The position numbers were made by a program, and so were the translations under genes. A DNA stretch of 57,008 nucleotides from Thermococcus sp. (GTDB taxonomy: Archaea; Methanobacteriota_B; Thermococci; Thermococcales; Thermococcaceae). The notes below the pieces were generated by a model. It saw nothing but the letters and a program-made list of their open reading frames with translations, made no database searches and was not told the origin of the DNA. Shown here in pieces: positions 1 through 57,008 of this stretch. Each line of letters opens with the position of its first letter. Within the stretch, counting starts at the first letter, position 1. The stretch covers positions 1-57,008 of the forward strand of contig NZ_WANV01000024.1 in the NCBI RefSeq assembly GCF_015521605.1, given 5' to 3'.

Positions 1-1108
1 TGGTGGTCTCGGTGTCCCAGTAGTCGCCGGTTATGTTCTGAACCCACTCGAAGTAGCTGACGGTGACACCACCGGCGTTACAGAGGAAGTCCGGTATGAC
101 AAGGACGCCCTTCTCATGGAGGATCTCGTCGGCCTCCGGGGTGGTCGGACCGTTGGCGAGCTCTGCTACTATCTTGGCCTTGATCTTGTCGGCGTTGTCC
201 TTGGTGATGACGCCTTCGATGGCGCTCGGGGCGAGGACGTCGACCTCGAGCTCGAGGAGCTCCTCGTTGGTGATGTTAGTGGCTCCCGGGAAGTCCTTAA
301 CTGAGCCGTGCTCCCTCTTCCACTTGAGGACTTCGTCGGCGTTTATGCCGTCCTCCATGTAGATGCCGCCCTTGCTGTCGCTGACGGCGACGACCTTCAT
401 GCCGTACTCCTCGCTCATGATCTTGGCCATGTAGTAGCCGGCGTTACCGTAACCCTGGATGGCGATAGTCTTACCCTTGAGGTCCATTCCGAGGGCCTTG
501 GCCGCCTCACGGACGGTGAAGCTGGCACCCCTGGCCGTGGCGTCCATCCTCGCGACGATACCGCCGACACCGGGCGGCTTGCCGGTGATGATTCCGAAGC
601 TCGGAACCTTCCTCCTGCTGATGGCCTCGTACTCGTCCATCATCCAGGCCATGATCTGCGGGTTGGTGTAAACGTCGGGGGCCGGAATGTCAGTGTAGGG
701 ACTGATGATGTCGTAGATGGCCCTTATGTAGTTCCTAGCGAGCCTCTCCTTCTCCCTCTCGCTGAGCTCCTTCGGGTTGACGATGATACCACCCTTACCT
801 CCACCATAGGGGAGGTCAACAACGGCGACCTTCCAGGTCATCCAGGTGGCGAGGGCCTTGACGGTGCTGAGGGTCTCGGCCGGGTGCCACCTGATTCCAC
901 CCTTGGTCGGACCGCGGGCCCAGTTGTGCTGAACGCGGAAACCAGTGAAAACCTTGACAGAACCATCGTCCATCTCGAGCGGAACTGAGACCTCAACAAT
1001 CCTCATGGGCTTCTTGAGCCACTCAAGGGCCTCTTCGCTTATGTCCATGAACTGGGCAGCCCTCTCGAGCTGCTGAACGGCCATCTCAAACGGGTCAATC
1101 TCGACCAT
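1..1108 (-). CDS. gdhA: Glutamate dehydrogenase, C-terminus cut by window edge
   Basis: Cytosolic hexameric enzyme that interconverts glutamate and 2-oxoglutarate plus ammonium using NAD(P). The reading frame begins [18 protein letters not shown] and 369 codons lie inside the window. Visible family motifs are the substrate-binding [11 protein letters not shown] and PYGGGKGGI segments with their lysines, and the Rossmann dinucleotide motif [11 protein letters not shown]. The start at 1108 follows GGTGGTAAGG, a good ribosome-binding site. A TATA box lies about 50 bases upstream. The frame shows no break. Thermococcales use this very abundant enzyme in peptide catabolism. Function is secure; only the last part is missing. 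Confidence 0.97.
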
Positions 1109-1159
1109 CCTTACCACCTCGGGTTTCGGTAATTTGCGATAAGCCCTTAGGCATTTGCA

Positions 1160-1167
1160 TATATAAA
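1160..1167 (-). promoter_or_regulatory. TATA box of gdhA
   Basis: On the minus strand the sequence reads GCGAAAGGTTTATATATG, a purine-rich BRE followed by a TATA box. This places transcription start near 1135-1140 and gives a leader of roughly 30 bases before the gdhA ATG. Confidence 0.7.
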
Positions 1168-1359
1168 CCTTTCGCCAAAGGAGGCAGGAGAACGGTTAAT
1201 TTTAAACAAAAAGTTATGTACGGAAATTTTCGGCGAAAAGAAAATATCTGCCGAAATTTTGGGACAAAAACAGGACTGTACATCCAAGATTTTTTATACA
1301 TTGGAGAACATAAAGGAGCACCACTGAATAAAAATGTATGAAATCATATTGAAACGGGG

Positions 1360-1420
1360 GCCCTCAGCGAGAAGTCGGTCATCACCCATCAGATCACTCT
1401 CGTTCCAATCATCGGGCACC
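1360..1420 (-). ncRNA. Probable box C/D guide sRNA
   Basis: On the minus strand four boxes occur in the right order and spacing. A C-like box CCGATGA (1409-1415) keeps the GA, U and G of the kink-turn core. A 16-base guide follows (1393-1408), then D' box CTGA (1389-1392), a 3-base spacer, a consensus C' box GTGATGA (1379-1385), an 11-base guide (1368-1378) and D box CTGA (1364-1367). C to D spans 52 bases, the usual size in Pyrococcus and Thermococcus. Flanks GTGCCC and GGGCCC could close a short stem. By the D+5 rule the predicted 2'-O-methylation targets are the A in CGAGAAGUCGG and the fifth base (C) of AUCACUCUCGUUCC. I could not match these to rRNA or tRNA here. The C box is imperfect in the bulge positions. 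Confidence 0.6.
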
Positions 1421-1479
1421 ACTACAACTGGGGCGCCACAGGTTAAATATTTGATGGAGTGTGAAGGACGTATTTTTGT

Positions 1480-1528
1480 CACTATTTGTCCAATAACCCC
1501 TCTGAATTGACACAGTGTCAAAATAGTG
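1480..1528. promoter_or_regulatory. Nested palindromes upstream of the transporter promoter
   Basis: TTGACAC-A-GTGTCAA (1507-1521) is a perfect 15-base palindrome. It sits inside or beside a wider inverted repeat, CACTATTT (1480-1487) and AAATAGTG (1521-1528). The site lies about 110 bases upstream of the TATA box of the transporter gene. It looks like a regulator binding site; which regulator is unknown. Confidence 0.4.
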
Positions 1529-1629
1529 CTTACGTTCTTCTGACGTATTAGAAAAATGACGAGAGCGTAACAAGCTTGGTTTAACGGTTGAGTAAATCGT
1601 CTTTTGTCGAAAAAAGCTATTAGAAAGCT

Positions 1630-1637
1630 TTTTATAG
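1630..1637 (+). promoter_or_regulatory. TATA box of the sodium-dependent transporter
   Basis: AAGCTTTTTATAGAA provides a TATA element that predicts a start near 1656-1660. The leader would then carry a small hairpin, CCCCG (1661-1665) with CGGGG (1676-1680), before the ribosome-binding site GGGGGTGA at 1706. Confidence 0.5.
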
Positions 1638-1718
1638 AATGCCTTGTCTTATACATAATGCCCCGCCGCAGTACACGGGGTGCTAAAGCCCATACATTTA
1701 AGAACGGGGGTGAATTGT

Positions 1719-3302
1719 GTGGAACAAAGAGATCAATGGGCAACTAAGCTTGGTTTGATTTTAGCTATGGCAGGTAACGCCATCGGTCTTGGTAACTTCT
1801 GGAGGTTCCCGTACCAGCTGGCTAGCAACGGTGGCGGCGCCTTCATGATACCGTACTTCATAGCCCTGCTCTTCCTTGGAATACCAGTGATGTGGATTGA
1901 GTGGACAACGGGAAGATACGGTGGCAAGTACGGCCACGGTACAATCGGCCCGATGTTCTACCTCATGGCCAGGGAAAGCCTGAAGCCAAAGACCGCCCTT
2001 ATCTTTGGTATCATCGGTGGTATGCTGGCTTTCTCGGTCGCTTCGCTGCTGAGCTCATACTACTACCAGGTCATCGGTTGGTCAGCGGCGTACACCTACT
2101 ACAGCCTCACCGGAGCCTACTTCGGCAAGGACACCGTCCAGTTCTTCCTGAGCTACGTGGCCAACACCAAAGCAGTCATATTCTTCTGGGGACTGACGAT
2201 GGTTCTCCTTGGAATAGCAGTCGGCCAGGGTGTCAGCAAGGGTATCGAGCGCTGGGTCAAGGTTATGATGCCGCTCCTCTACGTGTTTGCCATACTCCTT
2301 GTTATTAGGGCACTGACCCTCGGTTCACCAGTCAAGCCCGAGTGGAGCGCTATCAAGGGCCTTGAGTACATCTGGAAGCCGGACTTCCAGACCCTGAGCC
2401 AAAACTTCTTCAAGATCAGCCTTGCAGCGGCGGGACAGATATTCTTCACACTGTCCCTCGGTATGGGTATCATACACAACTACGCCAGCTACCTCGGTCC
2501 GGAAGATGACGTTGCCCTCAGCGGTCTTGCCACCGTTTCACTCAACGAGTTTGCGGAGGTCATCCTCGGTGGCTCACTCGCCATACCGATAGCCTTCGCC
2601 TACCTCGGCCCGGAGCAGGCTGTTAAGGGTGGCGTTGGTCTGGCCTACATGGCACTGCCGAACGTCTTCGCCAACATGCCAGCCGGTCAGATATTTGGTG
2701 CAATGTGGTTCCTGCTCCTCTGGTTCGCAGGATTCACCTCGGCCATAGCAACCTACAACTATCTTGTCGCCATGCTCGAGGAGGACATACACCTTGAGAG
2801 AAAGATCGGTACCTGGGTGGTCTGGATATTCCTGTTCATCCTCGGACTCCCGGTCGCCCTCGACAGCAGCCTGGCATACCTCAGCGAGCTCGACATGTGG
2901 GTCGGCAGCTACTTCCTCGTCCTGCTCGGTCTCTTCGACGTCATAGTGGCAGTCTGGCTCTTCAAGCCCGACAACTTCTGGGAGGAGCTCCACAAGGGAG
3001 CCTACATCAACGTGCCTAGCTGGTTCAAGCCCATCATGGTCTTCATAGCACCACTGTTCATGATAATCCTCCTCGCGGGGAACACCTGGGACTACATCCA
3101 GATGGGCGCATTCAGTGTCTCGGAGTCCTACGTTACCAACGTCCTTGGCTACGACTACACGCCCCAGGTCATCAGCCTCATCACCAGGGCCAGGATAGTG
3201 ATACTCATAATCCTCATCATCGGTGCCATCGAGGCGTACATGGCCATCAAGAAGAAGTACGGCGAGGAGCTTGCGAAGAACGAGGTGCTCATAAAGATCT
3301 GA
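1719..3302 (+). CDS. Sodium-dependent amino-acid symporter (SNF/NSS family)
   Basis: Membrane carrier of the neurotransmitter:sodium symporter family, expected to import an amino acid with Na+. The N-terminus reads WATKLGLILAMAGNAIGLGN followed by FWRFPYQ, the family's helix-1 signature with the unwound GNAIGLGN sodium/substrate site. About 11-12 hydrophobic helices follow. The chosen GTG start at 1719 has ribosome-binding site GGGGGTGA five bases upstream; the open frame extends further 5' but without such a site. A 36-residue membrane protein follows after 10 bases, as in the MetP-MetS type of bacterial transporter. The substrate cannot be told from sequence; hydrophobic amino acids such as methionine or alanine are plausible. 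Confidence 0.92.
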   Translation: MEQRDQWATKLGLILAMAGNAIGLGNFWRFPYQLASNGGGAFMIPYFIALLFLGIPVMWIEWTTGRYGGKYGHGTIGPMFYLMARESLKPKTALIFGIIGGMLAFSVASLLSSYYYQVIGWSAAYTYYSLTGAYFGKDTVQFFLSYVANTKAVIFFWGLTMVLLGIAVGQGVSKGIERWVKVMMPLLYVFAILLVIRALTLGSPVKPEWSAIKGLEYIWKPDFQTLSQNFFKISLAAAGQIFFTLSLGMGIIHNYASYLGPEDDVALSGLATVSLNEFAEVILGGSLAIPIAFAYLGPEQAVKGGVGLAYMALPNVFANMPAGQIFGAMWFLLLWFAGFTSAIATYNYLVAMLEEDIHLERKIGTWVVWIFLFILGLPVALDSSLAYLSELDMWVGSYFLVLLGLFDVIVAVWLFKPDNFWEELHKGAYINVPSWFKPIMVFIAPLFMIILLAGNTWDYIQMGAFSVSESYVTNVLGYDYTPQVISLITRARIVILIILIIGAIEAYMAIKKKYGEELAKNEVLIKI

Positions 3303-3312
3303 GGTGGTGGAG

Positions 3313-3423
3313 ATGGACACGGGAGCTCTCGCTTTCCTAGTCTTTGCATGGGGCGCAATATTCATCATGATGTACTGGAGCATTACCAAGCTCCTGCAAC
3401 ATGAGAAACAGCAAAAGGCTTAA
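3313..3423 (+). CDS. 36-residue transporter-associated membrane protein (MetS-like)
   Basis: A very short gene, MDTGALAFLVFAWGAIFIMM and so on, with one transmembrane helix followed by a charged tail ending LLQHEKQQKA. The ribosome-binding site GAGGTGGTGGAG overlaps the end of the transporter gene. Position, size and the AIFIMMYWS pattern resemble the small MetS/'methionine and alanine importer small subunit' proteins that accompany SNF carriers in bacteria. A role as an accessory subunit of the symporter is inferred from this arrangement. Confidence 0.75.
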   Translation: MDTGALAFLVFAWGAIFIMMYWSITKLLQHEKQQKA

Positions 3424-3459
3424 AGCTCCGCTTTTCTTTTACCTTTTGGAGGTGTAGGT

Positions 3460-4188
3460 ATGCGAAGTGCAGAGATTCTGCGAGATGTCGCACAGACTTT
3501 AGAGGATGTCGAAAAGAGAATCAACTCATTAAAAAACCTCTCAGATAAAAACAAGCAGAAAGCCCTCAGGCTTATCCATGAAGCCCGCGAGAACTTCCTC
3601 CAGCTGTCTGAAAACCTCGCGACCGATAACGAGGAGCTGGCCAACTTCTTCCTCAAAAGGGCCGTCAGGCTGAAGAACAACACAAACGACAAATACATCG
3701 AGAAAATGGGGGAGAAGGAGTACATGAAGGACGTGGCGATGATGAACAAGTATTCCAAAGTTGCCCCCTACGATTTCGCCGGTGAGGTCAAGGTTCTCCG
3801 CAGGGCGTACAGGGCGTTCCTGTTTGGAATGGTTCCATTCTATATTGTATCCGGCATATTCGGTCCGATGTATGCCTTTACGGCCCTGATACTAATAATC
3901 CCAACGCTCCTGGCGATGCTGAGTCTGAGAAAGAGAGGTAACCTCGGCCTGATGCTGTCCTTCGCAGTCATGCCCATTCCGATGATCATGGGCGCATTCT
4001 CTATAAGGTATGCCATCTACGCATTTAACGACCCCACCGAACTCGCGAAGATAGCCGAGGCCTTCGGCAGAAGCATTGGATTTGCCCAGGCGGTCGTTGC
4101 TATCATAGGTGCTCTCGGAGCGGCAACACTGATCCTGCTCGGCTACGCCAGCTACGCCCTCTACAAGCACAGACACGCGTTCCTGTGA
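3460..4188 (+). CDS. Membrane protein with cytoplasmic helical N-domain, unknown function
   Basis: 242 residues. Residues 1-100 are highly charged and alpha-helical, probably coiled coil (LRDVAQTLEDVEKRINSLKN). Four hydrophobic segments follow between about residues 110 and 235. Ribosome-binding site GGAGGTG lies six bases before the ATG. A likely promoter is lacking in the 36-base gap after the small transporter subunit, so it may be cotranscribed with the transporter. I recognise no family; function unknown. Confidence 0.75.
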   Translation: MRSAEILRDVAQTLEDVEKRINSLKNLSDKNKQKALRLIHEARENFLQLSENLATDNEELANFFLKRAVRLKNNTNDKYIEKMGEKEYMKDVAMMNKYSKVAPYDFAGEVKVLRRAYRAFLFGMVPFYIVSGIFGPMYAFTALILIIPTLLAMLSLRKRGNLGLMLSFAVMPIPMIMGAFSIRYAIYAFNDPTELAKIAEAFGRSIGFAQAVVAIIGALGAATLILLGYASYALYKHRHAFL

Positions 4189-4201
4189 AAAAAGAAAGCC
4201 C

Positions 4202-4540
<339 letters not shown>

Positions 4541-4583
4541 TTAAAACTTCAGAAAAGGCTTTCGAAATTAAACAAAGGAAAAT

Positions 4584-6593
4584 TCAGGAAATCTGAGCCA
4601 GGAACTTCCTTAGCCTTTTGAGAGAGATGCGGGTTTTCCTGGCCAGCTCCTCAACATCGGCGTTTCTGAGGTCTTCTACCGTGTGAACTCCAGCACGCTG
4701 GAGCTTTGCCAGGGTTTTCGGTCCGATGCCCTTTATCGATAGGAGGCCACTCTTTTTCTTGAGTTTTCTTCCTTTCCCGGAGGTTCTGAGCCGCCCTACA
4801 CTCGGTTTTCTGGCCTTTTCGCGTCCCGGTGGCTTTTCCGCTTTACGGGAAGGCTTTATGGCCACAACCTTGACCACTTCCGTGGCGTAGGCTCTCTCGG
4901 GAACTTCCTCCGATGGCCGTTCGGCGGGTTCTCCACTCCCCTCCGGTGGAACCTCGGGGGGCTCCACGTACTCCGGAACCTCCGGGGGATTCTCACTCAC
5001 GTAGCTCGCAACCACCACCGGTCGGAAGGGGTTGTCCCGCTCCTCAAGCCGCTCCAGAAGGTGGACGTCAAAAGCTCCTGTTTTAACGTACCTTTCCAGC
5101 TCGTTTGCCAGCCTGTGGAAGTCCCTGCTGTGGGTCAGAATCCTTCTCTCGGCGTACTTCTTTGCCTGACCGGTCGTTATGAGGAACTGCCAGTCGCTGG
5201 CTTCGAGGATCAATATCTCCCTCGCGAGCTGCTCAAGGATTCTGTCGGTGGTTCTGTCCATCCCGTAGTACTTACTCGCCAGCGCTACCATTCTCTCCTC
5301 GGCACGATAGACGTGCTCCCACGTCCATTCCGTTCCCCCGTTCCACCAGGTCGAGTGGTCGGCGTTGGCCCCCCACGAGCCCTCTGGTAGCTCAACTTCG
5401 TACCGCTCTCCTGTGTAACTGTCAAGGAAGGCCGAAAGTGTCGTGGTAACTATTCCCCTTTCCGCCATCAGTTCAAGCACCCTGCCGAGCCATTTGACGC
5501 CCTCAAACCACCAGTGGCCGAAGAGCTCGGTGTCGTAGGGCGAAACGACTATTCCCTTCTCACCCAACTTCTCCTCATAGCCCTCCAGCAACGTGGTCAC
5601 CAGCCAGACGAAGTGTCTGGCGTGCTCCTCGACCCGTTCCATCGCTTTATCGGGGTCGTAAAATTCCTTGTCCCCGAGCTCAACGTCCTTTCCCGTTACC
5701 CTCCAGTACTGCCCTCCGCTCTCCGGGGCTTTCCTGTGGAACTCCCGATAGAAGAAGTCGCCCGGATAGCCGTAGTGTGCGCTCCAGACCTGGTGGCCGG
5801 TTTCCCGGTTGCGGGCGAAGATGGCCACGCTGGAGCCCCTAACCCAGTAGGGCCTCAGCGTGCTCTTCTCTCCTTCGTAGAGCTGAATCTCGCCATAGCC
5901 CCTCGTCACGGGGCCCTCATCGATCAGGTTGCTCTCAACGAAGAAGTACTCGATACCGAATTCCTCCAGGAATCTCTCTATGCCCTGCCTCTTGACCAGC
6001 CTTCCACCCGGGAGCTCCCACTCTCCGGCCGGCCTGTAGGCGCACTCCGGAAGCCAAATCCCCCTCGGCCTCCTCCCGAAGTGTTTCTCGTACGTGGCAA
6101 CGCCGTTTGCTATTTGCGCCCTTATCGCCTCGTCCCTCCCGAGGAGGGGGAGATAGCCGTGAGTTGCCGCGGAGGTTATTATTTCGAGATAGCCGGAATC
6201 CTGGAGCTCGCGGAACTTGCCGATGATGTCGCCGTTTATCGCCTTCCAGTAGTCGTAAACCTTCCTGAAGTGGTCAAGGGAAGCCCTAACCGCCTTTTCG
6301 TCGTACTTGCCCGATTTCAGGTCTTTCTCGGTTGCCTCGATTCTCCTCAGGAGATATTCCTCAAACTCGGCCTTGATGTAATCATCGGCCAGCTGCTCGG
6401 CCAGAACGGGGGTTATGTTGATCACTAGCTGGAACCTAACACCAGAATAACGGAGGCGCTCAAACTCCATGAGGAGGGGCAGATAGGTCTCGCTCATCGC
6501 CTCGTAGAGCCATTCCTCGCCGAAGGGCCATCTGCCGTGCTTCCGAACGTAGGGGAGGTGGGTGTGCAGGACGAATGTGAAGTAGCCTTTCAT
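4584..6593 (-). CDS. GH57 1,4-alpha-glucan branching enzyme
   Basis: Cytosolic enzyme that creates alpha-1,6 branches in glycogen-like glucan. 669 residues, as in the characterised T. kodakarensis enzyme TK1436. The GH57 beta/alpha barrel starts FTFVLHTHLPYVRKHG. The nucleophile falls at Glu183 in IWLPECAYRP and the acid/base at Asp354 in SPYDTELFGH, the same numbers as in TK1436. The C-terminal tail (about 560-669) is Pro/Glu/Lys-rich and ends in a helix-hairpin-helix region, LLSIKGIGPKTLAKLQRAGV, also known from the Thermococcus enzyme and not needed for catalysis. Ribosome-binding site GGTGATATAGA supports the start. Confidence 0.93.
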   Translation of the reverse strand: MKGYFTFVLHTHLPYVRKHGRWPFGEEWLYEAMSETYLPLLMEFERLRYSGVRFQLVINITPVLAEQLADDYIKAEFEEYLLRRIEATEKDLKSGKYDEKAVRASLDHFRKVYDYWKAINGDIIGKFRELQDSGYLEIITSAATHGYLPLLGRDEAIRAQIANGVATYEKHFGRRPRGIWLPECAYRPAGEWELPGGRLVKRQGIERFLEEFGIEYFFVESNLIDEGPVTRGYGEIQLYEGEKSTLRPYWVRGSSVAIFARNRETGHQVWSAHYGYPGDFFYREFHRKAPESGGQYWRVTGKDVELGDKEFYDPDKAMERVEEHARHFVWLVTTLLEGYEEKLGEKGIVVSPYDTELFGHWWFEGVKWLGRVLELMAERGIVTTTLSAFLDSYTGERYEVELPEGSWGANADHSTWWNGGTEWTWEHVYRAEERMVALASKYYGMDRTTDRILEQLAREILILEASDWQFLITTGQAKKYAERRILTHSRDFHRLANELERYVKTGAFDVHLLERLEERDNPFRPVVVASYVSENPPEVPEYVEPPEVPPEGSGEPAERPSEEVPERAYATEVVKVVAIKPSRKAEKPPGREKARKPSVGRLRTSGKGRKLKKKSGLLSIKGIGPKTLAKLQRAGVHTVEDLRNADVEELARKTRISLKRLRKFLAQIS

Positions 6594-6721
6594 TCTATAT
6601 CACCGGGAGTGTTGTTGATCTTGGAGTATTTAACCTTATCCGGAACAGAGTTGAGCCCGTGAACATCTCAGGACAGCGAAGGGGTTTAAAGGGAAAGGGA
6701 CAACCCGGAAGGGGTGAGAGA

Positions 6722-8674
6722 ATGAAGGAAGAAATGAGCAGCGTTGATATACGCTACATCGTGAGGGAGCTCCAGTGGCTTATCGGTTCTCGCGTTGACA
6801 AGGTTTACCATGACGGCGACGAGATAAGGATTAAACTCCGGACGAAGGAGGGAAGGGCTGACTTGATACTCCAGGCCGGCAAGAGGTTCCACCTCACGAC
6901 CTACGTAAAGGAGGCCCCAAAACAGCCCTCAAGCTTTACCATGCTCCTCAGGAAGCACCTCTCAGGTGGATTCATCGACGCGATAGAGCAGCACGGCTTC
7001 GATAGGATAGTGAAGATTCGCGTTGGGGACTACACCCTCATCGGCGAGCTCTTCAGGAGGGGGAACGTGATACTCGTTGACGGGGAGAACAAAATCGTCG
7101 CAGCGCTCCGCTACGAGGAGTACAAGGACAGGGCGATAAAGCCGAAGGCGGAATACAGGTTTCCACCGGCGAGGGAGAACCCCCTTGAGGTTTCGAAGGA
7201 GCGCTTCCTAGAACTGATGCGGGAAGATGAAAATCTCGAACTCGTCCGTGCCCTGGCCAGAAAGCTTAACATGGGGGGCATGTACGCGGAAGAGATTTCC
7301 ATCAGGGCCGGCTTCGAGAAGACAGCTCCCGTGAAGGAGCTGAGCGATGGAGACCTGCTGAGGGTCTACGAGGCGATGCTTAAGACCTTCAACGACGAAC
7401 CAAAGCCCAACATAGTCTTCAAAGACGGAAACATGCACGACGTCGTTCCAATCGAGCTGAGGCTCTATGAGGGACTGGAGAAGCGCTATTTTAAAACCTT
7501 CAGCGAGGCCCTCGACGAGTACTTCGGAAAGATAACCCTGGAGAAGGCGAGAATTGAACAGACAAAGAGGCTTGAGGCCAAGAAGAGGCAGCTCCTCATG
7601 ACGCTCAGAAAGCAGGAGGAGATGCTGAAGGGCTTCGAGGAGGGGGCGAAGGCCAACCAGGAGATAGGTGACCTGATCTACGCCAACTACGCCCTCATCG
7701 AGAGACTTTTGGAAGAATTCAGGAAAGCCACTGAAAAGCTCGGCTGGGACGAGTTCAAAAAGCGCATAGAGGAGGGCAAGAAGGGGGGCAACAAAATCGC
7801 GCTCATGGTGAAGGGCATCGACCCCAAGGAGAAAGCCGTGACGATAGAGCTGGAAGGCAAAAAGATACGCCTCCACCTCAACAAAAGCATAGGTGAGAAC
7901 GCCGAACTCTACTACGAGAAGGCCAAGAAGTTCCGCCACAAGTACGAGGGGGCACTTAAGGCCTACGAGGACACGAGGAGGAAGCTCGACGAGGTGGAGA
8001 GGCTCATCGAGGAGGAGCTCAAGAAGGAGCTGAACGTCAGGCGAATAGAGAGGAGAAAAAAGAAGTGGTTCGAGAAGTTCCGCTGGTTCGTTTCGAGCGA
8101 GGGCTTTCTGGTTTTAGCGGGTAAGGATGCGAGCACCAACGAGATTCTAATAAAGAAGCACATGGCCGAGAACGACCTCTACTGCCACGCCGACGTCTAC
8201 GGCGCCCCGCACGTTGTGATCAAGGATGGCCAGAAAGCCGGGGAGAAGACCATCTTCGAGGCCTGCCAGTTCGCGGTCTCGATGAGCAAGGCCTGGAGCA
8301 GGGGAGTTTACAGCGAGGACGCCTACTGGGCGCTCCCGGAGCAGGTCACCAAGCAGACCCCAAGCGGCGAGTACCTGGGCAAGGGAGCTTTCATGGTCTA
8401 CGGCAAGAGGAACTGGCTCCACGGGCTCCCTCTCAAGCTCGCCGTTGGCGTGATAAACTACGAGGGCGAGGACTACGTCGTCTGCGCCCCTATCGATGCC
8501 ATAAAGGCCCACACGGACAGGTACATCGTGATACGCCCGGGTTCGCTGAAGAAGAGTGAGCTCGTGAAGAAGATACGGCGTATTCTGGAGAAGTGGGGCT
8601 ACAAGGTGAGGGAAGAGGACATTATGTCCGTCCTGCCGCCGGGGAACGGCGACGTTGTCGAGGTCGTGGGCTAG
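6722..8674 (+). CDS. rqcH: RqcH / NEMF (NFACT) ribosome quality control protein
   Basis: Archaeal relative of bacterial RqcH and eukaryotic Rqc2/NEMF, which bind stalled 50S/60S-peptidyl-tRNA and act in quality control. The order is NFACT-N (residues 1-220), paired coiled coils (about 270-455) and the NFACT-R RNA-binding domain starting at SSEGFLVLAGKDASTNE (about 460). 650 residues. The ATG at 6722 follows GGGGTGAGAG; an upstream in-frame ATG at 6659 would add a basic, low-complexity leader and is not favoured. The stop overlaps the stop of the convergent gene by four bases (CTAG). Confidence 0.9.
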   Translation: MKEEMSSVDIRYIVRELQWLIGSRVDKVYHDGDEIRIKLRTKEGRADLILQAGKRFHLTTYVKEAPKQPSSFTMLLRKHLSGGFIDAIEQHGFDRIVKIRVGDYTLIGELFRRGNVILVDGENKIVAALRYEEYKDRAIKPKAEYRFPPARENPLEVSKERFLELMREDENLELVRALARKLNMGGMYAEEISIRAGFEKTAPVKELSDGDLLRVYEAMLKTFNDEPKPNIVFKDGNMHDVVPIELRLYEGLEKRYFKTFSEALDEYFGKITLEKARIEQTKRLEAKKRQLLMTLRKQEEMLKGFEEGAKANQEIGDLIYANYALIERLLEEFRKATEKLGWDEFKKRIEEGKKGGNKIALMVKGIDPKEKAVTIELEGKKIRLHLNKSIGENAELYYEKAKKFRHKYEGALKAYEDTRRKLDEVERLIEEELKKELNVRRIERRKKKWFEKFRWFVSSEGFLVLAGKDASTNEILIKKHMAENDLYCHADVYGAPHVVIKDGQKAGEKTIFEACQFAVSMSKAWSRGVYSEDAYWALPEQVTKQTPSGEYLGKGAFMVYGKRNWLHGLPLKLAVGVINYEGEDYVVCAPIDAIKAHTDRYIVIRPGSLKKSELVKKIRRILEKWGYKVREEDIMSVLPPGNGDVVEVVG

Positions 8675-9081
8675 AGCTTTTCACCGCCGGCGACTACGAA
8701 GCCCACCACAAAGCTCAGCAGAGCTATGACGTAGCCCTCGGCCAGAATCTCAAAATAGCCTGAACCGTAGACGTACCACGACGTGAGGGTGAAGACGAAC
8801 ATCCCCACAGTGCCCACCCCGGGGCCGACCCTCCCCCCGAGAACACCGAAGAGCACGCCGACGAGTATCATGAATATTCCCGCAAAGAACGCTATGAAGG
8901 TGAACATGCCCGCGGTGCTGTGGGGGTTGAGCCACCAGAACGCCTCGTTGAACCCCCCGGGAATCGTCAGGACTTCGCGAAGGATACCGAGGAAGGTTAT
9001 TTCCCAACCGTTGAAACGGAACCAGGGGAGTGCAAAGGAGAGAACCACCAGAAGGGAAGACAGGAAGGAAAAGAGCCTCAT
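8671..9081 (-). CDS. Small four-helix membrane protein, unknown function
   Basis: 136 residues, starting MRLFSFLSSLLVVLSFALPW, with four predicted membrane helices and a glycine-rich third helix (LVGVLFGVLGGRVGPGVGTV). The start at 9081 has GGGGTGA with normal spacing; ATG 9087 and GTG 9090 overlap that site. It ends tail-to-tail with rqcH, sharing four bases. I do not recognise the family. Confidence 0.7.
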   Translation of the reverse strand: MRLFSFLSSLLVVLSFALPWFRFNGWEITFLGILREVLTIPGGFNEAFWWLNPHSTAGMFTFIAFFAGIFMILVGVLFGVLGGRVGPGVGTVGMFVFTLTSWYVYGSGYFEILAEGYVIALLSFVVGFVVAGGEKL

Positions 9082-9103
9082 CTTCATCACCCCTTAAATC
9101 TCG

Positions 9104-9520
9104 TCAAACCAGCTCCCTTCCGGTGGTCGTCATCACGAGCTTCCCATGCTTCACTCCCTTCAGGCTTATCAGCCTCTCGGCTATCTCCTTTATCCGGGTG
9201 GCCTTGCCCTTGACCACGACCACCTCAAGGCAGTTGTGTTCATCCATATGGACGTGGAGGCTTGAGATTATCTCATCAACGTAGTCGTGCTGCAGGTCGA
9301 GCAGTTCCTTCACGACATCGGCCTCGTCGTGGTTGTAAACTATGGTGATTGTACCTGCAACGTCCCTGTCACCTTCCTCCCATTCGTGTCGGACTATGAA
9401 GTCCCTCATCATGTCCCTTATGGCCTCGCTCCTGTTAACATAGCCCTTTTCCTCGATTATACGGTCAAACTTTTCAAGCAGCTCATCGGGAACCGAGACT
9501 CCAAAGCGTGTGATCTTCAT
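9104..9520 (-). CDS. nikR: Nickel-responsive transcription regulator NikR
   Basis: Ribbon-helix-helix repressor with a C-terminal ACT-like nickel-sensing domain. Residues 1-45 hold the DNA-binding part [19 protein letters not shown]. The nickel ligands are present: a histidine in LQHDYVDE, then the HxH and Cys of [11 protein letters not shown]. 138 residues, typical for the family. The start at 9520 follows GGTGGTGTC; the frame is open much further upstream, but that part is the antisense of the next gene. No nickel transporter or hydrogenase gene is next to it, so its regulon lies elsewhere. Confidence 0.95.
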
Positions 9521-9540
9521 GACACCACCGTGATTTCTTT

Positions 9541-9578
9541 GAACGTCATCGTTAAAAACGTGACGCGAAAGCCTTTTA
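9541..9578. promoter_or_regulatory. nikR divergent promoter with inverted repeat
   Basis: The 81-base gap between nikR and the divergent gene contains CGTCA (9544-9548) and TGACG (9561-9565), an inverted repeat with a 12-base spacer. The spacer holds CGTTAAAAACG, which on the minus strand supplies the nikR TATA element (TTTTTAACG). A plus-strand TATA (CTTTTATT, about 9571-9578) places the start of the other gene at or just before its ATG. The repeat is a candidate autoregulatory operator; that is inference. Confidence 0.45.
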
Positions 9579-9601
9579 TTCCCGGGGGAAAATGTAGCCC
9601 T

Positions 9602-10048
9602 ATGCCAATCGAGGAGCTCTACGCAACAGCAACCAGAGAGCTGGCGAAGGACCTCGTTTTCGAGATAGACGACGAGCCGGTAACACTTTCGATAAGGGGT
9701 GTCCTTCTTGCCAGAACCGACTCCAAGGGCCACAACTTCTCGTTCTTTGAGCTTAGCGGGAACGAGTTCGTCCTTGCGGTTCAGATGAGGGGCTTCGTCG
9801 TATATCTTGGAATCGAATCGGATGAGGAGCTGGAAGAGGAGGTCTACCCCGAGCTCGTCAGGGCACTCCTCGAACACCTGACGCCGCAGATAGCCCTCCT
9901 GATAACCAAGGCGGAAAAAGAGTACCGCGGAAGGGCGGATCTGCTCCTCGACGATGACATGAGCCCCGACTTAAAGGAGTTCTTCTACGGCCTTCTGGTC
10001 AAACACCGGAAGGGCAGGCCAATATACGAGCAGACCGAAGTGGCCTAA
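9602..10048 (+). CDS. Conserved hypothetical cytosolic protein
   Basis: 148 residues, [20 protein letters not shown], acidic, no membrane segment, alternating beta-strand and helix pattern. The first ATG after the plus-strand TATA box is at 9602 and would make the mRNA almost leaderless; the longer open frame upstream runs through nikR and is not used. It is divergent from nikR and overlaps the next convergent stop by four bases. I do not recognise a functional family. Confidence 0.75.
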
Positions 10049-11046
10049 CTGAGGAGTTCAACAAGTACAAGCGCCACGAGCATCAGGGCAAGAACAAGCA
10101 CGGTTCTCTTCGTGTAGAGCTTTGCCGCCCTCTTTTCATAGTAGCTCCTCGGGGAGACGTTGAGGATGTAGAGACCAAGAAGAGAACCGCTGAGAAGGCC
10201 GAGGACGTTTTCCACGGTGAGCACGAGTGAGCCGGCGAAAACGTCCCACCAGCCCATCGCGAGGGAGATACCTATAACCGCTGTTGGGGGGACTAGGGCG
10301 GCCGCTATTGAGACCCCAGCCAGGATCTCCGGGATTCTGCTGACTATGGCAACTATCCCGGCGTAGCCAAGGATTATGGCAAGGAGTATGTAAACCAGCC
10401 CGGAGTCGCCGCGAATGAGTATCTCGTGGGTTGGCTCGGGGGGCATCGAGCCGGCAAGCTTGAGGGCCAGAGACACAAGGAGAGCAGACAGAAATATGAC
10501 TCCAAGGAGCTTTAGGATCGATGAAACGGCATCGAGGGCGTCCCTCCCCTTGCCCATGACGATGTTGAGGGAGAAGCCGTAGAGCGGACCGAGGATGGGC
10601 GATAGGAGCATGGCCGAGATTATCATCACGATGCTGTCGTTTATCAGGCCGAAGAGGGCTATTATCGATGCCACAGCACCGAGGGTGAGCTGAATCGGAT
10701 CGACCCGGGCCTGGTTGTTGGCGTTTTCGATGAGCCCCTCAATGGCGGCGAGACTCCAGCGGCGCTTGAATTTTCTGAGCGACTTGGCCGAGTTGGCGTA
10801 TTTTACCGACTTTCCGCTGACCGGAGTCCAGGTTATCGAGGAGTGGCCCTTTCTCAGGTCAACGGCCTTCATCAGCTCGTCGACGACGTCGTTAATCACG
10901 AAATCCGGCACGAGGACGGTGAATTTAAGCGCCCGGTGCCCGTTGCTCTGAACTTCCTCGAAGTAGAACTGGAGACCCCACCCGACCAGAACCTCCTTTA
11001 CCTTCTCACCCTCACCCTCGTCGCAGTAGATTTCCAGCCGGAGCAT
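10045..11046 (-). CDS. DUF389 membrane protein
   Basis: 333 residues. An N-terminal cytosolic region of about 110 residues (MLRLEIYCDEGEGEKVKEVL) is followed by a membrane region with about six to eight helices holding the family patterns LTLGAVASIIALFGLINDS, MIISAMLLSPILGP and GVSIAAALVPPTAVIG. This matches the DUF389 / TIGR00341-like family, whose function is not established. The ATG at 11046 is preferred because the N-terminus then matches the family; the open frame upstream is antisense to the divergent gene. Confidence 0.85.
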   Translation of the reverse strand: MLRLEIYCDEGEGEKVKEVLVGWGLQFYFEEVQSNGHRALKFTVLVPDFVINDVVDELMKAVDLRKGHSSITWTPVSGKSVKYANSAKSLRKFKRRWSLAAIEGLIENANNQARVDPIQLTLGAVASIIALFGLINDSIVMIISAMLLSPILGPLYGFSLNIVMGKGRDALDAVSSILKLLGVIFLSALLVSLALKLAGSMPPEPTHEILIRGDSGLVYILLAIILGYAGIVAIVSRIPEILAGVSIAAALVPPTAVIGISLAMGWWDVFAGSLVLTVENVLGLLSGSLLGLYILNVSPRSYYEKRAAKLYTKRTVLVLALMLVALVLVELLS

Positions 11047-11149
11047 GGCGCATCGTTTCAATTTGGGCGGTGCTCCTAATAACGCTACCGCTTCAAAGGG
11101 GTTTGAAGGGGAGGGAGCCGTTATAAAATCCGGCACCGTAGTGATCACC

Positions 11150-11806
11150 ATGAAGGGACTTACCCTATCGCTCCTCCTTGGGATTCCCCTGCTCCTCGCG
11201 GCATGGGTGGTCGTCCAACTGAATGCATCGGCTGGAGCTCTGCTCTTCATAACAGCGTTCACGTTCCCGCTCATCCTCATGGGGAGGTATTTTCACGAAA
11301 ATCCCCAGAAGGCGGCCGTCTTCGTGGGCGTTATGGTGGTGCTAACGCTCCTCTTCAGACCACCTCCAGTCTCCGGCCCCAACATCTATTTCGGCCTTCA
11401 CTTTGCCACAGGCTGCTGGAAGCCCGAAGAAAACCCCTGGCCGCTTAACGGGAGCGCGGACGTCGCCTATTCCTGCTTTTACCTTACCGAGTCCGGGGTT
11501 CTCCACGTCTCCGGGATGGCGTGGGAGAAGACGTGGGTGAGGCTTCCTGTGACCGGGCGCGTTGTTGTTTTAGATGCTCCCCTGGGGAAGGCAGACAAGG
11601 TCTATCTGGCCGCCGTCGAAAGGGCAGAAGAATCCGGGTACGAGCCGGTAGTAGAGAATCGAACTGCAAGAGCAACGCTCCTGCGGAAGGGAAGCCAGTG
11701 CGTCTATATAGCGGAGAGAAACGTTTTGGGAGAGGGCATCGCGGTGGTCTCCGCACGCGGGAACTGCGAAGCGGTGGAGGAATTCGCCCGGATTCGGAGC
11801 AGTTGA
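11150..11806 (+). CDS. Membrane-anchored exported protein, unknown function
   Basis: 218 residues. Three hydrophobic stretches lie in the first 70 residues (MKGLTLSLLLGIPLLLAAWV, then two more), followed by an extracytoplasmic domain with three to four cysteines (FATGCW, AYSCFYL, SQCVYI, RGNCE) that may form disulfides. The start at 11150 follows GTGATCACC, which matches the GGTGATC end of the anti-Shine-Dalgarno. The longer frame from 11045 is rejected because it overlaps the start of the divergent gene. No family recognised. Confidence 0.75.
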   Translation: MKGLTLSLLLGIPLLLAAWVVVQLNASAGALLFITAFTFPLILMGRYFHENPQKAAVFVGVMVVLTLLFRPPPVSGPNIYFGLHFATGCWKPEENPWPLNGSADVAYSCFYLTESGVLHVSGMAWEKTWVRLPVTGRVVVLDAPLGKADKVYLAAVERAEESGYEPVVENRTARATLLRKGSQCVYIAERNVLGEGIAVVSARGNCEAVEEFARIRSS

Positions 11807-12176
11807 GGGGGCACTTCGAACCGTGAGACCCACTTTGTCACCGTGACAAAAAGACGCCAGGCTTTTTGCAATTTCCTGCCCGATGGCCAATCCGACGACC
11901 GAAAGGCTCTTAAGTGATGCAATGTTCAATACTTCGATGCCCCATGCGGTACAGGAGTGATTGTTTTTGGCTACCCTGAGGGTTTCCTGAATCCCAACGT
12001 TAGCTCACCGATTTTTGGACGGGATTGCTTTTGGCGTTGACCTGAGGGGGGAGAGTTTTTGGTGTTTACACCGCCATACTCGACTTCTCTGCCGTAGCTG
12101 AGGCCTTCACGCTCGTTATTCCCTCATTTTTGGGACTTCTTTCTCCGGAAAGACTTCAAAACCAGGAGGTGGTAGA
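11807..12176. other. 370-base gap with a 17-base palindrome and possible gene remnant
   Basis: No intact gene is seen. TTTGTCAC-C-GTGACAAA (11834-11850) is a perfect palindrome and operator-like. From about 11935 the plus strand has coding-like stretches that need frame changes: first VIVFGYPEGFLNPNVSSPIF, then DGIAFGVDLRGE, then [20 protein letters not shown] reading almost to the trpB2 ribosome-binding site. This could be a decayed gene; I cannot name a family, and the assignment is weak. Confidence 0.3.
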
Positions 12177-13502
12177 ATGAAAGCTGTTCTGCCGGATGGA
12201 AGGATACCCAAGAGGTGGTACAACATCTTGCCGGACCTTCCGGAGTCCCTAGCCCCGCCACTCGACCCGGAGACAGACGAGCCAATGGATCCGGAGAAGC
12301 TTCTGAGGATTTTCGCGGCCGAGCTGGTCAGGCAGGAGATGAGCACCGAGCGCTACATTAAGATACCAAAGGAAGTCCGTGAACTCTACACCAAGATAGG
12401 CCGCCCGACGCCGCTTTTCCGAGCAACGAACCTTGAGAAGGCCCTCGAAACGCCAGCGAGGATATACTTCAAGTACGAGGGAGCGACGGTAACCGGAAGC
12501 CACAAGATAAACACCGCTCTGGCACAGGCCTACTACGCCAAAAAGGAGGGCATCGAGAGGCTCGTCACCGAGACCGGCGCAGGCCAGTGGGGGACGGCAT
12601 TGAGCCTCGCAGGGGCCTTGCTCGGGCTTAAGGTTCGCGTTTACATGGCGAGGGCGAGCTACCGGCAGAAGCCCTACAGGAAGACGATAATGCGCCTCTA
12701 CGGTGCAGAGGTCTATCCAAGCCCGAGCGACAGGACGGAGATAGGAAGGAAGTTCCTCTCTGAAGACCCGGACCACCCCGGCGGGCTGGGCATAGCGATA
12801 AGCGAGGCCATTGAAGACGTCCTCCGCGACGAAAGGGCCCGCTATTCCCTCGGAAGCGTCCTCAACCACGTCCTCATGCACCAGACGGTCATCGGCCTGG
12901 AGGCAAAAGAGCAGATGAATGAGTTTGAAGAGCCGGACGTGATAATAGGCTGCGTCGGCGGCGGAAGCAACTTCGCCGGCCTGGCTTACCCCTTCGTGAA
13001 GGACGTCCTCGACGGCAAAGAGGACTACGAGTTCATAGCGGTCGAGCCGAGGGCGGCACCGACAATGACCCGGGGCGTTTACAGGTACGACTACGGCGAT
13101 TCGGGTGGCTACACACCGAAGATGAGGATGCACACCCTCGGCCACACCTACTACGTCCCGCCGATACACGCCGGTGGTTTACGCTATCACGGCCTTGCCC
13201 CAACGCTGAGCATACTCATCAACCACGGCATCGTCAAGCCGGTAGCTTACCACCAGAACGAGGTCTTCCGGGCGGCCGAGCTGTTCGCAAAGACCGAGGG
13301 AATAATACCCGCCCCCGAGAGTGCACACGCAGTGAAGGGGGCAATAGACAGGACGCTGAAGGCGAAGGGTGAAGGAAAAGAAGAGGTCATTCTCTTCAAC
13401 CTCAGCGGTCACGGCCTGCTCGACCTCAAGGGATACGAGGACTACCTCGACGGAAGGCTTGAGGACTACGAGCCTGACGGTTTCCCGGCGCTGGAGGGCT
13501 GA
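12177..13502 (+). CDS. trpB2: Tryptophan synthase beta chain, TrpB2 type
   Basis: PLP enzyme that makes tryptophan from indole and serine. 441 residues, the longer TrpB2 (COG1350) form, not the TrpB1 that partners TrpA. The PLP lysine is Lys110 in [11 protein letters not shown]; the phosphate-binding loop is [11 protein letters not shown] and the C-terminal signature is LFNLSGHG. Ribosome-binding site GGAGGTGGTAGA. No other trp genes surround it, which fits the TrpB2 habit of standing alone and possibly salvaging indole. Confidence 0.94.
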
Positions 13503-13518
13503 GGCTTTCTTTTCCATT

Positions 13519-14217
13519 TCATTTGAGCCTTGACAGAATCCTCCTCGGATAGAAGTTCAGACTCGCCCTCGCCTGCGGTGTTTCCATGCCCAGGTTTATC
13601 CCGAGGCTCATGAGGTCCCTCGGAGAGCGGACGTCCCACCGGCTCTCGGCGGAACTTGTTATAAAGCGCGGAACATCGTACTTCCTGACGAGCTGCCAGG
13701 TCTTCGTCATGAAGCGGAGGATCTGAACCCTCTCATAGGGATTGGCAGTGAGGAGCGGCGCAAGGGAGAAACCTATGGCAACCCCCTTTTTCGCCGCTAT
13801 CTTCGCAAGAACGTGGTCGAAGCCGGGGTCTTTCCTCCCGAGCCACGGGCTTATGAGTGCATCGACGCCGGCCTCAAGGGCGAAGCGGTTTACCCTCATG
13901 TCGCCGCCCTGGACATATATGAGGGCCTTTAAATTGCGGTTCTTCACCTCCCGGATGAGGCTCGGCTTTCTGGTGACTACGAGCAGTGCGACCCGGCCAT
14001 GCCTCTCGCGAAGCTCCCTGAGATCCTCCTTCAGCGCACCCCAGTCCGGAGAGCCCTCAAGGGTGAGCTTTTTGGTGAAGACAACCTCGTCGAACCACTC
14101 GCTTGCCAGCTCGTAGGCCTCCCCGTTCCTCACGTCCATTTCCACGAAGTAGTCGCGGGAGAAGGAGAGCTCCTCGGCTTCAACTCTTTCACTGTCCGGG
14201 CTCATTCCTCCAGCCAC
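13519..14217 (-). CDS. rnp3: RNase P protein subunit 3 (Rpp30)
   Basis: Subunit of archaeal RNase P, which trims the 5' leader of pre-tRNA. TIM-barrel-like Rpp30 family; FVEMDVRNGEAYELASEWFD and FITSSAESRWDVRSPRDLMS are family landmarks. 232 residues from a GTG at 14217 (MAGGMSP); the alternative ATG at 14205 overlaps the upstream stop as ATGA but has its ribosome-binding site almost touching. The start is therefore uncertain by four codons. It is translationally linked to the RNA-binding gene upstream, as in the predicted archaeal exosome/RNase P gene cluster. Confidence 0.92.
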   Translation of the reverse strand: MAGGMSPDSERVEAEELSFSRDYFVEMDVRNGEAYELASEWFDEVVFTKKLTLEGSPDWGALKEDLRELRERHGRVALLVVTRKPSLIREVKNRNLKALIYVQGGDMRVNRFALEAGVDALISPWLGRKDPGFDHVLAKIAAKKGVAIGFSLAPLLTANPYERVQILRFMTKTWQLVRKYDVPRFITSSAESRWDVRSPRDLMSLGINLGMETPQARASLNFYPRRILSRLK

Positions 14218-14657
14218 TCCCTCACGGCTTTGACGACGGCCTCCTTCTTCATCGGGAAGGCCTTGACCTTTATCCTGACCTGAATGGTGTCCCCGCCTTC
14301 GTCTATCTCCGGCTCGCCTAGATAAGCCTTCTGCTTGTTGAAGCGGACGTAGAGGGTTCCCTCCTCGTCGACCTTCTCGTCGAGATTCTCCAAGAGGTAC
14401 CCCCTGTCCTCCTCGCTCAGCAGTTCCTTGAAGTAGTCAATGAACTTCCTAACGGCCCTGCTCCTCTTTATCTCGACGTTGACGACCTTGATGGGGTTTC
14501 CAAAGAAGCCGGTGGTCTCGTCGATGTCGAAAATCACATCGTCGTCATCGATCTCTTCCGGAATGAATGTGGCAATCGCCTCAAGAACCTTGTCCTCATC
14601 CTCTGTGGCGTGGATGAAGGTGGTAATCCTGACGTGATGGGCCCTTAGGTTTGCCAT
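14202..14657 (-). CDS. Exosome-associated RNA-binding protein (COG1325)
   Basis: 151 residues, MANLRAHHVRITTFIHATED, acidic, alpha/beta. It matches the archaeal COG1325 / DUF54 family, a predicted RNA-binding exosome-associated protein usually encoded beside Rpp30, as here. ATG 14657 is chosen with ribosome-binding site GGTGATAGAA; a GTG at 14666 is in frame. Its stop overlaps the Rpp30 start. Biochemical role is not established for the family. Confidence 0.8.
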   Translation of the reverse strand: MANLRAHHVRITTFIHATEDEDKVLEAIATFIPEEIDDDDVIFDIDETTGFFGNPIKVVNVEIKRSRAVRKFIDYFKELLSEEDRGYLLENLDEKVDEEGTLYVRFNKQKAYLGEPEIDEGGDTIQVRIKVKAFPMKKEAVVKAVREWLEE

Positions 14658-14728
14658 TTCTATCACCGGAGTGAATTGGGAAAGCGGCTTTAAAAGATAA
14701 CCCCGCTTTTGTGGGAAATCTTAAATAG

Positions 14729-14759
14729 TTTTCCCACCAAGGTTCTCTTGGTGGAAAAA
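14729..14759. promoter_or_regulatory. Palindromic operator over the vapBC promoter and ribosome-binding site
   Basis: CCACCAAG-GTTCT-CTTGGTGG (14734-14754) is a perfect inverted repeat. It continues outward as TTTT/AAAA after a single mismatch, making 13-base arms over 14729-14759. It starts a few bases after a TATA-like CTTAAATAG (about 14719-14727), and its right arm is the GGTGG ribosome-binding site of the antitoxin. It could be the operator for autorepression by the antitoxin, or an RNA hairpin that hides the ribosome-binding site. Confidence 0.65.
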
Positions 14760-14999
14760 ATGCTGACCAGAGTTGACTCAAAGGGGCGCCTCTATCTCCC
14801 CAAAGCTATGAGGGAAGGCCTTCCAGATGAGGTTTATCTCGTTAAGCTCGATGAAGGAATACTGATCGTGCCGAAGCCCCAAGAACCCCTCAGAGAACTC
14901 GAAGAACTAGGAAAGAAACTCCCGGACAAGACCCTCCACGAACTCAAGAAGGAAATACTGAGGGAAGCCACAAAAGAGGTACTGGAGGAATCTGAATGA
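14760..14999 (+). CDS. vapB: VapB-type antitoxin (AbrB/SpoVT fold)
   Basis: 79 residues. The N-terminal swapped-hairpin DNA-binding domain reads MLTRVDSKGRLYLPKAMREG, the classic AbrB pattern, followed by a helical C-terminus that would bind the toxin. ATG 14760 is chosen over GTG 14751 because the GGTGG site then has five-base spacing. It overlaps the toxin start by four bases (ATGA). Expected to neutralise VapC and repress its own operon. Confidence 0.88.
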   Translation: MLTRVDSKGRLYLPKAMREGLPDEVYLVKLDEGILIVPKPQEPLRELEELGKKLPDKTLHELKKEILREATKEVLEESE

Positions 15000-15364
15000 T
15001 ATACGCAGACACCGATTTCTTCCTCGCACTAATGAAGCCAGGCGACTGGCTCAAGGAGAACGCAGAGAAAATCCTCAAAAAATACAGCGGCCAGATAACA
15101 ACCTCGGAAACTACGTTTCTCGAACTGCTAATTGTGGCAAGAAAGTACGACCTTGACCCGATAAGGTTAACCTCAGCCGTTATGGCCCTGACAGGAAGAG
15201 AGGACGACGTTTACCTGAGGGCGGCCTACTACATGAAGGAGCATGACCTCAACCCCTTCGACGCCTTTCATGCGGCAAAATGCGGGGGAGTTATAATAAG
15301 CTCGGACAGGGTCTATGAGAGAATCGGGATCAAGCGGATAAGGCTTGAAAATCCTGAAGAATAA
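14996..15364 (+). CDS. vapC: VapC toxin, PIN-domain ribonuclease
   Basis: 122 residues. The PIN acidic residues are in place: Asp5 (IYADTDFF), Glu38/Glu43 (TTSETTFLEL), Asp89 (NPFDAFHAA) and Asp104 (ISSDRVYE). VapC toxins cleave RNA, often tRNA or rRNA; the target of this one cannot be read from sequence. Coupled to vapB by ATGA. The active site looks intact. Confidence 0.9.
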   Translation: MIYADTDFFLALMKPGDWLKENAEKILKKYSGQITTSETTFLELLIVARKYDLDPIRLTSAVMALTGREDDVYLRAAYYMKEHDLNPFDAFHAAKCGGVIISSDRVYERIGIKRIRLENPEE

Positions 15365-15426
15365 GCAGCCATTAAAGACCCTTGGGAAAACATTCCCATA
15401 ATCCTCGCGCTTGGATGAATGCAACG

Positions 15427-16869
15427 TTATCTTCTTTTTCTCAGGAAAACCAACAAGACAATTACCATAACAGCAAGAGTAACCAAAGTAAGTGATGCTA
15501 AAGACATACTATTCTCCGAATTTCTGGATAATACTGAAAGTATTTCCGGGGTTATATCGCGGAATTTGCCATTTTTAAAGAGATATGCTCTGTTTTCATT
15601 AAATACCACCACCCCTCCACAGCAAAATGATACCCTGTAATTATTGTTTCTAAGGGCATTTGGGAGCTCAATTGAATTTCCTGACGTGAGTTCAAACATG
15701 TCAGTAGAGTTGAAGAGGAAGACTGAATCTCCCCCAGGAGCTACGAGCATACTTCTGGACTCAACCTTTAGCGCGGGGAATCCCTTTAGCTCCCCCGTAT
15801 TGACCACTCTGAGGTAGTTGTTTCTGGCTTTTAGGGAACCGAGTTGGACGAGTGAAAAACCTTTGAGTTCAAATAGATTGAGCAGGATGCGGGTTCCCCC
15901 GTTAGCAGGGACTCTCGAAAGAAGATAACTCCTATTGGAGGCCATTACTGGATAGAGCGTTGTGTAGCCTTTAAATGTGTGTATCTTGACGAAATCGGTG
16001 CCGTTAAATAACCAGATAATAGAAACCGAATCATTACGCGGATCTCCGTCAAAAAGCACCGGTTTTCCGATCCACACCTCTGGAGGATACGGCCCTTCTC
16101 CCAGCTCTCTTTCTTCCAATCTTCGATTGTGGATTAGAACCAGAGAAGAGTCCCTAACGGCAAATAACTTAACCCAACCGCCATCCGCGGATACTGTAAC
16201 CAAATTTTTGCTGTCATTAATTACCAAGCCCACCGAGTATATACCCGTTCTGCTGAAGTTGTACTCGTCGAGTAGCTTCCCATTCTCGTCTACCAAGTAC
16301 GCAAGAGATCCTTCAACGAGCCAGGCGTTTAGTGCTGGAATCCATATTGCCGGCCCCGAGACGTTCAAGGGGATTAGATTTTCGTCCTCTAAGAGGTAGT
16401 TCTTAAAGATAAAATCACATTCCCCAGTGCTGGGGTCATCGTTAGAACCCTGCATTATAAACGTCAGGAAGTACTCCTTCCCATTCCACTTAACCTCCAG
16501 GTCGTTATCGGTGCACAGACTTCCCCTACTGAAAGTTTTAATAAGCCTGAGCCTGCCTTTGCGATACGTGTAAAGCCCAACAGTCCCCCGCTCTCCCTTC
16601 TGGAGGAGCCAGTATTCGCCGTTCCAGTGCCGCACTTGATAATGACCCAAGGTAAAGTTGAGCCGTTCAGCTTCAAAGGAGTGGCCATCGTAAACTACAC
16701 TGTAAAGCTCATCAGAGGCTTCATTGAAGACCAGAAAGGCAATCCTGTCTCCGGTGGAGTAGGCGTCCAATATTTTCAGGCCATCTTCCATACCCCATGC
16801 AGGAATGGGGCCGATGAGCAGAAATAAAAGCAGGGTGAAAAAACCAGTACTCTTCACCATTCGGGACAT
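15427..16869 (-). CDS. Surface-anchored exported protein, unknown function
   Basis: 480 residues. A signal peptide (MSRMVKSTGFFTLLLFLLIG, cleavage near PIPAWG) is followed by a large beta-rich extracellular domain with repeated strand-turn units that suggest a beta-propeller. The C-terminus is one membrane helix with an RKRR stop-transfer end. Many N-glycosylation sequons (NFT, NVS, NRS, NST) are present. Ribosome-binding site GGTGAGAAGGCA. It resembles the next gene upstream in design (signal peptide, beta domain, C-terminal anchor). Function unknown. Confidence 0.75.
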   Translation of the reverse strand: MSRMVKSTGFFTLLLFLLIGPIPAWGMEDGLKILDAYSTGDRIAFLVFNEASDELYSVVYDGHSFEAERLNFTLGHYQVRHWNGEYWLLQKGERGTVGLYTYRKGRLRLIKTFSRGSLCTDNDLEVKWNGKEYFLTFIMQGSNDDPSTGECDFIFKNYLLEDENLIPLNVSGPAIWIPALNAWLVEGSLAYLVDENGKLLDEYNFSRTGIYSVGLVINDSKNLVTVSADGGWVKLFAVRDSSLVLIHNRRLEERELGEGPYPPEVWIGKPVLFDGDPRNDSVSIIWLFNGTDFVKIHTFKGYTTLYPVMASNRSYLLSRVPANGGTRILLNLFELKGFSLVQLGSLKARNNYLRVVNTGELKGFPALKVESRSMLVAPGGDSVFLFNSTDMFELTSGNSIELPNALRNNNYRVSFCCGGVVVFNENRAYLFKNGKFRDITPEILSVLSRNSENSMSLASLTLVTLAVMVIVLLVFLRKRR

Positions 16870-16970
16870 TGCCTTCTCACCGAGTTGAGGTTTGTGGATT
16901 CATGAGTATAAATGTAGTGTTTGACGAGCTTGACATCAGACGGATAGGAGTAAAAAACGGAAGAACGAGA

Positions 16971-17019
16971 TTGGGCGTCAGTGAAGAGGTTCACTGAAAA
17001 CACCCCTACCTACGCCCAA
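16971..17019. repeat. Nested inverted repeat at the 3' end of an exported-protein gene
   Basis: An outer repeat TTGGGCGT (16971-16978) / ACGCCCAA (17012-17019) encloses an inner perfect hairpin CAGTGAA-GAGG-TTCACTG (16979-16996), with a 15-base one-sided bulge. The outer arm at 17012-17019 lies within the last codons of the 17006-18037 gene. On the minus-strand transcript it would form an 8-bp stem capped by a 7-bp hairpin, a candidate terminator or mRNA end structure. Confidence 0.55.
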
Positions 17020-18037
17020 ACTTATACCCTAAAATCCCCCCAATGAGGAGTGCAAGGACTAAACCGAGAAGGATTAAGCTGGGACCGTTCATGGAACCCG
17101 GCTCGGCAGTAGTTGTGGCCGAAGATATTGAACTGGAGTTTTTCTCATAGCAATCATGGAGATTGTACTGACCGGTAATCGTTGGAAACACTTCCTTGTT
17201 GTCAAGATTCACTGTTATGGTTGGGATTGCCTTGAGATCACCATGAAAAACGAAGATGTAGCCAGTTGCTTTTTCTGAATTAAAAACAGGGATAAATCTG
17301 CCGTCCCGGACGATCCCAGCGTAGACGGACCCGTTTGCCTTGAGATAGTAAAGTGCTGGGAAGAAAATGATCAGAGTACCATCAGACAGTTGCGCCGCCA
17401 AAAGTGAGTCCGCAAACACTGAGGCGTTGATTATTGATATGTCCTCCTCAAAGGCCTTCAGGGGCACTCTTTCTATAAAACTCGTCCCAATGGCCTCAGA
17501 ATACGAGGAAAAAATAATCGTATGGTTTTTCAGCCTGGAGGTACCAAAAATCCCTGTGGATGGCGAGGGGATATTCCATGTTGGCTCTATGCATCCATTT
17601 TCAATCCTGTAAATAGTTATGGCGTTGTAGGTTAAATTGTAGGGGTAAGCTCTCGCAAATGGCCTCCCATTTATCCTGAAGAGGGGATAGCCGTACTGAA
17701 GAAGGAGGTACCAAGAGCCGTTCGAGTAGAAAGCCTCGTGAAATTCCGATGAGAAGTCCCCCTGCCATATGAGGTAATAACTTCCGTTAGATGAGTAGAA
17801 CATGAAAGATCTCCACGGGGACTGGTCTACGGTAAGGTTAAGGGTTCTCAAGCTGTTTCCCGGGCTGTAAGCGTCGTAGGTGGAGACCTCAATGAAAAAG
17901 TCTCCGTCTCCAGGGACGACCCGCGTGGCTATTTTCACGCCGTGGTAAGCCGCGGAAACCTGTGGTGCTATTAACAAAAGTGTAAAGACAAAAAAGCCAG
18001 CAAAAGCTCTAAAATACATACTTCTTGCCTTTGTCAT
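17006..18037 (-). CDS. Surface-anchored exported protein, unknown function
   Basis: 343 residues from ATG 18037. The signal peptide MTKARSMYFRAFAGFFVFTL leads to cleavage near APQVSAA; a beta-rich ectodomain with many NxS/T sequons follows, then a short Ser/Thr-rich linker (SSSISSATTTAEPG) and a C-terminal membrane helix ending GYKFGRR. The start has GGAGGA eight bases upstream and overlaps the DUF4855 gene by 29 bases; ATG 18019 is a possible alternative. It probably forms an operon with that gene. No family recognised. Confidence 0.72.
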   Translation of the reverse strand: MTKARSMYFRAFAGFFVFTLLLIAPQVSAAYHGVKIATRVVPGDGDFFIEVSTYDAYSPGNSLRTLNLTVDQSPWRSFMFYSSNGSYYLIWQGDFSSEFHEAFYSNGSWYLLLQYGYPLFRINGRPFARAYPYNLTYNAITIYRIENGCIEPTWNIPSPSTGIFGTSRLKNHTIIFSSYSEAIGTSFIERVPLKAFEEDISIINASVFADSLLAAQLSDGTLIIFFPALYYLKANGSVYAGIVRDGRFIPVFNSEKATGYIFVFHGDLKAIPTITVNLDNKEVFPTITGQYNLHDCYEKNSSSISSATTTAEPGSMNGPSLILLGLVLALLIGGILGYKFGRR

Positions 18038-18872
18038 TGCAGTATTCCTCCATCTCTTGGATATTCTGGATATTGGCATCGTAATAGTAAGCCCTGTGCG
18101 GATAACCCTCGGTATATTTCACATAGGCACATGCTCTTTCTCTATACTCCAAAGCAGTTTCTGAATCGGGTGATCTAACTCTACCATCACATTCCATTTC
18201 CATGAAGATGTTGCTTAGATTGCTCTCCTCCTTAAGTTCCTCAATCTGATTATACACAACGTTGAAATCCTGCAGTGTCTTAGTTGTTCCCTGATAGTAA
18301 TTAGGCTGGATAAACACGTACGTAAAGTATTTCGCCAGAAGTCCAATATCAGTTTTTGTAATATCACTAACATGATTTGGATATGAATAATGGAAATACG
18401 GGATCCAAATGAATTGCTGCCCCTTGTTCCAAATATGATTCGAGTCTTCATAAACAATCCCATCACTAAACTGCCAGGGGTATTCGAGATACCAATAAAA
18501 ACCTACTTGGTAGCCGCTCGTGTTATTGTATACTCCATCAACCCATCCTTTCCAATATTGAATCCCCCTAATTCCTCGGGTTTTACTCTTGTCAATAAGA
18601 ACTGGAATCACAACCCGGTAATCAATTCCCCTCAATATTGAATCTACCCATCTTCCAAGAGATGCACCATCTTGATATCCATCATCGTAAGAATACCCAC
18701 TAAACGGGATATTCCCATGAACTAAGTTCCCATTTTCATCTTTTTTAGAAGAGTGTAATGCTATTGCATAAGTGAAGCCTCGATCTTCCAACTGGGATGG
18801 TGTTCCTGCAGAGGGGAATGTCTCATAACTTCCATTTTGTGCTTTAAAATACCACAATCCATATGTTGCCAT
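18009..18872 (-). CDS. DUF4855-like protein
   Basis: 287 residues, aromatic-rich, without a signal peptide. The stretches QVGFYWYLEYP, QFIWIPYFHYSYPNH, YVFIQPNYYQG and NIFMEMECD match the pattern I associate with DUF4855, a glycoside-hydrolase-like barrel family of unknown activity; the acidic residue ends of those strands would be its candidate catalytic residues. Codon use and base composition are much more AT-rich than in the flanking housekeeping genes, suggesting acquisition. It is followed by an overlapping surface-protein gene. Confidence 0.6.
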   Translation of the reverse strand: MATYGLWYFKAQNGSYETFPSAGTPSQLEDRGFTYAIALHSSKKDENGNLVHGNIPFSGYSYDDGYQDGASLGRWVDSILRGIDYRVVIPVLIDKSKTRGIRGIQYWKGWVDGVYNNTSGYQVGFYWYLEYPWQFSDGIVYEDSNHIWNKGQQFIWIPYFHYSYPNHVSDITKTDIGLLAKYFTYVFIQPNYYQGTTKTLQDFNVVYNQIEELKEESNLSNIFMEMECDGRVRSPDSETALEYRERACAYVKYTEGYPHRAYYYDANIQNIQEMEEYCNDKGKKYVF

Positions 18873-19104
18873 TGTATCACTTCAATCCATAGTTCTAAGT
18901 TATACCCATTTAAGCTTTTTGATTTTTATATCATTATTAGTATTAACGGTATTTTACCTTAGTTATTTTAGTTTAGCTTGACAGGATAAATCCCCCCACA
19001 AATAACATCTACCCCAAAGATATCAACACACTAGTTCACAAATCAAATGAGAAATCTCATAATATTAAAATCCAACAGGAGAACAGAAAAGGGAGGCAGA
19101 GCCT
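18873..19104. other. AT-rich gap, no gene seen
   Basis: About 230 bases of AT-rich DNA between the DUF4855 gene and the end of rpl15e. A ribosome-binding site for the DUF4855 gene (GAAGTGAT) is near 18883. I see no RNA gene, open frame or repeat of note. Confidence 0.5.
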
Positions 19105-19689
19105 TCACTTGCCCCTGCCCCTGTTGGCCCTTATACTGGGCCTGACCTTCTCGGCGCCCTTACCCTTGTTCCTGAGTCCCCTGCTCTTCCTGCCGGCGCT
19201 GGTGAGTCCGCGGAAGACCCTGCCCTTGTGGGCCTTGCCGGCTATCCAGTTGATCTTGGGGTCAGCCTTGATGACCGGGTGGTGCGGGTCGACCATTATG
19301 ACCTCAAACCACCTGTACATTCCATCCTCGCCGACCCAGTAGCTGTTGAGAACCTCAAGGTTCGGGAACTTTCTGGCAGCCTTCTCCTCGGCGATCCACT
19401 GGAGGCTCTTCTTCGGGCTGTACTTGACCTGACCCATCTTGCTCGGCTTCCTTCCGCCCTTCCACCTGGGCCTCTTCCTTCCGCCCTTCCTGACTCTGAC
19501 CCTAACCATGACGTAGCCCTGCTTGGCCTGGTAGCCGAGGCTCCTGGCCCTGTCTAGCCTGGTCGGCCTCTCGATCCTAACGACGACGGGCTCACGGCGC
19601 CACTTTATCATTCTAATCTTGAGAAGCTCCCCGACGTAGCTCTTCTTGGGGCTCTTCCAGGCTTCCCTAATGTACTTGTACATTCCCAT
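19105..19689 (-). CDS. rpl15e: 50S ribosomal protein L15e
   Basis: 194 residues, very basic, [20 protein letters not shown], with the family's [18 protein letters not shown] region and a C-terminus rich in Arg/Lys/Gly. Binds 23S rRNA in the large subunit. The start at 19689 follows GGAGGGTGCAAG; the frame extends upstream by 15 codons without support. Stands alone, not in a ribosomal operon. Confidence 0.96.
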
Positions 19690-19816
19690 CTTGCACCCTC
19701 CTTCCGTGTTTGTGGTTCTCCCTTCCGGGAACATCCCGCGGGCTTGGCCCGCCCAGTCGGTCGAGGTTCGAGGTTGAGTTTTTAAGCCTTGCGGAGTAGT
19801 TAACGTGGTGAAACCG

Positions 19817-20887
19817 ATGCGCCTTCAAAAACTCGTATCCCTCATAAAAGAGAAGGACTTTGACGGAGCCCTGATAAGCCCGGGGACGAACCTCTACTAC
19901 CTCACCGGGCTGACGGTTCACGAGGCCGGTGAGAGGCTCACCGTTCTGGTTGTGAGCGCCGACGGCGAATACCGGCTCCTGCTCCCTAGCCTCTACAAGA
20001 ACGTCGTGAGAAACTTCCCAGTTACCTTCTGGCGGGACGGGGAGAACCCCTACGACAAGCTCGCGTGGATACTGGCCGAACTCCACCTCTCAGACGGCAG
20101 GCTCCTGATAGAGGACACCATGCGCGCCGACTGGCTGATGAACGTCATGAGGCTCGGTCCCTTCGAGTTCCACCCCCTAAGCTCGCTCGTTAGGGAACTC
20201 CGCATGAGGAAAGACAAGCATGAGATAGAGATGATGGGGCACGCCGCCAAGGCCGCAGACAGGGTCTTTGACGAGATCCTTAGCTGGAACCTGGTCGGTA
20301 TGCGCGAGCGGGAGCTGGCCTTGAAGATAGAGCTGGCCATCAGGGAGCTCAGCGACGGAATCTCGTTCCCGCCGATAGTGGCGAGCGGTGAAAACGCCGC
20401 CAATCCCCACCACGAACCGGGAAACAGGAGGCTCAGGAAGGGGGACATGGTGATACTCGACTACGGGGCCAAGTGGAAGGGCTACTGCTCGGACATAACG
20501 CGGACGATAGCCCTCGGCAGACCAGATGAGAGGCTGGTTGAGATCTACGAGGTCGTTAAGGAGGCGCAGGAGAGGGCATACAAGGCTGTCCGTGAAGGCG
20601 TCCTCACGAGGGAAGTTGACAGGGCCGCGAGGGAAACCATAGAAAAGGCCGGTTACGGCGAGTACTTCACCCACAGGACAGGGCACGGCCTTGGCCTGGA
20701 CGTCCATGAGGAGCCATACATCGGCCCGGATGGGAACTTGATCCTCGAAAACGGCATGACCTTCACAGTGGAGCCCGGCATTTACGTTCCCGGCCTCGGA
20801 GGGGTTCGCATAGAGGACGACGTCGTCGTTCATGACGGGAAGGGGAAGAGGCTGACAAGGGCGGAGAGAGAGCTTATCAGGCTTTGA
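19817..20887 (+). CDS. M24-family aminopeptidase, Xaa-Pro dipeptidase-like
   Basis: 356 residues. N-terminal creatinase-like domain (1-130) and C-terminal pita-bread metallopeptidase domain. All five metal ligands are visible: Asp in ILDYGAKW, Asp in CSDITRT, His in [14 protein letters not shown], Glu in TVEPGIY and Glu in VRIEDDV. Hydrolyses Xaa-Pro dipeptides or N-terminal residues before proline in the cytosol; Thermococcales have several paralogs, so exact specificity is uncertain. ATG 19817 is preferred (GGTGA with five-base spacing) over GTG 19805. Confidence 0.9.
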
Positions 20888-21217
20888 ATACCCCGGCTTT
20901 TCCTTCAGCTCCTCGATGTCCCCCACATTCTTAAATTGAGCACGTTAAGATACCCCCAGCCGTCGAGGTGCACGGGAATCTATGAAAGCAGAGAGAACTG
21001 TCTTTCTGCCCAAATCAGCCATCTCAGCCTTCCAGGGTTCTGGCGGCATCAAGAACCTCTCAGGTGTTCCATATCATTGCAACCTTTCCTTCCACAGTTA
21101 AAAATGCCTCAGCGCGCCTGAGGGGACGGAACGAGACACAGACGTTCCCGGTTGTGAGGGCACGTTTCAAGCACATAACTGAAGAGAGATGGCAAACGGA
21201 AGAAAATGGTTTCGAGG
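20888..21217. other. Convergent gap, weak hairpin only
   Basis: A 330-base region between two converging genes. CCTCAG-CGCGC-CTGAGG (21107-21123) is an inverted repeat that could act as a terminator or pausing hairpin. Short open frames here have no ribosome-binding site or recognisable product, and I call none. Confidence 0.4.
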
Positions 21218-21886
21218 TCAGAGAATTTCCTCGACCGAGACCTCTATCTCCCAACCCATCATCCTGATGTCGGGGGACTTGTTTATCCTGCCCACCAGCC
21301 TGTTGCCATCGAGCCTGACGTCCAAAAACGTGCTGGCGATCTTCTCGATCTCTGGGAGGGGGTTGAAGGGAAGCCTCTGACAGACGTTCTTGTCCATAAA
21401 GTAAAACGCCTTCCGTTTCTTGTTCCCCAGGAACCGGTCTATGCTCGATATAATTTCATAGAAGTTGCGGTAGTTCTCCACGAAGGCAAAGAGCTTTTCC
21501 AGGCCAAGGACAACGTTTATAGCCTCGTTGAGACCGGAGAACACCCTGGCACTCGCCTCTTCGTACCGGCGCAGGTACATCGCCGCCTCGCTCTCAACCG
21601 CCACCCTATCCACCACCTTGCCAACGTTCATGACCCCCCCAGTTTTAAGGACGATGGCATCGTCGAACACCCCCTTAACGCCGAAGAACTTGAGATGCTC
21701 GTCGAGCATGTGGAGTGTATCCAGATGGTCGTCGACCACGAAGGAGTAGCCCCTGTCATCGGAATAACGCTTCAAAAGGAGCACCATGAAGTCGAGGGTG
21801 TAATTCGGTGAGGTGTACTCCACGAGTACAGTCTCCCCGAATCCCACCGAATCCAGGAACTGAAACACCTCGCCGAGTTTACCCAC
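21218..21886 (-). CDS. DUF257 protein
   Basis: About 222 residues. The pattern GFGETVLVEYTSPNYTLDFM, the GYSFVVDDHLDTLHMLDEHL segment and VGKVVDRVAVESE match DUF257, a Thermococcales-specific family with a RecA/KaiC-like pattern but no clear Walker motif; function unknown. The GAGGTGATGG ribosome-binding site is best spaced for GTG 21886; ATG 21892 and GTG 21895 lie on top of it. The gene diverges from leuS, with its own TATA (TTATATAT) near 21932. Confidence 0.75.
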   Translation of the reverse strand: MGKLGEVFQFLDSVGFGETVLVEYTSPNYTLDFMVLLLKRYSDDRGYSFVVDDHLDTLHMLDEHLKFFGVKGVFDDAIVLKTGGVMNVGKVVDRVAVESEAAMYLRRYEEASARVFSGLNEAINVVLGLEKLFAFVENYRNFYEIISSIDRFLGNKKRKAFYFMDKNVCQRLPFNPLPEIEKIASTFLDVRLDGNRLVGRINKSPDIRMMGWEIEVSVEEIL

Positions 21887-21992
21887 GGCCATCACCTCAC
21901 TAATTTAACCAAACGACCCCAAGATATATAACAACTTTGGTTCGGAAGATGCCAAAAAGTGAACGGTGAGAACATTCAGCACCAGCAAAAGA

Positions 21993-22146
21993 TTTAAATA
22001 TCAGGAATCCTACTCGCACCGATGCCGATGAGGGGGGAGTGTCTTCTCCATCGCTGGAGTCGCAGCTGTGCCTGATTTCCCCGATAACCCCCCTATTCTG
22101 GAGTATCGCTCACGCTCTTTTGAAAAAATTCTGAGGAGGTATAGCC
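21993..22146 (+). promoter_or_regulatory. leuS promoter and structured leader
   Basis: GCAAAAGATTTAAATA gives a BRE and TATA box (TTTAAATA, 21993-22000), predicting a start near 22021. The leader is then about 125 bases, long for this organism. It holds GGGGGG (22032-22037) and CCCCCC (22088-22093) enclosing a hairpin CTCCA-TCGC-TGGAG (22046-22059). A second TGGAG at 22099-22103 could compete for the same CTCCA. The ribosome-binding site GAGGAGG is just before the ATG. Regulation by alternative folding is possible but unproven. Confidence 0.5.
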
Positions 22147-25050
22147 ATGGCTGAGCTCAACTTCAAGGCCATTGAGGAGAAGTGGCAGAGGCGCTGGATG
22201 GAGGAGAGGGTTTTCGAGCCCGACAGAAGGGCGAAGCCCAAGGACAGGAAGTTCTACATAACCGTCGCGTTCCCGTACCTCTCGGGTCATCTCCATGTCG
22301 GCCACGCGAGGACCTACACGATTCCCGACGTCATAGCGCGCTTCAAGCGCATGCAGGGCTACAACGTCCTCTTCCCGATGGCTTGGCACATCACCGGCGC
22401 GCCGATAGTCGGAATCGCCGAGAGGATAAAGCACCGTGACCCGAAGACGATACACATCTACCGCGATGTCTACAAGGTTCCCGAGGAGGTACTCTGGAAG
22501 TTCGAAGACCCGAAGGAGATAGTCAAGTACTTCATGAAGGCCGCGAAGGAGACCTTCATCAGGGCAGGCTTCTCCGTCGACTGGACGAGGGAGTTCCACA
22601 CAACGAGCCTCTTCCCGCCCTTCAGCAAGTTCATAGAGTGGCAGTTCTGGACGCTCAAGGACAGGGGGCTGGTGGTCAAGGGGGCGCACAGGGTCAGGTG
22701 GGACCCGGTAGTCGGTACGCCGCTGGGAGACCACGACATAATGGAGGGAGAAGACGTCCAGATCCTGGACTACATTATAATCAAGTTCATCCTGGAGGAG
22801 AACGGTGAGGAAATTTACCTTCCAGCGGCAACGCTCAGACCCGAGACTGTATACGGCGTCACCAACATGTGGCTGAACCCAGAGGCGACCTACGTCAAGG
22901 CAAAGGTCAGGCGCGGCGATAGGGAAGAGACCTGGATAATCAGCAAGGAGGCCGCCTACAAGCTCTCCTTCCAGGACAGGGATATTAAGGTTCTGGAGGA
23001 GTTTAAAGGAGAGAGGCTCATCGGAAGGTACGTGAAGAACCCGGTAACGGGAGATGAGGTCATAATCCTCCCGGCGGAGTTCGTAGACCCGGACAACGCG
23101 ACCGGAGTGGTTATGAGCGTTCCTGCTCACGCGCCCTTTGACCACGTTGCCCTTGAAGACCTCAAGAAGGAGACCGAGATCCTGCTCAGATACGACATCG
23201 ACCCGCGTGTGGTCGAAGAAATAAGCTACATCTCGCTGATCAAGCTGGAGGGCTATGGCGACTTTCCGGCGGTCGAGGAGGCCGAGAGGCTCGGCGTGAA
23301 GAGCCAGAAGGACGTTGAGAAGCTCGAAGAAGCGACCAAGAACATCTACAAGGCGGAGTATCACAAGGGGATCTTCAAGATTGAGCCCTACGCCGGCAAG
23401 TCCGTTCAGGAAGCCAAGGATCTGATAGCCAAGGAGCTCCAGGAGAAGGGCATAGCGGAGATAATGTACGAGTTCGCCGAAAAGCCCGTCATATCTAGGT
23501 TCGGCAACCAGGCGGTCATCAAGATAATCCACGACCAGTGGTTCATCGACTACGGCAACCCAGAATGGAAGGAGAAGGCGAGAGAGGCTTTGGCAAACAT
23601 GACCATCTACCCGGAGAGCAGACGCGCCCAGTTTGAGGCGGTAATAGACTGGCTCGACAAGAAGGCCTGCGCGAGGAAGGTTGGCCTTGGAACGCCGCTC
23701 CCGTGGGACCCCGACTGGGTCATCGAGAGCCTGAGCGACTCAACCATCTACATGGCCTACTACACCATAAGCAGGCACATGAACAGGCTGAGGGAAGAGG
23801 GCAAACTCGACCCGGAGAAGCTCGACAGGGACTTCTTCGACTACCTGTTCCTGGAGGAGTTCAGCGAGGAGCGCGAGAAGGAGCTTGAGGAGAAGACCGG
23901 AATCCCGGCCGAGACGATTCGCGAGATGAAGGAGGAGTTCGAGTACTGGTACCCGCTCGACTGGCGCTGCTCGGCGAAGGACCTCATCCCGAACCACCTG
24001 ACGTTCTTCATCTTCAACCACACCGCGATATTCAGGAAGGAGCACTGGCCGAGGGGCATCGCTGTCAACGGCTTCGGAACGCTGGAAGGCACCAAGATGA
24101 GCAAGAGCAAGGGCAACGTGCTGAACTTTATAGACGCAATCGAGGAGAACGGTGCCGACGTTGTCAGGCTCTACATAATGGGCCTGGCCGAGCACGACAG
24201 CGACTTCGACTGGCGCAGGAAGGAGGTCGGCAAGCTCCGCAGGCAGGTCGAGAGGTTCTACGAGCTGGTGAGCGAGTTCGCCACCTACGAGGCCAAGGAG
24301 GGCGTTGAACTAAAGGACATCGACCGCTGGATGCTCCACCGTCTGAACAAGGCCATCGAGGGAGCGACCAAAGCCCTTGAGGAGTTCAGGACGAGGACTG
24401 CTGTCCAGTGGGCATTCTACACCGTCCTTAACGATCTGCGCTGGTACATGCGCAGAACAGAGGGCAGGGACGACGAGGCAAAGCGCTTTGTTTTGAGAAA
24501 GCTCGCCGAGGTCTGGGTCAGGCTGATGGCGCCGTTTACACCGCACATCAGCGAGGAGCTGTGGGAGAAGCTCGGCGGAGAGGGCTTCGTCAGCCTGGCG
24601 AAGTGGCCGGAGCCAGTTGACGAGTGGTGGAACGAGACCATCGAACTGGAGGAAGAGTACGTCAAGAACCTCATCGAGGACATCAAGGAGATAATAAGGG
24701 TAGCTAAGCTCGAAGACGCGAAAAGGGCCTACCTCTACACTGCCCCTGAGTGGAAGTGGCGCGTCGTTGAGGTCGTCGCCGAGAAGAGGGACTTCAAGAG
24801 CGCGATGGCCGAACTGATGAAGGATCCCGAGATGAGGAAGCACGGCAAGGAGGTAAGCAGGCTGATACAGCGCCTCATCAAGGAGCGCGCCTTCGACGTG
24901 AAGAGGATAAACGAGGAGAAGGCCCTCAGGGAGGCGAAGGACTTCATGGAGAAGGAGCTTGGCCTTGAGATAATCATTAACCCCGAGGAGGACAGGGGAG
25001 GAAAGAAGAAGGCCGCGATGCCGCTGAAGCCGGCGGTATTTGTGGAGTGA
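22147..25050 (+). CDS. leuS: Leucyl-tRNA synthetase
   Basis: Class I synthetase charging tRNA-Leu. 967 residues, the archaeal/eukaryotic length. The HIGH motif is HLHVGHAR (about residue 47) and the KMSKS motif is intact at about residue 650 ([10 protein letters not shown]). The CP1 editing domain between them carries the threonine-rich [12 protein letters not shown] segment. The C-terminus is archaeal in style. Monocistronic, with a long leader and a strong GAGGAGGT site. Confidence 0.97.
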
Positions 25051-25099
25051 GATTCCATGTTTCTTCCGAAACATTTTATCTTTCAGGCCGGAGAAGGGG

Positions 25100-25516
25100 T
25101 CACCTATCTTTTTCCCATCTAACATCTGGGGTCAATAGCTCATCTTGAAGAATTGATATTTCTGTCAGGTAGTTAGTAAGATTACAGGAGACTTGGTACT
25201 CTATAAACAGTCTAGTGATGTTCTGTTCAGGAGAGAGAAGAAATCTAAAAGTATTCTTACCTTGCGTAACCTGTTTCCCAAGACAAGAAGGCGATATACT
25301 GGCATTCATTGGGTTTACACATATTTCGCAAGTTCCGCTGAGCTTTGAAATTATATTGACCTCAAACTCATTTTGGAAGGGAGTTACATAAACTGTATCA
25401 TACGGGGGGTCACCGTTGATGAGAACTTTTGTCTCGATGGGATTTTCAACAGTAAGCCATTGAGAGGTTATAAAAAGAAAGATAAGAACAAAAAGGGAGA
25501 CAATGATTTTTTTCAT
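25100..25516 (-). CDS. Small exported protein with two cysteine pairs, unknown
   Basis: 138 residues. An N-terminal signal or anchor MKKIIVSLFVLIFLFITSQW precedes a short beta-rich domain with Cys in GTCEICVNP, PSCLG and QVSCNLT. AT-rich relative to leuS. Ribosome-binding site GGGGGTGA. It lies 33 bases after the next gene on the same strand and is probably in one transcript with it. No family recognised. Confidence 0.65.
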   Translation of the reverse strand: MKKIIVSLFVLIFLFITSQWLTVENPIETKVLINGDPPYDTVYVTPFQNEFEVNIISKLSGTCEICVNPMNASISPSCLGKQVTQGKNTFRFLLSPEQNITRLFIEYQVSCNLTNYLTEISILQDELLTPDVRWEKDR

Positions 25517-25549
25517 TTCCCAGTCACCCCCTTAAAACCCCGTCTGGGT

Positions 25550-26452
25550 CTATTTTAAACGATACGTAACCAGATTTTTCCCATTCATCTCCCAAATGTG
25601 TTTGATAACTAACACTAACATATACTTATACCCAACAGTAACGCTAAGATCTCCCCCTATTCCAAAGGTGTGAACATAAGTCATTGACACTCTCGTCCAT
25701 CTTCCAGACACTGATGGAGTTTTTGGTACAAAATATAGTCTTACATATCCAGAGTGGAGACTATCTGGTGTATAATATGCTATTGCTCCAAGATCGGATC
25801 CTGCTCTTCTCATTTCGGGGGATGCATACACGTCTTTAAACAATATTAAATCATCCGCCTCGTCCCATTTGTAGTAGACTACATCATCAGGCCCTCTATA
25901 AAGAGTGCCCTCCAGTTCCTTCCATAAATAATTCCCCCATATCATAACGTAATACGGCATCTCCGGATCGTTTTGGTAAAAGTGAGCACCACCAACATCC
26001 AACAGTAAATCGTTGTAATCTCCACTCATTGGCTGGATAGGAGGTTTTTTAATTGGAACCACACGATCTCCTAAGAATTGGGCCAGTTTTATGATAACTT
26101 CCGGATCGCCTCCACTTCTTGAGGCTACAAACTCCATCAATTGTATCTTTTTTATAAATCTGAGTATGCTGGATTCTGAGGCTGTTAACCCCAGAGTTTT
26201 TAGTTCCTTGACTTGTTTGGTGTCTTCAGGTGTTATTCTCTGAATCGCAAGAAGATCAAAATAACTCACAGGCACGCTTAGATTGTTATTGAGAAAGTCA
26301 TGTAACTTTGCTATCGATTTCTGGTTTTCATAACTAGCAATGCCAACTGAGTCGAGGTAAGATCTCGTTACTTTAGCGGACAGAGCACTTCCAGCCATCA
26401 CCCCAGCCATCAGCAGTCCCAACAGGACTGCAAACAACGGCTTCCACTTCAC
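25550..26452 (-). CDS. Exported protein, unknown function
   Basis: 300 residues from GTG 26452, giving the signal peptide MKWKPLFAVLLGLLMAGVMA, cut near GSALSA. The GTG has GGAAGTGA five bases upstream, while the longer frame from 26482 lacks a site and breaks the signal-peptide pattern. The mature part has a helical half (to about 120) and a beta-rich half with many Tyr/Trp. Promoter CTTATAAG at 26498-26505, with a 12-base palindrome ACTAAATTTAGT (26513-26524) just upstream. AT-rich; likely accessory. No family recognised. Confidence 0.7.
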   Translation of the reverse strand: MKWKPLFAVLLGLLMAGVMAGSALSAKVTRSYLDSVGIASYENQKSIAKLHDFLNNNLSVPVSYFDLLAIQRITPEDTKQVKELKTLGLTASESSILRFIKKIQLMEFVASRSGGDPEVIIKLAQFLGDRVVPIKKPPIQPMSGDYNDLLLDVGGAHFYQNDPEMPYYVMIWGNYLWKELEGTLYRGPDDVVYYKWDEADDLILFKDVYASPEMRRAGSDLGAIAYYTPDSLHSGYVRLYFVPKTPSVSGRWTRVSMTYVHTFGIGGDLSVTVGYKYMLVLVIKHIWEMNGKNLVTYRLK

Positions 26453-26777
26453 ATAATTCACTTCCAGCAGGTTTGCAACCAATTTTAGATCAGTCCCCTT
26501 ATAAGTTTTACTACTAAATTTAGTGTTTATAAATACCGTTGGAGTAATTTTGTTAACACTACTTCATCTCGGACTTTTTGAGAGAAATAGGGACAGAGTA
26601 AAAGAAGTTGTATGGTTATGCAATCAGCAGGAAAAGCCAGGATTAAGCTGGTATCCTTCGGAAGAAAATCCTGCAAATCCAAAAATCCACTCTGCCATAA
26701 ATTCACCCCCATCTTATAAAACCTTTTCTCCGAAAACCCCTTAAAGAAAAGCCCTTTAGCATTTTCCGGTGTCCCAC
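26453..26777. other. Divergent promoter region
   Basis: About 325 AT-rich bases separating the exported-protein gene from the methyltransferase. It holds the CTTATAAG promoter and palindrome described with that gene, and a plus-strand TATA-like CTTATAAAACC (about 26712-26722) too far upstream to be sure about. I see no additional gene. Confidence 0.45.
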
Positions 26778-27584
26778 ATGCTTTTTGACGAAGAAACGTT
26801 CAAAAGAGAAATCCTCTCCAGAATCCCGCCCCGGGACGAGTCCCCACTACCGCCCAATTGGCTCCACACCGAAATGCTCGAACGCTTCCGCGTCCTGCAG
26901 TTCGCGCCGATAAGAGAGGGAATGAACATCCTCGAAATCGGGTGTGGCGCACACGCCCTAGCAACGGTTCCCCTTGCCTACCTCGTCGGCAAAACCGGCC
27001 GCGTTGTGGCAGTTGATAAATCAAGGTGGCGCTTCTTCGAGGAGATAACCACCGCAACGGGCATGAAACACAGGATAATCCCCCTAAAGCTCGACGCGAG
27101 AGAACTGCCCTTTCCGTTTAAGGCCTTCGATTTAGCCGTCCTCGTGCACGGGGTAAGGAGCCTGAAGAACGAGGAGATTATGCTCAAAGTCATCTCAGAG
27201 ATGCTCAGAGTCTCGGAGAGAATTTTCATAGCCGAGAGCCTGCCCATAGCCAACAACGAGAGGCAGAGGGCGCACCTCGAACTCTACAACCTGCGCGAAG
27301 AAATATTCGAGGCGCTCTTTGGCGAGAAGGACGACCTTCACTATCCAACGCTGGAGAAGCTCCGAGAACTTGTGGAAACGACCGGAGGGAAAGTAATCGA
27401 AAGCGGAACTTTCAAGCCAAGCCTGCCTCACTATCTCGCATACATCCCGCGGGAATACGTGGAGGGGATAAAAGACGAAAAAAAGCGCGTTGATCTCCTA
27501 AGAAGATGGGACGCGGCGTACGAAAAGTGGAAGAGTGGAGCCGAGCATCCGCCGGTGGGGTGGGTTCTGGCGGAAAAAGAGTGA
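26778..27584 (+). CDS. Class I SAM-dependent methyltransferase, substrate unknown
   Basis: 268 residues. Motif I is MNILEIGCGAHALATVP (about 52-68), followed by VVAVDKSRW (motif II) and a post-motif region LDARELPFPFKAFDLAVLVHG. The N-terminal 45 residues are an extra helical region, LSRIPPRDESPLPPNWLHTE. A UbiE/MenG-like small-molecule role or a protein or tRNA substrate is equally possible. ATG 26778 follows CGGTG; GTG 26769 is an alternative. Confidence 0.82.
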   Translation: MLFDEETFKREILSRIPPRDESPLPPNWLHTEMLERFRVLQFAPIREGMNILEIGCGAHALATVPLAYLVGKTGRVVAVDKSRWRFFEEITTATGMKHRIIPLKLDARELPFPFKAFDLAVLVHGVRSLKNEEIMLKVISEMLRVSERIFIAESLPIANNERQRAHLELYNLREEIFEALFGEKDDLHYPTLEKLRELVETTGGKVIESGTFKPSLPHYLAYIPREYVEGIKDEKKRVDLLRRWDAAYEKWKSGAEHPPVGWVLAEKE

Positions 27585-27590
27585 TAAGGC

Positions 27591-28622
27591 TTAGAACTCC
27601 CTCTCGACGAGGAACTCGGCGAGAAGCTCCAAGTCCTTTCTCGCCTCACTCTCAGGGAGGATCTTAAGGGCCTCGTTTGCTTCCTTGACGAGGTTCTTCG
27701 CGTACTGTGCCGCATAGTCTATGCTGCCATACTTCCTGAGGAGCTCGATGGCCCTGGCAACTTCCTCCTTGACCCTCTCGTCGTGTATCAGGGCGTCTCC
27801 CTTTGCGTCGCCTGCGTATTTTCCAAAGACCCTGAGGAACTCGGCCTTGTCCTCCTCGCTCGCGTGGTCGAAAAAGTGGCTCACTATGAGGGTCTTCTTG
27901 CCCTTCCTTATGTCGCTGCCGACGGGCTTTCCAAGCTTCTCCTCGTCGGCGATGAGGTCAAGCACATCGTCCCATATCTGGAAGGCTATGCCCACGTTCA
28001 TTCCCCACTTGGCGAGGGCCCTGATGTACTCCTCGTTATCGGTCCCGACTATCGCGCCTATCTCAGCCGAACCCTCGAAGAGCGCCCCTGTCTTGCCGCT
28101 GATCATCCTGAGGTACTCCTCGACGGTAACCTCCTCCCTGGTCTCGAACTCTATGTCGAGCGCCTGCCCTTCGCAGAGCATGTTGGACGTTCTGACGAGG
28201 ACGTCGAGGATCCTCGCCTTCTTTTCCGGACTGACTTCAGCTTTGGCCACCGCCTCGAAGGCCTTGCTGAAGAGCAGGTCGCCGGCGAGGATCGCCATGT
28301 TCACTCCCCAGAGCTTGTGGACGGTCGGCCTTCCGCGCCTCAGCTCATCCATGTCCATTATGTCATCGTGGACTAGGGAGTAGTTGTGGATGAACTCAAC
28401 CGCGGCCGCTGGATAGAGCGCTTTCTCTGGGTCACCGCCGACGGCCTCGGCGGCTCGAAGAACCACGAAGGGCCTAACGCGCTTTCCACCCGCGAGGGGA
28501 TAATGTCTGGCCGCATCATAGAGCTTACCCGGCTCCTTCTCAGGGATGAGCTCAAATATTGCCTTATCAACGTCCTTTGCCATCTCCTTGACCCTTGCGA
28601 ACAGTTTATCGTACTTCCCCAT
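27591..28622 (-). CDS. idsA: Bifunctional farnesyl/geranylgeranyl diphosphate synthase
   Basis: Trans-prenyltransferase that condenses IPP with allylic diphosphates to make the C20 chain of archaeal lipids. 343 residues. First Asp-rich motif DDIMD (86-90), second DDVLD (about 216). Tyr81 stands five residues before the first motif with no insertion in it, matching the chain-length residue described for T. kodakarensis IdsA. KRVRP and GKTGALFEGSA motifs are also present. Ribosome-binding site GGGGTGATAGA. It follows aRNase J on the same strand. Confidence 0.96.
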   Translation of the reverse strand: MGKYDKLFARVKEMAKDVDKAIFELIPEKEPGKLYDAARHYPLAGGKRVRPFVVLRAAEAVGGDPEKALYPAAAVEFIHNYSLVHDDIMDMDELRRGRPTVHKLWGVNMAILAGDLLFSKAFEAVAKAEVSPEKKARILDVLVRTSNMLCEGQALDIEFETREEVTVEEYLRMISGKTGALFEGSAEIGAIVGTDNEEYIRALAKWGMNVGIAFQIWDDVLDLIADEEKLGKPVGSDIRKGKKTLIVSHFFDHASEEDKAEFLRVFGKYAGDAKGDALIHDERVKEEVARAIELLRKYGSIDYAAQYAKNLVKEANEALKILPESEARKDLELLAEFLVEREF

Positions 28623-28689
28623 TCTATCACCCCGTGAGTGATGAAAACAACCTAAAGGAAAAATAGGGCAACTCTTTATCAGTTTTGCC

Positions 28690-30012
28690 CTACCTTATCT
28701 CAACTAGGTACCCGTTCCTCGACACAAAGACGTCCCTGCCGATGAGATAGCCCTCCTCCTCGGCGAGCTCGGCGTAGTGGGTCAGCATCCTGAAGTCGCC
28801 GTGTGCGGGAACTATGTTCTCAGGATTGAGCAGCCTGAGAAGGTAGCGGTGGTCTTCCCTGCTGGCGTGACCGCTGACGTGGAGGTCCTTTATCATCCTG
28901 ACCCCCTTCATCTTGAGCTTCGTCTCAAGGACATAGCGCTGGGCCCTGTTGAGCGGGTTGGGTATCGTTCCTGCGGAGAAGACGACGGTGTCGCGCTTGC
29001 CGATGTCATAGAGCTCACTGTTGGCCATCCTCGTGAGCACCGCGCCGGGCTCCCCCTGGTGCCCCGTGACTATCAGCAGGTAGTTCTCCCTCGCCCCGGA
29101 GACCTCCTTGAGAACCTTCCTGACGGCGTTGGGGCTTCTCACGGCCTTCGCACCCTTCATCTTGATGAGGCCGAGCTGCTTGGCTATGCCGGTGTACTTG
29201 GCCAGGGAGCGGCCGACCAGAACGGCCTGTCTGCCCATCTTGTTGGCAATCCAGATGAGCTCCTGAAGGCGGGCGATGTGACTGGCGAAGGTGGTGGCTA
29301 TCAGTCCATCGGCCTCCATGCCCTCGTAGAGGAAGAAGTCCTCAAGGAGCATCTGGGCAACGGCCTCGCTGGGCGTCTTGGTAGGTTCAGCAACGCGGGT
29401 TGACTCGGGAATGAGTACCTTGACACCCTCCTTACCCAGCTCCTTCAGGCGCTTGTAGTCGGGCCTCTCACCGAGCGGGTTGTTGTTGTCGAACTTGAAG
29501 TCGCCGGTGTGAACCACCGCCCCCTCGGGCGTGTGGACGACGACCATGGATGACTGCGGAATGGAGTGGGTTATTCTCACGAACTCTATCGCCAGGTTCT
29601 CACTAACCTGGACTATCTCGCCGTACTCGGTCTCGTACATCGGGTTCTTGACCTCAAAGTACTGCTCGCTCTTGACCTCGCCCTTCGCGAGCTTTATCGT
29701 GTAGGGCGTGCCGTATATCGGGACGTCCGGGTAGTGGGGGGCGAGCTTGGCAACCGCCCCTATGTGGTCGAGGTGACCGTGGGTGAAGGTTATGGCGACA
29801 ACTTTCTTGTTTCTAATTGAAGAATCGTCAGGAATTGCACCAAGCTTTTGCAGTTCTTTCGTGGGAAACTGCTGAATGTTGACGTCCTCATGGATGAGAA
29901 CACGGTCAAGCCTAATCCCCATGTCGATTATAACGACTTCCCCGTTGTACTCAACGGCGGTCATGTTTTTGCCTACTTCCTCGTAACCGCTAACTGTATG
30001 GATTTTTATCAT
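28690..30012 (-). CDS. Archaeal RNase J, 5'-3' exoribonuclease
   Basis: Beta-CASP metallo-beta-lactamase ribonuclease that degrades RNA from the 5' end and takes part in rRNA maturation and turnover. 440 residues, as in Thermococcales aRNase J. The zinc motif is HGHLDH (78-83), with later ligands in VVHTGDFKF, VSGHASREDH and VPAHGD. The beta-CASP insert lies between about 200 and 345. ATG 30012 follows GGAGGAATAGAT. It has its own promoter and a strong hairpin in the leader (see separate entry). Confidence 0.94.
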   Translation of the reverse strand: MIKIHTVSGYEEVGKNMTAVEYNGEVVIIDMGIRLDRVLIHEDVNIQQFPTKELQKLGAIPDDSSIRNKKVVAITFTHGHLDHIGAVAKLAPHYPDVPIYGTPYTIKLAKGEVKSEQYFEVKNPMYETEYGEIVQVSENLAIEFVRITHSIPQSSMVVVHTPEGAVVHTGDFKFDNNNPLGERPDYKRLKELGKEGVKVLIPESTRVAEPTKTPSEAVAQMLLEDFFLYEGMEADGLIATTFASHIARLQELIWIANKMGRQAVLVGRSLAKYTGIAKQLGLIKMKGAKAVRSPNAVRKVLKEVSGARENYLLIVTGHQGEPGAVLTRMANSELYDIGKRDTVVFSAGTIPNPLNRAQRYVLETKLKMKGVRMIKDLHVSGHASREDHRYLLRLLNPENIVPAHGDFRMLTHYAELAEEEGYLIGRDVFVSRNGYLVEIR

Positions 30013-30028
30013 ATCTATTCCTCCTTAC

Positions 30029-30091
30029 GCCCCCAGGCCTCTCCTGAGGCGTGGGGCTGCGTTGGTCTTAGTTATCGGGAGGGTTTAAAAA
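30029..30091 (-). promoter_or_regulatory. aRNase J promoter and 5'-end leader hairpin
   Basis: TATA box TTTTTAAAC (30083-30091, minus strand) predicts a start near 30062 and a leader of about 50 bases. Almost all of that leader folds into one hairpin (30057 to 30029): GCCCC-A-C-GCCTC, loop AGGA, GAGGC-C-T-GGGGGC, with one bulged G and a C-C mismatch. The hairpin begins within about five bases of the predicted 5' end and stops just before the GGAGG site. It could block entry of a 5' exonuclease such as the encoded enzyme. Confidence 0.6.
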
Positions 30092-30129
30092 GGTGTGCAT
30101 TTGTGAGAACTGGAGAAAAAGGGTAAAAA

Positions 30130-31248
30130 TCACCGCCTCCGGAGGTATGCCGGCAGATTTATTCTCACCTCCAGCCACTCCCTCGTGAAGCCCGTGACGA
30201 CGAGGGGAACCTTCCTAAGCTCCTCGACGTTTCTGGCTCCAACGAGGAACATAGCGTTGCGAATCTCCTCGATGTAGCGCTGAAGGACTTTGACTACTCC
30301 ATCGACATCGCCTTTCACCGCCGGTTTGAGGAGCGGCAAAGCGACGCCGGCGAAGGTGGCACCCATCGCGAGCGCTTTGGCCATAGTTATTCCGTCGCGC
30401 ATGCCGCCTGTGGCTATTATCGGAAGTTCAGTGGCGTAGCGAACCTCTGCGACGCTTATGGCGGTCTTGATGCCCCAGTCCCAGAACCGAAGGGCAAGGT
30501 TTCTTCCCATCTCATCCTTGGCGCGGTAGTACTCAACACCGCTCCAGCTGGTTCCACCGAGGCCGCCGACGTCGATGGCGTCAATGCCTATGCTCTCGAG
30601 CCTTATCGCCACCTCCATTGAAACGCCAGCTCCGGTCTCCTTCGCTATTATCGGGTAGGGGAACTCCGATTTGAGCTCGGCCAAAGCTTTCAGGACGCCC
30701 CTGTACTGCGTGTCCCCCTCGGGCTGGACGCTCTCCTGGAGGGGGTTCATGTGTATCGCCAGAGCGTCCGCCTGAATTGTCTCGACGGCCTTCAATGCCT
30801 CATCCACCCCATAGCGCCCGGGCATCGTCTCAGCGAACTGGGGAGCGCCGAGGTTGCCGACGAGGAAAACGTCGGGGGCAACGTCCCTGACATAGTAGCT
30901 CTCCCAGGTCTCGGGCTTCTTTATCATCGCCCTCTGGCTACCGACGCCCATCGGGATGTTCAGCTCCTGGGCAGCCTTGGCCAGGGTCTTGTTTATCTTC
31001 CCGGCAAGCTGGGAACCCCTCGTCCCGCCGGTCATTCCGGCTATGAAGATTGGATAGTCAAACTTCCTCCCAAGGAACTCAACGCTGAGGTCTATTTCAT
31101 CCTTGTCTATCTCGGGAAGGCTCATGTGGATGAAGTGAACATCTTCAAACCCGTTTCTCACGTGAGCCTGAACGTTCCTCTTGAGGCAGTGCTCAATGTG
31201 CTCAAACTTCCTGATGACCGTGAGTTCTTCCTTGTCAAATGCCTGCAT
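30130..31248 (-). CDS. fni: Type 2 isopentenyl-diphosphate delta-isomerase (FMN)
   Basis: Flavoenzyme that interconverts IPP and DMAPP, supplying the primer for IdsA. 372 residues, TIM barrel. Motifs include [31 protein letters not shown], the [14 protein letters not shown] segment with the metal/substrate Gln and Glu, and VGGLGGTSW for FMN phosphate. Lies in the mevalonate cluster on the same strand as ipk and mvk. Confidence 0.96.
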
Positions 31249-31299
31249 TCACACCACCGAAAGAGAAAGGGCGAGGGAAGTTAAGAGGTTTTTGGAGGC

Positions 31300-31998
31300 T
31301 CAAGTTCCACCACATGGGAGGGTAACGTTGAGGGTTCTGACTTCGACCCATCCCCCGCTGTGCTCAATATACCGCGAAAAGTTGAACTCAAAGAGAACCT
31401 CGAGCTCTCCGCTTCCAAATACCGGATAGTTGGGTCCCAGGTACAACTTTGGCCTCAGCTCAACATACCCCGGGACAACCTCCCCACCCCCGTTGTCGTG
31501 AAAGTACGCAAAGATCACGGGTATGGTCGAGCATTCCGAAATGTTGGAGGGGGATATGGGTATCTCCACCTTGCCCCTATCGACGTTTCTGGGCACGAAA
31601 TAGACCAGTTTGGCCATCATAACCCTCGGCGTGTTGAACCCGGGGGTAGGGTAATACCACACATTGTAACCGAAATCATACGTCCGCTTCCACCCACCGT
31701 CATCAATTGCTACCGCCGGTCGGAAAAGGTCACTGATGATGGGCCACGACTCATCCAGAAGTCTGATCTTGACGGGGTAGAAGACAAAAACCGCGTCGTT
31801 TCCGGCCAGTAGCCTTTCGATGGGCTTCCTCTCAATGTCCCACTCAATGAGAAAGTTCGACGTCCCGTTCACTGCGATGATGGAAGCGTTGACCCCAAGA
31901 TCCCCGGGCGTGGCCATAAAGCGTCCCAGGAACCCTGATCTGATCGAGATGTGAAGGAGCAGGAGAACGAGAATAACAAAAGCCACAATCCTTTTCAT
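31300..31998 (-). CDS. Membrane-anchored exported protein in the mevalonate cluster
   Basis: 232 residues from ATG 31998 (GGTG four bases upstream). An N-terminal helix MKRIVAFVILVLLLLHISIR acts as signal or anchor; the rest is a beta-rich extracytoplasmic domain (VEIPISPSNISECSTIPVIF and so on) with two or three cysteines and sequons. It sits with 51-base gaps between ipk and fni. I recognise no family. Whether it has anything to do with isoprenoids is unknown. Confidence 0.7.
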   Translation of the reverse strand: MKRIVAFVILVLLLLHISIRSGFLGRFMATPGDLGVNASIIAVNGTSNFLIEWDIERKPIERLLAGNDAVFVFYPVKIRLLDESWPIISDLFRPAVAIDDGGWKRTYDFGYNVWYYPTPGFNTPRVMMAKLVYFVPRNVDRGKVEIPISPSNISECSTIPVIFAYFHDNGGGEVVPGYVELRPKLYLGPNYPVFGSGELEVLFEFNFSRYIEHSGGWVEVRTLNVTLPCGGT

Positions 31999-32049
31999 CA
32001 CGCACCGCCTAGGGGAATATAACGTTGAGAAATAAAAAATTTACGCTGA

Positions 32050-32841
32050 TTAAATGTTGATCCTCGTTCCAAAGCCGTCACCCCGTATCGCCCCGCTCAG
32101 CCTCCCAGGAACTTTGCCGTTCACGAACCAGACCTCGGAGTGGTCGGCTATCTTCTTTGCCTCCTTCAGCTTGTTGCAGATTCCGCCGGTGACGTCGGTT
32201 CCGGCGGCGGTGCAGTGGAGCCTTTCGAGGAGGGAGTCTATCTCCTCCCTGCTGAGGTTCTGAATCAGCCCCCCCTCACCGGGCTTGCCGTCGTAGATTC
32301 CGTCAACGTCCATGAGGAAGATGACCTTCTCAGGCTCAAGCATCTTGGCGAGGTAGGTTATGATCTGGTCGCCGGAGAGTATGTCGATGCCCTTCGCGAG
32401 GTCTATCGAGACGTCTCCAAAGAGAACGGGAATGAATCTGAGTTCCAGCAGTCTTTCCACGACCTCAAGGTCACCGTAGGCGACCTCACCGTTTTCGGTT
32501 ATGAAGACGGAGGATGTCGAGACGGAGAAGGCCGGCAGACCCTCACGGACGAAGGCTTTGATGAACTTCGCGTTTGCCCGGAGCATGGCCTGATGGGTCT
32601 CGGTGAAGCCTATCCTCCGGAAGTTGGCGGTCTCCCAGTCTTCGGGGAGGCCCTCCCTTATACCGTACTTTTTCGCCTCGGGATGGCCGAAGCTCCCCCC
32701 GCCATGAACGATGATGAAGTTCTCACGGGGATAAAACTTGGCTATCTCCTTTGCTATGTTCCCCACGGTCTCACGGTCAAAGTTCTCGGGCTCACCTTTC
32801 TTATCGCTGAAGACACTGCCGCCGACCTTGACGATTATCAT
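32050..32841 (-). CDS. ipk: Isopentenyl phosphate kinase
   Basis: Phosphorylates isopentenyl phosphate to IPP with ATP, the last step of the archaeal mevalonate route. 263 residues, amino-acid kinase fold. N-terminal [14 protein letters not shown], glycine loop VHGGGSFGH with the catalytic histidine His53, and [13 protein letters not shown] and [14 protein letters not shown] motifs. Its start overlaps the mvk stop by four bases (ATGA), so the two are translationally coupled. Confidence 0.95.
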
Positions 32842-33842
32842 GGCAGAACCTCCTCTATCCTGAGTCCCTCACGGCTTATCCTCGTTATCATCGGCGTTCC
32901 ACCGGCTATCGTTATAGCTGTGGCAACTTCGCTCTGGTTCTTCGGCGCTAAAGCGTACATACAGCCGCCCCCGCCGGCGCCGGTTATCTTCGCCCCTATC
33001 GCCCCAGCAACCCTCGCGGCGTAGACCAGTTCGCTGAGCTTCTTTGTTGAGACGCCCAGGGCATCCAGGAGGCCGTGGTTGATGTTCATGAGCCGTCCGA
33101 GCTTTTCAAAGCGAACCTCCTCGTCGAGGTCTGAGACTATTACCTCCCGGGCCTTCTCAACTATCTTGCCCATCGCAACGAGCACCGGTTCTATGACCCC
33201 GGGCATCTCCTCGTAGGTTCTCCTCACCATGGCCACCAGTTCCTTCGTCGACCCGCTTGAACCCGTGTAGCCGACTACTATGGGCAGCTCCATGAAGGGG
33301 AGGTGCTCGAAGCTCCCCTTCTCGTAGTGGATGAAGCCGCCTATGGCCGAGACTGTTGGGTCAATTCCGCTCGATGCCCCCTGAACGAGGAGTTCGACCT
33401 TATGGCCGAGCTTTCCTATCTCCTCGTTGGTCAGCTCAAGGCCGAGCAGTTTTGAGACCGCACCGATGGTCGCAACGGCAACCGCAGCGGATGAGCCGAG
33501 GCCAGCCCCGACGGGTATCTGAGAGGTTATCGAGACAGTTATTCCTTTGTCGTTTGCGTCCGCCTCGTCCCGAACGAGCTCAATGGCCTGCCTGACGTAG
33601 CTAAGCACTTCAGCCGCCTTTCCGTAGTCGCTCTCGAAGTATATCTCGTCCTCGGAGAAGGATACAGTAAGACCCGGGACGCGTATGTCCTTGGCCTCGA
33701 TTTTAATAGCCCCACTATCGTTGAACTCGGCCCGGACGTAGGTTCTGAGGTCTATGGCAGCTGCTATCGCCGGCTTTCCGTAGACGACGCTGTGCTCGCC
33801 GAAGAGGATAATTTTAGCGGGTGCTGACGCTAAAACCCTCAT
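32838..33842 (-). CDS. mvk: Mevalonate kinase
   Basis: GHMP kinase making 5-phosphomevalonate. 334 residues. N-terminal [20 protein letters not shown], the GHMP ATP loop [15 protein letters not shown] (110-124), a catalytic Asp in SSGIDPTVS and the C-terminal [14 protein letters not shown]. The start overlaps the stop of hepT and its stop overlaps the start of ipk, both by four bases. Confidence 0.97.
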
Positions 33843-34177
33843 TTTTGGCCCTCCATGATACTTTTTAAGCGAAATTCAATCTCATCGAGGTCGTTCTTGA
33901 TTGTGTACCAGACGATTGAAAGGTCAACTCCAAAGTAAGCATGAAACAGTCTGTCCCTCATTCCAGCGATTTCTCTCCAAGGCAAATCCGGGTGCATTGC
34001 TTTAAACTCTTCCGGGAGATTCTTAACTGTCTCTCCAATGATTTCGAGGTTGCGTATAACAGCATCTACCGTCTTTTCATCCACTACAAAATCCTCAAAA
34101 TCCATGCCCTCAGTGTATCGCTTTATTTTTTCAATGGCTTCCAGGATGTCTTCCACGTACAAAAGAGTATCCCTCAT
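33839..34177 (-). CDS. hepT: HepT-like HEPN toxin
   Basis: 112 residues, four-helix HEPN fold. The catalytic RX4HXY motif is intact as RDRLFHAY (74-81), which includes the tyrosine that MntA-type antitoxins AMPylate. HepT proteins cleave RNA, tRNA or mRNA depending on the system. Coupled by ATGA to both its antitoxin upstream and mevalonate kinase downstream, an unusual setting (see findings). Confidence 0.9.
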
Positions 34178-34482
34178 ACGTACTTCACCTCTTGAAGAAT
34201 ACGTTCTTTAATCCTCTTTTTGAGCGCTCCTTTGGTCACAAGGTCAACTTTAACCCCGAGGAGGCTCTCGAGGTATTCCTGAAGTCGAATGAAGTCTATG
34301 AGTCCTATTGGCTTTTCAAACTCGACGAGAATGTCAACGTCGCTGTCTTCCTTCTGCTCTCCGCGCGAGTAAGAGCCAAACACCCCAATTCTCTTGACAC
34401 CGTATCTCTCCCTAAGCTCCTCCTTATGTACGCGGAGTACCCTTTGGACGTCCCTGAGGGTTCTGACTCGGGAAACCTGCAT
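34174..34482 (-). CDS. mntA: MntA-like nucleotidyltransferase antitoxin
   Basis: 102 residues. Minimal nucleotidyltransferase with GS-X10-DXD (Ser37, Asp48, Asp50) in GVFGSYSRGEQKEDSDVDIL and a third acidic residue in VKVDLV (Asp80). In characterised HepT-MntA pairs this enzyme inactivates the toxin by AMPylating its tyrosine. All catalytic residues are present. It follows the MEMO-family gene by 39 bases on the same strand. Confidence 0.9.
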   Translation of the reverse strand: MQVSRVRTLRDVQRVLRVHKEELRERYGVKRIGVFGSYSRGEQKEDSDVDILVEFEKPIGLIDFIRLQEYLESLLGVKVDLVTKGALKKRIKERILQEVKYV

Positions 34483-34521
34483 GGTTTAGAGTAATGAAGT
34501 GGAACCTTATCACCCTTTCGC

Positions 34522-35403
34522 TCACTTCCGCATCACAATGCTGGCGTAGCCCACTACGGCATCGGTCGAACGGCTCACCTCGAAGCTCGTGGTGTAGTGC
34601 AGGAGCTCGGCCTCAACCGCTCCAGCGAGGCGGGAATAGACTATCGCGGTTCCAACTCCTCCAGGCCCGCACATGGTGTGGTTCATCTCCTTCAGCTCGC
34701 GGAACATCCCCCTAACATCGAAGTCGAGGATGCGCCTTATTACCCTGAAGTCCCACTCCTTTATCCTGTGGGGGAGCTCATCGGCCCTTGCCCTGAAGGG
34801 TATGTAGCCGTACATGGGGCCGTAGTGCATGAAGTCAGTGCTCGCGATGACCACGACGTCCCTGCCGAGCTCTCCACCGGCTTCAAAGATGGCCTTTCCG
34901 AGGTCTTCGGCAACCTCCTCGTCCTGAATGCCGAGGGTTATCGGGACTATTTTAACGTCCTTTCCCGCCTTCTTGGCCAGGTACTGGATGAAGGGAAGCT
35001 GAACCTCTATCGAGTGCTCATAGGTGTGGGCGGTCTCGTCGAGGTCCGCTATCCCCGAGAGCCTTGATATGGCTCTGGCCATCTCGGAATCAACATCGAC
35101 GTCACCGAGGGGCGTGCGCCATTTTCCCGAGGGATAGACCGCTATCGGAGAACCCATTCCGGTGTGGTTCGGCCCGAGGATCACAAAGGTCTCCGGCAGA
35201 CCGTCTTCAAAGATGGCCTTGTAGATTCTGCTCGCGGTGTAGCCCGAGAAGACGTAGCCGGCATGGGGAGCAACGCCGGCGGTTATTCTCCTCTCACTCC
35301 CCTCCTCCCCGAGGTCGCCCAGGAACTCCTCCAGCATCCCGATGAGCGCTTGGCCGGACGGGTAGAAGCTGCCGGCAACGGCAGGATACCTTACCTTCGC
35401 CAT
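34522..35403 (-). CDS. MEMO-family protein (AmmeMemoRadiSam system protein B)
   Basis: 293 residues, [20 protein letters not shown]. Contains the dioxygenase-like metal-site histidines and acidic residues in [31 protein letters not shown] and STDFMHYG. Reported relatives bind copper or iron, but archaeal function is not settled. Archaeal MEMO genes are commonly found beside mevalonate kinase, as here. The GGTGAGAG site lies just before the ATG. Confidence 0.93.
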
Positions 35404-35437
35404 TCTCTCACCTCCGGCTATTCTTGGAATTCAAACC

Positions 35438-36505
35438 TTAAATACCTTCAACCGTCTTCAGCCCGGAACCGGTGAGGGGGAGAAGGACACTCGAACCCTC
35501 TGGAATTTCGCCGCTCTCGACCAGTTCCCACAGGGCCGCAAGAACCGTTGCGGACGTCGGCTCCACCATAAAGCCCCTTCCCCAGAGCCATTTCAAGGCC
35601 TGCCCTGTTTCGGAGTCACCCACGCTTACGCAGGTGCCTCCGGTTTCGTCAAGAACCGCCCTCATTTCTTCCAGCCGAGGGGGCTCGGTTATCGCTATCC
35701 CCTCCGCGAGGTGACTTTTAACCGACGAGCGCTCGCAGAGGCTCTCGTAGCCGGCCGCCTGCACCGCCACAAACGTGGGGAGCCTATCAATCTCCCCAAG
35801 ACACTTGAGCTCTGAAAACCCCTTCCATAGGCCAAGGAAGAGAGTTCCGCTTCCGGCCGGAGCAATGACGTAGTCGGGAACTCCAAGTTGCTCGTAGGCC
35901 TCAAAGGAGACAGTCTTCGTCCCCTCAAGGAAGTATGGGTTGAGCCAGTGGGAGACGTAGACCAGGCCGTTCTCCTCGGCGAACTCCACTGCCTCCCGGT
36001 GAACGGCCATTCTATCACCGCTGACTATGTGAAGCTCCGCCCCCACCTTCTCCAAGAGAGCCAGCTTTCCAGGGCTCGTGTGAGCCGGGACAAAGAGGTG
36101 CGCCTTTATTCCTGTCCTCCTTGCAAACACGGCCAGGCTTACCGCAGCGTTCCCGGAGCTGTCGAGGACGACCTCAGTGATGTCGCTTTCCCTCAGCTTC
36201 GACACCGTCACCCACGTGCCCCTGTCCTTGAAGGAGCCGGTTGGCTGAAGGTATTCGAGTTTGAAGAAGGCATTGACCCCCCGGGTATCGAGCCCGGAGA
36301 CGGGAGTTATTGAAGGAACCAGCCCGGGAAGGTGCTCCTCAGAAACCGGAAGAAGCCTGAGGTACCGCCTCATGTCAAGATTGGAAGTTATAGCCTCGGA
36401 AAAACTCAGGGGAAGTTTCCGCCTGACCAGCAACGTGCCCCCGCATTCACAGGTTAACCGGAATTCTTCGGGGTATTCCCTGCCGCATTTAGAGCATACC
36501 AGCAC
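35438..36505 (-). CDS. thrC: Threonine synthase-like PLP enzyme
   Basis: 355 residues from GTG 36505. N-terminal zinc ribbon CSKCGREYPEEFRLTCECGG, then a fold-type II PLP domain with the PLP lysine in PTGSFKDRG and phosphate loop APAGSGTLFLG. Expected to make threonine from phosphohomoserine; related threonine dehydratases or cysteate synthases cannot be excluded. The GTG is chosen because GGGTGG sits five bases upstream and the protein then begins LVCSKCG; the longer frame adds an unsupported tail. Divergent from udp across 70 bases. Confidence 0.87.
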   Translation of the reverse strand: MLVCSKCGREYPEEFRLTCECGGTLLVRRKLPLSFSEAITSNLDMRRYLRLLPVSEEHLPGLVPSITPVSGLDTRGVNAFFKLEYLQPTGSFKDRGTWVTVSKLRESDITEVVLDSSGNAAVSLAVFARRTGIKAHLFVPAHTSPGKLALLEKVGAELHIVSGDRMAVHREAVEFAEENGLVYVSHWLNPYFLEGTKTVSFEAYEQLGVPDYVIAPAGSGTLFLGLWKGFSELKCLGEIDRLPTFVAVQAAGYESLCERSSVKSHLAEGIAITEPPRLEEMRAVLDETGGTCVSVGDSETGQALKWLWGRGFMVEPTSATVLAALWELVESGEIPEGSSVLLPLTGSGLKTVEGI

Positions 36506-36575
36506 CTGAACCACCCAAGACTTTTTAGGGCGTGCGTTGATATCTATGGCACAGGTCAATAAAAAGGTGGTTGCC

Positions 36576-37409
36576 ATGGTTGAGAAGTTCGTATCGGCTG
36601 AGAGGCCCCAGACGGAGGAGGGCTACCAGTACCACATAGCCTGCAAGCCGGGGGACGTTGCACGCTACGTTCTCCTCCCCGGAGACCCAGAGAGGGTCCC
36701 CAAGATAAGCTCCCTCTGGGACGAGGCCAGGGAGATAGCATTCCACAGGGAATACAGAACGCACACTGGAAAGTACAAGGGGGTTCCAATAAGCGTCACT
36801 TCCACTGGAATAGGGGGCCCCTCAACGGCGATAGCCATTGAGGAGCTCGCCGCCATCGGGGCGGACACCTTCATAAGGGTCGGTTCGACCGGGGCAATCC
36901 AGCCGGGGATGGAAATCGGAGACCTGATCATAGCAAAGGCCGCCGTGAGGCTCGAAGGCACCTCAAAGCAGTACGTTCGCGTCGAGTATCCCGCCGTTGC
37001 GGATCTCGAAGTTACCCTAGCACTCATCGAGGCGGCTGAAACTTTGGGCGTTCGCTACCACATAGGCATCACTGCTTCGACCGACAGCTTCTACCTCGGC
37101 CAGGGGAGGCCGGGGCTCAGGGGCTACTTCCCGAGCTTCGCAAAGAACATAATGGACGACCTGAGGCAGGCCAACGTCACGAACTTCGAGATGGAGGCGG
37201 CAACCCTCTACACCCTTGCCAACATCTACGGACTCAGGGCCGGCTGTGTCTGTGCGGTCTTCGCCAACAGGATAACCAACGAGTTCGGGAAGGCCGGGGA
37301 GAAGGAGGCCGCCCTCGTTGCCAGCGAGGCTGTGAAGATACTCGCCGAGTGGGACGAGGAGAAGGAGCGGAAGGGCAAGAAGGTCTGGTTCCCCGGGCTG
37401 AGGGGTTGA
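36576..37409 (+). CDS. udp: Uridine phosphorylase
   Basis: Nucleoside phosphorylase family I; splits uridine to uracil and ribose-1-phosphate. 277 residues. Landmarks are YVLLPGDPERV (phosphate loop), RVGSTGAIQPGMEIGDLI and TNFEMEAATLYTLA. ATG 36576 has AAGGTGG with five-base spacing; the open frame starts earlier without such a site. Belongs to nucleoside salvage with mtnP nearby. Confidence 0.92.
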   Translation: MVEKFVSAERPQTEEGYQYHIACKPGDVARYVLLPGDPERVPKISSLWDEAREIAFHREYRTHTGKYKGVPISVTSTGIGGPSTAIAIEELAAIGADTFIRVGSTGAIQPGMEIGDLIIAKAAVRLEGTSKQYVRVEYPAVADLEVTLALIEAAETLGVRYHIGITASTDSFYLGQGRPGLRGYFPSFAKNIMDDLRQANVTNFEMEAATLYTLANIYGLRAGCVCAVFANRITNEFGKAGEKEAALVASEAVKILAEWDEEKERKGKKVWFPGLRG

Positions 37410-37656
37410 TGCTTTATATTTTTATTTTTAAGATGGTGGATATTACCGGCGTGCACTTTTCAAAATCCTGTTGGGTGAGATTTGCTTCTAAAAGAAGCCT
37501 TTGGACAGTTTGATTTTTGTTCTGGCGCCCATAGAACAGCCTGAGGAGAGCAACCACCCAAGAACTGGCAATTGATGAGTGAACCCCCGGAAATCAGCAT
37601 TCTCAGAAAGCACGCAATCTTTCCGTCAACGCTTCGTGAGAAGCAAAGGGCTGCTA
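37410..37656. other. Gap before tRNA-Arg, nothing recognised
   Basis: About 250 bases downstream of udp. It begins with a T-rich run (about 37412-37428) suitable for termination of udp. I see no conserved RNA motif or convincing gene. Confidence 0.4.
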
Positions 37657-37734
37657 TGGCGCCCCGGCGGGGATTCGAACCCCGGACCTCGAGGTCCGCA
37701 GCCTCGCGCCCTATCCAGACTAGGCCACCGGGGC
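37657..37734 (-). tRNA. tRNA-Arg (anticodon GCG)
   Basis: Minus-strand cloverleaf starting GCCCCGGTGGCCTAG. The anticodon stem CGAGG/CCTCG holds loop CTGCGGA, anticodon GCG. T-arm CGGGGTTCGAATCCCCG and acceptor CCGGGGC, with encoded CCA at 37657-37659. A TATA box (TTTATAAA on either strand) near 37763-37770 is properly placed for it. Confidence 0.95.
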
Positions 37735-37796
37735 ACTGCCCGCTAACCCTTCTAATGGAGTCTTTATAAATTTAACCGTCTCTGCTCACCGAAAGA

Positions 37797-37804
37797 TTTA
37801 TAAA
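37797..37804 (+). promoter_or_regulatory. TATA box of tRNA-Gly
   Basis: CCGAAAGATTTATAAAGCG gives a strong BRE and TATA about 35 bases before the mature tRNA-Gly 5' end. Confidence 0.75.
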
Positions 37805-37838
37805 GCGCCCGAAGGTGAGTATTCTACGGGCTTGAACT

Positions 37839-37916
37839 GCGGTGGTAGTCTAGCCTGGTCTAGGACAGCGGCCTGCCACGCCGCTGGCCCGGGTTCAAAT
37901 CCCGGCCACCGCACCA
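37839..37916 (+). tRNA. tRNA-Gly (anticodon GCC)
   Basis: Begins GCGGTGGTAGTCTAGCC. Anticodon stem GCGGC/GCCGC with loop CTGCCAC, anticodon GCC. T-arm CCGGGTTCAAATCCCGG, acceptor CCACCGC, then A and encoded CCA. Diverges from tRNA-Arg with a promoter for each in the 104-base gap. Confidence 0.96.
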
Positions 37917-38030
37917 CAACTCGTTTCTTAACAGCTTTTTAGGGCTTAGGGGTGTTCAACGTGAGATTTGCCTGTCCAGGAGTGGAATTTTGAAAAATTA
38001 AGCTGAAGAGTGGCGCCTTTGTAGGGAAAA

Positions 38031-39371
38031 TCACGTCCTCAGCTTCGCCAGGGCATCCTCTGCCGCCTGGAGTACCGGATACGCCACAGGAGACGCCGTG
38101 AGGAGCGGGTGGGTCGCTATCTGCAGAGTGTAGAGCTCGCTCGCGGTAAGGCGTTTCTGTATCGCCAGCGCGAGGATGTTTATCATCTCGCCCACGCTCT
38201 CCCCACCGGCTATCTGGGCGCCGAGTATTGCCCCCCTGTCACGGGAGAATATCAGCTTCGCCGTTATCATAGACGTTCCCGGAAAGACCGCGGGATGCTT
38301 GTCAGGAGCCTTTCCGTAGCCAACTATGACCTCAAAGCCCTCTTTCCTCGCAGCCTCCTCCGTAAGGCCGGCCGCCGCGAGGGTCAAACCGGCAACGTGG
38401 GTGGCGTAGACGCCTATTGTTCTCCTGTTTTCCCTCACTATCTGGAGTCTGAAGAGATTGGCACCGGCTATTCTGGCCTCAAAGGTTGCCGTTGAAGCCA
38501 GCATAAGGGTGTACGGCTTCCCAGTGAAGAAGTCCCTGTGCTCCACGCAGTCGCCAACCGCAAAGATGTCCGGATGGGAAGTCCTCATGTACTCGTCGGT
38601 CCAGATGCCGTAGCGCGTCACCCTGAGACCGGCCTTCACGGCAAGCTCGACGTTTGGCCTGTAGCCGATGGAGAATATCACGAGGTCGGCAGGAAGCTCG
38701 GTGCCATCAACCAGCCTGACCCTCTCGACCCTTCCCCCTCCGAGGAGCCTCTCAACGTGACCGTAAACGATGTCAACACCTGCCTCGCGGAGCCTATTTT
38801 CCGCCATTTCGCTGAACTCCGGATCAAAGGAGTTCCTGAGGAGCCTGCTTCTGACTACAAGGGTAACGTTCTTTCCGAGTTTTCGTATCTCGTCCCCCAC
38901 CTCAAGGGCTATGAACCCGCCGCCGATTATAACGACGTTTTCCGCCTTCTTCAGCCTCTCCTTAAGCCCCTTTAGGTACTCGTAGTCCTTGGGTATGGTG
39001 TGCACACCCTCAAGGTCAAACCCAGGAACCTCTGGGAGAACCGGTCGGGAGCCCGTGGCTATGACGAGCTTATCCCACCGAACCTCCTCCCCTCCCCGGG
39101 TCCTTACGAGCTTAGCCTTGGGGTCTATGTGGGTCACCTCGTCCACAAGAACGTCTATTTCCGCAGGCTTGAAGAACATGTCGAGGGGGATTATGTCTTC
39201 ATCGATGCTCCTGAGCGACCCGAAGACGTACGGAATGCCGCAGGAGATTATGCCGACGTCTTCCTTTTTGACCACCAATATGCTCTTGTCTGGATAAAAC
39301 CGCCTCGCGGCGAGGGCCGTGGTTATTCCGCCGGCGCTCGCGCCGACAACTACAACATCGTACTTCATCAT
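38031..39371 (-). CDS. CoA-disulfide reductase / NAD(P)H oxidase-like flavoprotein
   Basis: 446 residues. FAD-binding N-terminus VVVVGASAGGITTALAAR, redox-active single cysteine Cys44 in GIISCGIPY, second dinucleotide fold VVIIGGGFIALEVG, FAD motif DIFAVGDCVE and the C-terminal dimerisation domain. The single Cys44 type acts as CoA-disulfide reductase, NADH oxidase or NAD(P)H sulfur reductase in Thermococcales; paralogs are hard to tell apart. ATG 39371 has GGTGAT seven bases upstream; ATG 39368 is equally possible. Confidence 0.9.
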   Translation of the reverse strand: MMKYDVVVVGASAGGITTALAARRFYPDKSILVVKKEDVGIISCGIPYVFGSLRSIDEDIIPLDMFFKPAEIDVLVDEVTHIDPKAKLVRTRGGEEVRWDKLVIATGSRPVLPEVPGFDLEGVHTIPKDYEYLKGLKERLKKAENVVIIGGGFIALEVGDEIRKLGKNVTLVVRSRLLRNSFDPEFSEMAENRLREAGVDIVYGHVERLLGGGRVERVRLVDGTELPADLVIFSIGYRPNVELAVKAGLRVTRYGIWTDEYMRTSHPDIFAVGDCVEHRDFFTGKPYTLMLASTATFEARIAGANLFRLQIVRENRRTIGVYATHVAGLTLAAAGLTEEAARKEGFEVIVGYGKAPDKHPAVFPGTSMITAKLIFSRDRGAILGAQIAGGESVGEMINILALAIQKRLTASELYTLQIATHPLLTASPVAYPVLQAAEDALAKLRT

Positions 39372-39477
39372 TTCGAAAATCACCACTAACGTCTCCACTC
39401 AAAGGTTTTAAACAGTTTCGTTATCAAACTCAACTGGATGTAAGCAGTATCAGTGAACAAAAAGTAGAGAAGGGGCG

Positions 39478-40281
39478 TCACTCCCCGGTCGCGCCCTTCA
39501 GGGCGTCCTTGCAGGGGCAGTGCCTCTCCTTCGGTATGTACTTGATGGACTTCATGAGGAGGTACTTTATCTCCTCGCTCTTTTTGGCCATCAGCTCGAC
39601 TACCTCGGTGTGGGTGAGCTTCTCCCTGCTTATCCCCGCGGCAAAGTTGGTGACTATGGCAACACTGGCGTAGCACATCTCAAGCTCCCTGGCGAGGGCT
39701 GCCTCCGGGCACTGGGTCATTCCGACGACGTCAGCCCCGAGTATCTTAAGGGCCCGTATCTCAGCCCTCGTCTCGAAGCGCGGCCCTTCCATGCAGGCGT
39801 AGGTTCCCGTCGGGTGGTATTCAAACCCAAGCTCCCTCGCGGCAGTTATCAGTGCCTTCCTCAGCTCAGGGCAGTAGGGGTCGGTGAAGTCAACGTGGGC
39901 CACGAACTTCCTGTCGTGGGGGCTATCATCACCGTCGTAGAAGGTGTAGTGCCTCGTCTTGGTGAAGTCGAGTAGCTGGTCGAGAATGACAAAGTCCCCC
40001 GGCTTCATCGCCTCGTTGAGCGAGCCGACCGCTGAAGTCGAGAGAATCCTCTCGACGCCGAGTTCATAGAGCGCCCAGATGTTGGCGCGGTAGTTGATCT
40101 TGTGGGGGGGAACGCTGTGCCCCTCGCCGTGCCTGGCCAGGAAAGCTATCTCCTCGCCACCGTACTCGCCTATCTTCACCCTGACCTTTCCGTAGGGAGT
40201 GCTTACGAACTCCTCCCTGACGTTCTGGAGCAGCTTCGGGTCGTAGACTCCGGAACCTCCAATAATTGCTATCCTCGGCAT
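39478..40281 (-). CDS. mtnP: S-methyl-5'-thioadenosine phosphorylase
   Basis: Salvages methylthioadenosine, a polyamine-synthesis by-product, to adenine and methylthioribose-1-phosphate. 267 residues. Signature elements are IAIIGGSGVYDP, LARHGEGHSVPPHKINYRAN, SAVGSLNEAMKPGDFV, CMEGPRFETRAE and TNFAAGIS. The C-terminus carries a CPC cysteine pair, known to form disulfides in hyperthermophile MTAPs. Ribosome-binding site GGTGATACC. Confidence 0.95.
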   Translation of the reverse strand: MPRIAIIGGSGVYDPKLLQNVREEFVSTPYGKVRVKIGEYGGEEIAFLARHGEGHSVPPHKINYRANIWALYELGVERILSTSAVGSLNEAMKPGDFVILDQLLDFTKTRHYTFYDGDDSPHDRKFVAHVDFTDPYCPELRKALITAARELGFEYHPTGTYACMEGPRFETRAEIRALKILGADVVGMTQCPEAALARELEMCYASVAIVTNFAAGISREKLTHTEVVELMAKKSEEIKYLLMKSIKYIPKERHCPCKDALKGATGE

Positions 40282-40322
40282 GGTATCACCTGAAAAGGAG
40301 AAACGGGGGAGGGCTTAAAACG

Positions 40323-41624
40323 TTAGTGCTTTTCCCAGAGAACCTTCTGGTGCTCCGCCCTTTCTTCGATGTCCTCGCTGACCTCTCCCTCGGCCTGCAG
40401 TTCCAGTATCTTCGTGAGGATCTCGCTGAGCAGCCACGACCCCCACTTGGGGTCTTTAACTTCAAGGGCGGCATCTATGGCCCCGTCGATGTCCCCGGAT
40501 TTCAGACGGGAGATAGCTATGCTCCCGAAGGCCAGAGAGCGTAGGTAGTTGCCGCGGACCAGCTGGGCAAACCTGAGCGCCTCATCGAACTCGCCGAGCT
40601 TCGAGAGGTACGTAACCACCTTAACCAGGATCGTGTTCTCCCGGGTGCGCTCTCCTATTGTTCTGACCAGGGACAGGTATTTGGGATGAACCTGTTTCGA
40701 GAGTAGCTGATCCATTATAACCCCCGCTATCCTTTCGAACTCTTCGCCTTCCAGATATCTCAGGAGACCCGAGAGAACCCCCTCCTTATCGACCGAGGTC
40801 TTGACGATGCCCTCCAGGATGGAGAGCCTCTCGTCAGGATGCACCCGTTCAAGGATTCTCATGACAAAATCCAGCTCTCCCTGATTACCTAGGCCAATTA
40901 GGAGAGACCTCAACACGTCAAACCCCGTATCCGAGGACATTCCCAGTGCAATATCCACGAACTTTTCGTACGTGGCGGTCGGCACGTCGGAGTTCTTGAG
41001 GTAGACCGCGACCTCCTTCATTGCCTCCCCAAGCCAGTACTCACTCTTGAGCTCCGAGAGAACCCTGATGGCACTTCCAAACTCCTCACGTTTTAGATGC
41101 TCCTTTATTGCCTCTATGGCGGCTATGGAGTGCCAGGGCTCGTCGTCTATCTGCTCTATGATGAGCCTTGCCCTGCGCATATTGCCCTTCTTGAGGTAGA
41201 CCCTGAGTATCTTCAGGAACAGGTCGTTTCGCTTTACGGAGTCCTCAACGTCGGTGGCATAGAAGAGTGCATCGTCGGGCATATCCAGCTCCAGGAGGCG
41301 AATGACCAGCTCTTCCAGGAGATCGTCCTTCAGGGGCTCTGGGAAGGTGAGGATGGACTCGTAGGCCTGATGGAAAACCTTCTGAGAGGTCTTTGCATCC
41401 GTCCTCTTAAGGTACGTCCCTATCTCCACAAGGGCTTTGACCAGAAGAACGGGGTTCTCGATTGATGCGGCAGCATTGAAGGCGTATTTAAAAGCGGTCT
41501 TATACTCTGGCTTTTTGGCGCGGTACATGTAGTAACCAATTTTAGCGTACGTGACTGCCCGGAGGTACTTATCCCTTATATCAGAAGCTAACCGGAGGGC
41601 CTCGCGATAAACGTCCACAGGCAT
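40323..41624 (-). CDS. Alpha-solenoid repeat protein, unknown function
   Basis: 433 residues, all-helical with TPR-like units of 30-40 residues throughout, e.g. RAVTYAKIGYYMYRAKKPEY, VKRNDLFLKILRVYLKKGNM and LAFGSIAISRLKSGDIDGAI. No signal peptide or membrane segment, so probably a cytosolic scaffold for protein-protein contacts. ATG 41624 follows GGTGAAAATA; an upstream GTG (41633) overlaps that site. Partner unknown. Confidence 0.75.
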   Translation of the reverse strand: MPVDVYREALRLASDIRDKYLRAVTYAKIGYYMYRAKKPEYKTAFKYAFNAAASIENPVLLVKALVEIGTYLKRTDAKTSQKVFHQAYESILTFPEPLKDDLLEELVIRLLELDMPDDALFYATDVEDSVKRNDLFLKILRVYLKKGNMRRARLIIEQIDDEPWHSIAAIEAIKEHLKREEFGSAIRVLSELKSEYWLGEAMKEVAVYLKNSDVPTATYEKFVDIALGMSSDTGFDVLRSLLIGLGNQGELDFVMRILERVHPDERLSILEGIVKTSVDKEGVLSGLLRYLEGEEFERIAGVIMDQLLSKQVHPKYLSLVRTIGERTRENTILVKVVTYLSKLGEFDEALRFAQLVRGNYLRSLAFGSIAISRLKSGDIDGAIDAALEVKDPKWGSWLLSEILTKILELQAEGEVSEDIEERAEHQKVLWEKH

Positions 41625-41715
41625 TATTTTCACCGGGAAAATTTACGATATGGGAGTATTTAATTATTTCCAACAACCAGAGCAGAACACAAAAGGTTAG
41701 TCAAAAAACGAAAGT

Positions 41716-41925
41716 TCAGCCGAGCTCGTCATAAACAACTCCGACGACCTCTCCGTCGTCGAGCGAGACAAAGCTTACCTTGGTCTTTTTGCCGCTCTTG
41801 GGGTCTACCACAACGAAATCTGGCTTGGACAGGTACTTACTGGCGGGCATCCTCCAGACATCGCCGTAATGGGCCCTAAGCTCCTTCAAAAATCTTTCCG
41901 CATCACGTCTAATAACGGTTGTCAT
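41716..41925 (-). CDS. Small basic-acidic protein, unknown
   Basis: 69 residues, MTTVIRRDAERFLKELRAHY, alpha then beta (FVVVDPKSGKKTKVSFVSLD). No membrane part. ATG 41925 has GGTGATATCG upstream. TATA-like sequence GTATATACT and TTTAAAGTA lie just beyond. I do not recognise it. Confidence 0.6.
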   Translation of the reverse strand: MTTVIRRDAERFLKELRAHYGDVWRMPASKYLSKPDFVVVDPKSGKKTKVSFVSLDDGEVVGVVYDELG

Positions 41926-42007
41926 CGATATCACCACCAGTATATACTACTTTAAAATATAAAAAGCTTTCCCATAGACATTCGTCAAAGATAATATCGA
42001 CAATCGC

Positions 42008-42250
42008 CTAAAATTTTGGCCGTATGCAAACCATCGCTCCCCGAGGAACGCCAGCTATACTGTCGTCTCCGAGGTCGTTTAAAGTCTCAAAATTTCCTGT
42101 CCCTTTGCAATTATTACGTCTGCCCCCTCAAAGAGCGGCGAAAATTCCTGTGATTCATACTCCTGAGGCGTTCCAGGAGCCTTGAGCCGGTAGGGATTAT
42201 CCCTGTAACCTCGTGACATCACGAGCGATGCGTTCGTAGTGAATCCTCAT
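42008..42250 (-). pseudogene. Decayed DUF89 (ARMT1/damage-control phosphatase) gene
   Basis: Three frames together spell the C-terminal part of a DUF89 protein. The start is intact: GGTGGTAG then MRIHYERIARDV. Next frame EVTGIIPTGSRL; next PQEYESQEFSPLFEGADVII with AKGQ; then a shift to GNFETLNDLGDD and SIAGVPRGAMVCIRPKF, followed by TAG at 42008-42010. DUF89 proteins end with an ADxIIAKGQGNFE segment and a VPKGAxVCxR-like tail. At least two frameshifts and large internal deletions (most of the N-terminal domain and the stretch after NFETL) make it non-functional. Confidence 0.82.
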
Positions 42251-42287
42251 CTACCACCAAGGGAAGATAGAAAAGGCCCTTAACAAA

Positions 42288-42395
42288 TCAAGCCCTAAGC
42301 CTCTCGACGTATTCGAGCTCCTCCGGGATTGGGCTTCCCCTTCTCAGCATCTCCCTCACGACCAGGTAGCCGTAAAGCGCGGTCATCCACTCCAT
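42288..42395 (-). CDS. 35-residue small protein, hypothetical
   Basis: MEWMTALYGYLVVREMLRRG, then an amphipathic acidic-basic tail ending VERLRA. Ribosome-binding site GGGGTGAGGAAA has ideal spacing to ATG 42395. One amphipathic helix is predicted. It lies just upstream of the DUF89 remnant. Small and unrecognised, but the start signal and Thermococcus-like codon use favour a real gene. Confidence 0.5.
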   Translation of the reverse strand: MEWMTALYGYLVVREMLRRGSPIPEELEYVERLRA

Positions 42396-42624
42396 TTTCC
42401 TCACCCCTTTCCATTTCTTCCGGAGTGTCCAGCCATATTTTGAGCTTAAAAGCTTTTTTAGACCTTAAAATCCCATCTATGTCCACAAAATATCCGCAAT
42501 CCCTTCAAAAAGCAGCGATGAAAGTCTTCGAGATTAAATGTACAAAAATAGACAATTTAAAGACCGGAGATGGTTCTTCTTTTGTTAAAAGAGTACATTT
42601 GGGCAGGGCACTGAAACCCAACCG

Positions 42625-42632
42625 TTTATAAA
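42625..42632 (+). promoter_or_regulatory. TATA box of srp54
   Basis: CCAACCGTTTATAAACTT gives a clear TATA box 33 bases before the ATG, so the mRNA leader is only about ten bases and consists essentially of the GGTGGGAG ribosome-binding site. Confidence 0.7.
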
Positions 42633-42664
42633 CTTTGGAGACTCCATCACTACGGTGGGAGAAA

Positions 42665-44011
42665 ATGGCCTTAGAAAAGCTAGGGAAGGCACTCAACAAT
42701 GCCCTCAGGAAGCTTGCCCGTTCGAGCACCGTTGACGAGGCCACCATTAAGGAGGTGGTACGCGACATCCAGAGGGCGCTCATCCAAGCCGACGTTAACG
42801 TTAGGCTGGTTCTCCAGTTAACAAAGACGATAGAAAAAAGGGCGCTTGAAGAGAAACCTCCCGCAGGGGCATCAAAGAAGGAGCATATAATCCAGATAGT
42901 TTACGAGGAGCTTACAAAGTTTCTCGGAAAGGAAGCCAAGCCCCTCGAAATAAAGGAGAAGCCGACCATCCTGCTCACCGTTGGTATACAGGGTTCGGGT
43001 AAGACCACGAGCGTGGCAAAGCTGGCGAGACATCTCCAGAAGAGGGGTTACAAGGTGGGCCTCGTCTGTTCGGACACCTGGCGTCCCGGTGCCTATTACC
43101 AGCTCAAACAGCTCGTTGAGCCATTTGGAATAGAGGTCTTTGGCGATCCCGAGGAAAAAGACGCCGTGAAGCTTGCCCGCGAGGGTGTTGAGTACTTCAG
43201 GGGCAAGGGTGTGGACGTCATAATAGTCGACTCCGCGGGAAGGCACAAAGAAGAAACCGGTCTCATCGAGGAGATGAGACAGATAAGCGAGGCAATAAAG
43301 CCCCACGAGGTGATCCTGGTCATCGATGGAACCATTGGCCAGCAGGCACACAGTCAGGCACTCGCGTTCAAGGAAGCAACACCGATAGGCTCGATAATAG
43401 TCACCAAACTCGACGGCTCCGCCAAGGGTGGTGGGGCACTATCCGCTGTGGCAGCGACCGGAGCGCCGATAAAGTTCATCGGCGTAGGGGAGAGGATAGA
43501 CGACCTGGAACCCTTTGACCCCAAACGCTTCGTGTCCAGACTCCTCGGAATGGGTGATATAGAGGGACTGCTCCAGAAGCTTGAGGAGCTCCAGAAGGAG
43601 CAGGAGTTCAAGGAGGAAGACCTTGAGAAGTTCCTCAAGGGCAAGTTCAACCTAAAGGACATGTACGCCCAGCTTGAGGCGATGCAGAAAATGGGGCCTC
43701 TCAAGCAGATACTCCAGATGATCCCGGGAATGGGCTACTCCCTGCCGGAGGACGCGGTTAAAGTCGGCGAGGAGAAGCTGAAGAGGTACAGGATAATAAT
43801 GGACTCGATGACGGAGGAAGAGCTCGAACATCCTGAGATCATCAACTATTCGAGGATAAAGAGAATCGCCAGGGGTTCAGGAACAAGTACCCAGGAGGTC
43901 AGGGAGCTGCTCCACCAGTACAACCAGATGAAAAAGATGTTCAAGAGCATGGACAAGAGAAAGCTTTCTAAGATGGCAAGGAAATTTAACTTTGGAGGGT
44001 TTGGGATATGA
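42665..44011 (+). CDS. srp54: Signal recognition particle GTPase SRP54
   Basis: Recognises signal sequences on ribosomes and, with 7S RNA and FtsY, targets them to the translocon. 448 residues. N-domain helices 1-85; G-domain with P-loop GIQGSGKTT (about 108), [16 protein letters not shown] and [12 protein letters not shown]-domain with methionine-rich [19 protein letters not shown]. Start at 42665; four-base overlap with the next gene. Confidence 0.97.
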
Positions 44012-44247
44012 TCGAGGCCTTCGTGCTGGTTGTTGTTAGGCCCGGAACCGAGGAGAAAGTATACAACGCCCTCGCGAAGGAGGAGAAAATCAAGGAGATA
44101 TACCGCGTCTATGGGGAGTACGACATCATACTCCGGGTGGAAGTTGAGAACATCCACGAGCTTGACAGGTTCCACGACGAGACTCTGAGGAGGATAAGCA
44201 ACATAGAGATGACGGAAACGCTGATAGCCAGCTCGTACAGGGGGTGA
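44008..44247 (+). CDS. Stand-alone Lrp/AsnC ligand-binding (RAM) domain protein
   Basis: 79 residues, [20 protein letters not shown], the beta-alpha-beta-beta-alpha-beta RAM/ASNC_trans_reg fold without a DNA-binding domain. [18 protein letters not shown] is the typical GxYD core. Such single-domain proteins form rings that bind amino acids. It begins within the srp54 stop (ATGA), so it is translated with it. Function unknown. Confidence 0.88.
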
Positions 44248-44251
44248 AGCC

Positions 44252-44752
44252 TTGGAAAAGAGGTGGGTCGCCAGGATTCACCTCGATACCCTCGAAGTCG
44301 AGCACGACCCCTCTTTTAAATTTAAGTGCATCGAAAACTGTGGAAAGTGCTGCTACGAGCTTGAGATACCCGTTAGAGACGACGACATAGCTGGGATAGA
44401 GGATCTCGGCTACAACACCTGGGAATTCGTGGACTACGAAAAGATGTTCTACCGGGGGGACAAATTCCTCAGCTACGCACTCAAAAAGCGTCCCTTCGAC
44501 GGCGGCTGCGTTTTTCTAGACCCGGAGACCTTGAAATGCAGGATATACGAAAAGAGGCCCCTGGCATGCAGGCTGTATCCCTTCGTCTTCGTAAAGCAGG
44601 GAAGTGTCATGGAAGTTTACGTCAAAATGGACTCCTTCTGCCCCGGCCTCAACCACCAAGATGGTGAAGCCATCACCAGAGAGTTCCTGCTGCGCGAGTA
44701 CGAAGACGTCATAGAGGCCTACCGCAGGAAAGTTGTGAAGAGCCGGGAGTGA
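44252..44752 (+). CDS. YkgJ-family cysteine-cluster protein
   Basis: 166 residues. Cysteine pattern FKCIENCGKCCYELE, then GCVFLDPETLKCRIYEKRPL and ACRLYPF, plus a further CysPro near 130; this family is predicted to bind a metal or Fe-S cluster. Starts at TTG 44252 with GGGGTGAAGCC upstream, four bases after the RAM gene stop. Function unknown. Confidence 0.85.
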   Translation: MEKRWVARIHLDTLEVEHDPSFKFKCIENCGKCCYELEIPVRDDDIAGIEDLGYNTWEFVDYEKMFYRGDKFLSYALKKRPFDGGCVFLDPETLKCRIYEKRPLACRLYPFVFVKQGSVMEVYVKMDSFCPGLNHQDGEAITREFLLREYEDVIEAYRRKVVKSRE

Positions 44753-44762
44753 CCGAAACATA

Positions 44763-44770
44763 TTTATACA
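44763..44770 (+). promoter_or_regulatory. TATA box of the GfcR-like gene
   Basis: GACCGAAACATATTTATACA: BRE-like purines followed by TTTATACA, 37 bases before the start codon. Confidence 0.6.
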
Positions 44771-44806
44771 TTTTCTTGTTAATTTTTGGCCACTGGAGGT
44801 GAGAGA

Positions 44807-45523
44807 ATGAGTCAGCTAAAGTCGGTTCAGGAAAAGCTCAGGCTGGTCAGGGTGCTCAGACTGCTCAAAAAAACCTACACCTACGAAGAGCTGTCCAAGA
44901 TAACCGGCCTCCCCATCACGGTGCTCAACAGGTACGTGAGGGGGAAGGTCCTTCCGAGCGCCGAGAGAACCAAGGAGCTCCTTGAGCTGCTCCTACCGTA
45001 CATCAACATAGAGGAGGAAGTCAGGAGAAGGATAAAATTTGACGAGTACGGATTTTTTGACAACATGCCCGTGCTCAGCGATACCGCCCTCATGAGCCTC
45101 ATCGCCGAGGAGGTGGCGGGCAGGTACATGGACAAGAACGTGGACAAGGTTCTCACCGCTGCGACCGACGGAATCGCCCTCGGTGTCCACGTGGCCAAAG
45201 AACTCAGTGTTGACGTCGTCTATGCCAAGAAAAAGAAGGAAGTCGGAGTCGAGAAGTTCTACGAGGTCAGCTACGTCCCGAGCGCCTCTGGAAGCGTAAC
45301 CACCCTGTACCTCCCCCAGTGGGCGCTCAGAAAGGGCGAAAACGTCCTCATAGTTGACGACGTGATAAGGAGCGGTGAGACGCAGAGGGCCCTCCTTGAG
45401 ATGTGCAGACAGGCAGGGGCAAAACCTGTGGGCATGTTCTTCCTCATAAGCGTCGGCGATGTCATCGACCACCTCAAGGAGGAGTACAGCATCCCCGTGG
45501 AGAGCCTCATAAGGCTGGAGTGA
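44807..45523 (+). CDS. gfcR: GfcR-type transcription regulator (HTH plus PRTase domain)
   Basis: 238 residues. N-terminal helix-turn-helix (TYEELSKITGLPITVLNRYV) joined to a type I phosphoribosyltransferase fold with PRPP loop VLIVDDVIRSGET. This archaeal family, often annotated as orotate phosphoribosyltransferase-like, includes the haloarchaeal sugar-metabolism regulator GfcR; ligand and targets in Thermococcus are unknown. Ribosome-binding site GGAGGTGAGAGA. Shares a transcript with the next gene. Confidence 0.83.
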   Translation: MSQLKSVQEKLRLVRVLRLLKKTYTYEELSKITGLPITVLNRYVRGKVLPSAERTKELLELLLPYINIEEEVRRRIKFDEYGFFDNMPVLSDTALMSLIAEEVAGRYMDKNVDKVLTAATDGIALGVHVAKELSVDVVYAKKKKEVGVEKFYEVSYVPSASGSVTTLYLPQWALRKGENVLIVDDVIRSGETQRALLEMCRQAGAKPVGMFFLISVGDVIDHLKEEYSIPVESLIRLE

Positions 45524-45528
45524 TGCCG

Positions 45529-45855
45529 ATGAAGGTGTTCATTTACAACGCAGATGGTCTGACCATACCGGTGGAGGTCGAGCTCGGCCTCCCCTTCAAA
45601 TTCGTCTGTAGTGAAGAGGAATGCGGCAGAAAAGTCGTCATAGAGGGAGTTGTCAGGCTGGCCAGCGAGGATGAGTTTACCGAGATACTCGAAAGCACCA
45701 TAGCAGAGAACTCGGACTTCAAAAAGATACGAGAAATAACCGCCAGGATGCTTGTATTCGAGGGAAAAGTCAACGGAAAAGAAGTGAAGCTTCCTGTTGA
45801 GAGCTTCGACGACTTTGCCAAACGCTTTTTGGACGAGGTTTTAGTCCTCCGTTAG
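45529..45855 (+). CDS. Conserved hypothetical protein
   Basis: 108 residues, MKVFIYNADGLTIPVEVELG, alpha/beta, with CSEEECGRK giving two cysteines. ATG 45529 is preferred (GGAGTGA, five-base spacing); ATG 45523 overlaps the upstream stop. Its 3' end overlaps the convergent Lrp gene by 15 bases. No family recognised. Confidence 0.7.
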   Translation: MKVFIYNADGLTIPVEVELGLPFKFVCSEEECGRKVVIEGVVRLASEDEFTEILESTIAENSDFKKIREITARMLVFEGKVNGKEVKLPVESFDDFAKRFLDEVLVLR

Positions 45856-46293
45856 CTTAAGCCTCAGGTCTTCCTTGACCACCTGCATTGCCACGCTCGT
45901 GTTCGTTTTTTCCACCCCATCCAGCGAGAGAAGCCATTTAACGAAGCGGTTCATATCTGCCCTGTCCCTAAACTTGGCCACTACAACTATGTCAAACTCC
46001 CCGGTGATGTCGTACACCATCACAACCCGGTCGTTGCGGGCTATTTCCCGTTCTATCTCAACTATCTTCCTGCCCTGGGCCTTAACCCCTATCACCGTGG
46101 TGAGGCCAAAGCCAAGCTTCTCATAGTCGAGAATCGGCGCAAATCCCCGGATTATTCCCTCCTCCTCCATCCTCTTGATGCGGTTGTACACGGTTCCTAC
46201 GGCGACCTTCAGCTCACGCGCTATCTCGCGATAGGAGAGCCTAGCATTCTCCTGAAGCAGGGAGAGTATCCTGAGATCCAGCTCATCCACCAT
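45841..46293 (-). CDS. Lrp/AsnC-family transcription regulator
   Basis: 150 residues. N-terminal winged HTH MVDELDLRILSLLQENARLS with recognition helix VGTVYNRIKRMEEEG, and C-terminal RAM domain (GLTTVIGVKA to the C-terminus). ATG 46293 has GGTGGTGAGC upstream; GTGs at 46299 and 46302 overlap that. Thermococcales have several such regulators, and the ligand cannot be read. Divergent from tRNA-Arg with a shared TATA. Confidence 0.92.
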   Translation of the reverse strand: MVDELDLRILSLLQENARLSYREIARELKVAVGTVYNRIKRMEEEGIIRGFAPILDYEKLGFGLTTVIGVKAQGRKIVEIEREIARNDRVVMVYDITGEFDIVVVAKFRDRADMNRFVKWLLSLDGVEKTNTSVAMQVVKEDLRLKLTED

Positions 46294-46321
46294 GCTCACC
46301 ACCGGGAAGAATACACCGTAA

Positions 46322-46331
46322 ACTTTAAATA
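46322..46331. promoter_or_regulatory. TATA box apparently shared by lrp and tRNA-Arg
   Basis: ACTTTAAATA is nearly symmetric around TTTAAA. Measured outwards, it is about 30 bases before tRNA-Arg (46361) and about 30 bases before the lrp ATG (46293), the right distance for both. No second TATA is visible in the 67-base gap. Confidence 0.55.
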
Positions 46332-46360
46332 CCCTTCCCTTGGAGGGAATAGCGGGCAGA

Positions 46361-46438
46361 GGACCGGTAGCCTAGCTAGGATAGGGCGGCGGCCTCCTAA
46401 GCCGCAGGTCCGGGGTTCAAATCCCCGCCGGTCCGCCA
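46361..46438 (+). tRNA. tRNA-Arg (anticodon CCT)
   Basis: Starts GGACCGGTAGCCTAGC. Anticodon stem GCGGC/GCCGC, loop CTCCTAA, anticodon CCT for AGG codons. T-arm CCGGGGTTCAAATCCCCG, acceptor CCGGTCC, G, encoded CCA. Confidence 0.96.
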
Positions 46439-46595
46439 TAACAGCCCTTTTCTGGCAAAAGTGTTGGCGGAAAATCCCGTGCTTGCCACTTCCACGTGAT
46501 GTTCTACAACGAAATGAGTTGAAGTGTTTTTCTGGATGCAGAGTCCCTGCTAAATGTCAGCCATGAATAACGTGGTGTTCCTCTTTCCCGAAAGA

Positions 46596-46603
46596 TTTAA
46601 ATA
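46596..46603 (+). promoter_or_regulatory. TATA box of the phosphoesterase-like gene
   Basis: CCCGAAAGATTTAAATATCC is a strong BRE plus TTTAAATA, about 50 bases before the ATG. The 158 bases between tRNA-Arg and this box contain nothing I recognise. Confidence 0.7.
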
Positions 46604-46653
46604 TCCGCAAATTTTAGTTAATTTGGGTAAGAAAAAGTTGGGGGGGTGAGAAG

Positions 46654-47409
46654 ATGGTGTACGTCGCGGTTCTGGCAAACGTTAACGGCAACCTCCCCGC
46701 CCTCGCAAAGGCCCTCGAAAAGATAGAGGCCCTAAAAGAGGAGGGCTACGAGATCGAGAAGTACTACCTCATTGGAAACATCGTGGGGCTGTTCCCCTAC
46801 CCAAGGGAGGTTCTAGACACCCTCGACGACCTCATAAAGAACAACAAGGTCAGCGTAATCCGCGGCGAGTTCGACCAGGTTATATCGGAGAGCGACCCCC
46901 ATGCCGAGGGCCCGGACCACATCGACCGTGTGAACTACCCCGAGCACGTCAAACTGGCCCTGAAGTACACGTGGGAAAAGCTCGGCCATGAGGGCAGGGA
47001 GTTTATACGCGACCTGCCTGTTTATCTGGTCGACAGGGTTGGAAAGAACGACATTTTTGGTGTCTACGGAAGCCCCCTCGATCCATTTGGGGGAAAAGTC
47101 CTTCCAGAGCAGCCGACGAGCTACTACGAGGCCATAATGCGCCCCATGAAAGACTACGAAATACTCTTCGTGGCCTCACCAAAGTATCCGGTCAATGCCA
47201 TGACGCGCTACGGAAGGGTCATCTGCCCCGGAAGCATAGGGTTCCCACCAGGAAAGGAGCACAAGGCCACGTTCGCCCTTGTGGACGTTGACACACTTCA
47301 CACGAAGTTCGTAGAGGTCGACTATGACAAGAAGCTCATAGAGGAGAGGATACGCAGGGAAGGCCTGCCCGAAGAGCTCGTCAGGATTCTCTACCACGGA
47401 AAGATTTGA
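46654..47409 (+). CDS. Metallophosphoesterase-fold protein lacking metal ligands
   Basis: 251 residues. The order and spacing of the calcineurin-like phosphoesterase motifs are clear, but each ligand is changed. The usual SDxHGN is ANVNGN (8-13), GDxxG is GNIVG (41-45), GNHD is GEFD (71-74), the following His is Tyr138 in GVYGSPLDP, and GHTH is ASPK (174-177). It should keep the fold but not bind the two metals, so a binding or regulatory role is likely. Ribosome-binding site GGGGGTGAGAAG. Its 3' end overlaps the convergent flippase gene by 29 bases. Confidence 0.85.
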   Translation: MVYVAVLANVNGNLPALAKALEKIEALKEEGYEIEKYYLIGNIVGLFPYPREVLDTLDDLIKNNKVSVIRGEFDQVISESDPHAEGPDHIDRVNYPEHVKLALKYTWEKLGHEGREFIRDLPVYLVDRVGKNDIFGVYGSPLDPFGGKVLPEQPTSYYEAIMRPMKDYEILFVASPKYPVNAMTRYGRVICPGSIGFPPGKEHKATFALVDVDTLHTKFVEVDYDKKLIEERIRREGLPEELVRILYHGKI

Positions 47410-48703
47410 CCAGGGCAATTCCCTCCATTATTCCCCTTCTATCGTAGGCAAGGAAAAGCAGAAAACCCGCCAGAAGGGCGTACTTTGACAGAAAGACCAG
47501 GGACTGAAGGAGCAGTGCCGCAACCAGCGAGGCGTATATCGTGGGAGATACCTTGAGGAGACTCCTCGCGTAGTGGGCAACGCCCGCGAGTATAATACCG
47601 TAGCCGAGCATCAGACCCCCCATAACACCCACGGCCTCAAACGCCGGTATCAGATAGAACCACGAAACTAAAACCGCCAAGGCCCCAAGAAGTGCCACGA
47701 AGGTTCCTTTTTTAACGTAGGCTGTTGAATTCAGGGCAACTATGCTGGGATTGTAGGCTATGTAAACCTCCATCGCCATGAGGGCCAGGTAGAAGGCGGG
47801 GCCCACATCGAAGCCAAATATTGCCGAGAGAACCTCTCTGCCGAGCAGCATGAGAATGAACACTGCGATGCTGGTCACCAGTATCAGGAGGGTCGTTGTC
47901 TTCTCGGCGAGGAATTTGATATAGTCCTCCTCGTTTTTGCCGTACTTGTAGGAAAAGAGGGGCATTATGGCCGACTGGAGAACCTGGGGGAGATACGTCA
48001 GGAGAAAGGCCGCGGAGAGTATCGCGGACACCACGCCTGCAACCCCCGGGCCGGAGAGATATTCGCTCATGAAATAGGGGCCCTGTATCAGGAAGACACC
48101 CGAGAGGGTTCCCAGGAACGCAAACGCCGAATACGATATGAGAAGGCCCATTTCTTTCCTCCGGGGCTTTCCAATTAGGTCAAACCTCACCAGGTAGGCG
48201 GCGGAGAAGAGCGCAATTAACCCAAGGAAAAGCAGGTATGGAGCGAAGACGTTGGGGAGTAGAAACCCGCCAAGGAAACCCGCGAAAGCCAGTGTTATCA
48301 TGTAGGCGTAGTGCTCTCCCCGGTGGATGCCGTAGAGGAAGTTCCTGAGGGTCAGCTGAATTCCCCTGAGCGTTGCAAGGACTCCCAGGTAGAGATTTAC
48401 GGGAAGCAGGAGAAGGCCGGCCAGCGGGAGGAGGAACGAAGGCAGGGTTACTGAGCGTATCAAATCGGCTCTGCCGGCCCCCAAGAATTCAGAGGCGTAT
48501 TTGCCAAGGGCTATCGCAAAGAAGCTCAGGGGTATGGCGACAAAGAAGGCCTGCGAGATAAGAGAGTTCGCCATCCCCAGCTCCTCAAGGCCAAAGCGCC
48601 TGGCGACTATTGCGCTGTACAGAAACCTGGTCAGCCCAGTGAGGCCCAGGGCAACCACCGATGCGAGCGAATGGCGTATAATGACCCGGCGCTCGTAGCT
48701 CAT
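47381..48703 (-). CDS. Polysaccharide/lipid-oligosaccharide flippase (Wzx/MurJ-like)
   Basis: 440 residues with 12-14 membrane helices, beginning ERRVIIRHSLASVVALGLTG, and the exporter pattern TGLTRFLYSAIVARRFGLEE. MOP superfamily, polysaccharide biosynthesis branch; expected to flip lipid-linked sugars across the membrane. No glycosyltransferases are adjacent, so its substrate is unknown. Confidence 0.85.
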   Translation of the reverse strand: MSYERRVIIRHSLASVVALGLTGLTRFLYSAIVARRFGLEELGMANSLISQAFFVAIPLSFFAIALGKYASEFLGAGRADLIRSVTLPSFLLPLAGLLLLPVNLYLGVLATLRGIQLTLRNFLYGIHRGEHYAYMITLAFAGFLGGFLLPNVFAPYLLFLGLIALFSAAYLVRFDLIGKPRRKEMGLLISYSAFAFLGTLSGVFLIQGPYFMSEYLSGPGVAGVVSAILSAAFLLTYLPQVLQSAIMPLFSYKYGKNEEDYIKFLAEKTTTLLILVTSIAVFILMLLGREVLSAIFGFDVGPAFYLALMAMEVYIAYNPSIVALNSTAYVKKGTFVALLGALAVLVSWFYLIPAFEAVGVMGGLMLGYGIILAGVAHYARSLLKVSPTIYASLVAALLLQSLVFLSKYALLAGFLLFLAYDRRGIMEGIALVKSFRGRES

Positions 48704-48727
48704 GGATGAAGAGGGAAAAGGAAAAAT

Positions 48728-49027
48728 TTAACCTTTTTGGAAGCCCAGATAGAACCCCACGACAAACGCCCCAGTTCCAGGAAGTATCCCCAGAACTTTG
48801 TCGGACAGGCCGATTATCTCACTTGTCCATCCACTGGCAAGGTTGAACAGCCTGTCCTGGTTCACTGTTATGACACCCTTCTGCTGGAGCCAGAACAGAC
48901 TCAGGACATAAGCCCCTATAAGGGCCAGTGCGAGCTTCATTAGTTTTTTCAGGGCATATCCTGTGACAAAACCCACAACGCCCCCAACCCCAATGTCACC
49001 CACCATTGCATTTACGTTGAACTCCAT
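48728..49027 (-). CDS. FUN14-family membrane protein
   Basis: 99 residues, MEFNVNAMVGDIGVGGVVGF, with glycine-rich helices (GVGGVVGFVTGYALKKLMKL) and a C-terminal FVVGFYLGF helix, the FUN14 pattern. ATG 49027 follows AGGTGACTGAA. Function in archaea unknown. Confidence 0.82.
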   Translation of the reverse strand: MEFNVNAMVGDIGVGGVVGFVTGYALKKLMKLALALIGAYVLSLFWLQQKGVITVNQDRLFNLASGWTSEIIGLSDKVLGILPGTGAFVVGFYLGFQKG

Positions 49028-49137
49028 TTCAGTCACCTAATATCAGTCGTGCACTGGAGAATAAAACGTTTTTGCCAAAATGTTTAAATTACACGATTCC
49101 AAAATATTTCTAAAGCATAAAAGTAGGTGTGAAGGCC

Positions 49138-49464
49138 ATGACGACCCCGATGGAGAGGCTCAAAAACAAGATAACGAAGGAAGTCCTGTGGCTTTATATC
49201 CTCAGGCTTCTGAAGGAGAGACCCATGTACGCGTACGAGCTCAAGGAGAGGATAAAGGAAGCCTTCAACTTTGAGCCAGCAACCGTCAGCTCCTACGTCG
49301 TTCTCTACAAGTTGGAGAAGGACGGATACGTTACCGCAGAATGGCAGGAGAGTGAGACGGGAAAGCCGTCGAGGAAGTACTACAAGCTCACCCCTGAGGG
49401 GGAGAAGCTCTTTGAGGAGGGCATAGCTTTTCTTGAGAACATGCTCTCAAAGCTCAAAGAGTAG
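49138..49464 (+). CDS. PadR-family transcription regulator
   Basis: 108 residues. Winged helix VLWLYILRLLKERPMYAYEL with recognition helix FEPATVSSYVVLYKLEKDGY, wing WQESETGKPSRKYYKLTPEG and a short dimerisation helix. ATG 49138 follows AGGTGTGAAGGCC. TATA TTTAAATT at 49083-49090. Effector and target unknown. Confidence 0.9.
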   Translation: MTTPMERLKNKITKEVLWLYILRLLKERPMYAYELKERIKEAFNFEPATVSSYVVLYKLEKDGYVTAEWQESETGKPSRKYYKLTPEGEKLFEEGIAFLENMLSKLKE

Positions 49465-49504
49465 CTTCCAATTTATGACCGAGAAAAGTGCAAAAGAGAA
49501 ACCT

Positions 49505-49524
49505 TTGAGGGCTAAAGCCCTCAG
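49505..49524 (-). terminator. Hairpin at the end of rpl40e
   Basis: GAGGGC-TTTA-GCCCTC (minus strand, 49522 to 49507) overlaps the L40e stop codon and is followed by AAAGGTTTCTCTTTT, a T-rich run. Likely terminates the ribosomal transcript and may also serve the convergent padR gene. Confidence 0.45.
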
Positions 49525-49679
49525 CGTCCCATTCCACCGCGCGGCTCTCTCGCCTTCGGGCGGAGACCCTTGTAGCCGCACTTTCTGCACTTCTTGGCCT
49601 TCCACGGGTTAGTGGCGCCGCAACGCATGCAGATGTACTTCCTAAAGATTCTGGCCTCAGCCTCTGGGAATCTCGCCAT
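49521..49679 (-). CDS. rpl40e: 50S ribosomal protein L40e
   Basis: 52 residues, [20 protein letters not shown] and so on. Four zinc-ribbon cysteines (17, 20, 31, 34) in [19 protein letters not shown], then basic [16 protein letters not shown]. Start 49679 follows GGTGATCACG. A large-subunit protein placed at the end of the S13-to-S2 run. Confidence 0.95.
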
Positions 49680-49736
49680 CGTGATCACCTCATGATCTTA
49701 ATCCAACACACCTATCCCCACGGACTTTTAAACCTT

Positions 49737-49824
49737 TGGTGCGGGGGACGGGATTCGAACCCGCGCAGCCCTGCGGCAGCGGATCTTAAGTCCGCCCCCT
49801 TTGGCCAGGCTCGGGCACCCCCGC
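49737..49824 (-). tRNA. tRNA-Leu (anticodon TAA)
   Basis: Starts GCGGGGGTGCCCGAGCC. Anticodon stem GCGGA/TCCGC, loop CTTAAGA, anticodon TAA; long class II variable arm around GCCGCAGGGCTGC. T-arm CGGGTTCGAATCCCG and encoded CCA. A TATA-like GATTTTTAAC near 49850-49857 could serve it. Confidence 0.95.
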
Positions 49825-49864
49825 GCGAGGGAGAGTAAAGCGAGGGGCGTTAAAAATCTTCCCC

Positions 49865-50470
49865 TCAGGTTCTGATGATCCTCATCTCAAAGTCCTCGAC
49901 CGGGACCTTGAAGTCCTCCCTGCTCTCTATCTCCTTCCTGTTGTAGAGAACCTCCCTCGCGAGGATCCAGTAGATGAGCGCCAAAGCTTTCCTACCCTTG
50001 TTGTTGGTCGGTATGGCAACATCGACGTAGCTGAGGAAGTTCTCGGTGTCGACGAGGGCAACTATCGGGATTCCTATCTCTATGGCCTCCTTCATGGCCT
50101 GGTGGTCGGCCCTCGGGTCGGTGACTATGAGGACGTCGGGCTCCATGAAGTTCTTGACCTGCGGGTTGGTCATGGTTCCTGGCAGGAAGCGTCCCGGAAT
50201 GGCCCTGGCACCGGTAACGTCGCCGAACTTCTTCACCGGCTTCTGGCCGTAGAGCCTGACGCTGACGGCGAGTATGTTGGCAGGATCGAACTTGGCAAGG
50301 AACTTACCGGCTATCCTGAGCCTCTCGTCGGTCTTCCTGACGTCGAGGACGTAGAGGCCGTCCTGCCTGACGCGGTAGATGAACTTCTTCATGTCCTGAG
50401 TCTTCTGCTGGGTGCCGATGTGGACACCGGCGGCAAGGTACTGGTCGAGTGGAACAAGGTATTCCTCCAT
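49865..50470 (-). CDS. rps2: 30S ribosomal protein S2
   Basis: 201 residues, [20 protein letters not shown]. Landmarks are [32 protein letters not shown] and [14 protein letters not shown]. Small-subunit assembly protein. Ribosome-binding site GGAGGTGTGAAG. Confidence 0.97.
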
Positions 50471-50483
50471 TCTTCACACCTCC

Positions 50484-51509
50484 TCATCCTTCAAAGGTTA
50501 TTATCCTACCCCTTTCACCCAAATCTTCGGCTATTCTTATCAGCTCGTTCAGCTTGGCGATGGAGTCCCCCCGGAGCACCATCGCCGGGCAGCGCAGACC
50601 CACCGCGAGGTGGGCCAGTGCCTCGTCGGAGGACTCGTAGCGAGCCTCCGCGAGGATGGGGGTTATCCTCTCCGACTTCGCGTCGTTCACGAGGTTGTAT
50701 AAGTCGGTGAGCGTGCCCAGGTTTATCGGCTTTATTGACAGGGCGTTGTAGTAGCGCCTGTCGAGTATATCCTTCTCGCGGAAGAGGTGCTCGCCGTCAA
50801 CGAACACCTCGTGGGTGCCGGCTATCAACTCAAGGAACAGCTCCTCGTCGCCGAGGGGCTTTATGTAGGCCACGTTGTTGTCCTCAACTATGGAGAGCAC
50901 TTCTTCCATCTCCATCGGGACCTTCTGCACGAGGCCGAGGGCAACCTCAAGGCCGAGCTCGTCGGTGGCCTTTTCTGTTGCCGCTGAAAAGGCTCCCACG
51001 GTTCGGTCTCCCGCGTGCTCAATGACCTTGTTGGCGGCGTCAACGACATCGGTTATCTCCATGAGGTCACGAACCATCACGTAGTAGTCAAAGGCCTCGT
51101 CGCCAGCTATCTCCAGTATCGGGACGGGTAGCTCGGTCGTAAAGGTGCCGCCGATATAGCTGTAGAGGGGCATCCTCTTGACGCTCGCTGCGGCCTTGGC
51201 GACTGCTATTGACACCGCCAGCGCGGTGTTGGCCCCGATATGGCTGAAATTCTCGGTGCCGTCTATCTCCCAGAGGTAGCTGTCTATGAGCTCCTGCTCG
51301 CTGGCATCGAAGCCTATCAGCTCGGGCCCGATTATCTCGTCAACCTCGCTCACGGCACGGTGGGCCTCGGCTATGTACAGGCTCGGGTTCTCGTCTATGG
51401 GTGCGGCAAATCTCCCAAAGCCCGAGCTGGTTATGACGTCCACCTCGACGGAATATCTGCCCCCCTTGAGCACCGCGACCCTGCCGATTACGTTCTCTAT
51501 CACGGTCAT
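50484..51509 (-). CDS. Enolase-like protein, probably non-catalytic
   Basis: 341 residues, about 90 shorter than true enolase. The family's S-x-LGAN motif survives as FSHIGANTALAVSIAVAKAA and one active-site region as SIKPINLGTL. Lost or altered are the GGxHAxN and QEFMI loops, DEGG (here GAFSAATE), the metal site GDDLFVT (here DGEHLFR), SHRSGETED (here AEARYESSDE) and the last active-site Lys (MVLRGDS). It is encoded between RpoK and S2, the position known for an enolase-like gene in archaeal operons. A true enolase should exist elsewhere. Confidence 0.88.
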   Translation of the reverse strand: MTVIENVIGRVAVLKGGRYSVEVDVITSSGFGRFAAPIDENPSLYIAEAHRAVSEVDEIIGPELIGFDASEQELIDSYLWEIDGTENFSHIGANTALAVSIAVAKAAASVKRMPLYSYIGGTFTTELPVPILEIAGDEAFDYYVMVRDLMEITDVVDAANKVIEHAGDRTVGAFSAATEKATDELGLEVALGLVQKVPMEMEEVLSIVEDNNVAYIKPLGDEELFLELIAGTHEVFVDGEHLFREKDILDRRYYNALSIKPINLGTLTDLYNLVNDAKSERITPILAEARYESSDEALAHLAVGLRCPAMVLRGDSIAKLNELIRIAEDLGERGRIITFEG

Positions 51510-51515
51510 TTTTCA

Positions 51516-51689
51516 TCAGCTCGGCCTGATTACGGTGAGTGGGATTATTCCCTTCTCAAACTCAAGCAGCGCGGCGTCGAGCGGCGTGATTCCTTCCGGG
51601 ACGTCGATGAGTATTGGCGCACCCATCGCTATCTGGAGGGCCCTCGCTCCAATTATACGGGCCTTTTCAAATCTCGTGTACCTGAACAT
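51516..51689 (-). CDS. rpoK: RNA polymerase subunit K (Rpo6)
   Basis: 57 residues, [20 protein letters not shown], ending IPLTVIRPS; the RpoK/omega fold with [11 protein letters not shown]. Start 51689 follows GGGTGGTTGGA; the frame upstream runs into tRNA-Pro and is not translated. Stabilises the polymerase core. Confidence 0.96.
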
Positions 51690-51710
51690 TCCAACCACCC
51701 GTGCAAATTT

Positions 51711-51788
51711 TGGTGGGGCCGCCGGGATTTGAACCCGGGTCTCCGGCACCCCAAGCCGGGAGGATAGACCAAGCTACCCCACGGCCCC
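51711..51788 (-). tRNA. tRNA-Pro (anticodon GGG)
   Basis: Starts GGGGCCGTGGGGTAGC. Anticodon stem CCGGC/GCCGG, loop TTGGGGT, anticodon GGG. T-arm CCGGGTTCAAATCCCGG and encoded CCA. It lies between rpoN and rpoK, 16 bases after the rpoN stop and 21 bases before the rpoK start. Confidence 0.96.
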
Positions 51789-51804
51789 CCAGAAATGTGG
51801 TTTT

Positions 51805-52002
51805 TCAGTATACCCTGTATACCATTACCTGGTCTATGAGCTCGACGTGGCTCAGCAGGGTTCTCCTGCAGCAGTACCTCTCGACCCCGAGGTCGTCGAG
51901 GACCTTCTCGGGATCCTCGCCCTTCTCAACCCGGGCCTTGAACTCGTAGTATTTGTCTCCTATGACCTTTCCACACGTGAAGCACCTGACGGGGACTATC
52001 AC
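51805..52002 (-). CDS. rpoN: RNA polymerase subunit N (Rpo10)
   Basis: 65 residues. Zinc-binding CFTCGK and YCCRR motifs of the Rpb10 family. GTG 52002 is chosen because the protein then begins [10 protein letters not shown] as in relatives, with GGTGAT four bases upstream; GTG 52011 overlaps that site. Confidence 0.95.
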
Positions 52003-52038
52003 CCGTATCACCTTCTCGAATGAATTAAAGGAAAGCCA

Positions 52039-52446
52039 TCAGCGGTAGGATTTCTGCCTCTTGGCCCTTGGACCCTTCGTTGAGCGGTTGGGCTTGTGCG
52101 GCTCGGTGCGCCTGCTGTCCCCGACGAGCATGGTTCTGTCGTACTTCATAAACTTTTCCTTGAGGTTCATGTCGTTGGTCCACTCGACGAGCGCCCTGGC
52201 TATGGCGACGCGCGCGGCCTCTGCCTGTCCCATGAAGCCTCCACCCTCGACCTTGACGTCTATGTCGACCTTGCTGACTATCTCCTCGCCCGCCAGAACG
52301 AGCGGCTCCATGATGGTGAAGCGCGCTATCTCGGGCTCGATGATCTCAACCGGCTTGTGGTTGATCCTGACGCGGCCCTTTCCTTCCCTGATGGTGGCCC
52401 TCGCAATGGCCGTCTTTCTCTTACCAGCAGTCTGGATGACCTTCAT
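52039..52446 (-). CDS. rps9: 30S ribosomal protein S9
   Basis: 135 residues, [20 protein letters not shown], with the [19 protein letters not shown] core and the basic C-terminal [12 protein letters not shown] tail that reaches the P-site tRNA. Start after GAGGTGAGAGAAG. Confidence 0.97.
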
Positions 52447-52457
52447 CTTCTCTCACC

Positions 52458-52886
52458 TCAGAACTTTCCACCGAGGAACTTGGCAACCTCGCCAACGGTA
52501 ACGTACTTTGGCGTTGCAAGCCTCGACATGTGGGCCTCGATTATGGTCTCAAGCTCCTTACCCTCGAACTCCTTCGGAACGCCAGCGTAGACCTTGAGCC
52601 TCTTGAAGGCCTTCCTTCCGCGGTCGGTCTTCCAGGGGAGCATTCCCCTGACGGTTCTCCTCACTATCTCGTCGCTCCTCTTCGGGTAGAACGGACCCCT
52701 CCTCGGGTTGGTTCTGGTTCTCAGCTCGGTCCTCTGCTTGTACTTGGCGAAGATGTCCTCCCTGTTGCCGGTGATGATGGCCTTGTCGGCGTTGACTATG
52801 ACAACCTCCTCGCCCTCAAGGAGCATCTTGGCGACCTTCGAGGCGAGCCTTCCGAGTATGAGTCCTTCAGCGTTAATTATCCTCAT
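52458..52886 (-). CDS. rpl13: 50S ribosomal protein L13
   Basis: 142 residues, [20 protein letters not shown], with [20 protein letters not shown] and [20 protein letters not shown]. Start follows GGAGTGATGGGCC; 11 bases before rps9. Confidence 0.97.
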
Positions 52887-52892
52887 GGCCCA

Positions 52893-53258
52893 TCACTCCA
52901 TTATGATTACTCCACTACCCTTCGGGTTCCTCTCAATGAGCTCCTCAATGGTGAGGACCTCTCCACCGGCCTCGACTATTTTCTTCTTTGCCGTCTCGCT
53001 GAACTTCCAAGCCGCAACGGTGACCTTGTGCTCAAGCTTTCCTGCACCGAGGACGCTTCCGGGGACGATGACGACGTCGCCCTCCTTGGTGTAACGGTTG
53101 ATCCTGCTGACGTTAACCTCGGCCCTCTGCCTCCTAGGCCTCTCAAGGCGCCAGGCTATGTCCTTCCATATCTTAACCCCTTCCTCATTCGACTTCTTTC
53201 TGAGGTAGCGGATGAGCCTCCTCAGGTTGATGTCAGTGGGTCCGGTTCTCTTGACCAT
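52893..53258 (-). CDS. rpl18e: 50S ribosomal protein L18e
   Basis: 121 residues, [20 protein letters not shown], with [23 protein letters not shown] 53258 has GGAGGT seven bases upstream; ATG 53264 directly abuts the site and is rejected. Confidence 0.96.
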
Positions 53259-53326
53259 GAACATACCTCCTTAACGCTCTCTCGCAGGTGGGAAACCGAC
53301 AGATCCAACGGGGTGAGCGTAAATAC

Positions 53327-53414
53327 TGGTGCGGGGGCGGGGATTTGAACCCCGGAACCCCTACGGGACGGGACCCTGAATCCCGCGCCTTTGACCAGGC
53401 TCGGCAACCCCCGC
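53327..53414 (-). tRNA. tRNA-Leu (anticodon CAG)
   Basis: Starts GCGGGGGTTGCCGAGCC. Anticodon stem CGGGA/TCCCG, loop TTCAGGG, anticodon CAG; class II variable arm around GTCCCGTAGGGGTT. T-arm CGGGGTTCAAATCCCCG, encoded CCA. Begins two bases after the rpoD stop. Confidence 0.95.
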
Positions 53415-53415
53415 G

Positions 53416-54201
53416 TCAGTCGGACGCTAATTTATGGAGTTCGCTTATAAATCTATCGCTCTTCCTCATGAGGATTTTGAGGGCTATGGCCACGATTTCC
53501 TCAACGGGGAGCTCTCCGTTGGTCTCGACGGTAAACACGAACGTCCCGGGAACTACCTCTTCCCGTATCTTGTCACCCTGATAGGCCTCGAATTTCCTTG
53601 GGAGGTAGAAGGCCTTTGTGGTAGTTATGATGAGCTCCTCATCGGTCTCCTCAACGGGAAGACCGCGCCTCTCGGCAAGATTCTTGAGCTCTTCCCAGTC
53701 GGGAACTTCCTTGCTGACGTGTATCTTCGTGAGGTACTTGTAGTAGACAAAGCCCGGCTGCCACTTGGCGTGATCCTTTCCGCGTCCAAGCCTCGCGTAG
53801 GCGTTGAGGGTAAGCCTCTGCCCCTCGGCGAGCTTGACTATCGGGATGTCCGGGTTGGCGGGCTTGACTCCCTCATCGTCGCTCTTCAGGTCGCCGGAGT
53901 AAACCATTCCCGGCCCCTCAGCCTCAAGGGAGAGCGTGACCGTGTAGTCCTCAAGCTCAAGGGAGTCGAGTGAAAACCTCTCGACCGGGGTGGTGAGCGG
54001 AATCATCGCCAGTCTGTGGGCGATTATCTCGTCAAAAAGGGCCGAATCGTTCTCGAAGAACTCGACCTCGTCAACTGCGAAGGTAGGAACCTCGGCGAGG
54101 ATGGTTCTCCTCAGAGCGTTGGCGAAGGGAACGTCAACTCCCTCGATGATGAACTTAATCGAGTCCTCCCTTTTCTCAAGAATCTGAAACTTTGGCTCCA
54201 T
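53416..54201 (-). CDS. rpoD: RNA polymerase subunit D (Rpo3)
   Basis: 261 residues, [20 protein letters not shown]. Assembly-platform subunit homologous to bacterial alpha and eukaryotic Rpb3; [20 protein letters not shown] is the alpha motif. The middle domain lacks a complete four-cysteine Fe-S set, as known for Thermococcales. ATG 54201 follows GGTGATGCCG; ATG 54207 lies within that site. Confidence 0.96.
53444..53451 (-). promoter_or_regulatory. TATA box of tRNA-Leu(CAG) inside rpoD
   Basis: The minus strand reads GATAGATTTATAAGCG within the last dozen codons of rpoD, about 34 bases before the mature tRNA 5' end. It gives this tRNA its own promoter within the operon. Confidence 0.6.
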
Positions 54202-54229
54202 CGGCATCACCAAAAAAGAAGTTGTGGGG

Positions 54230-54652
54230 TCAGACACGCCTGCCCCTTCTTCCGCCCTTCGGCCTTGTGCCGTCGTGCGGAATCGGGGTGACGTCCTCAA
54301 CCCTTCCTATCCTAAGACCTGCCCTGGCGAGGGCACGGATGGCTGCCTGGGCACCCGGTCCGGGGCTCTTGCTCTTGCTTCCTCCCGGGGCGCGAACCTT
54401 GATGTGAACGCCGACGAAGCCCTTCTCCATAGCCTCTTCGGCGGCCCTTCTGGCGGCAATCATGGCCGCGTACGGGGAGGGCTCGTCCCTGTCTGCCTTG
54501 ACGACCATACCACCGCTCCACCTGCTGACGGTCTCGGCCCCGGTGAGGTCGGTGATGTGGATGATGGTGTTGTTGTAGGAGGAGTAGATGTGGGCAACTC
54601 CCCACTTCTCCTTCTTCTTAAGGTTAACCTGCTGCTGAACTTCCTCACTCAT
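54230..54652 (-). CDS. rps11: 30S ribosomal protein S11
   Basis: 140 residues, [20 protein letters not shown], with [20 protein letters not shown] and a C-terminus [20 protein letters not shown]. Start overlaps the rps4 stop by four bases. Confidence 0.97.
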
Positions 54653-55191
54653 GAGGCCTCACCCTGCTTAGCCTGTTCAATAACCATCCTCTCGGGGTGG
54701 CTCTCCTTGGCGAAAGGAGAGGTCTTCGAGTACGTTATGGCGTCTTCCTCCTCCCTGAGGACGAGATATCCCGGAGAACGGATGATCTGTCCGTTGACCT
54801 CGATGTGGCCGTGGACTATGAGCTGCCTGGCCTGCCTGATGGTCCTGGCGAGGCCCTTCTTGTAGACGAGGGTCTGAAGGCGCCTGTCAAGGACATCCTC
54901 AACGGTGAGTGAGAGAACGTCATCCAGGACGGCATCGGCCGGGAGGAGGCCCAGCCTGTTGAGCCTCTGGAGGAGCTGGACCCTCTCGATCTCGGCCTGC
55001 TTGCCGCGGGCTGCAAGGAGGCGCCTAGCCCTACGCCTGAACTCCTTGAGCTGGGTCTCGTGGCGCCAGAGCTCCTTCTTGTTCTTGAGGGCGTACTTCC
55101 TCATGAGGACTCTCTCGCGGTCGAGCCTCTCCTTAATCCAGGGGTGAGAGGGAGTCTCGTACCTTTTTCTCTGTCTCTTAGGGTCTCCCAT
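54649..55191 (-). CDS. rps4: 30S ribosomal protein S4
   Basis: 180 residues, [21 protein letters not shown]4 RNA-binding domain [20 protein letters not shown] followed by [13 protein letters not shown]. Primary 16S rRNA binder. Ten bases after rps13. Confidence 0.97.
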
Positions 55192-55201
55192 CTAAACCAC
55201 C

Positions 55202-55651
55202 TCACTTCTTCTTCCTTCTCACGCCAATCGTGGTGCCGTGCCTGAAGTTCGACCGGGTCCTCTGTCCGCGGAGCGGAAGACCGAGCTCGTGCCTTATGCC
55301 GCGGTAAGCCCTGATGCGCCTGAGCCTGTTAACGTCCTCACGCCAAGCCATGACGAGCTTGGCGGTGATAAGGTGCATGTCCTTGCCTGTCTCGTAGTCC
55401 TTCGGCCTGTTGACGGCCCAGGCGGGTATGCCGTGGGCAACCGGATCCTCAAGGATCTTCTCTATGGTCTTGACCTGCTCGTCGGTCAGGTAACCGGTCT
55501 TCATGTACGGGTCTATTCCTGCAACCCTGAGCACCATCGTAGCGAAGTTTATGCCTATACCCCTGATGCCCGTAAGGGCCCATCTCAACTGCTTATTTCC
55601 GTCCAAATCAACTCCCGCTACACGGACGATGTGTCTGAAGTTGTCCGTCAT
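55202..55651 (-). CDS. rps13: 30S ribosomal protein S13
   Basis: 149 residues, [20 protein letters not shown], with [13 protein letters not shown] and the basic tail [20 protein letters not shown]. Start follows GGAGGTGTATTCGTA. No TATA box is seen in the 39 bases after tRNA-Ser, so transcription probably comes through the tRNA gene. Confidence 0.97.
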
Positions 55652-55690
55652 TACGAATACACCTCCATCTCAATCCTTCATAGAGGATTT

Positions 55691-55777
55691 TGGCGCCGGG
55701 ACGGGGATTTGAACCCCGGTGTCCATACGGACACGGGCTCTCAAGGCCCGCGCCATCCCAGGCTAGGCGATCCCGGC
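55691..55777 (-). tRNA. tRNA-Ser (anticodon TGA)
   Basis: Starts GCCGGGATCGCCTAGCC. Anticodon stem CGGGC/GCCCG, loop CTTGAGA, anticodon TGA; class II variable arm TGTCCGTATGGACA. T-arm CGGGGTTCAAATCCCCG, encoded CCA. Its first 15 bases are also the last five codons (with stop) of the upstream methyltransferase gene. Confidence 0.95.
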
Positions 55778-56350
55778 ATACACGCGGTAGCCGCTCCCCT
55801 TCGCCAGCTCTCTCACTTCGGTGAAGTGGTCATTCATTAGAGCCTTAATATACTTTGCCCCCTGCTTCGTCTTGATAACAAGTTGCAGGAGGCCTCCATC
55901 GTTGAGATGCCGGGGAGCGTTTATAACTATTTCCCTCAGCACTTCCTTTCCCGCGTGCACCGGGGGATTAGTGATGATTGCGTCGAACTTTTCGCCCCTA
56001 ACGGGTTCGTAGAGGCTTCCCCATCTCACCTCGGCGTTTCTAACGCCGTTGATTTTTAAATTTTTCCTCGCTATCTTGATGGCGCGCCTGTTAACGTCGG
56101 TCATCACCACGTAGTCAACGAAGCGGGAAGCGACTATGCCTATTGCCCCGTAGCCGCAGCCGAGGTCGAGGACGCGCCAGTCATCGTCGAGCACCATGTT
56201 CTCTATGAGTAACTCGGTCCCCCTGTCGAGTTTCCCGAAGGAGAAGACTCCACTGGCTGTGATGAACCTGAAGCACTGACCCCTAAGGCAGACCTCTATC
56301 GTCTTGGTTTTCAACGGCGTGCCTGGCTCTTCGGAGTAGTAGTGGCCCAT
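55763..56350 (-). CDS. RsmC/MJ0882-type SAM-dependent methyltransferase
   Basis: 195 residues. Motif I VLDLGCGYGAIGIVAS, motif II VVMTDVNRRAIKIA, catalytic IITNPPVHAGKEV (NPPxH) as in RsmC-like rRNA guanine-N2 methyltransferases and MJ0882. Probable RNA substrate; exact site unknown. TATA TTTATAAA (56372-56379) lies about 22 bases before the ATG, which predicts a leaderless mRNA. The stop codon TAG is inside tRNA-Ser. Confidence 0.9.
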   Translation of the reverse strand: MGHYYSEEPGTPLKTKTIEVCLRGQCFRFITASGVFSFGKLDRGTELLIENMVLDDDWRVLDLGCGYGAIGIVASRFVDYVVMTDVNRRAIKIARKNLKINGVRNAEVRWGSLYEPVRGEKFDAIITNPPVHAGKEVLREIVINAPRHLNDGGLLQLVIKTKQGAKYIKALMNDHFTEVRELAKGSGYRVYAGIA

Positions 56351-56371
56351 GGTTGGGGGTAGGGGGAGGGG

Positions 56372-56379
56372 TTTATAAA
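56372..56379 (-). promoter_or_regulatory. TATA box of the methyltransferase-tRNA-Ser-rps13 transcript
   Basis: CTTTTATAAACCCC on the minus strand. It is the nearest clear TATA upstream of tRNA-Ser and rps13, so it may drive the whole downstream run as well as the methyltransferase. Confidence 0.6.
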
Positions 56380-56443
56380 AGATGGGGAACAGACTCGGGT
56401 TATCCAGTTATATGGCTGATGTCATTTAAAACCACTAAAGCTT

Positions 56444-56746
56444 TTAATTTGCCCCACGAGATAAATTATTGTCGTCGTTGTGACTCCTATGCCACATACC
56501 CAGCGCAATCATAGATAGTGTTATCACCGGCAACATTACCATGAGCCAAGTTATTTGAGAATTAACGGAGATCAGCCCAAGTTCCAATAGTGCAGCAAGT
56601 AGAAACGCAGTACCCATGGCAATATATCCAAATTCGTAAGCCATCTTGAGTTTCTTTGTTTTGGTATGTTTTATTTTTTCATTATGAACAAAATCAAATA
56701 TCCAGATTGCTAAACATATTAAAGCAATCCACGCCCAGACACCCAT
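56444..56746 (-). CDS. Small membrane protein, unknown
   Basis: 100 residues with three membrane helices, MGVWAWIALICLAIWIFDFV first, a basic loop HNEKIKHTKTKKLK, then two more, and a polar Asn/Asp-rich tail. Ribosome-binding site GGAGGTGAAGTCCT. AT-rich codons unlike the ribosomal genes next to it. No family recognised. Confidence 0.65.
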   Translation of the reverse strand: MGVWAWIALICLAIWIFDFVHNEKIKHTKTKKLKMAYEFGYIAMGTAFLLAALLELGLISVNSQITWLMVMLPVITLSMIALGMWHRSHNDDNNLSRGAN

Positions 56747-56793
56747 AGGACTTCACCTCCATACCTGGATATGCAAAATAAAAATATAAAGCT

Positions 56794-56982
56794 CTATGCG
56801 TAGGTGCAGGATAGGGTATATACACCCGCTATCGTCAGGCATACTTTCCAATACCCACATAATGCTCTTGTACTTGTTGTTGCTGCCAGTAACCCTGCAA
56901 TACACCCAATACCAGTTCCACACTCTGCAACGATAGCAACTAGTGAAGCATATGCATATATATAGACGTAGTATATTGGCAT
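56794..56982 (-). CDS. Possible small hydrophobic Cys-containing protein
   Basis: 62 residues, MPIYYVYIYAYASLVAIVAE, then Gly/Ala-rich hydrophobic sequence with five cysteines (AECGTG, GIGCIAG, RALCGYW, KVCLTI, LSCTYA). Two membrane-spanning stretches are possible. No good ribosome-binding site is seen, only a TATA-like run near the start, so it may not be real. An overlapping frame (56753-56998) is less protein-like. Confidence 0.35.
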   Translation of the reverse strand: MPIYYVYIYAYASLVAIVAECGTGIGCIAGLLAATTSTRALCGYWKVCLTIAGVYTLSCTYA

Positions 56983-57008
56983 TAGACCAGTTGGTCACTA
57001 TAGTATAT

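Follow-up and report, generated by a model that had tools for sequence, protein, structure and literature searches.

Helix 44 of archaeal 16S rRNA has been described as sparse in guided methylation (PMC4644070). For N. equitans sR17 and sR15, the same study (Figure 5) places the two guides of one sRNA on the two strands of a 16S helix, an arrangement that we likewise predict here for another RNA. A protein, TlyA, methylates C1409 in mycobacteria (PMC9403184). In T. kodakarensis, Table 1 of PMC9014305 lists ncRNA02, also named TKOcandSno66, as a circular RNA of 62 nt with its junction at 1257020-1257081 and a transcription start at 1257078. Small-RNA sequencing of the wild type gave 8,320 aligned and 139 circular reads for this RNA, compared with 6,342 aligned and 0 circular reads in a ligase knockout (PMC9014305).

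The window analyzed here, a stretch of 57,008 nucleotides of Thermococcus sp. DNA, encodes on its minus strand (1361-1416) a dual-guide archaeal box C/D sRNA of the family sR58. The family is already catalogued and the find itself is ordinary; the predicted target at the decoding site is the part worth testing.

Identity and anatomy of the RNA

The covariance model of the box C/D RNA sR58 (RF01308) scores window positions 1362-1416 on the minus strand at 75.9 bits against a cut-off of 55, with a full-length fit (model positions 1-55 of 55) and E = 5.9e-16 over the window. A genome-wide search revealed a single copy. Read 5' to 3' from window position 1416 down to 1362, the RNA is CCCGATGATTGGAACGAGAGTGATCTGATGGGTGATGACCGACTTCTCGCTGAGG. 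Its boxes, guides and spacing equal those of the Rfam family, from which it differs by a T in place of the G adjoining box D'; the same T occurs in 8 of 91 homologous loci from Thermococcales. All 91 loci were retrieved and parsed into one shared anatomy (72 distinct sequences), to which the counts in the following feature list refer.

1361-1416, minus strand: box C/D sRNA sR58, body plus 3-bp terminal stem (RF01308 at 1362-1416; base 1361 added by pairing in 91/91)
1358-1419, minus strand: inferred mature circular RNA of 62 nt, transferred by position from the T. kodakarensis circle
1414-1416, minus strand: terminal stem, 5' strand CCC (Watson–Crick with 1361-1363 in 91/91, covarying)
1406-1412, minus strand: box C ATGATTG, with the bulge base G at 1413 before it (register set by the stem; aligns with AUGAUGA of the sR1 model)
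1393-1405, minus strand: D' guide GAACGAGAGTGAT (core at positions 2-7 from D', window 1394-1399, invariant in 91/91)
1389-1392, minus strand: box D' CTGA (91/91)
1386-1388, minus strand: variable D'-C' spacer TGG (39 distinct versions among 91)
1379-1385, minus strand: box C' GTGATGA (RTGATGA in 90/91, ATGACGA in 1)
1368-1378, minus strand: D guide CCGACTTCTCG (paired positions 2-10 from D, window 1369-1377)
1364-1367, minus strand: box D CTGA (91/91)
1361-1363, minus strand: terminal stem, 3' strand GGG (pairs with 1414-1416)
1443-1454, minus strand: TATA-like element TCAAATATTTAA of the putative sRNA promoter
2-1117, minus strand: gdhA (glutamate dehydrogenase) open reading frame, downstream neighbor, kept in 87/91 loci
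1680-3302, plus strand: divergent transporter open reading frame, the other neighbor, with homologs at many relatives' loci

The layout therefore reads C ATGATTG -13- D' CTGA -3- C' GTGATGA -11- D CTGA. Boxes D, D' and C', the 11-nt D guide and the 3-nt D'-C' spacer lie at 1364-1392 as the original prediction had described them, and its proposal of a dual-guide archaeal C/D sRNA is borne out by the Rfam match, the anatomy and the conservation. Box C is a different matter. The prediction had placed it at 1409-1415 as CCGATGA, a sequence that is present there but in a register that leaves the bases before GATGA as a bulge, and in which the first stem pair outside would form in only 7 of the 91 loci. 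In all 91, Watson–Crick pairing joins the three bases before GATGA to the three that follow box D, in the combinations CCC/GGG (75 loci), TCC/GGA (11), ACC/GGT (3), GTC/GAC (1) and GCC/GGC (1). The outer pair thus occurs in four types (C-G 75, T-A 11, A-T 3, G-C 2) and the middle pair shows one compensatory change; mapped onto an approximate gdhA tree, the stem switches class roughly 11 times and never loses its pairs. This invariant pairing and covariation indicate that the three bases before GATGA are the terminal stem, that G-A-T is the bulge and that box C, shifted three bases downstream from its predicted position, reads ATGATTG. Consistent with this register, the AUGAUGA of the sR1 model falls on the window's ATGATTG when aligned by cmscan. 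The oddity of a CC in place of RU in box C vanishes with the shift, and the C-to-D' distance becomes 13 rather than 16. AUGAUUG keeps RUGAU of the consensus RUGAUGA and deviates in the last two bases, a variant that all of the curated sR58 family shares. The terminal stem comprises three pairs in the window RNA but just two in the Rfam model.

Box motifs are short, and in the register of the original prediction box C was a poor fit, so that a chance likeness within an intergenic gap might be considered. Given the E-value of 5.9e-16, the presence of the RNA in 91 of 94 genomes, the covarying stem and the expression of an ortholog, such a coincidence is vanishingly improbable; the conservation already refutes it.

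Conservation, expression and genomic setting

The sR58 model exceeded its cut-off in 91/94 Thermococcales genomes and in 0/14 control genomes. In a search of 115 genomes of the phylum, which gave 91 matches in all, none of the 21 genomes outside the order was over the cut-off. Three members of the order (G079, G082 and G085) had no match over the cut-off, a laxer search included; two of these assemblies are less than 85% complete and G079 is 95% complete, which makes a genuine loss possible in one lineage. In a pattern scan of genome contigs, the sR58 layout occurred, among the matches listed (mostly bacterial), only in Thermococcales or as the sR58 sequence itself, and the remaining listed matches that passed a loose architecture filter looked like chance.

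The prediction had named conservation of boxes and guides between species as a check, and both are kept across the 91 loci. Numbering starts at the respective D box; on this count, D' positions 2-7, D position 2 and D positions 4-10 do not vary in any of the 91 loci. These are 14 of the 15 paired guide positions, all with 0 parsimony changes, and the fifteenth, D position 3, has 3. Parsimony counts are rough, resting on a tree of 279 gdhA columns for 86 of the 91 loci, and amount to 7, 8, 16 and 17 changes at D' positions 1, 8, 9 and 10, 8 and 7 at D positions 1 and 11, 22-31 per position in the spacer, and a mean of 9.45 at gdhA third codon positions. D' position 12 also has 0 changes, for which the target gives no explanation. 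Paired guide positions that stay nearly unchanged across the order while the spacer varies freely point to a strongly constrained step in the making of the decoding site.

Expression and circularization are known from a relative in the literature. The sR58 match in G024, inferred to be T. kodakarensis KOD1, lies at 1257024-1257078 on the minus strand, which is the position of ncRNA02/TKOcandSno66, an expressed and circular RNA (PMC9014305). The T. kodakarensis circle overhangs the match by 3 nt at the 5' end and 4 nt at the 3' end. A small RNA-seq signal, another check that the prediction had named, is thus present for this ortholog at 62 nt; the available text of PMC9014305 gives no target for ncRNA02. 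The name sR58 is used in that paper for another locus (1947796-1947856), and the ortholog of Rfam sR58 is ncRNA02 at 1257020-1257081. A literature search for the name sR58 together with Pyrococcus or sRNA returned PMC9014305 alone, where, in the text available, it denotes that other locus.

In the window, sR58 sits in the gap between a minus-strand gene starting near 1117 and a divergent gene from 1680. We take the former to be gdhA, from its sequence and from the label given in the original prediction, and the latter is presumably an SNF-type transporter. A TATA-like motif lies 26-33 nt upstream of sR58 at 72 of the 91 loci. Among the 19 loci that lack it, five (L057, L074, L077, L084 and L089) sit 8-9 nt behind tRNA-Thr, which suggests a tRNA-Thr-sR58 co-transcript there, and nine from g3 genomes (L004, L006, L009, L011, L015, L022, L023, L026 and L081) overlap the end of an upstream open reading frame whose stop TGA lies inside the sRNA as the TGA of GATGA. 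The promoter arrangement therefore varies while the RNA stays. Elsewhere in the window are an eL15-Euryarchaeota ribosomal protein leader (RF03144, 40.2 bits, 19709-19751, minus strand) and seven tRNA genes between 37657 and 55777 (Arg, Gly, Arg, Leu, Pro, Leu and Ser).

Since gdhA lies directly downstream on the same strand at 87/91 loci, and some snoRNA predictions in 5' leaders may be cis-regulatory k-turns (PMC4247193), the element could instead be a kink-turn in the gdhA leader that regulates the gene via L7Ae rather than a free guide RNA. We regard this as very improbable: gdhA has a TATA-like element of its own near 1157-1169, between the RNA and the gene, the guides are invariant, and at 4 of the 91 loci no gdhA match lies alongside, while in T. 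kodakarensis the RNA is a discrete species of 62 nt (PMC9014305).

Predicted targets of the two guides

Complementarity was assessed in 8 copies each of 16S and 23S rRNA from 7 genomes other than that of the window, whose assembly contains only the 5' half of 16S, ending ahead of both guide sites, and has no 23S match. A 170-base query for the 3' part of 16S, run without a positive control, gave no match in that assembly. The 16S gene (G000, contig C15) is cut at the contig end and there is no 23S match, although the assembly is 99.69% complete.

The D guide forms 9 Watson–Crick pairs with GAGAAGUCG of 16S, corresponding to 1489-1497 in E. coli numbers, in 8/8 copies, and this site is unique in the 16S and 23S of 7/7 genomes. 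Complementarity to rRNA, which had also been proposed as a check, is thus found for this guide in the relatives' copies. D guide position 5 lies opposite A1492, which is flanked by pairs on either side, so that the N+5 geometry of a box C/D guide is present and methylation of A1492 is predicted from the sequence. The E. coli numbering was verified at six anchors of Table 4 in PMC7005279, with a constant offset of 12. Shuffled D guides found a 9-pair Watson–Crick match somewhere in 518 of 5000 cases, and the D match taken alone is therefore only moderately unlikely by chance; when sites are ordered by duplex energy, the first segment to cover this one comes 6th among 4490. Other D-guide sites in 16S, near 1400-1420, were listed for G013 and G004 only. 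The A1490 pair is lost in the 7 of 91 loci whose D guide carries C at position 3, and the same seven have G at D' position 8. In these loci the D' guide gains a pair with C1412 while the D guide loses that with A1490, as if the strands swap pairing.

For the D' guide, the original prediction had envisaged a 14-nt target. No whole match is found, and the guide is both conserved and complementary only at positions 2-7 from D'. Full-length complementarity (13-16 nt) to rRNA was absent from the 16S and 23S of the 7 genomes, in which the longest Watson–Crick run is 6. These six pairs are formed by the core with 16S UCACUC (E. coli 1406-1411), which puts C1409 at position 5. UCACUC is unique in the 16S and 23S of 7/7 genomes, and both guide sites occur in all 8 copies of 16S. 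By helix geometry, we take 1406-1411 and 1489-1497 to face each other as the two strands of helix 44 at the decoding site. About one chance match to a six-base core would be expected in 16S and 23S together. The UCACUC site is on the strand that faces the D site, and only 8 of 4096 six-mers would match that 13-nt facing stretch; random draws matched it in 596 of 200000 cases. The core predicts methylation of C1409, although the target is ambiguous with tRNA-Asp.

This ambiguity raises a second assignment, in which the D guide acts on 16S A1492 and the D' guide on tRNA-Asp(GTC), with C38 as the N+5 base, or on 23S UUCGCUC. In 10/10 genomes, the anticodon loop and stem of tRNA-Asp(GTC) contain GUCACUCC, the very sequence of 16S 1405-1412. 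The tRNA scan (ARAGORN) covered 50 entries from 30 of 44 genome tRNA loci and the window; loci may overlap, and coverage is perhaps incomplete. TTCGCTC occurs in the 23S of all 7 genomes and beats the 16S site by energy for the window's own D' guide. For three versions of the D' guide, the first segment to cover the 16S site comes 37th, 28th and 6th among 4490, which indicates that it is not the best D' site by duplex energy. In addition, PMC7668247 quotes a Lowe-lab prediction that P. furiosus tRNA-Asp undergoes C/D-guided methylation at U35. However, the N+5 rule does not point to U35 for sR58, and methylation of U35 was undetected in P. furiosus tRNAs according to the available part of that paper. 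The 23S site also requires a wobble at an invariant position: D' position 4 is T in 91/91, which pairs with the A of 16S but only wobbles with the G of 23S. The 16S site, by comparison, exactly faces the D target, a placement expected by chance in about 2-3 of 1000 cases. An engagement of D' elsewhere is hence the less probable assignment, if a serious one. Two further D' candidates were rejected, namely 23S GTCGCTC, which is absent from some of the 7 genomes, and tRNA-Glu(CTC), which shares 7 bases partly over variable guide positions.

The decoding-site reading and known systems

Among the universal decoding bases is A1492, which inspects the codon-anticodon helix. Taking the pairing to both 16S strands as the preferred assignment, we propose a pathway in which sR58 would be transcribed from its own promoter as a dual-guide box C/D sRNA, and its C/D kink-turn and C'/D' loop would recruit L7Ae, Nop5 and fibrillarin, as in the box C/D pathway outlined in PMC4644070. 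A fibrillarin gene is present in the window's genome (340 bits). The D guide would anneal to the 3' strand of helix 44 at 1489-1497, which would put A1492 at the fifth base upstream of box D, where fibrillarin methylates the ribose, and the short D' core would position C1409 by annealing to the facing strand (1406-1411). While both guides are paired, the sRNP would keep the two strands apart in pre-16S and methylate one or both; its release would let the decoding site close. We give this two-guide explanation at the decoding site, with methylation of A1492/C1409 and a role in folding, a probability of roughly 0.6. The D side of the pairing is clear, and the D' side comprises 6 pairs with a rival tRNA target.

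Two-strand pairing, read together with the proposal for N. equitans sR17 and sR15 in PMC4644070, suggests that the sRNP keeps the end of helix 44 open during maturation. The full version, in which one sRNP pairs with both 1406-1411 and 1489-1497, ribose-methylates both A1492 and C1409 and keeps the site from closing before a guided step late in 30S maturation, is tentative, and we consider it less likely than not.

Evidence against the methylations comes from P. abyssi. G004, inferred to be this species, carries sR58. A structure of the P. abyssi 30S subunit combined with mass spectrometry reported Am373 and Cm1376 as the 2'-O-methyls outside its acetylcytidine table, and the list, in the part of PMC7005279 available, has neither Am1461 (= A1492) nor Cm1383 (= C1409). 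This leaves room for a chaperone role without lasting methylation, where sR58 would pair with both strands of helix 44 and leave little or no methyl on either base. Chaperone roles for two-strand sRNAs have been proposed (PMC4644070), the D' duplex is short, and methylation of the A1492 ribose might impede its contact with the codon-anticodon helix, toward which A1492 and A1493 flip out (PMC9403184). Ribose methyls may be missing from a cryo-EM list, though, and the D guide places A1492 in the N+5 geometry between flanking pairs, with position 5 invariant in 91/91; a predominantly chaperone function thus appears unlikely, but it deserves weight beside the reading with methylation.

If the target is true, an order-wide sRNA would bracket the decoding site in these hyperthermophiles. 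T. kodakarensis, in which the ligase-gene knockout has already been made (PMC9014305), would allow a direct test. For P. furiosus, GEO holds RiboMeth-seq data according to PMC7758197. The literature searched names no decoding-site target for sR58, and older Pyrococcus lists (Gaspin 2000, Omer 2000 and the Lowe-lab database) may already print it.

Among known systems, the nearest parallels differ in place or in agent. The helices concerned are 28 and 30 for N. equitans sR17 and sR15 (PMC4644070), whereas for sR58 the prediction is helix 44, at its decoding-site end. In S. acidocaldarius and N. equitans an sRNA site is predicted at 16S A1408, and in M. maripaludis at G1494; both positions fall within the same helix 44 internal loop, but these are neighboring nucleotides and single sites, and the available text of PMC4644070 names neither A1492 nor C1409. 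The bacterial methyltransferase TlyA(II) modifies the ribose of 16S C1409, the very ribose predicted for the D' guide; in contrast to sR58, it is a protein enzyme that works without a guide RNA and modifies 23S C1920 as well (PMC9403184).

Follow-up and report, generated by a model that had tools for sequence, protein, structure and literature searches.

MNT-HEPN toxin-antitoxin pairs occupy an exchange slot ahead of the mevalonate kinase gene in Thermococcales, with probable polar coupling to it

Class I HepT/MntA systems were defined by Yao et al. (2020), who proved that the pair of Thermococcus cleftensis CL1 (CL1_0071/CL1_0070) is a toxin-antitoxin (TA) system neutralised by AMPylation, with Y82 of the toxin as the AMPylated residue (PMC7641770). 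The type VII MntA-HepT of Shewanella oneidensis (SO_3165/SO_3166) is built in the same way, as a two-gene MNT/HEPN module with RX4HXY and GSX10DXD motifs. The presence of MNT-HEPN genes within biosynthetic operons is also already known, since such a pair lies in the lysine operon of T. thermophilus HB8 and is absent from HB27 (PMC2701414). Furthermore, overlapping gene pairs of the ATGA type, with a Shine-Dalgarno sequence (SD) in the upstream cistron, showed strict translational coupling in 9/9 tested Haloferax pairs, and coupling was demonstrated in E. coli as well (PMC6728339).

Here, we describe a locus that combines these features in a stretch of 57,008 nucleotides from Thermococcus sp. 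(contig NZ_WANV01000024.1, referred to as the window), in which an MNT-HEPN pair with the motifs of the Shewanella module precedes the genes for mevalonate kinase (mvk) and isopentenyl phosphate kinase (ipk). The features are:

34522-35403, minus strand: MEMO-like gene (Pfam PF01875, E=1.2e-75), which bounds the slot upstream here and in relatives
34506-34520, minus strand: BRE/TATA-like box CGAAAGGGTGATAAG, whose ATAA begins 28 nt before the mntA ATG, with no SD; putative leaderless promoter
34174-34482, minus strand: mntA, minimal nucleotidyltransferase antitoxin, 102 aa (Pfam PF01909, E=2.2e-21)
34333-34377, minus strand: GSX10DXD catalytic motif of MntA, G36-D50 (motif check; in 19/19 type-1 MntA at mvk)
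33839-34177, minus strand: hepT, HEPN RNase toxin by family, 112 aa (Pfam PF01934, E=2.6e-32)
33935-33958, minus strand: RX4HXY motif of HepT, RDRLFHAY (R74, H79, Y81; motif check)
33849-33854, minus strand: mvk SD, GGAGGG, within the hepT coding sequence
33839-33842: ATGA overlap of hepT stop and mvk start, its frame kept in intact and toxin-deleted loci
32838-33842, minus strand: mvk, mevalonate kinase (GHMP kinase in Pfam; NCBIfam PRK03926, 8.5e-148, above cut-off)
32050-32841, minus strand: ipk, isopentenyl phosphate kinase (AA_kinase in Pfam; NCBIfam NF040647, 2e-68, above cut-off)

As the original prediction had it, mntA, hepT, mvk and ipk form a chain in which each gene shares a four-base ATGA with the next (34174-34177, 33839-33842 and 32838-32841), and the catalytic motifs of both toxin and antitoxin are intact, MntA having a third D at position 80 besides G36-S-X10-D-V-D. 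The mvk/ipk overlap is present too in most loci that lack a pair. The gap between the MEMO-like gene and mntA measures 39 nt and holds the promoter-like box, which the prediction had not mentioned. MntA matches the PADLOC candidate defence models PDC-S09, and a search of PDB sequences returned 1wot alone for MntA and no match for HepT. On the far side of ipk, a 233-aa ORF without a Pfam match (31300-32001) separates it from fni, and many relatives encode a homologue (26-53% identity) in the corresponding position.

With a PF01934 toxin carrying RX4HXY, a PF01909 antitoxin carrying GSX10DXD, and the MNT gene directly upstream of the HEPN gene, the window pair fits the definition of a Class I (type VII-like) MNT-HEPN pair; HepT is predicted to be toxic and to be AMPylated by MntA. 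Against the NCBIfam type VII equivalog models, whose cut-offs are 60 bits each, the window pair reaches 43.7 and 49.3 bits and so stays below them. The experimentally proven pair of T. cleftensis CL1, which we take from the match at Y82 to be our locus L109 (genome G017), also stays under the cut-offs (35.6 and 49.7 bits), so that a score below them need not place a pair outside the class. The L109 HepT is 54% identical to that of the window, and the Tyr of its motif is residue 82 precisely, corresponding to Y81 in the window; the L109 MntA is 61% identical by local alignment, and its motif is shifted by two residues, probably through a difference in start codon. CL1 thus resembles the window pair in families, gene order, motifs and sizes, at 54-61% identity as judged through L109. 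Unlike the window pair, L109 does not appear within an essential operon, and its hepT gene has no overlapping downstream gene. A different pair found at the mvk locus of relatives (type 2, below) exceeds the type VII cut-offs (101.8 and 63.3 bits) and is nearer to the Shewanella system than the window pair, which scores below the equivalog models.

To place the locus in its family, we compared 94 Thermococcales genomes, one per species and including some fragmented MAGs; mvk was present in 86, and 84 loci were classified at the mvk start. The interval between the MEMO-like gene and mvk contains an intact pair in 22 of these loci, an antitoxin alone in 13 and a decayed pair in 5, while 26 are empty and the rest hold other inserts or unresolved gaps. 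Empty loci have about 50 nt between the two genes, some gaps being longer or shorter. Occupied loci draw on two pairs, type 1 being that of the window and type 2 an MNT-HEPN pair of 124 + 140 aa with the motif RNILVHRYG, and the 22 intact loci carry type 1, type 2, tandem pairs, or a type-2 MNT plus type 1; this count takes in one locus with a HEPN gene interrupted by Ns (L073) and one with Lys for the catalytic Arg (L052). By sequence comparison, two different MNT-HEPN pairs thus use the MEMO-mvk interval as an exchange slot. The L052 toxin (type 1, genome G030) reads KDRLIHAY in place of RX4HXY and is possibly an inactive toxin kept beside its antitoxin.

Four genus-level groups have the arrangement at this very site, and dN/dS is about 0.07-0.08 for mntA and hepT across species (0.06-0.10 in intact pairs) vs 0.066 for mvk; purifying selection near that on mvk, together with this recurrence, indicates that the arrangement is more than chance. 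The losses have the pattern expected of a TA system, with 13 loci in which the antitoxin stands without a toxin and none of 84 with an intact toxin that lacks an adjacent antitoxin. Close orthologues of the pairs never lie away from mvk, and the pair sitting elsewhere in nearly all relatives, which would have refuted the original prediction, is not what the survey shows: all 19 type-1 MntA of at least 71% identity, all 12 type-1 HepT of at least 62% and all 14 type-2 HEPN of at least 70% are at mvk. We also considered type 1 as a stray copy of other HepT loci and rejected this, given that the mvk-linked MntA cluster as a single clade (SH-aLRT 98) in a tree with 23 paralogue sequences and that the HepT tree (2 changes) does not contradict a single origin. 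In the open-licence literature we found no report of an mvk slot of MNT-HEPN pairs. For T. thermophilus HB8 a single insertion was reported (PMC2701414), whereas here a slot between promoter and SD was re-used repeatedly, by two pair types and with in-frame toxin deletions; it is this repeated use by two families, together with the deletions, that sets the mvk slot apart.

Several related loci were seen alongside the survey. At L120, L127 and L128, type-1-like MntA-HepT genes form a second operon-embedded pair, with an apparent transporter gene upstream and hepT overlapping an alpha/beta-hydrolase-like gene by ATGA. Loci L129-L139 (e.g., L132:1145-1574) carry a HEPN gene that stands alone, with no adjoining MNT in the genomes looked at, and has the degenerate motif LREVLIYNYD (His to Tyr); it mostly shares an ATGA or GTGA overlap with an archaemetzincin-like gene (named by eye) and looks domesticated. 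Finally, there are mini-mvk pseudo-cassettes, in which part of HepT comes before a shortened mvk whose codons 1-67 run directly into 259-333; two lie in one genome (G080:C1:779464-780054 and 841130-841723, the second copy being L088) and one in another (G077:C1:89835-90428).

The states of the slot are scattered over the mvk tree, sister species differ, and the cassettes have histories of their own. The window cassette shares 87.8% identity with its counterpart in genome G020 vs 70.8-72.7% with others, whereas the window mvk is 86.7-87.8% identical to those of G043 and G061 vs 78.6% to that of G020. Similarly, the type-1 cassettes of G023 and G070 are 98.9% identical, against 85% for the MEMO-like gene and 90% for mvk. 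Because cassette and neighbour identities disagree, cassettes must pass from one species to another, entering the slot at mvk each time, and do so faster than their neighbours. Tandem loci contain an apparent copy of the MEMO end before the second pair, as expected from recombination between alleles, and L024 (-298..-22 relative to mvk) encodes a chimeric antitoxin with a type-2 N-terminus and a type-1 C-terminus, joined in the shared nucleotidyltransferase motif region. Other genes fill the interval as well: in five loci (L019, L039, L048, L056, L064) about 2.7 kb separates the MEMO-like gene from mvk, with a reverse-strand ORF of 822 aa in L019 that is P-type ATPase-like (named by eye), and in five loci of other genera (L072, L074, L082, L083, L085) the interval encodes a membrane protein some 145 aa long, alone or ahead of MNT-HEPN genes.

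These observations bear on the proposal of a domesticated regulator, in which the pair would adjust isoprenoid synthesis or couple growth arrest to that pathway. It would account for two different MNT-HEPN families having settled at the same site beside mvk, and for the purifying selection on antitoxins left without a toxin (median dN/dS 0.12). However, we judge it very improbable and see nothing that positively supports the tuning of isoprenoid synthesis, as a stable lineage-wide association with mvk is not what the survey found: 26 of 84 loci are empty, unrelated genes (an unrelated pair, a P-type ATPase or a membrane-protein gene) take the place of the pair, cassettes are exchanged between species faster than the genes around them, and no link to the metabolites of the pathway is visible.

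Where the pairs inserted is informative about the expression of mvk. A BRE/TATA-like box (CCAAA...ATAA) stands upstream of mvk in 18/26 empty loci, at 37-41 nt in the genus of the window and 62-63 nt in another genus, followed by the SD; in occupied loci it is the ATG of the first antitoxin that has such a box, 26-28 nt upstream (29/36) and with no convincing SD, and a strict pattern finds none within 80 nt of mvk (0/35), counts that are descriptive because the box pattern was picked after the sequences had been inspected. In other genera, occupied loci and their empty relatives share one box, CCAAAAGGAAAATAAA, which in the latter lies ahead of mvk, and the mvk leader GGAGGGTCAAARATGAGG is common to most empty and occupied loci of the window's genus. 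As read from these alignments, the cassette sits between the BRE/TATA-like box and the mvk SD. Published Thermococcus maps of transcription start sites place the TATA box about 23-27 nt upstream of the start and count 12-14% of mRNAs as leaderless, so the geometry at occupied loci is that of a leaderless mRNA and the box is a putative leaderless promoter. The comparison of mvk upstream regions that the original prediction called for thus finds, by sequence, no separate mvk promoter in occupied loci.

The 3′ ends of the toxin genes lie in the mvk leader. Read in frame, this leader GGAGGGTCAAARATGA supplies the LEGQ(K/R), or close variant of it, with which toxins of both types terminate, and in the window the mvk SD makes up the last hepT codons (EGQK). 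We therefore rejected this tail as a sign of homology between the toxin types: type-1 paralogues away from mvk have other ends, without EGQ(K/R). The four-nt overlap with an SD before the downstream start is conserved, with the exception of L027, L062 and L065, in which the toxin ends about 8-10 nt before mvk, so that the overlap is not universal.

Toxin loss has respected this frame. In all 13 antitoxin-only loci, the frame that opens at the toxin's own ATG stays open to the TGA of the mvk ATGA, with 9, 14, 18, 22, 28, 33, 36 or 40 codons of the toxin frame remaining. These represent about 8 independent deletion junctions, for which the chance without frame constraint is (1/3)^8 = 1.5e-4 by hand arithmetic, independence being judged by the junctions, so that shared ones may be one event spread by exchange. 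Out-of-frame disruptions occur at L077 and L078 (other genera) and at L055 (which has no antitoxin), and with these three added 8/11 are in frame (p about 0.009, also by hand). The in-frame deletions suggest that mvk became dependent on read-through of the pair.

A simpler account is that a mobile TA pair landed in a compact operon and that mvk is translated from its own SD, the overlap being without consequence. The mvk SD is indeed intact in nearly all loci, the lysine operon of T. thermophilus HB8 provides a precedent (PMC2701414), and other Thermococcales pairs overlap downstream genes too (L120, L127, L128). Nevertheless, this account appears rather unlikely, since neither the in-frame bias of the toxin deletions nor the absence of a box before mvk in occupied loci would be expected if mvk were independent.

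We consider it the best explanation, with a probability of roughly 0.6, that the window carries an ordinary selfish or defensive TA of the standard MNT-HEPN kind whose transcription-translation unit has come to take in mvk, which would make any frame-breaking mutation in the pair polar on that gene. In this scheme, HepT would act as a HEPN RNase silenced by MntA through AMPylation of Tyr81, as extrapolated from the proven Thermococcus paralogue. The BRE/TATA-like box would give a probably leaderless mRNA beginning at the mntA start codon, and mvk, having lost a promoter of its own, would be expressed only as a distal part of mntA-hepT-mvk-ipk. Coupling may be achieved by ATGA termination-reinitiation, by transcriptional polarity or by both; the Haloferax and E. 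coli pairs for which coupling was demonstrated share the ATGA overlap with an SD in the upstream cistron (PMC6728339). A nonsense mutation or frameshift in either TA gene would then also cut the expression of mvk, and the pair would be hard to inactivate by point mutation. Its exit would mostly take one of two routes, deletion of the toxin in frame or exchange of the whole allele for one that is empty or different. We take mvk to be an essential gene in these archaea, in keeping with its place in archaeal lipid synthesis.

Several observations count against this polar coupling, among them the out-of-frame disruptions at L055, L077 and L078 and the early toxin stops at L027, L062 and L065. A strong GGAGGG SD is kept, so mvk may initiate by itself at growth temperature (sequestration of this SD by mRNA structure is doubtful at about 85 °C), and the pair is not tightly fixed, given the many empty loci and the differences between sister species. 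The expectation that the pair was captured into the operon and is not easily lost therefore stands in its first part: comparative data indicate that mvk is read through the pair (a box before mvk in 0/35 occupied vs 18/26 empty loci, frames kept in 13/13 toxin deletions). Its second part does not hold, with 26/84 loci empty, 13 without the toxin and sister species in different states.

The antitoxins left behind open a further reading, in which the slot keeps MNT antitoxins, with or without a toxin, to neutralise HEPN toxins that arrive from outside or to serve in abortive infection, with constant expression from the mvk promoter. The 13 antitoxin-only loci retain intact GSX10DXD motifs and appear to be under purifying selection (dN/dS range about 0.05-0.19), part of the measured divergence possibly predating toxin loss. 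MntA matches the PADLOC candidate defence models named above, and genomes hold several related pairs elsewhere. Polarity on mvk alone could hold the frames open, yet it would not explain amino-acid conservation. We regard this anti-addiction or defence role as rather unlikely; it is in part compatible with polar coupling. A more inclusive proposal, which we put forward tentatively and with somewhat greater confidence, is that the 5′ leader of an essential gene serves as a TA slot, in which two exchanging MNT-HEPN families took over its expression, leaving the gene hostage to read-through while toxin-less antitoxins keep a function of their own.

Why chromosomal TA pairs persist is a long-standing question, for which these related species constitute a natural experiment: one slot displays pairs that are intact or in tandem, antitoxins left without a toxin, chimeras and empty alleles. 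The genome that we take to be T. kodakarensis (G024) appears to have a type-2 pair at its mvk slot, and if so genetics would be feasible; the slot of T. onnurineus is taken to be empty. A TA pair coupled in this polar way to an essential gene could be shielded from point-mutational decay, which would offer a concrete and testable route to its persistence.
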